Position numbers and translations under genes: made by a program. The notes below the pieces were generated by a model that made no database searches, had not been told where the DNA came from, and was given only the letters and a program-made list of their open reading frames with translations. Shown piece after piece: positions 1 to 33,492 of a stretch of 33,492 nt of DNA (the first letter of the stretch is position 1; each line of letters starts with the position of its first letter). Origin of the DNA: Candidatus Thalassarchaeaceae archaeon (GTDB taxonomy: Archaea; Thermoplasmatota; Poseidoniia; Poseidoniales; Thalassarchaeaceae); NCBI GenBank assembly GCA_029940695.1, contig JAPYUP010000019.1, positions 1 through 33,492 on the forward strand, given 5' to 3'.

Positions 1-1
1 C

Positions 2-2329
2 ATACTGGATGCCGACGAGGTCTCTGGGTGCACCAGCTCCACTGCCAACAACTACGTAGCCACGGCCACCGACGACGACGGCTCGTGCGACTACGACCTC
101 GATGATGACGGAGTCAACGATGCAGACGAGATCTCTGGATGCACTGACTCGGCCGCAAATAACCACAACACCACCACAACAGAGGACGACGGCTCCTGCG
201 ATTACGACCTCGATGACGATGGCATACTGGATGTCGACGAGGTTGCAGGCTGCACCAACTCCCCTGCTAACAACTACAACCCCGATGCAACCGACGACGA
301 CGGCTCGTGCGATTACGACCTCGACGACGATGGGATCAACGACGAGGACGAGATATCTGGGTGCATTGACTCGAATGCCGACAACTACAATCCCGAGGCC
401 ACCGACAACGACCACTCGTGCGAGTACTTCACGTACCAGGGGAGCATTCTCGAAGGCTATGACTCTGGGCAGCTGTCGTATGATTCAGCTTGGGGCCGTC
501 TGAGAGACGTCAGGGAATGCACTGAGGATGACATAGAGGACGTCGAGAACTCCCCCTGCGAGATCGTCGAGATGGGCATCGGCGACGCATCGACCTTCGA
601 CCCCCACGATGCCTACGACTCGGCCTCAGGCGACGTGATAGAGAACGTCTTCGATACGCTATTCCGTTACGAGGGCGATGTCAATGGCGACGTAGTCATC
701 GCCTCAAGGCTCGCCACAGGATTCACAATCAGCACAAACGACATGGAATACACCTTCAACCTCAGGGACGACGTCCACTTCAGCAATGGCGACCTGATGA
801 CCGCTGAGGACGTCGTCTACTCGTGGTGCCGAGTGATCTCTTATGGGTCACCAGATAGCCACGTGGGCTGGATTCTGGAGCAGAACATAGATTGCGACAG
901 CCTGGAGGTTGTTGACGACACCACATTCACCGTCACTCTGTTCCAGCCATACGCAGGTTTCGTCTCCACGATAGCATACACCGTGGGCGCCGTGGTCAAC
1001 AAGGACCTTTGCGAGTCGAACAACAACAGCGGCGACCACTGCCACGAGTGGATGGACGAGGCGCCCCTTGGCTCCGGGACCGGTGCGTACATCGTCGACG
1101 CTTGGATTCGCGAGGACCGCATCGTACTGACTCCAAACTGGATGTACTGGGAGGAAAGGGCGTTCAACCTCAACAGGATTACTTCCTCGATTGTCACCGA
1201 ATCCTCGACGAGGCTGATGGCCTTCTCTCATCACGGCAGCAATGGGGACCCCGAGTACAACTACGAGGCGGACTTCGGCAGCATCAACATCGAGGATTTG
1301 ACCGAGTTCTGCTACATCGACCACAACGGCAACGGCGAGTTCGACGAAGGCGAGGACGACAATCTGGACGACAAGCCGAACGTCAGAGGCAAGGACGGAT
1401 ACATCTGCACCTACCGGGAGACGTACACGACGACACTGGCGGCCATGAACCTGGAGCCAAAGGACGGCGATGGAAACTACATCATCAACCACGACTGCGA
1501 TGATGACGGCTCTGATGACTGCAACGTCATGGCAAACAGCTCAGTACGCCTCGCCATCTCATACGCTTTCGACTATGTTACGGCCAGAACCGAGACCTAT
1601 GACCACTCTCTGGCGGCACAGTATGGACCCATTCCCACTGGATTCCTCTACGACTGGACCCAGTACGAAGTGTTCACCTACGACCTGACTCACGCTGAGA
1701 GTCTCCTAGAGGACGCCGGCTTCATCCGACAGTACGACTGCGCGGAGCTTGCCAACAACAACACAGTGGTGGTTGACGAGGAGAATCGCGACGGCGACGA
1801 GTGCCGCCTGCCTCAGATACTCAGGGTTATGGCCAACGAGGGCAACGACTATCGCATCCAAATGGCCAGTCAGTTGCAGCAGTCCCTTGGCACAATAGGC
1901 GTTGCCACGGATGGCGATGCCAAACCGTGGGCGGAGTATCTCACGATGTACTACACAAGCACCTTTGAAATCCGCTTCAGCGGCTGGGCCCCTGACTACC
2001 TCGACCCCGACAACTACTGGTCCCCGTTCGCTGCCAGCAATGATGCTGGGGGGGATGCCTACGGCACCCATTACAACAACCCAGCCCTCGATTCGCTGCT
2101 TGTTTCAGCCAGGACCGAGACCAATGAGACCGCCCGTGGCCAGCTGTATAGCGCTGCCTTCGAGCTCTGGGTGCAGGATCCGAACATGATCATCATCGGC
2201 CAATACAACGGAATTGGCGTCAAGCACGACGACTTGTGCTCCGGTCCCTGGGCAGCCATAGGCTCGGCACACTGGTTCGATTACGACAAGATTCCAGTGG
2301 TCGACGACGTCCCCCAAGGGTCGTGCTGA
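2..2329 (+). CDS. Secreted family 5 solute-binding protein with N-terminal Asp-rich repeats (5' partial)
   Basis: The reading frame is open from the left edge, so the N-terminus and any signal peptide or lipobox lie outside the window. About 140 visible residues consist of 37-residue Asp-rich, Cys-containing repeats (26-427). The rest is an SBP_bac_5 / peptide-binding (OppA-like) domain. It shows the family core: an early R-x-A-T-G segment, then YTFNLRDDVHFSNGD and TAEDVVYSW around positions 747-830, and late GWAPDYLDPDNYW around 1981-2021. Such proteins bind peptides or similar solutes outside the membrane and feed an ABC importer; no importer permease is next to it here. An insert at about 1310-1408 has DHNGNGEFDEGEDD, which resembles a calcium-binding loop, flanked by cysteines. 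There is no C-terminal membrane anchor, so anchoring must be N-terminal if present. Family call is firm; ligand unknown. Confidence 0.85.
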   Translation: MLDADEVSGCTSSTANNYVATATDDDGSCDYDLDDDGVNDADEISGCTDSAANNHNTTTTEDDGSCDYDLDDDGILDVDEVAGCTNSPANNYNPDATDDDGSCDYDLDDDGINDEDEISGCIDSNADNYNPEATDNDHSCEYFTYQGSILEGYDSGQLSYDSAWGRLRDVRECTEDDIEDVENSPCEIVEMGIGDASTFDPHDAYDSASGDVIENVFDTLFRYEGDVNGDVVIASRLATGFTISTNDMEYTFNLRDDVHFSNGDLMTAEDVVYSWCRVISYGSPDSHVGWILEQNIDCDSLEVVDDTTFTVTLFQPYAGFVSTIAYTVGAVVNKDLCESNNNSGDHCHEWMDEAPLGSGTGAYIVDAWIREDRIVLTPNWMYWEERAFNLNRITSSIVTESSTRLMAFSHHGSNGDPEYNYEADFGSINIEDLTEFCYIDHNGNGEFDEGEDDNLDDKPNVRGKDGYICTYRETYTTTLAAMNLEPKDGDGNYIINHDCDDDGSDDCNVMANSSVRLAISYAFDYVTARTETYDHSLAAQYGPIPTGFLYDWTQYEVFTYDLTHAESLLEDAGFIRQYDCAELANNNTVVVDEENRDGDECRLPQILRVMANEGNDYRIQMASQLQQSLGTIGVATDGDAKPWAEYLTMYYTSTFEIRFSGWAPDYLDPDNYWSPFAASNDAGGDAYGTHYNNPALDSLLVSARTETNETARGQLYSAAFELWVQDPNMIIIGQYNGIGVKHDDLCSGPWAAIGSAHWFDYDKIPVVDDVPQGSC
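26..427 (+). repeat. 111-bp coding tandem repeat (37-residue Asp-rich units)
   Basis: Three full units start at 26, 137 and 248, followed by a partial fourth at 359. Each encodes GC-(T/I)-x-S-x-A-x-N-x-N/V-x-x-x-T-x-DDGSC, followed by DYDLDDDG-x-x-D-x-DE. The second half resembles thrombospondin type 3 calcium-binding repeats (DxDxDG). The first half is the Cys-flanked DDGSC module common in secreted proteins of marine prokaryotes. The array continues off the left edge, so copy number is unknown. Calcium binding and a spacer or adhesion role are inferred. Confidence 0.9.
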
Positions 2330-2337
2330 GGGACTCT

Positions 2338-2356
2338 GAGGACAGCCGTAGTCCTC
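2338..2356 (+). terminator. Possible hairpin after the solute-binding protein gene
   Basis: GAGGAC (2338-2343) and GTCCTC (2351-2356) form a perfect 6-bp stem with a 7-nt loop, 8 nt after the stop codon. It is followed by a short pyrimidine stretch (TGTCTTTC), not a clean T-run. It could help 3'-end formation, but the signal is weak. Confidence 0.25.
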
Positions 2357-2405
2357 TGTCTTTCACCCTTCGAGACACCGAAACCCGGTTAATCGAGACC
2401 CCGTC

Positions 2406-3128
2406 TTGAGCATCGTGCAGCGATGCGGTGCAGAGGAGGTCGCCGCCGCGCTCGATTCCGAGGACGTGACCCTTCTGCTCGTTCTGCGAGACTCAGAGGA
2501 CATCGAGGTCGCGCGGCTGCGCTCGCTGGCAACCGAGATGGGGATTCCTGTGCGCGAGGGTTCGCGTAGCGATCTGTGGAGGATGGCGAGGGTGACCGAG
2601 GGAGGACAGCCGCCCCACGTGCTGGCGCTGGTCGGCCGCAACCCCGATGCCAGCGTCGAGCAGTCACTCACTGCTGGCGGCCTAGCGTGGCTGCTGGCCG
2701 GTGCGCGCTACCCCGTCAATATCGGCTTCACCATCCGCACCGCGGAGGTAAGTGGCGCCAGCGCCGTGTTTGTGGACGGCGAGCTGAGCCACAATGAGCG
2801 CAAGGCCGCTAAGCGGGCCTCCATGAAGGCGCATCGATTCATGCCAGTACACTGGGTGGATGGGGGGGAGCTGGTCGAGTCCGCCAAGCAGGCAGGCTTC
2901 CGGGTGGTCGCGCTCGAGGACACCGGGACCGCCGAGCCTTGGGACGCGGACCTGACTGGCGATGTCCTCCTGGTGGTCGGCGGTGAGCACGATGGCATCC
3001 CCGACTCCATCCTAAATGTCTCCGATTTGGTCGTTCGAGTCCCCATGGCCGGATTCGTGCCTTCGTACAACCTCCAGGCGCCCATGGCGGTGGTCGCGAC
3101 TGAGGCGCTGCGCCAACGCTCGCTTTAG
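2406..3128 (+). CDS. SpoU/TrmH-family RNA 2'-O-methyltransferase
   Basis: Predicted SAM-dependent ribose methyltransferase of the SPOUT superfamily (240 aa). The C-terminal two thirds carry the three SpoU motifs: motif 1 YPVNIGFTIRTAEVSGA (about 100-116), motif 2 DVLLVVGGEHDGIP (about 184-197), and motif 3 VRVPMAGFVPSYNLQAPMA (about 209-227), which forms the knotted SAM site. Motif 3 reads SYNLQAP where SLNVS is usual. The N-terminal ~95 residues are divergent and could bind the RNA substrate. The start is TTG at 2406; an in-frame GTG at 2415 is an alternative. Neither has a clear Shine-Dalgarno sequence. The gene ends 2 nt before the stop of the convergent acyl-CoA dehydrogenase. Target RNA and position cannot be told from sequence. 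Confidence 0.85.
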   Translation: MSIVQRCGAEEVAAALDSEDVTLLLVLRDSEDIEVARLRSLATEMGIPVREGSRSDLWRMARVTEGGQPPHVLALVGRNPDASVEQSLTAGGLAWLLAGARYPVNIGFTIRTAEVSGASAVFVDGELSHNERKAAKRASMKAHRFMPVHWVDGGELVESAKQAGFRVVALEDTGTAEPWDADLTGDVLLVVGGEHDGIPDSILNVSDLVVRVPMAGFVPSYNLQAPMAVVATEALRQRSL

Positions 3129-3130
3129 GG

Positions 3131-4276
3131 TCAGATGAGCGCTCGCAGCTCCCTGTTGATGATCATCCTCTGGATCTGGCTGGAGCCCTCGAATATCTGG
3201 TATATCTTCGCCCCTCGCATCCTGCGAGCGACCGGATACTCCTCCGAGTAGCCGTAGCCGCCGTAGACCTGGACGGCGTCGGTGGTGACCTCCATCGCCA
3301 TGTCAGCAGCGAAGAGCTTGGCTTGAGCGGCTTCGAGGGTGTTTCGCTCGCCTGAGTCGACCTTCTTGCCCGCCTTCAAGCACAGCAGCCTCGCAGCCTC
3401 TATTTTGGTGGCCATGTCGGCGAGCATGAACGAGATTGACTGGTGCCTCACAATCGGCTGGCCGAAGGTCTGGCGCTCGTTGGCGTATGCCCAAGCCTCC
3501 TCCATCGCTCCTCTGGCGTTGCCCACCGCGTTAGCCGCGACAATCGGTCTGGAGAGGTCGAAGGCCCTCATCGCGTTCATCCAGCCGCCGCTTTCCTCAC
3601 CCCCGACAAGGTTGTTATCCGGGACGCGAACGTCAGTGAACGTGACCCCTCTGGTGTCAGAGCAACGCTGCCCCATGTTCTCTTCCTTCTTGCCGAGCTC
3701 GACCCCTGGCGTGTCAGCGTCCACTATGAATCCGCTCAGCCCGTGGTACCCGGCAGACTTGTCGGTGTACCCGAGGACGAAGAACCAGTCCGCATACCCC
3801 GCACCCGTTATCCACATCTTGCTGCCGTTGATGATGTACTCGTCGCCGTCCTTTACCGCCTCGGTTTGAAGTGACTGGACGTCGCTTCCCGCGCTGGGCT
3901 CGGTGACGCAGTAGGCTGCTATCGTGCCCTCAGCAGTCCTTCCCAGATAGGTCTCCTTTTGTTCCTCTGTGCCCCCTGTGATGATTGGGTATGATGCCAG
4001 CATCGTGCTGCCGCACGCGGTGGCGAATCCGGGATCCCCCCAACCCATTTCCTCACCAACGATGACCTCCTCGAAGGAGCCCATCCCACCACCGCCGTAC
4101 TCCTCAGGGATCTTGATGCTCAGCAGGCCCAAGTCGTGCGCCTTCCTGATGGCCTCCCGTGGGAACTCGCCCTTGCGGTCCCATTCAGCTGCGTGCGGTT
4201 GTATCTCCTCCGCCGCGAAATCCCTAGCCAGCTCCCTAAGCATCTGCTGCTCCTCGCTCAGGGAAAAGTCGACCAC
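3131..4276 (-). CDS. Acyl-CoA dehydrogenase
   Basis: FAD-dependent enzyme that oxidises an acyl-CoA to the 2,3-enoyl-CoA, in fatty-acid beta-oxidation or branched amino-acid breakdown (381 aa, normal family length). The N-terminus MVDFSLSEEQQMLRELARDF is typical. Flavin and substrate signatures are AYCVTEPSAGSD and WITGAG in the middle domain, and QVYGGYGYSEEYPVARRMR near the end. The glutamate in IFEGSSQIQR (about residue 363) sits where medium- and short-chain enzymes keep the catalytic base. I start it at GTG 4276, because that gives the canonical N-terminus. The longer frame to 4357 adds non-conserved residues and would overlap the divergent gene at 4332. Chain-length specificity is not predictable. 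No ETF genes are nearby. Confidence 0.93.
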   Translation of the reverse strand: MVDFSLSEEQQMLRELARDFAAEEIQPHAAEWDRKGEFPREAIRKAHDLGLLSIKIPEEYGGGGMGSFEEVIVGEEMGWGDPGFATACGSTMLASYPIITGGTEEQKETYLGRTAEGTIAAYCVTEPSAGSDVQSLQTEAVKDGDEYIINGSKMWITGAGYADWFFVLGYTDKSAGYHGLSGFIVDADTPGVELGKKEENMGQRCSDTRGVTFTDVRVPDNNLVGGEESGGWMNAMRAFDLSRPIVAANAVGNARGAMEEAWAYANERQTFGQPIVRHQSISFMLADMATKIEAARLLCLKAGKKVDSGERNTLEAAQAKLFAADMAMEVTTDAVQVYGGYGYSEEYPVARRMRGAKIYQIFEGSSQIQRMIINRELRALI

Positions 4277-4296
4277 GCATCCGAGTCGAGCCGTCA

Positions 4297-4302
4297 CTAT
4301 TT
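4297..4302 (+). promoter_or_regulatory. Possible TATA element for the aconitase-X gene
   Basis: CTATTT lies in the 55-nt divergent gap, 30-35 nt before the TTG start at 4332. That spacing would suit a leaderless or nearly leaderless archaeal transcript. It is a short AT-rich match and not conclusive. Confidence 0.25.
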
Positions 4303-4331
4303 GAGGAAGTGGTGTTCTACGGTGCGTCGGA

Positions 4332-6101
4332 TTGAAGGAGCCTCGCACACAGGACATCGTCGTGGAGGTCCCCGTAGAGCTTCAGTCGATGCTCGACGGC
4401 GAGCATGGCCAGACCAAGCAGAAGGCGGCACGCCTCGTCATCGACCTAGCGGTCACGGCGGGCGCCTCGGAGTTTGTGCGCGTAGAGCACGCTCACGTCG
4501 CTGGGGTCAGCGTGATAACCGGCGGCCACGGGCTGCGACGCTTCCTCACAGACCTCTCTGGTGACCCGCAGGGCAAGGTCACCATTCCGACCACCCTGAA
4601 CTCCGCGGGATGCGACCGCGAGCGCATTGTTGAGATGGGAATCGAACACTCTGACTTCCTCGAGCAGCAGTTCGAGATCGTCCACGCCTACACTGAGTTG
4701 GGAATCGACGCGATCCTCTCCTGCACGCCTTATGACCGTGGAATCGACGCTGAAGGAATCGGATCGTGGGCCGAGTCGAACGCCGTGTGCTTCTCCAATT
4801 CTTACACCTCGCTTCTCACCAATCGCGAGTCCGGGCTGTCGGCACTGGCCACCGCGCTCACTGGTTGGGCGCCCTACTGGGGCCTGCACATCCCAGAGAA
4901 CCGCACACCAAACATACTCGTCAAAGTCGATTGCGAGATGTCCGACGCTACCGACTGGAGCGTGCTGGGCGACTGGATCGGCAAGCAAGTGAGGCCTGAA
5001 TGGGACCTCCCTTGGGGTCCGATGCCCCGTATCACAGGACTGCCGTGGGCCAGCTTCGAGATGCGCAAGGCCCTGACCGCCGCTGCCGCCAACTACGGCT
5101 GCCCAATGCTCTGGGCAGACGGACTGACTGTGGACGCGCCCCCTATGACTGCCTACCAAGAAAAACTTTCCTTTACCCAGGACGATCTCGACGAGCGCTA
5201 CCGCGAACTCGCTCCCAAGGGGCAAGTCGACCTCGTGGTCATCGGTTGCCCACAAGCCAGCGTCGGCGAGGCGCGCGCAACGGCGGCGGCGGCGCGCGCC
5301 AGGATGGAACTCGGCGAGGCGATCCCCAACCAGCGGCTTTGGGTTTTCATGAGCGGACACAACCACGACCTGATCTCAGCAGACGGCACTCTGGACCTAT
5401 TGGAGGAAGCGGGTGCGCTGGTGCTTCGCGACACCTGCCCCGAGGTCACCCCCTACAACCGCTCCCGCTACAACCACCTTCTGACGAATTCACTCAAGGC
5501 GGAGCACTACCTGACCAGCGGGCTTAACCGAATGCCTACCAGCGTGGCTCCTATCGAGCAGTGCGTCGCTCACGCATTCGATACAACGCTCGTCGAGGGC
5601 CCCCTCCCAGAGCTCGGCGCCGTGGCACCCAAGCCCATGGCAACGGCCAAGGCGCACCGGTCGGGCGACTTCGAATCGTCCGGTCGAGGCATCCCAAGTC
5701 AGACCGAGTGGAGTGTGACCGGAAAGGCTCTGGCCACTGATGTGCCGATTACATACCTCGGTTACGTCAACCCGGACACCGGCGTCATTGAGGAGCCGGG
5801 GCACCCGCTCGAAGGCGCGGCCATCGAGGATACCGTGCTAATCTACCCGAAGGGCTCCGGCTCCACGGTGGCCCCCTTCGTCCTGATGGGGCTAGTTTAC
5901 ACCGACAGGGGGCCCAAGGCCATAGTCAACCGCGACGTCTGCCCATTGACCCTGCCAGCCGCATCGCTCCTCGGAGTTCCATACGCCCACTGCTTCGATG
6001 CCGATCCGACGCTGGAGGTCAACACTGGCGATGTGGTGAGCATGGCGCTCTCAGACGGCGCAGTCACCCTCAGGGTGCTCTCCCGTGCGACCGAGGATTG
6101 A
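4332..6101 (+). CDS. Aconitase X, fused large and small subunits; probable mevalonate-5-phosphate dehydratase
   Basis: Aconitase-X (DUF521) family protein (589 aa). Residues about 1-430 match the large subunit and about 455-585 the small swivelling subunit, here in one chain. Three likely Fe-S cluster cysteines are visible: C131 (LSCTPYDRG), C306 (VIGCPQAS) and C369 (RDTCPEVTPY). The small domain has YPKGSGSTVAPF, the Ser/Gly-rich substrate loop. In archaea this family includes phosphomevalonate dehydratase, which makes trans-anhydromevalonate 5-phosphate in the modified mevalonate pathway. It is usually two separate genes there. Fused homologs in bacteria include cis-3-hydroxy-L-proline dehydratase, so that is the main alternative. 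The HMG-CoA reductase at 24757-26055 favours the isoprenoid role but is not adjacent. Start TTG 4332; GTG 4362 is possible. Its stop overlaps the next ATG (TGATG). Confidence 0.85.
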   Translation: MKEPRTQDIVVEVPVELQSMLDGEHGQTKQKAARLVIDLAVTAGASEFVRVEHAHVAGVSVITGGHGLRRFLTDLSGDPQGKVTIPTTLNSAGCDRERIVEMGIEHSDFLEQQFEIVHAYTELGIDAILSCTPYDRGIDAEGIGSWAESNAVCFSNSYTSLLTNRESGLSALATALTGWAPYWGLHIPENRTPNILVKVDCEMSDATDWSVLGDWIGKQVRPEWDLPWGPMPRITGLPWASFEMRKALTAAAANYGCPMLWADGLTVDAPPMTAYQEKLSFTQDDLDERYRELAPKGQVDLVVIGCPQASVGEARATAAAARARMELGEAIPNQRLWVFMSGHNHDLISADGTLDLLEEAGALVLRDTCPEVTPYNRSRYNHLLTNSLKAEHYLTSGLNRMPTSVAPIEQCVAHAFDTTLVEGPLPELGAVAPKPMATAKAHRSGDFESSGRGIPSQTEWSVTGKALATDVPITYLGYVNPDTGVIEEPGHPLEGAAIEDTVLIYPKGSGSTVAPFVLMGLVYTDRGPKAIVNRDVCPLTLPAASLLGVPYAHCFDADPTLEVNTGDVVSMALSDGAVTLRVLSRATED

Positions 6102-8260
6102 TGACGACCACTCCCTGCAACCGGGCTGTGACCGCCCGTCCCGACCCCGAGCCCTGCCGCGAACAGGACCTTGGCCTGTTCGAGGTGACACAACGTGACG
6201 GCGCTGCTCGCATCGGCCGGCTGCACACCCGCCACGGGGCACTTACCACTCCGATGCTCCTTCCAGTGGTCAACCCGAACCTGCGTACCATAGAGCCGAG
6301 GGAGATGTGGGAGCGTTATGGTGTCGATGCCCTAATCACTAACTCCTACATTATCTGGAAGCACGACGACCTGCGCGAGCAATCCCTAGCGGACGGCATC
6401 CACTCCCTCCTTGACTTCCCTGGAATCGTGGTCACCGACTCGGGTACCTTCCAGTCCTACATCTACGGCGATGTCGAGGTAGGGACCGAGGAGATAGTGG
6501 CCTTCCAACGCGACATTGGGGTCGACATCGGAACGATGCTCGACGTGTTCGGCCGCCCCGACATGAGTCGTGAGGAGCTCGAGCAAGCAGTCGAGGAGAC
6601 TGCCGTTCGCGCCGCGCCCTCCTTAGCCGAGGCGGGAGAGGCGACGTTGCTGAACGGCCCGGTCCAGGGTGGCCTCCACCACGACCTGCGGGCCCAGGCC
6701 AGCGGGCTGATGGGCGGTGCGGAGGGCGTACACCGGGGCTTCTCCGTACACCCCATCGGTGGCATAGTTCCCCTGATGGAGCAGCAACGCTACCGCGAGT
6801 TGTTCGCAATCCTTCTGGCTTCTCGTTCTTCCCTGCCCCCTGACCGGCCAGTCCACCTGTTCGGCTGCGGTCACCCCATCCTCTTCCCGATGGCCATAGC
6901 GCTCGGGGCGGACCTGTTCGACAGCGCCGCCTACGCGCTGTTCGCCCGCGACGACCGCCTATTGACACCGAATGGAACCGTGAAGTTGGGTAATCTAGAA
7001 GAATGGCCATTCTCTTCCAACACGCTCTACGGCACCACTCCCGAGCAGGTCAGGTCGATGGACGACGAGAAGCGCTCGACCATCCTCGCTCATCACAACT
7101 TGGAGGTCACGCAGACCGAGCTAGCCCGCTGCCGCGAGGCTATTCGCAGCGGTACGATCTGGCAGCTCGCCGAGCAGCGCAGCCACTCCTCGCCCCAACT
7201 TCGTGAGGCATTCGTTTGGCTCCAAGACCAGATGGACAATCCCGACGACGGTCCCATCGGTGAGTCCGTGCTCCGGCTCATCGCCTCCTGCGACCCTCTG
7301 CGCGATGGGGGAGAGCCCCTAGGGGAAGACATCGAGTTCCGCCCCCACATTCTCCACCTGCAGGCTCTGCTAGCCACTAGATGGAAGTACCCGGGCTCCT
7401 GGTGGGACTCCTCGACTGAGCCACCTATGCGCGTCGTCCTGATTGAGGGGGTATCGCCACCATGGCGCAGCTCGGCCCTGCACACGGCCATACAGCATCT
7501 GATCGAGGAGCCGCGATCCATCATTCTCGTCTCCACCCCGATCGGGCCCATCCCATTCACTTTGGAGGACGTCTCACCGTGGTGCCACCTCACCGGCCCG
7601 AACGACATGTGGCTCGGAATCTACGACGATGACGAGATTGGTGAGTCTCTGGGGGACCTAGGCTTGGGTGACCTACCGGTTACCAGAGCCACGCCAAGCC
7701 CCCCTCCTGAAACCCTTCCCGATCAGACGGGCGCTGTGAGGAAATGGCTCGACCGCTGCTCCATCGTCGACAAGCTGGCCCTGCTGTGTGCTGTCAACCC
7801 CCTTGAGGCTTGCAAGCTGACCGAGGGAATGAGCGCCCGTCGTTCGCGCACCGATCGAATGGTCAACGTGCACTCTGACGGTGCGCACATCCTCTCTCCC
7901 CGGCTCACTGATGGCGGGATATCACTCACCCTAGAGGGCGCTAGGAGGCTGAACGAGCTCCACCGCGCGGCCCCTCCCGAGTTCGGTGTTGACGGCACAG
8001 ACGAGGTCTTCGCTGGAGTTCCACGAGTTTGCATCATCGACGATGCAATCCCATTCGTGGGCAAGGGCAGGAACGTCATTCAGGGATACGTATCCGGGGC
8101 CGACCCGCACCTGACTCTCGGTCAGCCTTGCCTTGTCGTCGATGCTCGGGGACAACTCGTCGCTCACGGGACACCACTAGCCACCCCACTAGAGATGGCA
8201 TTCTTGCACAAGGGCATCGCAGTGAAGGTGCGTGATGGTGCGATGAAGGACGCCAAGTGA
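6101..8260 (+). CDS. tgtA: Archaeosine tRNA-guanine transglycosylase (tRNA-guanine(15) transglycosylase)
   Basis: Exchanges guanine 15 in the tRNA D-loop for preQ0, the first tRNA-bound step of archaeosine synthesis (719 aa). The catalytic barrel covers about 25-400: likely general-acid Asp113 in VVTDSGTFQSY, nucleophile-region Asp274 in DLFDSAAY, and GFSVHPIGGIVP. A middle domain follows, then a C-terminal PUA domain (about 640-715) for tRNA binding. Zinc site: archaeal and bacterial TGTs normally have a P-C-x-C-x-x-C segment plus a later His. Here the matching stretch is PFSSNTLYGTTP (303-314), so all three cysteines are gone, while HHNL (331-334) remains. ArcS paralogs lose catalytic residues; this one keeps them, so I call it TGT. 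Start ATG 6101 overlaps the upstream stop (TGATG); TTG 6098 would add one residue. Confidence 0.9.
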   Translation: MTTTPCNRAVTARPDPEPCREQDLGLFEVTQRDGAARIGRLHTRHGALTTPMLLPVVNPNLRTIEPREMWERYGVDALITNSYIIWKHDDLREQSLADGIHSLLDFPGIVVTDSGTFQSYIYGDVEVGTEEIVAFQRDIGVDIGTMLDVFGRPDMSREELEQAVEETAVRAAPSLAEAGEATLLNGPVQGGLHHDLRAQASGLMGGAEGVHRGFSVHPIGGIVPLMEQQRYRELFAILLASRSSLPPDRPVHLFGCGHPILFPMAIALGADLFDSAAYALFARDDRLLTPNGTVKLGNLEEWPFSSNTLYGTTPEQVRSMDDEKRSTILAHHNLEVTQTELARCREAIRSGTIWQLAEQRSHSSPQLREAFVWLQDQMDNPDDGPIGESVLRLIASCDPLRDGGEPLGEDIEFRPHILHLQALLATRWKYPGSWWDSSTEPPMRVVLIEGVSPPWRSSALHTAIQHLIEEPRSIILVSTPIGPIPFTLEDVSPWCHLTGPNDMWLGIYDDDEIGESLGDLGLGDLPVTRATPSPPPETLPDQTGAVRKWLDRCSIVDKLALLCAVNPLEACKLTEGMSARRSRTDRMVNVHSDGAHILSPRLTDGGISLTLEGARRLNELHRAAPPEFGVDGTDEVFAGVPRVCIIDDAIPFVGKGRNVIQGYVSGADPHLTLGQPCLVVDARGQLVAHGTPLATPLEMAFLHKGIAVKVRDGAMKDAK

Positions 8261-8339
8261 CTCGGAGCGTTCCGGGGATTCATTCAAGTGATTGGCGCCC
8301 AACCGTGCAACGACTCCCATAGGGAGTCGAGGCATATCC

Positions 8340-9326
8340 ATGCTCGAGGGAGATGCGAACCCAGTCATTACGACCAAAGCCCTGCACAAAATGTACGGCC
8401 CACACCTCGCGCTAGACGACGTCACCCTCGAGATTCCCAACGGTGCCACTGGTATTCTCGGCCCCAACGGCGCGGGTAAGTCCACCCTGTTCAAGTGCCT
8501 GCTGGGTCTGATCGGCACCACCTCAGGAGAGGGAACCGTCCTCGGCTATGACATCAGGCTCCAGGCCGACCTAATACGCTCCAGGATCGGCTACATGCCT
8601 GAGTACAACGCTCTGGATCCAGGACTCTTCGCTGTGGATCAGGTGCGCTATGCCGGCGAACTCCTCGGGATGAACTCAACTACTGCCACCCAACGAGCCC
8701 ACGAGGTCCTTGAGTACGTCGGCCTCAAAGACCAGAGATACCGCAAGATGGAGACATTCAGCACCGGTATGCTGCAGGCGACCAAGCTCGCCTGTGCTCT
8801 GGTACACGACCCCGAGATTCTGATTTGCGACGAGCCCACTAACGGCCTCGACCAGAGGGCCCGCAGTTTCATGCTGCAGACTCTGAGAAGAACGGTCAAA
8901 GAGGGCAACCGAACCGTTCTGATGAGCAGCCACGTCATGGACGACGTCCAAGAGGTATGCGACCGAATCGTGATGATTCACAAGGGGCGCATTGTGGTCC
9001 ATCGCAGCATCGACGAGCTCGTCAGCCAGGTCGAGCGAGAGATCGAGATTATGGTCTGGGGTGGCGCTAGCAAGATGGAGCATGAGCTCATCTCTAAGGG
9101 CCTGTCAATACGTCGTTTGGGCCGCGTCATACGCATCAAGTTGGAAGACGGCTCCACTATCCAGAAGGTCCTCGAAGCGGCCGTTTCGGCCGGTGTGCAA
9201 GTCCGCCAGATGAGAGAGTACGAGCCGGACCTAGAGGATATATTCCTCCTGATCATGGACAAGCTTGGCGCCCGGATTAAGGGGACCTCTGACCTCATGA
9301 CGCCAGAGCACACCGGAGGTGAGTGA
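8340..9326 (+). CDS. ABC transporter ATP-binding protein (first of two)
   Basis: Cytoplasmic ATPase subunit of an ABC-2 type transporter (328 aa). Walker A is GPNGAGKST (about residues 42-50). The signature region reads FSTGMLQATKLACALVHDP in place of LSGGQ-type, followed by Walker B LICDEPTNGLD and the H-loop LMSSHVMDDV. A C-terminal extension of about 100 residues follows the nucleotide-binding domain, as in CcmA/NatA-like drug or polysaccharide exporters. I start it at ATG 8340, just before LEGDANPVITTKALHKMYG; a frame back to TTG 8292 adds unconserved residues. The permease at 9369 follows after a 42-nt gap. Substrate unknown. Confidence 0.92.
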   Translation: MLEGDANPVITTKALHKMYGPHLALDDVTLEIPNGATGILGPNGAGKSTLFKCLLGLIGTTSGEGTVLGYDIRLQADLIRSRIGYMPEYNALDPGLFAVDQVRYAGELLGMNSTTATQRAHEVLEYVGLKDQRYRKMETFSTGMLQATKLACALVHDPEILICDEPTNGLDQRARSFMLQTLRRTVKEGNRTVLMSSHVMDDVQEVCDRIVMIHKGRIVVHRSIDELVSQVEREIEIMVWGGASKMEHELISKGLSIRRLGRVIRIKLEDGSTIQKVLEAAVSAGVQVRQMREYEPDLEDIFLLIMDKLGARIKGTSDLMTPEHTGGE

Positions 9327-9368
9327 GTCCCTGAGGACGAAGTAGACATCGAGGGTGGCAGGACCCTG

Positions 9369-10340
9369 ATGGAGGTCGCCTTCGGAGCCGGTGACGGGGA
9401 CGAGGACGCCACTGCCGTGGTAGCTAAGCGCCAAGCTAGCCTTGGCACAATCTTCGACCAGAGGTACCGCCCCTGGGATGGCGAGCTCGGACCGAGGTGG
9501 ATGAGGAACTACGCCATTTACAGGCACCATGTCTACGGCCTGTTCACGAGTAAGGGTCACCGGCACTACCATCCGATGGTCCGCCTGATCATCCTCGTTA
9601 TCTTCCTCGGCGCCCTAACTCCGGTCCCCATGCTCTTCCTGTCATCTCTCATCGGTGGAGAGGACGGCGGCTTCCTCTCCAAGATGTGGGGCATCAACCG
9701 GTACAACTTGTGGGGTCAAGTGCTGGGTTACTTCCCTCGCAATCTCTGCTTCTGGCCTCTACTGACCGCGCTCGTCGTCGGTGGGATGATCTCAGATGAC
9801 AGGCAGCACGGCACGAGCGCAATCTACTTCTCACGCCCCGTCACGAGACTCGACTACGCGGCCATGAAGTACCTCAGCGTCGCCGTAATCCTCGGCTTCG
9901 TCATCGTGTTCTCCTACTTCGTGTACTACACCAGCGCAATCGTCTTCCGCAGCGAGGGCTGGGCCTACCTGGCCGATACGCTGCCCATGTTCCTGGCTGG
10001 AATGCTGGCTGGAATCATCCTCGTAATCACCTACACCTCCATCGGACTCGCCCTCTCCAGCATCAGCCAGAGCCGCTTCTTCGCCGCCATCGGCTTCCTC
10101 AGCGTGATTTACGGAACCAAGCTGGTCTCGCTGCTTGTTCAACTGCAGTTCGATACCACGTTCCTCTACGTCCTGAGCCCCTACGACTGCTTAGCGCACC
10201 TCGGGCAGTTCCTCCTTGGAATCCCGTACAACTACGACCACCCCCTCTCCTTCTCGGTGGTCTCGCTCATCTTCATGAATGCCATTTCGATAGGAATCCT
10301 GATGGCCAGGGTATCGTCATTGGAGGTGACGAGAGAATGA
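9369..10340 (+). CDS. ABC-2 type permease (six membrane segments)
   Basis: Membrane subunit paired with the ATPase at 8340-9326 (323 aa). It has a soluble N-terminus of about 70 residues, then six predicted membrane segments near residues 71-93, 120-140, 167-188, 203-228, 237-258 and 285-304. The segment ISDDRQHGTSAIYFSRPVTR followed by DYAAMKYLS (about 141-169) is the ABC-2 hallmark after the second helix, where an amphipathic loop contacts the ATPase. The last four bases (ATGA) overlap the start of the next ATPase, so the two are translationally coupled. Such permeases usually export lipids, drugs or polymers; nothing here specifies which. Confidence 0.88.
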   Translation: MEVAFGAGDGDEDATAVVAKRQASLGTIFDQRYRPWDGELGPRWMRNYAIYRHHVYGLFTSKGHRHYHPMVRLIILVIFLGALTPVPMLFLSSLIGGEDGGFLSKMWGINRYNLWGQVLGYFPRNLCFWPLLTALVVGGMISDDRQHGTSAIYFSRPVTRLDYAAMKYLSVAVILGFVIVFSYFVYYTSAIVFRSEGWAYLADTLPMFLAGMLAGIILVITYTSIGLALSSISQSRFFAAIGFLSVIYGTKLVSLLVQLQFDTTFLYVLSPYDCLAHLGQFLLGIPYNYDHPLSFSVVSLIFMNAISIGILMARVSSLEVTRE

Positions 10341-11284
10341 CGGAAGAGGTTCAGAAGTCACCTGCCGTGCTGATAGACCAGGCCTCGAAGTGGTACGGGC
10401 AGGTCATCGGGATTAACGACGTCTCACTGGCAGTAGACGGGGGCGTCACGGGGATCCTCGGGCCCAATGGCGCTGGTAAGTCCACACTGTTCAAGCTCCT
10501 GATGGGGCGGCTGAAGCCCAGCCAGGGGTCCGTGCGCCTGTTCGGGGTGGATCCATGGTCGAACACCGCCCCCTACCGCCGAGTCGGTTACGTCAGCGAG
10601 TCGGAGCGACTCTACGACTGGATGACCGGTCTGGACTTCGTGACCACTCTGGCCCGCCTGCACGGCATGACCAGAGAGGAGGCGACCGAGCGCTCGGCCC
10701 ACGTCCTCGACTTCGTCGGGCTAGCCGATGTCATGCACAAGGAACTCGGCAAGTACAGCAAGGGGATGAGGCAACGGGTGAAGATTGCCCACGCTCTGGT
10801 CCACGACCCCGACTTAATCATCCTCGACGAGCCGCTTCAAGGCTGCGACCCCATCGCCAGAACGAGCATCATGAGCGTAATCAGGGAGCTGGGCAACCAG
10901 GGCAAGACCGTGCTAATCTCGAGCCACATCCTCGAGGAGATAGAGCGAATCACCGAGCAGATTGTAATACTACATAACGGTCGACTGCTAGCCATAGGGA
11001 ACCTGCATGCGATTAGGGATCTCTTGGACAAGCACCCTCACAGGATCCTAATCAGATGTGAGGACCCGCGCAGCCTAGCAAACCTATTTATCAAGGAGGA
11101 GCCAATCTATGGCGTCCGGTTTCCCAGCGAGGGCCAGCTCGAGATTCAGACCAACAACCTCTCGGCCGCCCACTCGGTGCTCCCTTCGATAATCGTCCAA
11201 TCCAAGCAGGCGATTTCCACCATTGAGAATCCCGACGACAACCTCGAATCCCTCCTAGGATACCTGATAGGGGGTGCCCAGTGA
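10337..11284 (+). CDS. ABC transporter ATP-binding protein (second of two)
   Basis: Second ATPase of the block (315 aa). Walker A GPNGAGKST, signature YSKGMRQRVKIAHALVHDP, Walker B LIILDEPLQGCDP (the usual NGLDP replaced by QGCDP) and H-loop LISSHILEEI are all present. About 100 residues of C-terminal extension follow. Its start overlaps the upstream permease by 4 nt and its stop touches the next start (GTGATG), so all four subunits probably form one operon. It is clearly a paralog of the 8340-9326 ATPase but not a recent duplicate. The two ATPase/permease pairs could form two transporters or one hetero-complex. Confidence 0.92.
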   Translation: MTEEVQKSPAVLIDQASKWYGQVIGINDVSLAVDGGVTGILGPNGAGKSTLFKLLMGRLKPSQGSVRLFGVDPWSNTAPYRRVGYVSESERLYDWMTGLDFVTTLARLHGMTREEATERSAHVLDFVGLADVMHKELGKYSKGMRQRVKIAHALVHDPDLIILDEPLQGCDPIARTSIMSVIRELGNQGKTVLISSHILEEIERITEQIVILHNGRLLAIGNLHAIRDLLDKHPHRILIRCEDPRSLANLFIKEEPIYGVRFPSEGQLEIQTNNLSAAHSVLPSIIVQSKQAISTIENPDDNLESLLGYLIGGAQ

Positions 11285-12993
11285 TGGACAGGAAGGGACT
11301 GGATCTGACGAACACCGTCTGGACTAGGTTGGATCGCAAGGCTGGGGCTATTGTGGAGCTGACCGTCAGGCAGCTCAGTCACCGTATCTCCACTTGGGTG
11401 GTCCTAGGCGTAGGAGTCCTACTCATGGTGCTTCTGCTCGCCTTCTACATAGACTCCGTTAGGAACGACTTCGAGCCCATAGACAACGACGGCGACAGCG
11501 TCGACGAGGACAGCGACGGGTACCCGCTCGGTCAGGAGATGAAGTACGGGACCAGCGATTTCGACACCACTGACTACCCGGGTTCGAGCGAGTACGTCAG
11601 CGAGAGCTCAATAGGCTGGAATGATGGGCTGAGGTCGTTCTATGGCAACAAGACGTGGAGCGGGGAGGCCTTTTTCGATCCGGTTTGGGTGGATCTGGAG
11701 TACAAGGGAGAAGACTATTGGTCGAACATAGTCGACTGGAACGAAACGGAGGACTGCCCGGCGGGCCAGATATACGTTGACTGGTACCCAATCTTCGGCA
11801 CGGCCTGCGATATCGGGGACGGCGCGTACTACATCTACGGAGAGTGGAGGGCGGAGGGGACGGTGTTAGTCCCGGAGCAACAATTCCTCCAGTGGGGCTA
11901 CTACACCGAGCCGTTCGAGGTCGTACCGGATCCCCCAGAGATGTACATCGACGAGGATGACATCGACTGCTTCGACTCAAATGGCGACCGCGTCGACTGC
12001 CCCGCGGCCGACAGATTGTCGGGCAGCCACGGCTACGACGACGACGGCGACTGCCTGAGGATTGGCTGGTTGCCGGGCCAAGAGGGAGACTGGTTCCTCG
12101 AGTGGGACAGGAACACCGATGACAGATTCGACGACGACAACAACGGCAACGGCATCAGGTGCGACGTCCTCTGGGAGGTCGATGCGGACGGCAACGAGGT
12201 GCGACGGATCACTGCGGATTCCTACGTAGACGAAGACCCGAACGACGAGGCGTACATCGGCGAGCTCGGCCACCGGACCTTCGTCATCGGCGTCGGCAAG
12301 ATGGCGTTCGTCATCCTCCTCGGTCTCTTTATCCCGCTCTTCCTGTCCTTGGGACTGGTGAGGGACGAGACCGAGAGCGGCACGCTCCACTTCCTCCTCT
12401 CCAAGCCGATACACCGGGGCGAGTTCATCCTCTACAGACTGATGGGCTACATGGCAGTCTCGGGTAGCTACGTGCTCGCCCTCTCCCTGATTATGGGCAT
12501 AGTCACCGCCACGTTGGGTCCCGGCGACCAGATCTTCAGGCTCTCCGACCTTCCTGTGTGGCTGGGGATAGGAATAGCCACCACCTTCGTGCTCGCGGCC
12601 TACGGGGCGGTGTTCAACACCGTGGGCCTAGTTTCCCCCAAGTACGGCGTGTACGCCTGCATCGTGTTCGGGGTGTGGGAGTTCATGATGGGCACTTTTT
12701 CGATTATCAACCCCAACTGGACCATCTCGAGCATCTCTATCACCCACTGGGCGCTCCAGATGATCGATGCCATCGTCCTGTTGGCGTGGCCCGACACCCT
12801 GCAGTGGGCGGAAATCGGAGCCGCCTACGGCATCGAGAGCTCCCTCTCGATCTTCTGGAAGCCCCCCGTCCACACCTTCGGCACCCAGTCGGCTGCTGTC
12901 GCCCTGCTTGTCAGTGCAGTCATGCTTCTGTCCGTGACCGTGGCGATGGTGGCCGTAGGCCAGTCTGTTTTCAGCAGGCGCGAGATCATGTGA
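11284..12993 (+). CDS. ABC-2 type permease with a large Asp-rich extracytoplasmic domain
   Basis: Membrane subunit of about 569 aa. One helix near residues 37-56 is followed by about 275 residues outside the membrane (11452-12277), then a multi-helix C-terminal half starting at TFVIGVGKMAFVILLGLF. The cytoplasmic loop VRDETESGTLHFLLSKPIHR is the ABC-2 signature. The ectodomain opens with DNDGDSVDEDSDG and KYGTSDFDTTD, resembling thrombospondin type 3 calcium-binding repeats. It also contains several cysteines and further Asp/Asn runs (DDRFDDDNNGNG). An insert after the first helix is the ABC-2 position for substrate-handling ectodomains. Start: GTG 11281 or ATG 11284; I prefer ATG. Operon with the preceding ATPase. 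Calcium binding is inferred. Confidence 0.85.
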   Translation: MDRKGLDLTNTVWTRLDRKAGAIVELTVRQLSHRISTWVVLGVGVLLMVLLLAFYIDSVRNDFEPIDNDGDSVDEDSDGYPLGQEMKYGTSDFDTTDYPGSSEYVSESSIGWNDGLRSFYGNKTWSGEAFFDPVWVDLEYKGEDYWSNIVDWNETEDCPAGQIYVDWYPIFGTACDIGDGAYYIYGEWRAEGTVLVPEQQFLQWGYYTEPFEVVPDPPEMYIDEDDIDCFDSNGDRVDCPAADRLSGSHGYDDDGDCLRIGWLPGQEGDWFLEWDRNTDDRFDDDNNGNGIRCDVLWEVDADGNEVRRITADSYVDEDPNDEAYIGELGHRTFVIGVGKMAFVILLGLFIPLFLSLGLVRDETESGTLHFLLSKPIHRGEFILYRLMGYMAVSGSYVLALSLIMGIVTATLGPGDQIFRLSDLPVWLGIGIATTFVLAAYGAVFNTVGLVSPKYGVYACIVFGVWEFMMGTFSIINPNWTISSISITHWALQMIDAIVLLAWPDTLQWAEIGAAYGIESSLSIFWKPPVHTFGTQSAAVALLVSAVMLLSVTVAMVAVGQSVFSRREIM

Positions 12994-13002
12994 GGGCGCT
13001 CC

Positions 13003-14193
13003 ATGCACGAGGTACCCCGAAGGTTTGAGGGCGACTTCTCTTCCCTCTGGCGCCTCGATGTGATGCCACCCATCCACCGGCTGTCATGGTGGTGGTACTG
13101 GGTAATCATCTTCGTTCCAGACCCGAGCAACCCCGGGCGCACCCGCCAGCTGATGACGCTGTGGTCTACCAAGGAGACCGAGGCCATCCGCGTCAGCGGG
13201 CACTGGTGGAAGCCGGGCTCGAGGATGCACAAGGACGAGCACGGCGGCTTCGTCATTCCGGGGATGGTGTGCGCTTGGTGGTACGATGGCGAGACGATGC
13301 ACGAGCCCCTGACGATAAGGGAGTGCCGGATGGCCGTCGTCGGTGATGATCACCCGCTCTGGCCGGGCGAGGGCTCAGGCGAGGGGGCCGGCGCCATCGT
13401 CCCAATCGAGCGAGAGGACATTTCGCTGGGGATGCTGCCGGGGAACACGGGCATGTGGATGAGTCTGTCCAGCGACCGTGAGGCCAGAGCTAAGGGCGCC
13501 CCATCGACCTTCGAGGCCGAACTGACCCCGTGGTGGGGTCCGACCAGCTCCCTTACCTACAAGGAGAACGAGTACTCCTTCGGTATGGGATACGACATCC
13601 TGAGGCTCCAGGGAGCGAAGTGTACCCTCAAGGTCGATGGGGAGTCGGCAGAGGGCACTGCGTACTTCCAGAAGGTCACCGTTCAGGCGCCGACCACCCC
13701 GTGGTTCTGGGGCATGCTGCACTTCGGCGATGGGTCGTACCTGGACTGGTTCATGCCCCACGTCTCGCCGCTGTCCAGCGCGATGGATGACAGGCCGTGG
13801 CGTCGTAGGGACTTCCTCAGGCGCCCGGACAACGGCGCGGGAATCTTCCACGACAGGACGAGAGGCAGGACCGAGAACTTCGCTCGCTGCGAGGTCGAGC
13901 TGTCTCAGTCGGACAGGGGACTGAGAGACCACCACGGCTACCTGTTGCCCGAGTTCAGGATTAGGGTCTGGAACGGCAGGACCCAGGTATCTCTAGATGT
14001 CCGCGCGGTCAGCAGGGCGAGGTGGACCTTCGACCAACCGACTAGAGGTGGCATGGTCAGCCACCTGACCTACAACGAGTACCCCCTCGAGGTCACGCGC
14101 ATCGCCATACTGGACGAAAAGGGCCTCAGGACCATCGAGGACTACGAGTGGATATATGGCAACGCCGAGCACTCATGGGGGTTCTTGCACTAG
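13003..14193 (+). CDS. Trp-rich protein, possibly AttH/CrtC lipocalin-like
   Basis: I do not recognise this 396-aa protein with certainty. It starts 9 nt after the permease, so it is probably in the same operon. It is unusually rich in tryptophan, with many alternating hydrophobic stretches that suggest beta structure, and it lacks a clear signal peptide or membrane helix. The block GTAYFQKVTVQAPTTPWFWG followed by MLHFGDGSYLDW (about residues 220-250) and the C-terminal NAEHSWGFLH recall the AttH / hydroxyneurosporene-synthase (CrtC) lipocalin fold, which handles hydrophobic substrates. If so, it may act on or carry a lipid moved by the neighbouring ABC proteins. The fold call is tentative. 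The gene itself is well supported by length and context. Confidence 0.6.
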   Translation: MHEVPRRFEGDFSSLWRLDVMPPIHRLSWWWYWVIIFVPDPSNPGRTRQLMTLWSTKETEAIRVSGHWWKPGSRMHKDEHGGFVIPGMVCAWWYDGETMHEPLTIRECRMAVVGDDHPLWPGEGSGEGAGAIVPIEREDISLGMLPGNTGMWMSLSSDREARAKGAPSTFEAELTPWWGPTSSLTYKENEYSFGMGYDILRLQGAKCTLKVDGESAEGTAYFQKVTVQAPTTPWFWGMLHFGDGSYLDWFMPHVSPLSSAMDDRPWRRRDFLRRPDNGAGIFHDRTRGRTENFARCEVELSQSDRGLRDHHGYLLPEFRIRVWNGRTQVSLDVRAVSRARWTFDQPTRGGMVSHLTYNEYPLEVTRIAILDEKGLRTIEDYEWIYGNAEHSWGFLH

Positions 14194-14255
14194 AAATTCG
14201 CATTCCGCTAATGTATTCAACTTGAGACTGAGGCGGCAAAACGAGAGGGGAAGGA

Positions 14256-15176
14256 ATGAGCGACCTAGTCAACCAATTCGGGGCGGAGGTCGATGCGGAA
14301 GAGGTTCGCTACCACTTCAGTGAGATGACCGATGCCGAGACTCCGATTTGGATCGGCGGACCAACTCACTTCTCCATGTTGGGACGCTACGTGCTCATCG
14401 CGCTAGTCCTCCTCGTCCACATGATTTTCTTCTGGGCTGCCAAGGGAGGTGACTTGGAGGGTGAAGGGCAGTTGAACTTCGTCATCGGCCTTGTAAAGCT
14501 CCTGTTGGACATCAGCGGAGTGACCGGTTTCGTCATCGTAATGCTCGTATTCGCCAAGATCAACCATTACCTAAACTTCTCCACCTCGGAGGGGTGGACA
14601 ACTAGATGGCTCGTGCTTAATGGCTTGACTCCTTTTCTCATGGTATTGGCAGACTGGTCCGGCGCGTTGCTCGGGGTTTTTTTGGAAGACGTTCCTGACA
14701 CACCTCGATGGCTGGATTGGTATTACCTAGTGCTCGGCATCGCCTCCGCAGGCTCCGCAGCCATTCTGACACTGCTGTATCGGAGAGCGTTCATGTACGC
14801 CATCACTGACAGGCGGATACACATCCGCAAGAAGTTTATCTACTTCCGTACGAGCATTCACGGTATTTCCTTTGCAGACATCGAGAATCTAAAGGCAACC
14901 CCCTCGATTATCGGTCGCCTACTTGGTTTCGGCGACGTTTTCTTAGTCACTGCCTCGGGAATGGGGCTGGAACCACAATCTTCCGAGCCCGGAATCTCTT
15001 CGAGGTTGTTCGGCTGGTTCTTCTTGCAGCGTAACAGAACCACACCCCTGAGCGACCCAGAGGGTTGCCTATACGGAATCAAAGATCCTATGTCGATATA
15101 TCAACTGATTAACGAGCTTATGGATACCAGCATCGGACCGGCGGGCTCGTTGCCCCCAAGTTCTGATGGCGATTGA
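14256..15176 (+). CDS. Membrane protein with bPH2-like (PH) domain
   Basis: 306 aa with four predicted membrane segments: about residues 42-62, 75-105, 126-146 and 158-176. A soluble domain follows, starting FMYAITDRRIHIRKKFIYFR then SIHGISFADIENLKATPSI. The pattern Y-x-I-T-x-R-R and the later GFGDVFLVTASG are typical of bacterial-type PH domains (bPH2, YdbS/YdbT-like), found in small membrane proteins of unclear function. The C-terminal tail LYGIKDPMSIYQLINELM also fits that family. The start ATG is directly preceded by GAGGGGAAGG, a good but very close Shine-Dalgarno. A 62-nt gap separates it from the upstream gene. Base use is a little less GC-rich than in the ABC genes. Confidence 0.65.
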   Translation: MSDLVNQFGAEVDAEEVRYHFSEMTDAETPIWIGGPTHFSMLGRYVLIALVLLVHMIFFWAAKGGDLEGEGQLNFVIGLVKLLLDISGVTGFVIVMLVFAKINHYLNFSTSEGWTTRWLVLNGLTPFLMVLADWSGALLGVFLEDVPDTPRWLDWYYLVLGIASAGSAAILTLLYRRAFMYAITDRRIHIRKKFIYFRTSIHGISFADIENLKATPSIIGRLLGFGDVFLVTASGMGLEPQSSEPGISSRLFGWFFLQRNRTTPLSDPEGCLYGIKDPMSIYQLINELMDTSIGPAGSLPPSSDGD

Positions 15177-15193
15177 GCGAGGGGCGATTCCGC

Positions 15194-15208
15194 ACCGTTC
15201 ATAACGGT
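15194..15208. repeat. Short inverted repeat between membrane protein and TPR-like genes
   Basis: ACCGTT (15194-15199), loop CAT, AACGGT (15203-15208): a perfect 6-bp inverted repeat. A further ACCGT half-site lies at 15212-15216. It sits in a 62-nt gap and may be an operator or simply a small hairpin. No T-run follows, so a terminator is unlikely. Confidence 0.3.
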
Positions 15209-15238
15209 CAGACCGTCCAATGAGTGCGAGGGACAGGG

Positions 15239-15784
15239 GTGTCAGGTGTCGATGTTCTGACGCAGGCCGCCCAGAGCATCACTCAGGGCGACTTCATGGG
15301 TGCAATGGGGCTGTTTGAGGGCCACATCGAGACCAACCCGGATGATCCTTCCGGCTACCACGGGTGGGCCGAGGCCGCGCTCTTTGAGGTCCAGGAGAAC
15401 GGCAACATGGACGAGAAGGGAAACGACCGAATCAACGAGGGCCAGATCGCCGCCTACTTCCGCAAGGCATCGGGAATGGACCCGGAGAACGCCGACTACC
15501 TCGCCGCGTACTCCAACGCCCTGATCGAGTTCGACCGCATTCCGATGGCGATTCGCCAGTTCAAGAAGCTCAGGGAGTTGGGCGAGAGGTCAGACGAGGT
15601 CGATGTTTCCTTCCACTTATACGAGGCAGCGAGGCTGCTGATTGATGCTATCGACCTCAAGACCAACTTCGACCGGAGCGAGGACTTCGCCCGCCAGTTC
15701 CTGCCCGTGTCTGTGGAGTTCGCGCTCCTTGGTCTGGGCTTCACCTCTGCGGAGGAGGCGCTCGAGTACCTCCAGACCGAATGA
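15239..15784 (+). CDS. TPR-like helical repeat protein, hypothetical
   Basis: About 181 aa, acidic and mostly helical. Segments such as AAQSITQGDFMGAMGLFEGHI then NPDDPSGYHGWAEAAL, and MDPENADYLAAYSNAL then FDRIPMAIRQFKKLREL, follow the 34-residue helix-turn-helix rhythm of tetratricopeptide repeats. I count at least two repeats. Such proteins are generally scaffolds for protein-protein contacts. No enzyme motif is visible. GTG at 15239 is preferred because GAGGG lies 6-10 nt upstream; GTG 15224 is an in-frame alternative. The stop at 15782-15784 is 10 nt before truA, whose Shine-Dalgarno starts inside this intergenic stretch, so the two are probably co-transcribed. Confidence 0.7.
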   Translation: MSGVDVLTQAAQSITQGDFMGAMGLFEGHIETNPDDPSGYHGWAEAALFEVQENGNMDEKGNDRINEGQIAAYFRKASGMDPENADYLAAYSNALIEFDRIPMAIRQFKKLRELGERSDEVDVSFHLYEAARLLIDAIDLKTNFDRSEDFARQFLPVSVEFALLGLGFTSAEEALEYLQTE

Positions 15785-15794
15785 AAGGAGGGGC

Positions 15795-16676
15795 ATGCGC
15801 TTGGACAGCGACCGCTTCTTGGTCGCGCTGGGGTACCACGGCCACGCCTTTCACGGCTCGCAGGTTCAGCCCGACGTCCGCACCGTCGAGGGCTCCCTGT
15901 TCCAGGCTCTCCGCAGACTGACCTGGTGGGGTGACGGCTGCTTGGAGATGTCTAGCAGGACCGATGCGGGGGTCAGCGTGAGGATGTGCCTAGCGCGCAT
16001 CGACCTGCCCGCATCCGTGTCCGGAAAGGCAAGTGAGCAGTCGATAGTCAGGGCGCTGAATGACAACCTCCCTTTGGGCATGGTAATCCTAGCTGCGAGG
16101 AAGGCCCCCTCTGGCTCGAAAGTCAGGTACGCCGAGTTCCGCAGGTACTTGTATCGACTGGAGGCGATCGAGGAGTGGCCGTCCAATCCGGATCTTGACC
16201 TAATCCGGAGTGCCTGTACGCTAATCGAGGGACAGCATGACTTCACCAACCTCTCGAGGGCGGAGGAGGGCAGGGATCCGCTGAGAACAGTCGACGAGTG
16301 CGCCCCGTGGTGCGCTTCCGACGGACGCCCTGTAGGGTTCTCGATCAGCGCTCGCTCGTTCCTGTGGAACCAGGTCAGGAGGGTTGCCTCTGCCATCTCC
16401 GGAGTGGCATCGGGCAGGGCCACACTCGCAGAACTGGAGTCGGCCCTGAGCCGACCCGAGGCAACAGTCGATTTAGGGAGGGCGCCTGCTGACGGACTGG
16501 TATTGTGGTCGATAGCCCATCCTGACTTCGATATCCCCACCTCGGACGAGCTGCCAAACGCCTCTGCCTTCACCAAGCGTCCCGACGATTCCAGGGAGTA
16601 CCGTCGCTGGCTCGCGATGGCGGGCTATGAGATGGGCGCCCTGCTCGAGCGAGAGTGGCTGGCTAGGTTCAGTTGA
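15795..16676 (+). CDS. truA: tRNA pseudouridine synthase A-like (TruA family)
   Basis: Converts uridines in the tRNA anticodon arm (classically 38-40) to pseudouridine. The 293-aa protein carries the catalytic aspartate D57 in MSSRTDAGVSVRM, a fold-typical N-terminus RFLVALGYHGHAFHGSQVQP, and the later motifs RRYLYRL, GQHDFTNLSR and SFLWNQVRRVASAI. A strong Shine-Dalgarno (AAAGGAGGGG) lies just before ATG 15795 and settles the start; the frame stays open upstream to 15642 but overlaps the preceding gene. The 3' end overlaps the convergent riboflavin kinase gene by 8 nt (16669-16676). Exact tRNA positions cannot be told from sequence. Confidence 0.92.
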   Translation: MRLDSDRFLVALGYHGHAFHGSQVQPDVRTVEGSLFQALRRLTWWGDGCLEMSSRTDAGVSVRMCLARIDLPASVSGKASEQSIVRALNDNLPLGMVILAARKAPSGSKVRYAEFRRYLYRLEAIEEWPSNPDLDLIRSACTLIEGQHDFTNLSRAEEGRDPLRTVDECAPWCASDGRPVGFSISARSFLWNQVRRVASAISGVASGRATLAELESALSRPEATVDLGRAPADGLVLWSIAHPDFDIPTSDELPNASAFTKRPDDSREYRRWLAMAGYEMGALLEREWLARFS

Positions 16677-17145
16677 GATTTATCTGGACGACGTCCCCGT
16701 CCTCGCATGGCAGCCCCTCTCGCAGGAAGGTACCTGAGATGATCTCGGCGGTTTGGGTGTGCCTGGTCAGGTCGGGGATTAGGACCGCACAGTCGATCCA
16801 AGACCCCTCGTCCCGGGATATCCTCGCGACGAACGCGGTCGCGCCTCCGAATGACCTGCCGTCCCGCTCGAAGCCATCGATCCTCAGCGGTTCGGGTTCA
16901 GCGGGAGCCTCGCCCTCGTCGAGTCCCGAACTCACCCGCAGAGACCCGTAGTCCTCGAGGCATTCCTCTGGCAGGTCGACGTTGAGCGTCCCCGGCCAGG
17001 CACCGACGCCCAGAACCCGCTTGAATTGGGTCTGGTAGTGCTTCTGCGACATGAAGACGTGGGCACGACCGAGCCCGCTGCTCACTACGCCGCTCAGACG
17101 CACGACCACGGCCGGGGAAGCCCGCACATAATGTTCGGCATCCAC
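16669..17145 (-). CDS. ribK: Archaeal CTP-dependent riboflavin kinase (RibK, DUF120)
   Basis: Makes FMN from riboflavin using CTP. The 158-aa protein has the family core: VVRLSGVVSSGLGRAHVFMS at the start (the glycine-rich G-x-V-x-SG-x-G segment), GVGAWPGTLNVDL, which matches the family's PGTLN motif, and the C-terminal EIISGTFLREGLPCEDGD. The archaeal enzyme is normally about 130 residues; extra length here lies in a Pro/Glu-rich segment near residues 75-90. GTG 17145 is the best start: it lies one nucleotide after the TAG of the upstream gene, so the pair is translationally coupled. The gene ends in an 8-nt tail-to-tail overlap with truA. Confidence 0.85.
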   Translation of the reverse strand: MDAEHYVRASPAVVVRLSGVVSSGLGRAHVFMSQKHYQTQFKRVLGVGAWPGTLNVDLPEECLEDYGSLRVSSGLDEGEAPAEPEPLRIDGFERDGRSFGGATAFVARISRDEGSWIDCAVLIPDLTRHTQTAEIISGTFLREGLPCEDGDVVQINLN

Positions 17146-17146
17146 G

Positions 17147-18025
17147 CTATAGCCGGAGTACCGACGACTGCTCCGCCACCGACCACCCCAGCTCATCCAC
17201 CTTGTGCGCCTCCTTCGAGGTGCTATCAAGCACTGGGTTCGAGTGGTTCATGTGCACAAAGAGCACCACCGGGTCATCCTCCTTTCGTTCGCCGAGCCTC
17301 TTGAGAGTGTCTGTGATCATTGGATGGGGGATCTGCGAGATGTCTCTCCCCGGAAGCTCCGAGGCATCCCAGAAGGTACCGTCTAGCAGGGCGATGCCCA
17401 CACCCAGTTGTGAGAGCCATTCCCTGATGCCGTCTGCCCCGTGCAGTTCTAGGGTCTGTTCCCAATCGTCGTGGTCCGGGAGGAAGAGCACGGACGAGTT
17501 GGGCCCCCTGACTACCACCGCATGGGTGTCCGCCTCCTCGTCACGGTGCGGGACCGGGACGAACACGTACTCGAACCCGCAGTCCTCCGAGGGACGGAAC
17601 CCGACTCCAGGCTCCACTGCGCAGCACACGAACGGCGAGGACAGGCCCCGTTTGACGACTACGTCGATGACACTGCTGCTGGCGAACAGTGGGACTCCGC
17701 CCATCCCCATCACCTCGATGCCGAACTGCCCGAGACCGTCGATGTGCCCGAGGTGAGCGTGAGTCAGGCAGACGGTGTCGGGTCTGAGGCCCGCATCCAG
17801 CCATAGGGCGGACGACCAGATTGCCAGTTGCTCTGACAGGCTCCTGCTCGCTTCAATCAGATGCAGGCTGCCATCCGCGCCTCGCACTCCACAGGCCACC
17901 GGGTTGCGTCGCAGGTTGGGGTCCGCGAGTGCGGCGATGCACCTCTGGCACGAGCAGCCCGCATGGGGGACCCCCCCATCCTGTGCCACACCGAGAATCA
18001 CAAACTCCACGGCATCGGCATCCAT
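17147..18025 (-). CDS. Metallo-beta-lactamase-fold protein, PqqB-like
   Basis: Predicted metal-dependent hydrolase or oxygenase of 292 aa. The N-terminus FVILGVAQDGGVPHAGCSCQ then RC closely follows the PqqB pattern, with Cys-x-Cys-x-x-Cys. The metal motif is THAHLGHIDGLGQFG, and further ligands are expected in LFLPDHDDW and HMNHSNPV near the C-terminus, again as in PqqB. No other PQQ biosynthesis gene is seen in the window, so a PQQ role is not supported; many archaeal and bacterial homologs are orphan. ATG 18025 gives a normal N-terminus, while the frame runs further to 18121. It is coupled to the riboflavin kinase downstream and divergent from the alpha-oxoamine synthase gene. Substrate unknown. 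Confidence 0.82.
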   Translation of the reverse strand: MDADAVEFVILGVAQDGGVPHAGCSCQRCIAALADPNLRRNPVACGVRGADGSLHLIEASRSLSEQLAIWSSALWLDAGLRPDTVCLTHAHLGHIDGLGQFGIEVMGMGGVPLFASSSVIDVVVKRGLSSPFVCCAVEPGVGFRPSEDCGFEYVFVPVPHRDEEADTHAVVVRGPNSSVLFLPDHDDWEQTLELHGADGIREWLSQLGVGIALLDGTFWDASELPGRDISQIPHPMITDTLKRLGERKEDDPVVLFVHMNHSNPVLDSTSKEAHKVDELGWSVAEQSSVLRL

Positions 18026-18119
18026 CGCCCTGCGGTATCCCCTTGTCCCATGAAGCCCTCGGATGACTCGCCGGGCCTCGCTCCGATGAAGCCATGAACG
18101 GGTGTGGCTTCTGCCGGCC

Positions 18120-19298
18120 ATGGCCGTGGACTTGTCTTGGATGCGTGAACGCTACGAGGAGCTCCGCTCTCAGGGTCTGGACTGGAACCCCCCGACGCTA
18201 GAGGCAGCGAGCGAGCCCCGCTGCCTCATCAACGGCAGGGAGATGATAATGCTCTCGGCCAACAACTACCTCAATCTCACCACTCACCCCAAGGTCGTCG
18301 CGGCAGCAGTCGAGGCAACTCGCAAGTATGGTGCCGGCTCGGGCTCGGTGCGCGCTATCGCTGGAACCATGGACCTACACCTCGAGGCCGAACGCCTCTG
18401 TGCTGAGTTCAAGGGGGTCGAAGCCTCTCTGATCTACTCCGCGGGCTACACCGCAAACGTCGGCCTGATTCCCACTCTGGTACGTGGTCCCGAGGATGTC
18501 ATCATCTCTGACGAGCTCAACCACGGCTCCATCATAGATGGCGTCAGGCTGACCAAGGCCTCGCGGGCGGTCTACCCGCACAACGACATGGCAGCCCTCG
18601 AGCGGGTCCTCGGCGAGAACGAGGGCTCGCAGCGCAAGCTCATCATAACCGACGGCGTGTTCAGCATGGACGGCGACATCGCCCCCCTCGACCAGATTGC
18701 CGACCTTGCCGAGGAGCACGGAGCCATGACATTCGTCGACGACTGCCACGGCGAGGGCGTGCTAGGCGATGGCCGTGGCATCGTCTCCCACTTCGGATTG
18801 CAAGGGCGTGTGACCTTCGAGATCGGCTCGTTCTCCAAGGCCTTGGGGGTTCAGGGTGGGATCGTCGCTGGCAGCGAGGACGTCCGGACCCACGCGCTCA
18901 ACCACAGTCGCTCCTGGCTGCTTTCCGGAAGCCAGCCACCCGGGGTAGCCGCAGCACAGAAGGCCGCCATTGAGGTCCTTATGGATGAGCCGGAGCACGT
19001 CGTTAGGTTGTGGGATAACACGGATTACTTCCGGGGCGAGCTGGAGTCTCTAGGGTTCGACACCGGTCTCAGCGAGACGCCGATTATCCCAGTGATGTGC
19101 GGGGAGAGTCGACTGGCACAGGAGCTTTCCGAGGCCCTAGGGCGAGAGGGCGTCATGGTGGGCGCGATAGTCTTCCCCATGGTCGCTCACAACAAGGCCA
19201 GGGTCCGCACGCAGATGTCCGCGGGCCTGTCCCGAGAAGACCTCGATGTGGTACTCGAGTCGTTCGAGCGCTGCGGGCGCGAAGTAGGGCTGATCTGA
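18120..19298 (+). CDS. kbl: Alpha-oxoamine synthase, probably glycine C-acetyltransferase (2-amino-3-ketobutyrate CoA ligase)
   Basis: PLP-dependent enzyme joining an amino acid and an acyl-CoA (392 aa, the usual length). The cofactor lysine is K240 in GSFSKALGVQGG. Other fold landmarks are LSANNYLNLTTHPKV, YGAGSGSVRAIAGTMDLHLE, DELNHGSIIDG and FVDDCHGEGVLG. Overall sequence pattern favours Kbl, which works with threonine dehydrogenase to split 2-amino-3-oxobutyrate into glycine and acetyl-CoA. KAS-like homologs for biotin (BioF) or sphingolipid synthesis are alternatives. No threonine dehydrogenase is in the window. ATG 18120 gives a normal N-terminus. A thioesterase starts 8 nt after the stop, which suggests co-transcription. 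Confidence 0.82.
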   Translation: MAVDLSWMRERYEELRSQGLDWNPPTLEAASEPRCLINGREMIMLSANNYLNLTTHPKVVAAAVEATRKYGAGSGSVRAIAGTMDLHLEAERLCAEFKGVEASLIYSAGYTANVGLIPTLVRGPEDVIISDELNHGSIIDGVRLTKASRAVYPHNDMAALERVLGENEGSQRKLIITDGVFSMDGDIAPLDQIADLAEEHGAMTFVDDCHGEGVLGDGRGIVSHFGLQGRVTFEIGSFSKALGVQGGIVAGSEDVRTHALNHSRSWLLSGSQPPGVAAAQKAAIEVLMDEPEHVVRLWDNTDYFRGELESLGFDTGLSETPIIPVMCGESRLAQELSEALGREGVMVGAIVFPMVAHNKARVRTQMSAGLSREDLDVVLESFERCGREVGLI

Positions 19299-19306
19299 GG
19301 GATAAT

Positions 19307-19753
19307 ATGGTGGACGCGGAGGACGGTCTGGGCCGATGGCCAGTAAATTGCGAGATACCGGTCCAGTGGGGCGATATGGACGCCCTCAACCACGTCAACC
19401 ACACGGTCTTCATCAGGTGGATGGAGACGGCCAGGATGCACTACTTCGTCGCCTGTGGCTTCACAATGCTGTTGGAGGAAGAGGGCATAGGCCCCATCCT
19501 AGCTGGGCTGAAGGTGGACTACCATGCTCCAGTGACATTCCCTGACGCAATGACCATCCAAACCACGATGACCCGGATTGGAAACTCTTCCTTCGACATG
19601 GGCTACAGGATTGCTAGCTCGGCCAGAGGCGGCGAGACGGTCGCCACGGCGACCGTGTACGGCGTCGTCTTCGACTACAAGGCCGGCAAGGCGACGCCGA
19701 TTCCAGACGAACTGCGAGCCAAGGTCCTCGAGCTCGAGGCATCAGTCACTTAG
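19307..19753 (+). CDS. 4HBT-type hot-dog acyl-CoA thioesterase
   Basis: Predicted to hydrolyse an acyl-CoA thioester (148 aa). The first helix region PVQWGDMDALNHVNHTVFIR then WMETAR carries the family Asp/Asn pattern (D-x-D-x-x-x-H-V-N), with a likely catalytic Asp. YHAPVTFPDAMTIQTTMTRIG is the following strand. The start ATG 19307 lies 8 nt after the upstream stop, preceded by GAGGG. Together with the alpha-oxoamine synthase it may recycle CoA esters, but that link is inferred only from adjacency. Its end overlaps the convergent membrane protein gene by 8 nt. Confidence 0.85.
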   Translation: MVDAEDGLGRWPVNCEIPVQWGDMDALNHVNHTVFIRWMETARMHYFVACGFTMLLEEEGIGPILAGLKVDYHAPVTFPDAMTIQTTMTRIGNSSFDMGYRIASSARGGETVATATVYGVVFDYKAGKATPIPDELRAKVLELEASVT

Positions 19754-20339
19754 GCCAGGCATCGCCGACGACTTCGTCAAGCTCGCTGTCCATTGACGTA
19801 GCCTTGTCACTTGAAATCTCATAGATTGTTCTGGCCATTCCCTCGAAGGGGGCCAGGTCACTATCAAGGCGGCTCAGAATCCTCCACCTTGGGGCGTAGG
19901 ATATGTGGACGTAGACAGGTCCGGGCAGAATCAATAGGGCCATGCCTACCCAAGTAATCGCACCTTCGAGGCCATAGAACTCTCCGATGCCTAGGATTAG
20001 AAGCCCCAAGAAGGGTAATGGGAACAGGTACCGCCGGCGATCCTCCAGTCTGATGGGGGGCCACCTGAGGACTATGGAGGCAAGGAGGGATGCACCCCCA
20101 AGCAGAGAAGTGAGGCCTATTAGGAAGAGAGTTTGGACGGGTAAGTCCGCGATTGTACCGAAGTATACGGCTAGTGGTACTAGGGCGATGCCTATCAGAA
20201 GGCCGTAGAATCCTCCGACCAACACCGGATTCGCAACTCTTAGTGGGTAACGCAGGAACAGGCTGCTCAGTGCGCCCCCCTGGAGCATGTGCCTGTGCTC
20301 AGAGTCGAGCCGTTCCAGAGCCTCCTGCCAACGGGTCAC
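19746..20339 (-). CDS. Small integral membrane protein, hypothetical
   Basis: 197 aa, no family recognised. Four hydrophobic segments are visible, at about residues 38-60, 68-90, 104-120 and 127-146 (VLVGGFYGLLIGIALVPLAV, LFLIGLTSLLGGASLLASIV, LPFLGLLILGIGEFYG, ITWVGMALLILPGPVYVHI). The N-terminal 35 residues are polar with likely helical character, and the acidic C-terminal ~50 residues are probably cytoplasmic. ATG 20339 is the first start in frame; upstream it is divergent from citrate synthase with a 200-nt gap to the leader ORF. Real-gene status is supported by the membrane pattern and by lack of a competing frame. Confidence 0.65.
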   Translation of the reverse strand: MTRWQEALERLDSEHRHMLQGGALSSLFLRYPLRVANPVLVGGFYGLLIGIALVPLAVYFGTIADLPVQTLFLIGLTSLLGGASLLASIVLRWPPIRLEDRRRYLFPLPFLGLLILGIGEFYGLEGAITWVGMALLILPGPVYVHISYAPRWRILSRLDSDLAPFEGMARTIYEISSDKATSMDSELDEVVGDAWPK

Positions 20340-20539
20340 GGCCCACCCGCCGCCGGAACTCCTCTTTGGTCGTTTTGGATGTGAAAGCCCATGTTCGGAC
20401 TAGGCCCAGCCGCCCAAGATGCTAACTGCGCCAGTGTCCAGTGTCCACCCCGGCTCCTTCCAGTCTAGGAGCCCTCTGTCAGGGATTGGGGCCTGTTCAT
20501 GTATGCACGTTGACGTCCGAGTACGTTGTCGGAGGAATT
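20340..20539. other. Intergenic leader region before citrate synthase
   Basis: About 200 nt without a recognised gene. It holds a tandem heptamer (CAGTGTC twice, at about 20432-20445), a 7-bp hairpin (20452-20473), two ACGTTG direct repeats near 20508 and 20523, and a strong Shine-Dalgarno at 20531-20536 that serves the short ORF at 20540. I see no clear TATA box. Confidence 0.5.
20452..20473 (+). promoter_or_regulatory. Hairpin in the citrate synthase leader
   Basis: GGCTCCT (20452-20458) and AGGAGCC (20467-20473) form a perfect 7-bp stem with an 8-nt loop. It lies about 105 nt upstream of the citrate synthase ATG and 67 nt before the short leader ORF. No T-run follows. If transcription starts upstream it would be in the 5' UTR and could have a regulatory role. 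Confidence 0.35.
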
Positions 20540-20581
20540 ATGATGGACACCTCATTCCGTGGGCTCTGGGACGTAGTATGA
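20540..20581 (+). CDS. Possible 13-codon leader ORF overlapping the citrate synthase start
   Basis: ATG-ATG at 20540/20543 opens a frame encoding MMDTSFRGLWDVV and stopping at TGA 20579-20581. That stop overlaps the citrate synthase start as ATGA. GGAGGA (20531-20536) is one of the best Shine-Dalgarno matches in the window and fits these ATGs (6 nt to the second), not the main start. This layout suggests translational coupling or a leader-peptide control. Alternatively the SD is fortuitous, or ribosomes load here for the downstream gene. Peptide expression is not shown. Confidence 0.35.
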   Translation: MMDTSFRGLWDVV

Positions 20582-21747
20582 CAGAGGATGACTCGCTTTT
20601 CACCATCTCGGAGAACCATCTTGACACCGGTCTGCGCGGCATTCCCGTCGGGACCTGCCTCACATCGCATGTTGACCCGATCGAAGGCGTCCACTACGTC
20701 GGCTACCCAGTCGGCGACCTAGCCGACCTTGAGGAGGAGGACGTGATTTACCTGCTGATGCACAAGACGCTTCCCAGCGCCAAGGAGTCTGCCGAATTCA
20801 GGACGGAACTAGCACATCGAGGTGAGGAAATCCCGACCGGCGCCCTCAGGGTGCTGGAGACGCTGACCGCAGGAAGCGGCCATCCGATGGACTGGCTGGC
20901 TATCGGCATCATGGCATTGGGGGCTGCAGAGACCACCGGCGATGCCAAGGTCGATTCGATGAACCTCATAGCGAGGATGCCGGAGCTGATGGCCAGAATA
21001 TTCCTGCTGAGGGGGGGCAATCCAGAGAACCTCAGGCCACGGGAGACAAAACTCGGCCTGGTCGAGAACTTCGTGCACATGTTGGGCATTAATGGCGATG
21101 GGGCCGAGCGCATGAACCGCGTGCTCCGGTTCTTCTTCATTCTCCACATGGACCACGGCGGCGGCAACCTCTCGACCTTCTCTGGCAAGGCCGTGGCATC
21201 TGGTAAGGCTTCGGTCTACGCCTCACTGGCCAGCGCTATGAACGCCCTGTCGGGGCCACTGCATGGTAGGGCCAACCAAGCCTGCTTGGAGTTCGTGCAG
21301 AGGATTGGGACGTCTGACCATGACGAGATTGAGGCCTTCGTACGCTCAGAGCTCGCCGCACGCCGCCCAATTTACGGATTCGGGCACGGCGTTCTCAGGG
21401 CAGAAGACCCTCGTGCAAGGCTCCTAATTGAACTCGGCTCGGAAATCTGCCCCGATGACGAGAACTTCCAGACCGTAACCGCTCTGCGCGAGGTGGTACC
21501 ACCAATTCTCCAGGAGATTCCCAAGATCAGCAATCCATACCCTAATGTGGATCTGGCCAGCGGCAGCTTGCTGCATTCGGTCGGCTTCCGCAAGCCTGAC
21601 TACTACACGACCTTCTTCGGGTGGGCCCGTGTCGCCGGAATCTGCGCACAAATCCTCGATGAGAGGAATGCTCGCGACGGTCGCGGTGTGCCAATCTATC
21701 GGCCGAAGTACATCGCTCGCGACCAACCACGCCGCCGGCTCGAGTGA
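20578..21747 (+). CDS. gltA: Citrate synthase, mitochondrial-like sequence type
   Basis: Condenses acetyl-CoA and oxaloacetate to citrate (389 aa), entry to the TCA cycle. The catalytic triad is present: His in SGPLHGRANQ, His in YGFGHGVLRAEDPRA and Asp in NPYPNVDLASGSLLHS. Details such as GPLHG-x-ANQ, GHGVLR-x-x-DPR and PDYYTTFFGWARVAGICAQ resemble mitochondrial and eukaryote-like bacterial citrate synthases more than the common archaeal form. 2-methylcitrate synthase is the usual alternative, but the pattern argues for citrate synthase. ATG 20578 is chosen because it opens a conserved N-terminus and overlaps the leader ORF stop; the frame extends upstream to 20419 without conservation. Its stop abuts the stop of the convergent gene with zero gap. 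Confidence 0.88.
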   Translation: MTEDDSLFTISENHLDTGLRGIPVGTCLTSHVDPIEGVHYVGYPVGDLADLEEEDVIYLLMHKTLPSAKESAEFRTELAHRGEEIPTGALRVLETLTAGSGHPMDWLAIGIMALGAAETTGDAKVDSMNLIARMPELMARIFLLRGGNPENLRPRETKLGLVENFVHMLGINGDGAERMNRVLRFFFILHMDHGGGNLSTFSGKAVASGKASVYASLASAMNALSGPLHGRANQACLEFVQRIGTSDHDEIEAFVRSELAARRPIYGFGHGVLRAEDPRARLLIELGSEICPDDENFQTVTALREVVPPILQEIPKISNPYPNVDLASGSLLHSVGFRKPDYYTTFFGWARVAGICAQILDERNARDGRGVPIYRPKYIARDQPRRRLE

Positions 21748-22857
21748 TTACGCGCTGTGAGCCTTTCCTGCGCCCCTGTGGCCGACGATTCGTGGGCTTC
21801 CCCACAGCAGGCCCCCCTCTGCCTCTGCAGCCCATTTGTCCTCTGAGCCAGACCAGAACATCCTCCGTCCTTGCTCCGTGACTAACTCCTTCCTGCGCTT
21901 CTGGCCTATCTCGGGCCAAGTCGGTAGCGAGGACGAGGCCTCTCCAATCAGGTCGGCGAGATCACCGTCAGCAGCCGAGTTCAGACGTGTCCGCCACTCC
22001 TCGTCGAGTGGCTGGCTGGCTGGCCGGGGCCAGCGCACGCTGCCATCAGGCAAAGAGACGATGTCCGGGTTCATGTGGTCTGAGACTAGGGAGAACCCCG
22101 CCTCAATCAGTGTACTCTCGAGCTCCAGGGGGGATGGCCAAACGAATGCCCCCATGCCCGCTCGAGCCTTGTTGAGTCGCACAAGCCCCCTTCCACGAAG
22201 ACCCACTGGGAGCCCGGGATTAATCCAGCGAGTCCATCCATTTAGGAATTCGAGGGCTAGCCCCATGACTGGCATACTATTCTTTCGCAGGTATCTGACT
22301 AGTCCGGGTACTGAGATGCAGGCGAAGTGGGGTGCCCCAACGGCTCGCTTTACATTCCAGTCCCCCCAAGGTCTGAGATGCGGCATGAGGCGAGTGATTG
22401 GCATCCCAAACTCGGCGGCTTTCGCCACTGGTCCGATTCTAGGGGAGAAGCTGTACACGAGCGCCGACCGGTCGGGCAAGTCGAATGACTCCAGCTTGTG
22501 TTCAAGCAGCCCCATCATCGATCTTAGTTGCTCATCGACCTCGATACCGGCAATCGGGTGCGGCATCTTGAACTCGATATTGGCGGTCTTCCCACCTGCC
22601 TGCCATGCTTCAGTGTAACGACTGTTGGATAGAAGTTCATCGAACGTCGCTACTCCCCGAGAGCGCACCTCGTCGGTTCCGAGCATCTCGATACAACGCT
22701 CAGTTTTGGGGGCGGTACCGGGAAGCAACTCGTCATGGTAAATTACGAACTCGCCGTCGTTGCTCAGTTTGAGGTCAAACTCCACCCCGTCGGAGAACTC
22801 CATCCCATGCTGCAGCGCGGCTATCGAGTTCTCTTTCGGTTGCTCCCAGGTTGCCAT
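21748..22857 (-). CDS. Glycerophosphodiester phosphodiesterase-like protein, apparently circularly permuted
   Basis: GDPD-family TIM barrel (369 aa) with its parts in unusual order. Ordinary GDPDs begin with HRG-x, then PENT, then E-x-D and HD. Here the protein begins MATWEQPKENSIAALQHGME, continues GVEFDLKLSNDGEFVIYHDE (metal-binding Glu, Asp and His), and only its last 15 residues hold the first-strand motif, PRIVGHRGAGKAHSA. NIEFKMPHP and SLVSDHMNP match later barrel strands. A ~90-residue polar linker precedes the relocated strand. The family hydrolyses glycerophosphodiesters to glycerol-3-phosphate and an alcohol; in archaea a related role on glycerol-1-phosphate lipids is possible. ATG 22857 is preferred; a frame to 22938 adds residues without an HRG motif. 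All expected active-site residues are present, so activity is plausible. Confidence 0.78.
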   Translation of the reverse strand: MATWEQPKENSIAALQHGMEFSDGVEFDLKLSNDGEFVIYHDELLPGTAPKTERCIEMLGTDEVRSRGVATFDELLSNSRYTEAWQAGGKTANIEFKMPHPIAGIEVDEQLRSMMGLLEHKLESFDLPDRSALVYSFSPRIGPVAKAAEFGMPITRLMPHLRPWGDWNVKRAVGAPHFACISVPGLVRYLRKNSMPVMGLALEFLNGWTRWINPGLPVGLRGRGLVRLNKARAGMGAFVWPSPLELESTLIEAGFSLVSDHMNPDIVSLPDGSVRWPRPASQPLDEEWRTRLNSAADGDLADLIGEASSSLPTWPEIGQKRRKELVTEQGRRMFWSGSEDKWAAEAEGGLLWGSPRIVGHRGAGKAHSA

Positions 22858-22900
22858 AGTTGGCCACGCGAGTGGCAATCGGTCCAAGAATACACGGGCA

Positions 22901-22910
22901 GAAAATTTTC
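22901..22910. promoter_or_regulatory. AT palindrome in the divergent GDPD/transporter promoter region
   Basis: GAAAATTTTC is a perfect 10-bp palindrome in the 106-nt gap between divergent starts (22857 minus, 22964 plus), 44 to 63 nt from each. It could serve as a TATA element in either direction with a short 5' UTR, or as a regulator site. Evidence is position and composition only. Confidence 0.3.
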
Positions 22911-22963
22911 GATTCCCCCCAACGCTCAAACCCTTCAACCTCCAGCGTCACATAGGTAGTGCC

Positions 22964-24754
22964 ATGTCAGACATCATTGAACTAGACCGCGCATCAGATC
23001 CACAAGCAGTCAGAGGATATGCATTCTATGACTGGGGAAAGTCAGCCTTTGAGACGAGTGTCACAACCGCCATACTGCCACCGTGGTTTGCCTACATTTT
23101 TCTGAAGGCCAACGGACTGGAGACTACCATTCTCGGCAGTGACGTCACCGCGGACGCGGCTTGGGCCTTTGCGGTGACCGGCGGAGCGCTCCTCGTTGCC
23201 ATACTCGCGCCTTCCTTCGGCGTCATCGCCGACCGCCGCGCCATCAAGATGTGGTGGTTGAGGATTCTGACCTACCTAGGCGCTGGGGCGACCTTCCTGC
23301 TTGCCTTCGCCCCTATGTTCGAAGTGAGCCGGCAGTGGGTATGGCTGATCATCATGTTTCTGATGGCGAACGTGGGTCTGAATGGTGCTGGTGTGTTCTA
23401 CAACGCGCTGCTCCCTCACATGGGGACAGACGACGAGATGGATGGCATCTCGAACAAGGCATTCGCATTCGGTTACCTCGGCGGCGGGATTCTGCTTCTG
23501 ATTCACCTCGGCATGGTGATGGGAATAACCGGAGACTGGGTTATTCCATTCGTCATGGCCTCTTCCGGTGTTTGGTGGTTGGGCTTTGCGATGCTCACCT
23601 TCGCATGGGTTCCAGAGCCACCCATAGAGAACGAGATGGAGAGCTTGGGCATTAGAGAGTCCGCGAGTCTCGCAATCAAAGAACTTAGGAAGACTTTCGG
23701 ACAAGTAGACCGTTTCAGGACCCTGTTCATTTACATGCTCGCGTACTTCTTCTTCATCGACGGCATCAACAGCGTGACCGCCCTAGCGGGAATCTATGGG
23801 GTCACCGTCCTAGGCCTAACTACGACCGCCTTGATCCTGACTATTCTGGTAATCCAGTTCGTCGCAGCACCATGCGCAATAGCGTTCACGAAGCTGGCTG
23901 AGAAGACCTCAACCCACTACGCTTTGACCTTCTCGCTCGTCATGTGGGTAGTGGTAGTGCTGGGCGCCATGTCATTCGCTCCTCTGACACTCGATGAGCA
24001 TGAGGAGTACGACATCCAGTATACGTGGGATGACGAAACATCTGCCTACGAGGCCTCGGTCGGCGCTAGTGCCTACGAACACGGTCTTTCAGAGGATGAT
24101 GAGGAACAGTCCTGGGCATCCGAGTACGCCGGTATTCTGCCAATATCGGTCAACGAGGACTATGATGAACGAGTAATCTACGAGTTCGACGACCCCGAGG
24201 ACGATGAGTCTTCCACTACCGTCACCGACACATCGAGAATATCTGCTCTCGCCCAGACATTCGATGAGAACAGCCGCTTCAGCATGAGCGTACAGGGCGG
24301 AGCCTTGGGTGGAACCACTGCATTGGGGGAGAATCACCCGACCAGCCTAGGAGATGGCCCCCTCGATGCAATCCCCGACGCTGTACGCAGCGCTGTGTGG
24401 GAGCCTTTGGGAATGGGCGTTTTCTGGCAGTTCTTGCTGTTGGGCTGCATGGCCGGAGCTCTACTGGGTGGCTCACAAGGCCTTTCTCGCAGCATATTCG
24501 GCCAGATGGTCCCCGAGACGCGAAGTGCCGAATTCTTCGGCTTCTTCGGCTTCTTCGGCAAGGTGGCCGCATTGATGGGACCTCTGCTCTATGGGGTAAT
24601 GACGATAATGTACGACAGTAGGGTGGGGATAGCGAGCATCTGCGTGCTTATCATCATAGGAACACTCATGATGAGACTGGTCGATGTCGAGGACGGCCGT
24701 CGTGCCGCGATGGAAGAGGACGCAAGAAACCGCGGGCTGACGATGGAATCCTGA
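22964..24754 (+). CDS. UMF1/Atg22-family MFS transporter with an acidic loop insert
   Basis: Membrane transporter of the major facilitator superfamily (596 aa, long for the family). Family signatures are YAFYDWGKSAFETSVTTAIL at residues 19-38, and GGSQGLSRSIFGQMVPETRS then AEFFGFFGFFGK (about 512-543). About 11-12 helices are visible. Between the helix ending about residue 348 and the one starting near 484 there are ~130 residues (24017-24404) rich in Asp, Glu and Ser, with no hydrophobic segment; I expect this loop outside the membrane. Yeast Atg22 exports amino acids from the vacuole, but prokaryotic UMF1 substrates are largely unknown. ATG 22964 gives the conserved N-terminus. The stop is 2 nt from that of the convergent HMG-CoA reductase gene. 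Confidence 0.85.
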   Translation: MSDIIELDRASDPQAVRGYAFYDWGKSAFETSVTTAILPPWFAYIFLKANGLETTILGSDVTADAAWAFAVTGGALLVAILAPSFGVIADRRAIKMWWLRILTYLGAGATFLLAFAPMFEVSRQWVWLIIMFLMANVGLNGAGVFYNALLPHMGTDDEMDGISNKAFAFGYLGGGILLLIHLGMVMGITGDWVIPFVMASSGVWWLGFAMLTFAWVPEPPIENEMESLGIRESASLAIKELRKTFGQVDRFRTLFIYMLAYFFFIDGINSVTALAGIYGVTVLGLTTTALILTILVIQFVAAPCAIAFTKLAEKTSTHYALTFSLVMWVVVVLGAMSFAPLTLDEHEEYDIQYTWDDETSAYEASVGASAYEHGLSEDDEEQSWASEYAGILPISVNEDYDERVIYEFDDPEDDESSTTVTDTSRISALAQTFDENSRFSMSVQGGALGGTTALGENHPTSLGDGPLDAIPDAVRSAVWEPLGMGVFWQFLLLGCMAGALLGGSQGLSRSIFGQMVPETRSAEFFGFFGFFGKVAALMGPLLYGVMTIMYDSRVGIASICVLIIIGTLMMRLVDVEDGRRAAMEEDARNRGLTMES

Positions 24755-24756
24755 GG

Positions 24757-26055
24757 TTACTCAGACCTGAGTTCCTCGAGCGCCTCGATGACCGCGGTCT
24801 GGGTGATGCGACCCCCTTTCTCCCGCAGCCTCGCAGCAACGATATTGACTTCCTCTCCCTCTGCGCCCGCAGTCACAGCCATGTTCCTGACATGGAGCTT
24901 CATGTGCCCGGCTTGTATTCCCCCTGTGGCCAATGCGCGCAGGGCCCCCAGATTCTGAGCTAAGCCAGACGCCGCGATTACCTTAGCGAGCTCGTCAGCG
25001 GTCGTTACGCCTAGCAGTGCCACGTTTGCCTGCGCCGCGGGATGCACCCTGACCGCCCCCCCAACCAGTCCTACGGCCATCGGCAGCTCGATCGATCCGA
25101 CTAGGTTGCCATTATCGTCCTTGGACCACTCTGTGAGCGAGCCATAGGGCCTCTCGTAGGCTGCGTAGCTATGCGCACCGGACTCTATGGCCCTCCAGTC
25201 TTGGCCACACGCTATGGCCACGGCTGATATTGCATTCATGATGCCCTTGTTGTGCGTAGTGGCACGAAACGGGTCCGCCTTGGCGAAGTGGTAGGCCTGT
25301 ACGACGCCCCCTATGACTTCGGAACCCTGCCCCGGGTCATTGCCCGAATCCGACATCTCCTCAGGCGTGAATATTGCGCTAACTCGCGCTAAACGATGAA
25401 TTGCGAGGTTACTGATGATTCGCAGAATCACCGTCCCACCAGTCAGCCCCTCTATTGTCGGAGCAATCGTCTCCGCCATCGTGTTTACTGCATTGGCGCC
25501 CATGGCATCCCTGCAGTCAACCAGTATGTGCATGATCACCATAGGGCCGGAATCGGTTTCCAATACTCTCGCGTTGATGTCCTTGCAGCCCCCTCCGAAC
25601 TTGATTAGAATAGGGTCAACCTCATTGCAACTGGCAACTAGGTCGTTCTTCGATGCGATTATCGCGTCTTTGGCTGCTATTGGGTCCTCGCAGTCCACCA
25701 CTTGTATCTGTCCGATCATTATCGGGCCGTCATTGTTCGAGGTGAATCCACCATTGGCCAGGCATCGCTTGGCCATGTTGCTCGCAGCTGCCACCACGCT
25801 CGGTTCTTCGAGGACGAATGGGATCACATAGTGGGCACCGTCGATGACGAAATTCGTTGCTACCCCAATTGGCAGGGAGTATGTTCCGACAACGTTCTCA
25901 ATCATCCTGTCCGCTGCTTCCTCATCCAGCTCACCAGTCGCCCCCCACGCCTCAATCTGCTCCGATGTGAGCCCCGCAATCTCCGCAAGCAAGGCCCTTC
26001 TCTCCGCCACCGAGAGTTTGTAGAATCCTCTAAGACGACTGTTCTCTATGGGCAT
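24757..26055 (-). CDS. mvaA: Hydroxymethylglutaryl-CoA reductase, class II
   Basis: Reduces HMG-CoA to mevalonate, feeding isoprenoid (archaeal lipid) synthesis (432 aa, normal for class II). Class II features: N-terminus SRLRGFYKLSVAERRALLAE, ENVVGTYSLPIGVATNF, the catalytic Glu of LEEPSVVAAAS (E84), DAMGANAVNTMAE, Lys270 in THNKGIMNAI, Asp286 in CGQDWRAIE and the His in GGIQAGHMKLHVRNMAV. Most archaea have class I; class II is found in Thermoplasmatales, Archaeoglobus and some bacteria, which fits a Thermoplasmatota affiliation. A TATA-like GAATATA lies upstream (26101-26107). The fused aconitase-X gene at 4332 may supply a later step of the same pathway. Confidence 0.95.
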   Translation of the reverse strand: MPIENSRLRGFYKLSVAERRALLAEIAGLTSEQIEAWGATGELDEEAADRMIENVVGTYSLPIGVATNFVIDGAHYVIPFVLEEPSVVAAASNMAKRCLANGGFTSNNDGPIMIGQIQVVDCEDPIAAKDAIIASKNDLVASCNEVDPILIKFGGGCKDINARVLETDSGPMVIMHILVDCRDAMGANAVNTMAETIAPTIEGLTGGTVILRIISNLAIHRLARVSAIFTPEEMSDSGNDPGQGSEVIGGVVQAYHFAKADPFRATTHNKGIMNAISAVAIACGQDWRAIESGAHSYAAYERPYGSLTEWSKDDNGNLVGSIELPMAVGLVGGAVRVHPAAQANVALLGVTTADELAKVIAASGLAQNLGALRALATGGIQAGHMKLHVRNMAVTAGAEGEEVNIVAARLREKGGRITQTAVIEALEELRSE

Positions 26056-26100
26056 GCTCTTCTGTCTATTTCCTAGTGACTCGGGCTTCTAACCTTTTGT

Positions 26101-26107
26101 GAATATA
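26101..26107 (-). promoter_or_regulatory. Probable TATA box of the HMG-CoA reductase gene
   Basis: Read on the minus strand the sequence is TATATTC, preceded by GGG. It lies 46-52 nt before ATG 26055, so transcription would start around 26078 and leave a leader of about 20-25 nt, within which AGAAGAG may be a weak ribosome binding site. Confidence 0.4.
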
Positions 26108-26124
26108 CCCGAACCCCCTTGAAA

Positions 26125-26188
26125 AAAGCGTTAATCCAGTAGTTAACGCTTTGTTAACGCATTGTTGAAGCGTTAGTTACCCGTTAAC
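26125..26188. repeat. Array of GCGTTAA/TTAACGC sites (operator or origin-like)
   Basis: AAAGCGTTAA (26125-26134) and TTAACGCTTT (26143-26152) form a perfect 10-bp inverted repeat with an 8-nt spacer. Immediately after come GTTAACGC (26153-26160), AAGCGTTA (26168-26175) and CGTTAAC (26182-26188), with TTTAAC at 26195-26200. So four or five copies of one core lie in about 65 bp in both orientations. This density suggests binding sites for a dimeric regulator or an initiator protein. The nearest plus-strand gene encodes an Orc/AAA-like protein with a winged helix. Confidence 0.75.
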
Positions 26189-26203
26189 CCCTCATTTAAC
26201 AAA

Positions 26204-26236
26204 CCGATTCACTAAGCCGAACAACTTCCGATTCAC
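26204..26236. repeat. CCGATTCAC direct repeat pair
   Basis: CCGATTCAC occurs at 26204-26212 and 26228-26236, 24 bp apart, just downstream of the TTAACGC array. A related CGGATTTC follows at 26240. Two to three helical turns of spacing would place the copies on nearly the same DNA face if B-form. Function unknown. Confidence 0.45.
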
Positions 26237-26327
26237 CCCTCGGATTTCCTCAAATACCCGTAAATCCGCCCTCTGGGAAGCGTGAGGATGCGTGAACATT
26301 AAGAGTTCAAGACATCGCTGATGGCCT

Positions 26328-28106
26328 ATGGTCGTGAGCGACGTCTCGATGCTAGACATACCTCCTCTGCGGGGAAATCCGTTCGACCTGCGACCCATCG
26401 AGAGATCCAGGGCAGAGGATATCGTGGCACGCGGTGAAATCCTCACTGTCTGGAGGGAGCACATGCACTCGCAGTCGCCAAGGATGTTGCTCATCGTCGG
26501 AGAGAGGGGGTCTGGCCGAACCTCTCTGATTAATGTCCTCTCCTCGCAGACGACTAGGCACTTCGTCAGCCAGTACTGGCATGACGAGAACCCCCTAAAA
26601 CGCGTACTGAGTGAGATTTCAGTTACCTTTGGTGGTCACACGGTGCCGCAGACCATGCATCAGACGGTCGAACAGCTCGTCGAAACTCTGGACATCGAGG
26701 ATGGACCACTTCCCCTAATCGCCCTCGATTACCCCTCAAACGTCGACATCACTCCCTTCCTGACTCTGATTGCACCCATACTGCAGCGCCTCAGGGCTCT
26801 CGTTGTGGTCGCCCTCACCAATGCGCAGCTTGCCGCACTCGAGGAACCCGTGCAGGCCCTCTTCGACAAACCCGTACACTTGGAGCCACTAACGAGCAGT
26901 CAGATACAGAGTTTGGCAGACAACAGAGTCAGGAGAATGGCGAGGGAGAAGTGGCCGATTAACCTCCGATTGCTCGATTCAGTGCGTGCGAGCACGGGGG
27001 GCAACCCACGAGATGTCATACACCTCCTCCGAGATCTAATCGATGAAAAGCGAGGCACGGGCGCCGAGGGCACTTTTGAGAGGCTGCTTGGTTGGAATGC
27101 GCCCTTCAAGCCCGAACCAGTTCAGGCTGCAATAGTGGAAACCAAGATAGAGGAGAAATACGAACCGCTCGAAGAGCCTCAGTTGCCTGTTTCCGTCGAG
27201 GAAGACGAAATCGAAGACGACTGGGACGTCGAGCCTGATGACATGTGGGGGGACGAAGGCCTCGAGTCCGGAGAGGATGCGGAGCCGGACACAGAGCCCC
27301 GGGAAGAGGACGAGGAAGACAATGTCCATCATCCTGCCGAGCAGGGGGACACAGAACCCTTCAGAATCACCGACTGGGCGCCAGAAAAAGGAGGTTTCAT
27401 GCTAATGGAGGAAGGCACCGAGCCACCCCCCAAGCAGTCGCGGTCAGGAGGATTCTCCGGATTGATGGGCAGGTCTAGGCAAGTCTCAGACCACATGCCC
27501 ACTGGGACTGACGACACCCCAATAACTGAGTCCCATACGCCCAGCCCGCCTTCAATCACACCCCATGACTTCGAACCGGAGCCAGCCAATCCTCCCAAAC
27601 AGAGGACTGCACCGAAGTCCATCGATACGTCAACCACCTCTACCGCCGAGAGTCCCGTTTTCGCAACCGAAGGGGAGTTATGGACTGTAGACTCAGACCT
27701 AGAAGATACCCTCCCTGAAATTCCAGATGATCCGCTCGAACCCGAGGCCTTCGATACTCTGGAACCAGCGTTCGAAGAGGAGTTTCCGAGTGACCCGGGC
27801 ATCGTGGAGGAAGCCCCACCGACCTATGCACCAGTCAACATAGGCCCGAGATGGGAGTCTGCGGATGCCCTGGACGAGGCCCACTTAGGCTCTATGAGCG
27901 ATGCTGAGCGACTTGTCGTCTCAATCGCAGGCCAGCGTGAGATATCTCCCTCGGACACTGAAATCCAAGCCCGTCTCGAGGTCGGCCGTCCCCGATTATC
28001 CCAGATTTACAACGCCCTCCAGAGGTCGGGCATCCTATCGGCCCGTAAGGAGGGCCGCAGTAGGCTGTTCAAGCTGAGTGACGCTGCGGCAGAGATGCTC
28101 CCGTGA
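26328..28106 (+). CDS. Degenerate Orc/AAA-like P-loop protein with acidic linker and C-terminal winged helix
   Basis: 592 aa. N-terminal ~240 residues: NPFDLRPIERSRAEDIVARG then EILTVWREHM (Orc/Cdc6-like lead-in), P-loop GERGSGRTS (58-66), LPLIALDYPSNVD at the Walker B position, and STGGNPRDVIHLLRDLI in the lid. The P-loop lysine is replaced by Arg64 and the usual DE of Walker B is absent, so ATP hydrolysis is doubtful. Residues about 270-510 are acidic, Pro/Ser-rich and probably disordered. The C-terminal ~75 residues (MSDAERLVVSIAGQREISPS then TEIQARLEVGRPRLSQIYNA) look like a winged helix for DNA binding. ATG 26328; DUF357 follows 9 nt downstream. Likely a DNA-binding scaffold or regulator. 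Specific function is not known to me. Confidence 0.75.
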   Translation: MVVSDVSMLDIPPLRGNPFDLRPIERSRAEDIVARGEILTVWREHMHSQSPRMLLIVGERGSGRTSLINVLSSQTTRHFVSQYWHDENPLKRVLSEISVTFGGHTVPQTMHQTVEQLVETLDIEDGPLPLIALDYPSNVDITPFLTLIAPILQRLRALVVVALTNAQLAALEEPVQALFDKPVHLEPLTSSQIQSLADNRVRRMAREKWPINLRLLDSVRASTGGNPRDVIHLLRDLIDEKRGTGAEGTFERLLGWNAPFKPEPVQAAIVETKIEEKYEPLEEPQLPVSVEEDEIEDDWDVEPDDMWGDEGLESGEDAEPDTEPREEDEEDNVHHPAEQGDTEPFRITDWAPEKGGFMLMEEGTEPPPKQSRSGGFSGLMGRSRQVSDHMPTGTDDTPITESHTPSPPSITPHDFEPEPANPPKQRTAPKSIDTSTTSTAESPVFATEGELWTVDSDLEDTLPEIPDDPLEPEAFDTLEPAFEEEFPSDPGIVEEAPPTYAPVNIGPRWESADALDEAHLGSMSDAERLVVSIAGQREISPSDTEIQARLEVGRPRLSQIYNALQRSGILSARKEGRSRLFKLSDAAAEMLP

Positions 28107-28115
28107 GGTGCCTAG

Positions 28116-28403
28116 ATGGACGACACCATCACGACCGAACGCATTGAGAGATATTTCTCCCTCACCGCCGAGGCAAGGGCGAAGGCGACTCCTGCAACGC
28201 GAAACCCAGAGGACGAGATCAGGCTGCGTATTATGGTGGGGATGTGCGACGACTACGTCGCAGATGCCCGTCACTTCATGGATGCAGGGGATTTCGTCAG
28301 CGCATTCGGGGCGATTAACTACGCTCATGCGTGGCTCGATGCCGCTGTGAGAATCGGCCTGATGGATGGCCACGGCGACGATCGGCTGTTCACGTTGCCC
28401 TAG
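28116..28403 (+). CDS. DUF357 archaeal protein
   Basis: Small conserved archaeal protein of unknown function (95 aa, typical length). The sequence ITTERIERYFSLTAEARAKA followed by DDYVADARHFMDAGDFVSAF then AINYAHAWLDAAVRIGLMDG and the end DDRLFTLP match DUF357 closely; the family is an all-helical bundle. ATG 28116 follows the AAA-like gene by 9 nt with GAGGTG upstream, so they are probably co-transcribed. Its stop overlaps that of the convergent PIN-domain gene by 4 nt (CTAG, used on both strands). Confidence 0.85.
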   Translation: MDDTITTERIERYFSLTAEARAKATPATRNPEDEIRLRIMVGMCDDYVADARHFMDAGDFVSAFGAINYAHAWLDAAVRIGLMDGHGDDRLFTLP

Positions 28404-28789
28404 GGGCTTACGAGGCGCAGCGCTGGCCCTGAAGTGACCTCGATGTAGGATCCTCCGGCATCGATCAATCGCTCCTTGAGCCTTCGATCGACCGTCAGCA
28501 CAGGCCACGAGTTCTCTACTGCCAAGGAGACGAGCGTATCGTCGGTGTGGTTTACCTCTGCTGCAGCGACGGATTCAGCACGTCTGTCAAGCAGGTCGAG
28601 CAAGAGCCCCCTCCTCTCGCCATCCAGTACTCCCAACTCATCCCTGACGCTGCCAATGAGAAGCAGACTTGCCTCTCCGACCACGTCACCAAGGGCCGAA
28701 TCGAGATTCAGGCCTGCATCGACCAGCGATACCCAGCCACAGGTGTCGACCAGTACTCCGACCATGCCATCAGCCTGTGATGGTTCCAT
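28400..28789 (-). CDS. PIN-domain nuclease-like protein of the aIF2-gamma cluster
   Basis: Predicted Mg-dependent ribonuclease fold (129 aa). PIN acidic residues: Asp in VLVDTCGWVSLVD near the start, Glu in VRDELGVL, Asp in NHTDDTLVSLA and Asp in PVLTVDRRLKERLID. In many archaea a PIN protein follows the gene for aIF2-gamma, linked to rRNA processing or the translation machinery, and that position is kept here. ATG 28789 overlaps the aIF2-gamma end by 20 nt; ATG 28765, 4 nt after that stop, would remove eight residues. There is no antitoxin partner next to it, so a VapC toxin is less likely. Confidence 0.8.
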   Translation of the reverse strand: MEPSQADGMVGVLVDTCGWVSLVDAGLNLDSALGDVVGEASLLLIGSVRDELGVLDGERRGLLLDLLDRRAESVAAAEVNHTDDTLVSLAVENSWPVLTVDRRLKERLIDAGGSYIEVTSGPALRLVSP

Positions 28790-30002
28790 GACCGATTAGA
28801 CGCCAACGTGACCCGACCCTTCTGGATAGGGTAATCTTACTGCCCTCCTTGGCACAAATAGGGAGTCTGAGATCGAGTGTCGCCTTCTTGGCTTTGATCG
28901 CAGATACGGTACCTACGCTGGTCGCCGTTGCCGAGTTTACCATCAACATCTCGTTTGGCTGCAGCGGACGGATTCCCCCTTCTTCCTCAGTTCCGCTAGC
29001 GACCATATTCTCTAGCAACTGGAGATCCAGGCTCAGCACCTCCCATATGGGGGGCAGTTCGCCCTCTCTGGCCATGACCTGGCCAGATAGGTCGTCAGCC
29101 TTGGTGGCGAGTGGGTCTAAGGGAGTAGCGATTCCGCACAGCCCCCCAGCATGAGCGGTTTCTAGGTCGATGCCACCACCCTGGATACCTCCTATGGTCG
29201 TCCTGAGCGGTTCCCAACGAGTCTTGCTGCCATCCTGGATCCTACGCCCGGGAGCAATCAGGATTCTGTCACCGACGCTGAAAGAACCCTCGACTATGCT
29301 GCCACCGATGATCCCCCCCTTCAGGCCCTCAGGCCTGATGCCAGGTCGATTCACATCGAAAGAGCGGGCCACATACATCAGCCCTCCACCATCCTTGGAG
29401 CGATCGGGCGTAGGAATCGTGCCCTGAATCGCCTCAATTAGGATGTCGAGGTTAACGTCATGATGCGCAGAGACGGGGATGATCGGCGCATTCTCGGCAA
29501 TCGTGTCACTGATGAACTCCCGGATCTCTGAGTAGGATTCAATGGCCCGCTCCCGGCTGACGATGTCGATTTTATTCTGGACAACTACGATGTTCTCGAT
29601 TCCGGCGATTTCCAGTGCAGCGAGGTGCTCACGGGTCTGTGGTTGTGGGCACTTTTCCGTCGCCGCCACAAGTAGCAGGGCCCCATCCATTATCGATGCC
29701 CCGGAAATCATCACTGCCATGAGAGTCTCGTGACCAGGCGCGTCGACGAATGACACGATTCTGAGCAGGTCCCCATCACCCCCTTCACCGTCCGGATGCT
29801 TCCCCTCAGCATAGTGACGGCCATCGCTAGTCTTGTAGAATGCCGTGTCTGCGTAGCCCAGCTTTATGCTGATGCCTCGCTTCTTCTCTTCAGAGTGGGT
29901 GTCTGTCCACGTCCCGGAGAGCGCCTGAGTCAGAGTCGTCTTGCCATGATCGACGTGACCAACCATCCCGATATTCACTTCGGGCTGATTGGCAATGGTC
30001 AT
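28770..30002 (-). CDS. eif2g: Translation initiation factor aIF2, gamma subunit
   Basis: GTPase that carries initiator Met-tRNA to the small ribosomal subunit (410 aa, normal). GTPase motifs: GHVDHGKTTL (G1), VDAPGHETLMAVM (G3), NKIDIV (G4) and PVSAHHDVN (G5). RSFDVNRPG and GGVIGGS-like GGIIGGSIVEG start domain II; SRRVGSRWRLIGHGTI ends domain III. The zinc-knuckle segment between switch I and G3 (about 50-82) has no cysteine in this protein, whereas most archaeal aIF2-gamma proteins have a Cys cluster there. It lies between S6e and the PIN gene, the common archaeal order. Confidence 0.96.
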   Translation of the reverse strand: MTIANQPEVNIGMVGHVDHGKTTLTQALSGTWTDTHSEEKKRGISIKLGYADTAFYKTSDGRHYAEGKHPDGEGGDGDLLRIVSFVDAPGHETLMAVMISGASIMDGALLLVAATEKCPQPQTREHLAALEIAGIENIVVVQNKIDIVSRERAIESYSEIREFISDTIAENAPIIPVSAHHDVNLDILIEAIQGTIPTPDRSKDGGGLMYVARSFDVNRPGIRPEGLKGGIIGGSIVEGSFSVGDRILIAPGRRIQDGSKTRWEPLRTTIGGIQGGGIDLETAHAGGLCGIATPLDPLATKADDLSGQVMAREGELPPIWEVLSLDLQLLENMVASGTEEEGGIRPLQPNEMLMVNSATATSVGTVSAIKAKKATLDLRLPICAKEGSKITLSRRVGSRWRLIGHGTITG

Positions 30003-30024
30003 TGTCAGTTCATCACCTCAGTCG

Positions 30025-30513
30025 TCACTCCTCTTCGCCAGAGGGCTGATCGACAAGGGGTTCACCGTCAATTATCCCAGCGAGCGAGCGCTTGCCGAAC
30101 TCGACGACCTTCAGATTGATTTGGCGGGTGTCATGGCTGATTACATTGCCACGGAGGTTCCGGCGCTTACGGAGCCCATCGTACTTGTAGCGGTATATCT
30201 TACTATTCTTCTTCACGTACTTCTTGCCCTTGTAACCCACGCCAGCAGTGATTAGAATCGACTTTACCCCTCCCCCATCTAGGTCCGGTCTCATCGGCCT
30301 TCCTGTGGTGTCCGCGCCACCGGTAATCTCCAACTTGTATCCTGACAGCGCCTTGTCGCCATCGCCCACGAACATTCCGTCCACAGAGTCACCAATCCTC
30401 TTGCCTAGGAAATGGTTGTAGTTCGCCCCAGTGATGTCGACGGCGAATGATCTCCCCTCCGAGGCTGCGGCCGTGTCGTTGACAACGGCCTTGAAGGACT
30501 GCTCACCTGCCAT
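30025..30513 (-). CDS. rps6e: 30S ribosomal protein S6e
   Basis: Component of the small ribosomal subunit in archaea and eukaryotes (162 aa). The core FAVDITGANYNHFLGKRIGD, then GYKLEITGGADTTGRPMRPD and the basic stretch KYVKKNSKIYRYKYDGLRKR are diagnostic. The acidic end PLVDQPSGEEE is slightly extended compared with the shortest archaeal versions. ATG 30513 has a TATA-like element upstream. 22 nt separate it from aIF2-gamma, so S6e, aIF2-gamma and the PIN gene form one operon. Confidence 0.96.
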   Translation of the reverse strand: MAGEQSFKAVVNDTAAASEGRSFAVDITGANYNHFLGKRIGDSVDGMFVGDGDKALSGYKLEITGGADTTGRPMRPDLDGGGVKSILITAGVGYKGKKYVKKNSKIYRYKYDGLRKRRNLRGNVISHDTRQINLKVVEFGKRSLAGIIDGEPLVDQPSGEEE

Positions 30514-30548
30514 CTATTCACTCCGGACGGCATCCCGACATACGGCCC

Positions 30549-30554
30549 CTATAA
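30549..30554 (-). promoter_or_regulatory. Probable TATA box for the S6e operon
   Basis: Minus strand reads CTCTTATAGGGG, with TTATAG at 30554-30549. It lies 36-41 nt before ATG 30513, giving an expected start near 30525-30528 and a leader of about 12-15 nt. Confidence 0.45.
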
Positions 30555-30584
30555 GAGCGGTTCGGAGTCGTCGCAGCCGCTCAC

Positions 30585-31796
30585 TCAGGCATGCAACAAG
30601 TCTCGCTCAATCCTGCTCTCCAAAGCAGCCGGTGCGGTGTTGGTCATAGTGATGAACTGAGTCCTGCCCCTTCCTTGCGCCGAGTTATCAGTCCTGCTCT
30701 CTATTAGCCCCTCGGCCTCGAGGTGCTTCATGTGCTTCCAGAAGGTCGTGTAGCCGAGAGGCTTGGAGTTGTGCTCCTCGCATACCAGCTCGTACAGTTT
30801 TCGAGCGTCTCCGCTGGTTATTTCCTCGGCCTTCTTGAGCCTCCTGCATATTCCTAGGAGGACCAGCTTCTGGTGCTTGCTCAACTCGTGGACCTGGCTC
30901 GGCTCGATAGTCGCCGCCCTACGGGTGCTGGGTCGCACGTCCTCGGTTAGCACGTCACCACGTCCGGCTTTCTCGGCTCGACGAACCGCCGCTTCGAGGA
31001 GTTCGATGGCTAGACGGGCATCGCCGCCTGCCTCTGCAGCAAATCTCCCAATCTTCGCCAGCGTCTCGTCGCTCACAGACCCCGGTCTGCAGGAGGCCTC
31101 GTAGCGCTGCCTAGCGATGCCAATCAGCTCACCCGCATCGTAGGGTGGCATCACCAGTACGGTGCTCTCACCGAGCCGAGACTTGATGGCTTGCTCAAAG
31201 AGGTTGAAGAGAGAAGGGTCCTGACTCACCAGGATTAGCGACACCGACCCCAACTCGTCCTGCCCCTCGTCGATTCTGAGCAGTTTGTAGATCAGGTCGG
31301 AGCTGTCTCTGCGAACCAGAATGTCCACCTCGTCGAGGACCAGAAGCAAGTGATTGCCATGCGTATTCAGATTCCTGCGAATGGTTTGGATGATTTCTCC
31401 AGAACTGAACCCGCGTTCCGGGTGCCCCGAGTCGAGTGACAGGGCGATCTGCTGCAGGACCTGAGAGGTGGAGGGGTGGTTCCTGCAGTTGACGTGGGCG
31501 AGCACGATTTTCCTGCGCCCCTCAAGCTTGCTGCTCAGATCGAGCCCGAACCTGTGCGTAAGAACGGTCTTGCCCGAGCCGACATTACCAGTGACCACCG
31601 CTCTGCAGCTGACGCGGTGGCTCTCTATGCCTAAGAACATGGACGCCAGCTCACCGAGCTGAGCGTCTCTGCCAATAAGCTCTGGCGGCGTCCAGTCGTA
31701 GGATAACGGCTCCTTGGTCAGCAGGACCTTGCCCGCCCCGATCCTGTCGAGATAGTCCGCCATCGCTGTATTCTTCCTCTCGACGTTCTTAGACAT
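30585..31796 (-). CDS. cdc6: Orc1/Cdc6 replication initiator
   Basis: AAA+ protein that recognises the replication origin and helps load MCM (403 aa). Walker A is GNVGSGKTVLTHRF, Walker B LLLVLDEVDILV, and sensor 1 ILVSQDPSLF. Lead-in LIGRDAQLGELASMFLG and the lid AAEAGGDARLAIELLEAAVR are typical. A winged-helix domain follows (SKHQKLVLLGICRRLKKAEE to the end). Two hydrophobic heptads before it may be the initiator-specific motif. I start it at ATG 31796 (MSKNVERKN); the frame extends to 31826. It faces away from the membrane protein gene at 31917. Archaeal origins often lie beside this gene, here the 120-nt gap 31797-31916. Confidence 0.95.
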   Translation of the reverse strand: MSKNVERKNTAMADYLDRIGAGKVLLTKEPLSYDWTPPELIGRDAQLGELASMFLGIESHRVSCRAVVTGNVGSGKTVLTHRFGLDLSSKLEGRRKIVLAHVNCRNHPSTSQVLQQIALSLDSGHPERGFSSGEIIQTIRRNLNTHGNHLLLVLDEVDILVRRDSSDLIYKLLRIDEGQDELGSVSLILVSQDPSLFNLFEQAIKSRLGESTVLVMPPYDAGELIGIARQRYEASCRPGSVSDETLAKIGRFAAEAGGDARLAIELLEAAVRRAEKAGRGDVLTEDVRPSTRRAATIEPSQVHELSKHQKLVLLGICRRLKKAEEITSGDARKLYELVCEEHNSKPLGYTTFWKHMKHLEAEGLIESRTDNSAQGRGRTQFITMTNTAPAALESRIERDLLHA

Positions 31797-31916
31797 ATTC
31801 GGTGCAGTGCGCACGCGTACGGGCACCTGCGAAGGTAACGCTTGGACGATGCCCTAATTTTCGGTGTTTTGATAGGCCGAGGCGGACTAGGCGGTAACGG
31901 AGGCGATTGTGTCAGA
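31797..31916. other. Intergenic gap upstream of orc1/cdc6
   Basis: 120 nt between divergent genes. It holds an AT-rich element (CTAATTTT, 31854-31861) that could be a promoter for the plus-strand gene, two GGTAACG repeats (31834-31840 and about 31892-31898), and a TAACGCTT site (31836-31843). I do not see a canonical archaeal ORB element. Confidence 0.4.
31836..31843. promoter_or_regulatory. TAACGCTT site in the orc1/cdc6 upstream region
   Basis: TAACGCTT is identical to the core of the array at 26125-26188 (present there as TAACGCTT at 26144-26151 and as AAGCGTTA at 26126-26133 and 26168-26175). It sits 40 nt before the orc1/cdc6 start. An 8-mer match can occur by chance, but its place here is suggestive. 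Confidence 0.3.
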
Positions 31917-32813
31917 TTGAAGGACACCTTCAAGGAACCTACTATTCTAGGTTTGACGGGCGCCACAGCGCTAGCTGTTTTCCAGTTCCTCAACAGCTTC
32001 GGGATGATGGATGACATTGCGTACCGACTCCATCTGTTGGAAACTGCGAGCGGCCCCAATGAGAAGTTTCTGATCATCCCCAAGAGCTTCGAGGTTTGGG
32101 GCGTTCTGGAACTTAGCATCCAAGACTACATAATCGTGGGTTTTCTGATTTACACATTGATTGGTCTACGGGTACACAGACCTAGGGAGCAGGGGGCGTA
32201 CAAGCCAATGAAGAAGAGGAAGCGGCTAATCTCCGTTAAGTCTAGGATGTGGCTGAGGACGGGCCTAATCTCGCTGCTCATCGGGCTGCTCTCAACTGTT
32301 AACAAGACTGGCAGAATCGCAGCATTGGCGAATAACATCGACGGCGAGAACAGAGAGGGGAGGTTACGTATTGTAGATGGCGGACCCGGCTTCGAACTAC
32401 TGGAATGGGCGCCACAGGACTACGCTGAACTGACTATCATATACTTCCTGTTCCTCTTAGGTCTGCGTAAAGGCATCAAGATTGATACCTCCCAACTCAC
32501 AATCATAGACTCGGGGACCCATATCGAAAAAATTTGGGTTAACTCCGACCAAGCCGACAGGCTCCAACGCACCAACGTCGAAGAAGGCGCCTCTCGAATA
32601 AACAGGGCATTCACCGACCTCGTCAATATGCTGGGAGCTGCAGTCTCACTCAATCTCGCAGCTGCGGCACTAGAGGATGGAAACGTCAAGAACGCATTCA
32701 ACAAATGGAAGAACCTTACTCATAAAAAGGGAAAGCAAGCGAAGGATTGGAAAGGCCTCTCCGAGTCGATCGATGACGTTGGAAAGTTCAAGCAACGAGA
32801 CGAGGAGGAGTAA
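31917..32813 (+). CDS. Four-helix membrane protein, hypothetical
   Basis: 298 aa, family not recognised. Membrane segments appear at about residues 9-28, 70-86, 112-128 and 170-186. A basic loop (PMKKRKRLISVKSR) sits between the second and third, which suggests it faces the cytoplasm. A C-terminal ~110 residues is soluble, with a likely helix NRAFTDLVNMLGAAVSLNLA and a Lys-rich end. TTG 31917 is preferred: the AT-rich element at 31854-31861 would then be the promoter, and the residues encoded upstream (Gly-rich, to TTG 31842) look non-coding. Base use is less GC-rich than in most neighbours. The next gene starts 60 nt on. Confidence 0.6.
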   Translation: MKDTFKEPTILGLTGATALAVFQFLNSFGMMDDIAYRLHLLETASGPNEKFLIIPKSFEVWGVLELSIQDYIIVGFLIYTLIGLRVHRPREQGAYKPMKKRKRLISVKSRMWLRTGLISLLIGLLSTVNKTGRIAALANNIDGENREGRLRIVDGGPGFELLEWAPQDYAELTIIYFLFLLGLRKGIKIDTSQLTIIDSGTHIEKIWVNSDQADRLQRTNVEEGASRINRAFTDLVNMLGAAVSLNLAAAALEDGNVKNAFNKWKNLTHKKGKQAKDWKGLSESIDDVGKFKQRDEEE

Positions 32814-32873
32814 TCCGCGAATCGGCGCATTAAAGCCGAGCGAGGGCCACGCGATTGATGGGGGGTGCAAGGG

Positions 32874-33492
32874 ATGGTAGACGAACTGACTCGTGAGGAG
32901 GTCACTCAGAAATTGGAGCAGATTTTCACCGCAGTGCTTGATGGTGACGATCTTGAGAAACAGATTTCTAGTATTCCCAAGAGATTGGACAAGTTTGAGG
33001 GCCGGTGGGGCGGGCTGATTGGCTGGGCCGAGAAAAAGTACGAAAAGCTGGAAACCGATGAATCTGAGGTCACGGATGAGGGTAACTCAGAGGAAGAAGA
33101 GACTGCGGCTGAGAGCGAGACTCAGGAGAAGCCGGCCAAGAAGAAGAGTAGAGGAATGTTCTCCAAATTAGGCAAATCAAAGAAAGAAGTCGACCCCCCC
33201 CTGGACACCGAGGAAGAGGGGCCCCAAGCCGAGGAGAAGCCGGCCAAGAAGAAGCGTGGAGGTTTTTTTTCCAAGCGAGGTAAGTCAAAGGAAGAGGACG
33301 GGACAACAGGGGCAGCTGACTCTGATGATTCCGAGGAAGCCGTTGATGAGCCGACCGATGAGCCAGAAGAAGCCACAGAAGGCGAGCCGGACCAGGAGGA
33401 ACACGACGATTCTGCCGACTTGATGGGTGACGAACCACCACTCGAGAAGGCTGCCAGACTGTTGGAAGAGGGAGATTCGGAGGGGGCACTTG
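32874..33492 (+). CDS. Low-complexity Lys/Glu-rich protein, 3' partial
   Basis: Open from ATG 32874 to the right edge, so the end is missing (206 codons visible). A GGGGGTG stretch lies 7-13 nt upstream. The first ~60 residues are amphipathic helix (MVDELTREEVTQKLEQIFTA, then KRLDKFEGRWGGLIGWAEKK). A highly acidic stretch follows, interrupted by two 21-residue basic repeats beginning EKPAKKK (33126-33188 and 33234-33296). The last visible residues, EKAARLLEEGDSEGAL, look like the first helix of a TPR-type domain. A run of eight T (33263-33270) and of eight C (33194-33201) lie within the gene. Function unknown; the charge alternation suggests a disordered linker joining folded ends. Confidence 0.65.
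   Translation, partial: MVDELTREEVTQKLEQIFTAVLDGDDLEKQISSIPKRLDKFEGRWGGLIGWAEKKYEKLETDESEVTDEGNSEEEETAAESETQEKPAKKKSRGMFSKLGKSKKEVDPPLDTEEEGPQAEEKPAKKKRGGFFSKRGKSKEEDGTTGAADSDDSEEAVDEPTDEPEEATEGEPDQEEHDDSADLMGDEPPLEKAARLLEEGDSEGAL
33126..33296 (+). repeat. Two basic EKPAKKK-x-x-G-x-FSK-x-GKSK repeats
   Basis: Two copies of a 21-codon unit start at 33126 and 33234 (108-nt spacing). They share EKPAKKK, a Phe-Ser-Lys core and GKSK, with an acidic spacer between. Could be a nucleic-acid or membrane contact motif; no family recognised. Confidence 0.7.

Follow-up and report, generated by a model that had tools for sequence, protein, structure and literature searches.

In the window, the whole stretch of 33,492 nucleotides that was analysed, the minus strand carries at positions 21,748 to 22,857 a coding sequence for a predicted glycerophosphodiester phosphodiesterase (GDPD) of 369 residues plus a stop codon. 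The start was placed at the ATG at 22,857, the point at which the matches of its relatives also begin. Its convergent neighbour is a citrate synthase gene (20,419 to 21,747, plus strand), which is treated here as a syntenic marker outside the proposed mechanism, and its divergent neighbour is a gene for an ATG22-like MFS transporter (22,964 to 24,754, plus strand). The citrate synthase gene stands tail to tail with the GDPD gene in 16 of 16 loci, and a similar ATG22-like gene stands head to head with it in 12 of the 16; this transporter may be a functional partner of the enzyme.

GDPDs are found in all domains of life, and the order of their motifs is regarded as a signature. The GDPD family PF03009 is the only Pfam family matched by the protein. 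The match pairs residues 7-121 with profile positions 9-130 (E 3.3e-9) and scores 37.7 bits, above the cut-off of 23.6; profile positions 1-8 have no counterpart at the N terminus of the protein. The same family matches all 30 members of A1, our 30-row alignment of permuted GDPDs, at E up to 0.01, and no second PF03009 match was found at E up to 1 in the protein's own genome, which is 94% complete.

All of the motifs are read from the minus strand. The first barrel element of the chain is PKENS (residues 7-11; 22,825-22,839), which corresponds to PENT and opens helix 1. It is followed by GVEFD (residues 24-28; 22,774-22,788), which holds the E-x-D pair of strand 2, and by EFVIYHD (residues 36-42; 22,732-22,752), which holds the HD motif, with YHD at residues 40-42. 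Next come EFK (residues 95-97, within IEFK at 94-97; 22,567-22,575), the equivalent of EIK, and SF (residues 136-137; 22,447-22,452), the conserved GDPD strand. VWP (residues 239-241; 22,135-22,143) corresponds to WTVN, and SD (residues 259-260; 22,078-22,083) corresponds to the TD that follows the last ordinary strand. After the last ordinary strand comes a linker of about 87 residues (265-351; 21,805-22,065), and then the relocated first strand, WGSPRIVGHRGAGK (residues 352-365; 21,763-21,804), which carries H360 and R361; the final 11 residues of the chain, 359-369, read GHRGAGKAHSA. The linker has conserved motifs and no Pfam match at E up to 0.01, and it is shorter in four of the aligned relatives (L036, L037, L039 and L054). 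Compared with the GDPD family (PF03009; 2pz0, 2otd and 1vd6), the catalytic motifs are held in common, but the HRG strand is C-terminal rather than N-terminal, about 35 extra residues stand between the SF strand and W240, and the linker has been added before the relocated strand.

Residues N10, E26, D28, H41, E95, K97, W240, D260, W352, R356, H360, R361, G362 and G364 are invariant in A1, and so is F137. The sequence-only reading had described a protein that starts just before a PENT equivalent, carries GVEFD and YHD, and ends in GHRGAGKAHSA, with every active-site element retained in a new order; translation confirms each of these motifs, and the invariance of N10, E26, D28, H41, E95, K97, W240, D260, H360, R361 and G362 shows that their presence is not fortuitous. 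Among the 30 rows, two codons are used for H360, six for R361 and four for G362, and a stop codon follows every row. This synonymous variation points to translation of the tail and to selection on it.

With hhalign, A1 was aligned to 17 ordinary GDPDs of the phylum over residues 7-261, which fell on positions 16-222 of 232 in one alignment of 198 columns (probability 98.9, E 1.8e-17), with gaps between about 166 and 228. In this alignment EFVIYHD, IEFK, SF and VWP meet their ordinary partners, W240 falls on the W of WTVN, and D260 is offset by one residue from the D of TD. A second ordinary set, of 28 sequences and 219 columns, gave a first match of residues 7-159 on columns 16-144 (E 2.5e-20) and a separate match of the tail, residues 354-363 on columns 3-12, which form the ordinary first strand (E 8e-4). 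The probability of the tail match is only 24 because the alignment is just ten columns long. A weak third match in this set places residues 196-261 on columns 135-211 (E 0.36, probability 0.2), with D260 on the D of TD. When the ordinary profile was doubled in tandem, no single hhalign alignment crossed the joint between the copies, and the tail was again matched separately (E 0.002, probability 13). Taken together, the block and tail matches show that the ordinary columns run in circular order, from 16-222 and then through about 3-12, with strong support for the first block and modest support for the ten-residue second. A WTVN strand near residues 196-204 was also considered, from a 6.7-bit second domain and one MAFFT run that placed it at about 200; it was dropped in favour of W240, because hhalign and a broad-family MAFFT alignment both place the W at 240. 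The same broad-family alignment places the D at 349, not 260.

When the tail was moved to the front of the protein, 29 of 30 members had a higher best-domain score against an HMM of the 28 ordinary GDPDs, the mean rising from 34.3 to 38.1 bits, while a shuffled tail in the same place gave a mean of 34.8 and a maximum of 35.3 bits in 30 repeats. The gain is small, not exceeding about 1 bit in 7 of the 30, and cuts anywhere from about residue 160 to the tail give a similar gain, as they should if all that counts is that tail and head are joined. Searched with phmmer against solved structures, the protein found GDPDs, mostly matched from the PENT region onward. For 2otd, a second piece aligned query residues 352-366 with chain residues 4-18, PRIVGHRGAGK on PRIVAHRGGGK, at 3.3 bits, which is far below significance.

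The order of motifs is not peculiar to this genome. We took a census of loci up to L172, keeping distinct frames of at least 150 residues that match A1 at E up to 1e-30, and obtained 83 relatives, among which L109 and a piece of L013, the latter with an in-frame stop, are C-terminal fragments. HRG lies within the last 60 residues in 80 of the 83, and the three frames that have none (L095, L098 and L099) are cut by contig ends. The EN motif is present in 81. A search for the same order in related marine archaea, which the sequence-only reading had suggested, found HRG more than 200 residues after EN in 78 of these 81, in both families seen of the order Candidatus Poseidoniales; that reading had also pointed to close homologs with an N-terminal HRG as evidence against a permutation, and H[RK][GL] occurs in the 40 residues preceding EN in none of the 81. 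Likewise, the 52 loci fetched first (a set in which L032-L035 repeat other loci and from which L013 is omitted) have their start at the ENS/ENT region or just ahead of it and finish shortly after HRG. Four Poseidoniales-like loci came from a scan that finds close relatives only, and they belong to metagenome-assembled genomes named Candidatus Thalassarchaeum betae or Euryarchaeota archaeon; Thalassarchaeum is placed within Candidatus Poseidoniales, Thermoplasmatota (NCBI taxonomy), and we assume that the window belongs to this order too. The circular order of the profile columns and the lack of close homologs with an N-terminal HRG among the relatives examined support the permutation that had been proposed from the motifs.

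In the order sample, the 369-residue protein is matched at E up to 1e-5 in 268 of 292 genomes, and the A1 profile, run over 292 genomes of the class, has a match in at least 258. Among the matches listed, the strong ones, from both families of the order, extend over almost all of the model and take in the tail, and six weak ones (E 2.9e-8 to 8.8e-6) fall in a third family. The matches in G233 and G152 are tail pieces at contig ends, and the tail in G039 is also interrupted by the end of its contig. One genome outside the census of 83, G005 (G005:C3, L280), has a frame that stops about 36 codons early and adjoins the citrate synthase stop; within the 3 kb inspected there is no GHRG in any frame and no N. 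The tail may be dispensable there, or it may have been lost through deletion or assembly error.

Ordinary GDPDs of the same phylum provide the contrast. PF03009 was run over 243 genomes of the phylum. Of its 56 matches outside the order, 55 begin at profile position 1 (hand count), including all of those in five sister-family genomes, and the remaining one (G391) covers positions 65-240 in a frame of 204 residues. The permuted members of the order, in contrast, start at about profile positions 6-11, except for G039, which starts at 2 and has no HRG before EN. GDPDs of the sister family, the third of the same class (L100, L102-L105, L107 and L153-L156), belong to the same Pfam family and are taxonomically near the permuted form, but their frames of 230-247 residues have HRG at the N terminus instead of the C terminus. 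A plasmid sequence search with the 369-residue protein returned no match at E up to 1e-3, and since it missed even ordinary GDPDs it says little on permuted forms. In viral contigs no permuted form was found.

Other GDPD-like proteins also occur in Poseidoniales. Some genomes encode a second protein in frames of 193-236 residues (L145-L152 and L158-L160), with GHRLG, an ENT-like motif, EFD, HD and E-I/V-K in the ordinary order. This protein stops after roughly half a barrel, and only its first part is matched by the ordinary-GDPD HMM. Genus g8 has an extra ordinary GDPD, whose frames (L139 and L157) are 335 and 309 residues long and have a hydrophobic stretch at the N terminus. G028 carries an ordinary GDPD of this g8 type and has no match to the permuted form.

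Two structure models were built with AlphaFold. With five rows, the mean pLDDT was 31.8. The second model used 19 rows, 14 of them taken from viral contigs and limited to the N-terminal halves of ordinary GDPDs, and reached a mean pLDDT of 60.5, with confidence in the main only at residues 10-156 or so and with residues 160-187, 194-283 and 326-369 below 50. In this model, the PENT helix is followed by strands at 24-31 (the GVEFD strand, within the confident part), 37-39, 91-96, 132-136 and 154-156, and there is no strand ahead of them. GDPDs lead its Foldseek matches, with 1vd6 at the top (E 3.2e-6) among 44 matches at E up to 0.001. The model fits a barrel that has no strand 1 at its start, with the proviso that the added rows are themselves pieces of GDPDs; because these rows are N-terminal halves only, it says little about the location of the tail.

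We consider it highly probable that this protein is a naturally circularly permuted GDPD, a reading in which we include the insertion of the tail, the predicted activity and a single origin. It builds on direct observations, namely the motif order, the homology of the large block, the short tail match, catalytic residues that do not vary across 30 rows, the conservation across the order and the single clade described below. The cut would lie in the loop between barrel strand 1, which carries HRG, and helix 1, which carries PENT. The chain would accordingly run from the PENT helix through the later elements in their ordinary order to the TD strand, with a linker of about 90 residues leading on to the HRG strand. 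The C-terminal segment is predicted to take the place of strand 1, flanked by strands 2 and 8, closing the barrel beside strand 8, and H360 and R361 would there meet E26, D28, H41, E95 and K97 in a metal-dependent active site.

The same residues could also be brought together between chains. In such a domain swap, the C-terminal HRG of one subunit would enter the barrel of another, and the active site would be shared. The linker of about 87 residues would be long enough for an exchange between subunits, and insertion in cis and in trans have identical sequence evidence; we nonetheless think subunit exchange quite unlikely. It is highly improbable, in our judgement, that the C-terminal HRG is instead a conserved tail of its own, such as a peptide for binding or regulation, on an N-terminally truncated GDPD with another function. 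Both structure models leave the tail unplaced, its hhalign match is short with a probability of 24, and the frame in G005 lacks it. However, the tail does match the ordinary strand 1 in hhalign and resembles the start of 2otd, albeit at 3.3 bits, and H360, R361, G362 and G364 are invariant alongside the other catalytic residues. An assembly or gene-calling artefact, in which the real gene had an N-terminal HRG that was lost or rearranged, is hardly credible, for although four of the relatives, and possibly others, are from metagenome-assembled genomes, the order is kept across both families of Poseidoniales (78 of the 81 relatives with EN, the other three being cut by contig ends), citrate synthase adjoins the gene in 16 of 16 loci, and HRG is absent upstream in frame.

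The naturally permuted GDPD that we favour appears to have a single origin. A quick tree of the half from PENT to SF, with 30 permuted, 31 ordinary, 10 sister-family and 11 short proteins, places the permuted set on one side of a branch with an SH-aLRT of 97. The short GDPD-like proteins likewise fall on one side of a branch (SH-aLRT 98). The simplest account is a single permutation event that preceded the divergence of the two families. The permutation would have arisen once, in the ancestor of Poseidoniales, most simply by a tandem duplication followed by the loss of the outer ends, a route that rests on general knowledge of permutations.

Permuted TIM barrels are already known. According to excerpts of PMC2213659, transaldolase B is related to class I aldolase by a natural circular permutation of the barrel, in which two alpha/beta units are shifted between two different enzymes. 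In the permuted GDPD, on the other hand, only one strand would have been displaced, inside a single enzyme family, and the break would separate two parts of the family's signature. A search of open-licence full texts yielded no apparent description of a circularly permuted GDPD, or of a GDPD of this kind in Poseidoniales or Marine Group II, and the permuted order thus appears to be undescribed in that literature.

By eye, the N terminus has neither a signal nor an anchor, which suggests a cytosolic enzyme. There it would convert glycerophosphodiesters to sn-glycerol-3-phosphate (sn-G3P) and an alcohol, and we infer that it recovers sn-G3P from glycerophosphodiesters that are imported or turned over. 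In its own genome (G000, 94% complete), no match was found to PF13685, which we take to be the family holding G1P dehydrogenase, and none to the FGGY kinases of PF00370, and G3P dehydrogenase (PF07479) and an acyltransferase (PF01553) are present. This gene set agrees with published accounts of Marine Group II, excerpts of which describe the group as lacking G1PDH and as able to make G3P or carrying PlsC (PMC6962369, PMC7852524). A further reading, which we think unlikely, is that an order lacking G1P dehydrogenase has fixed, once, a GDPD whose active site is completed only once a dozen C-terminal residues thread in, so that insertion, in cis or between subunits, would switch the release of glycerol-3-phosphate.

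If the permutation is real, the GDPD barrel tolerates a cut within its own signature, one that leaves HRG at one end of the chain and PENT at the other. The Pfam GDPD profile covers the permuted form only partly. The protein would also be a natural test of barrel folding, in which the strand with two catalytic residues would leave the ribosome last. Moreover, the host has G3P dehydrogenase and an acyltransferase, with no detectable member of the G1P dehydrogenase family, and an sn-G3P-releasing enzyme may thus bear on the question of its membrane lipids.
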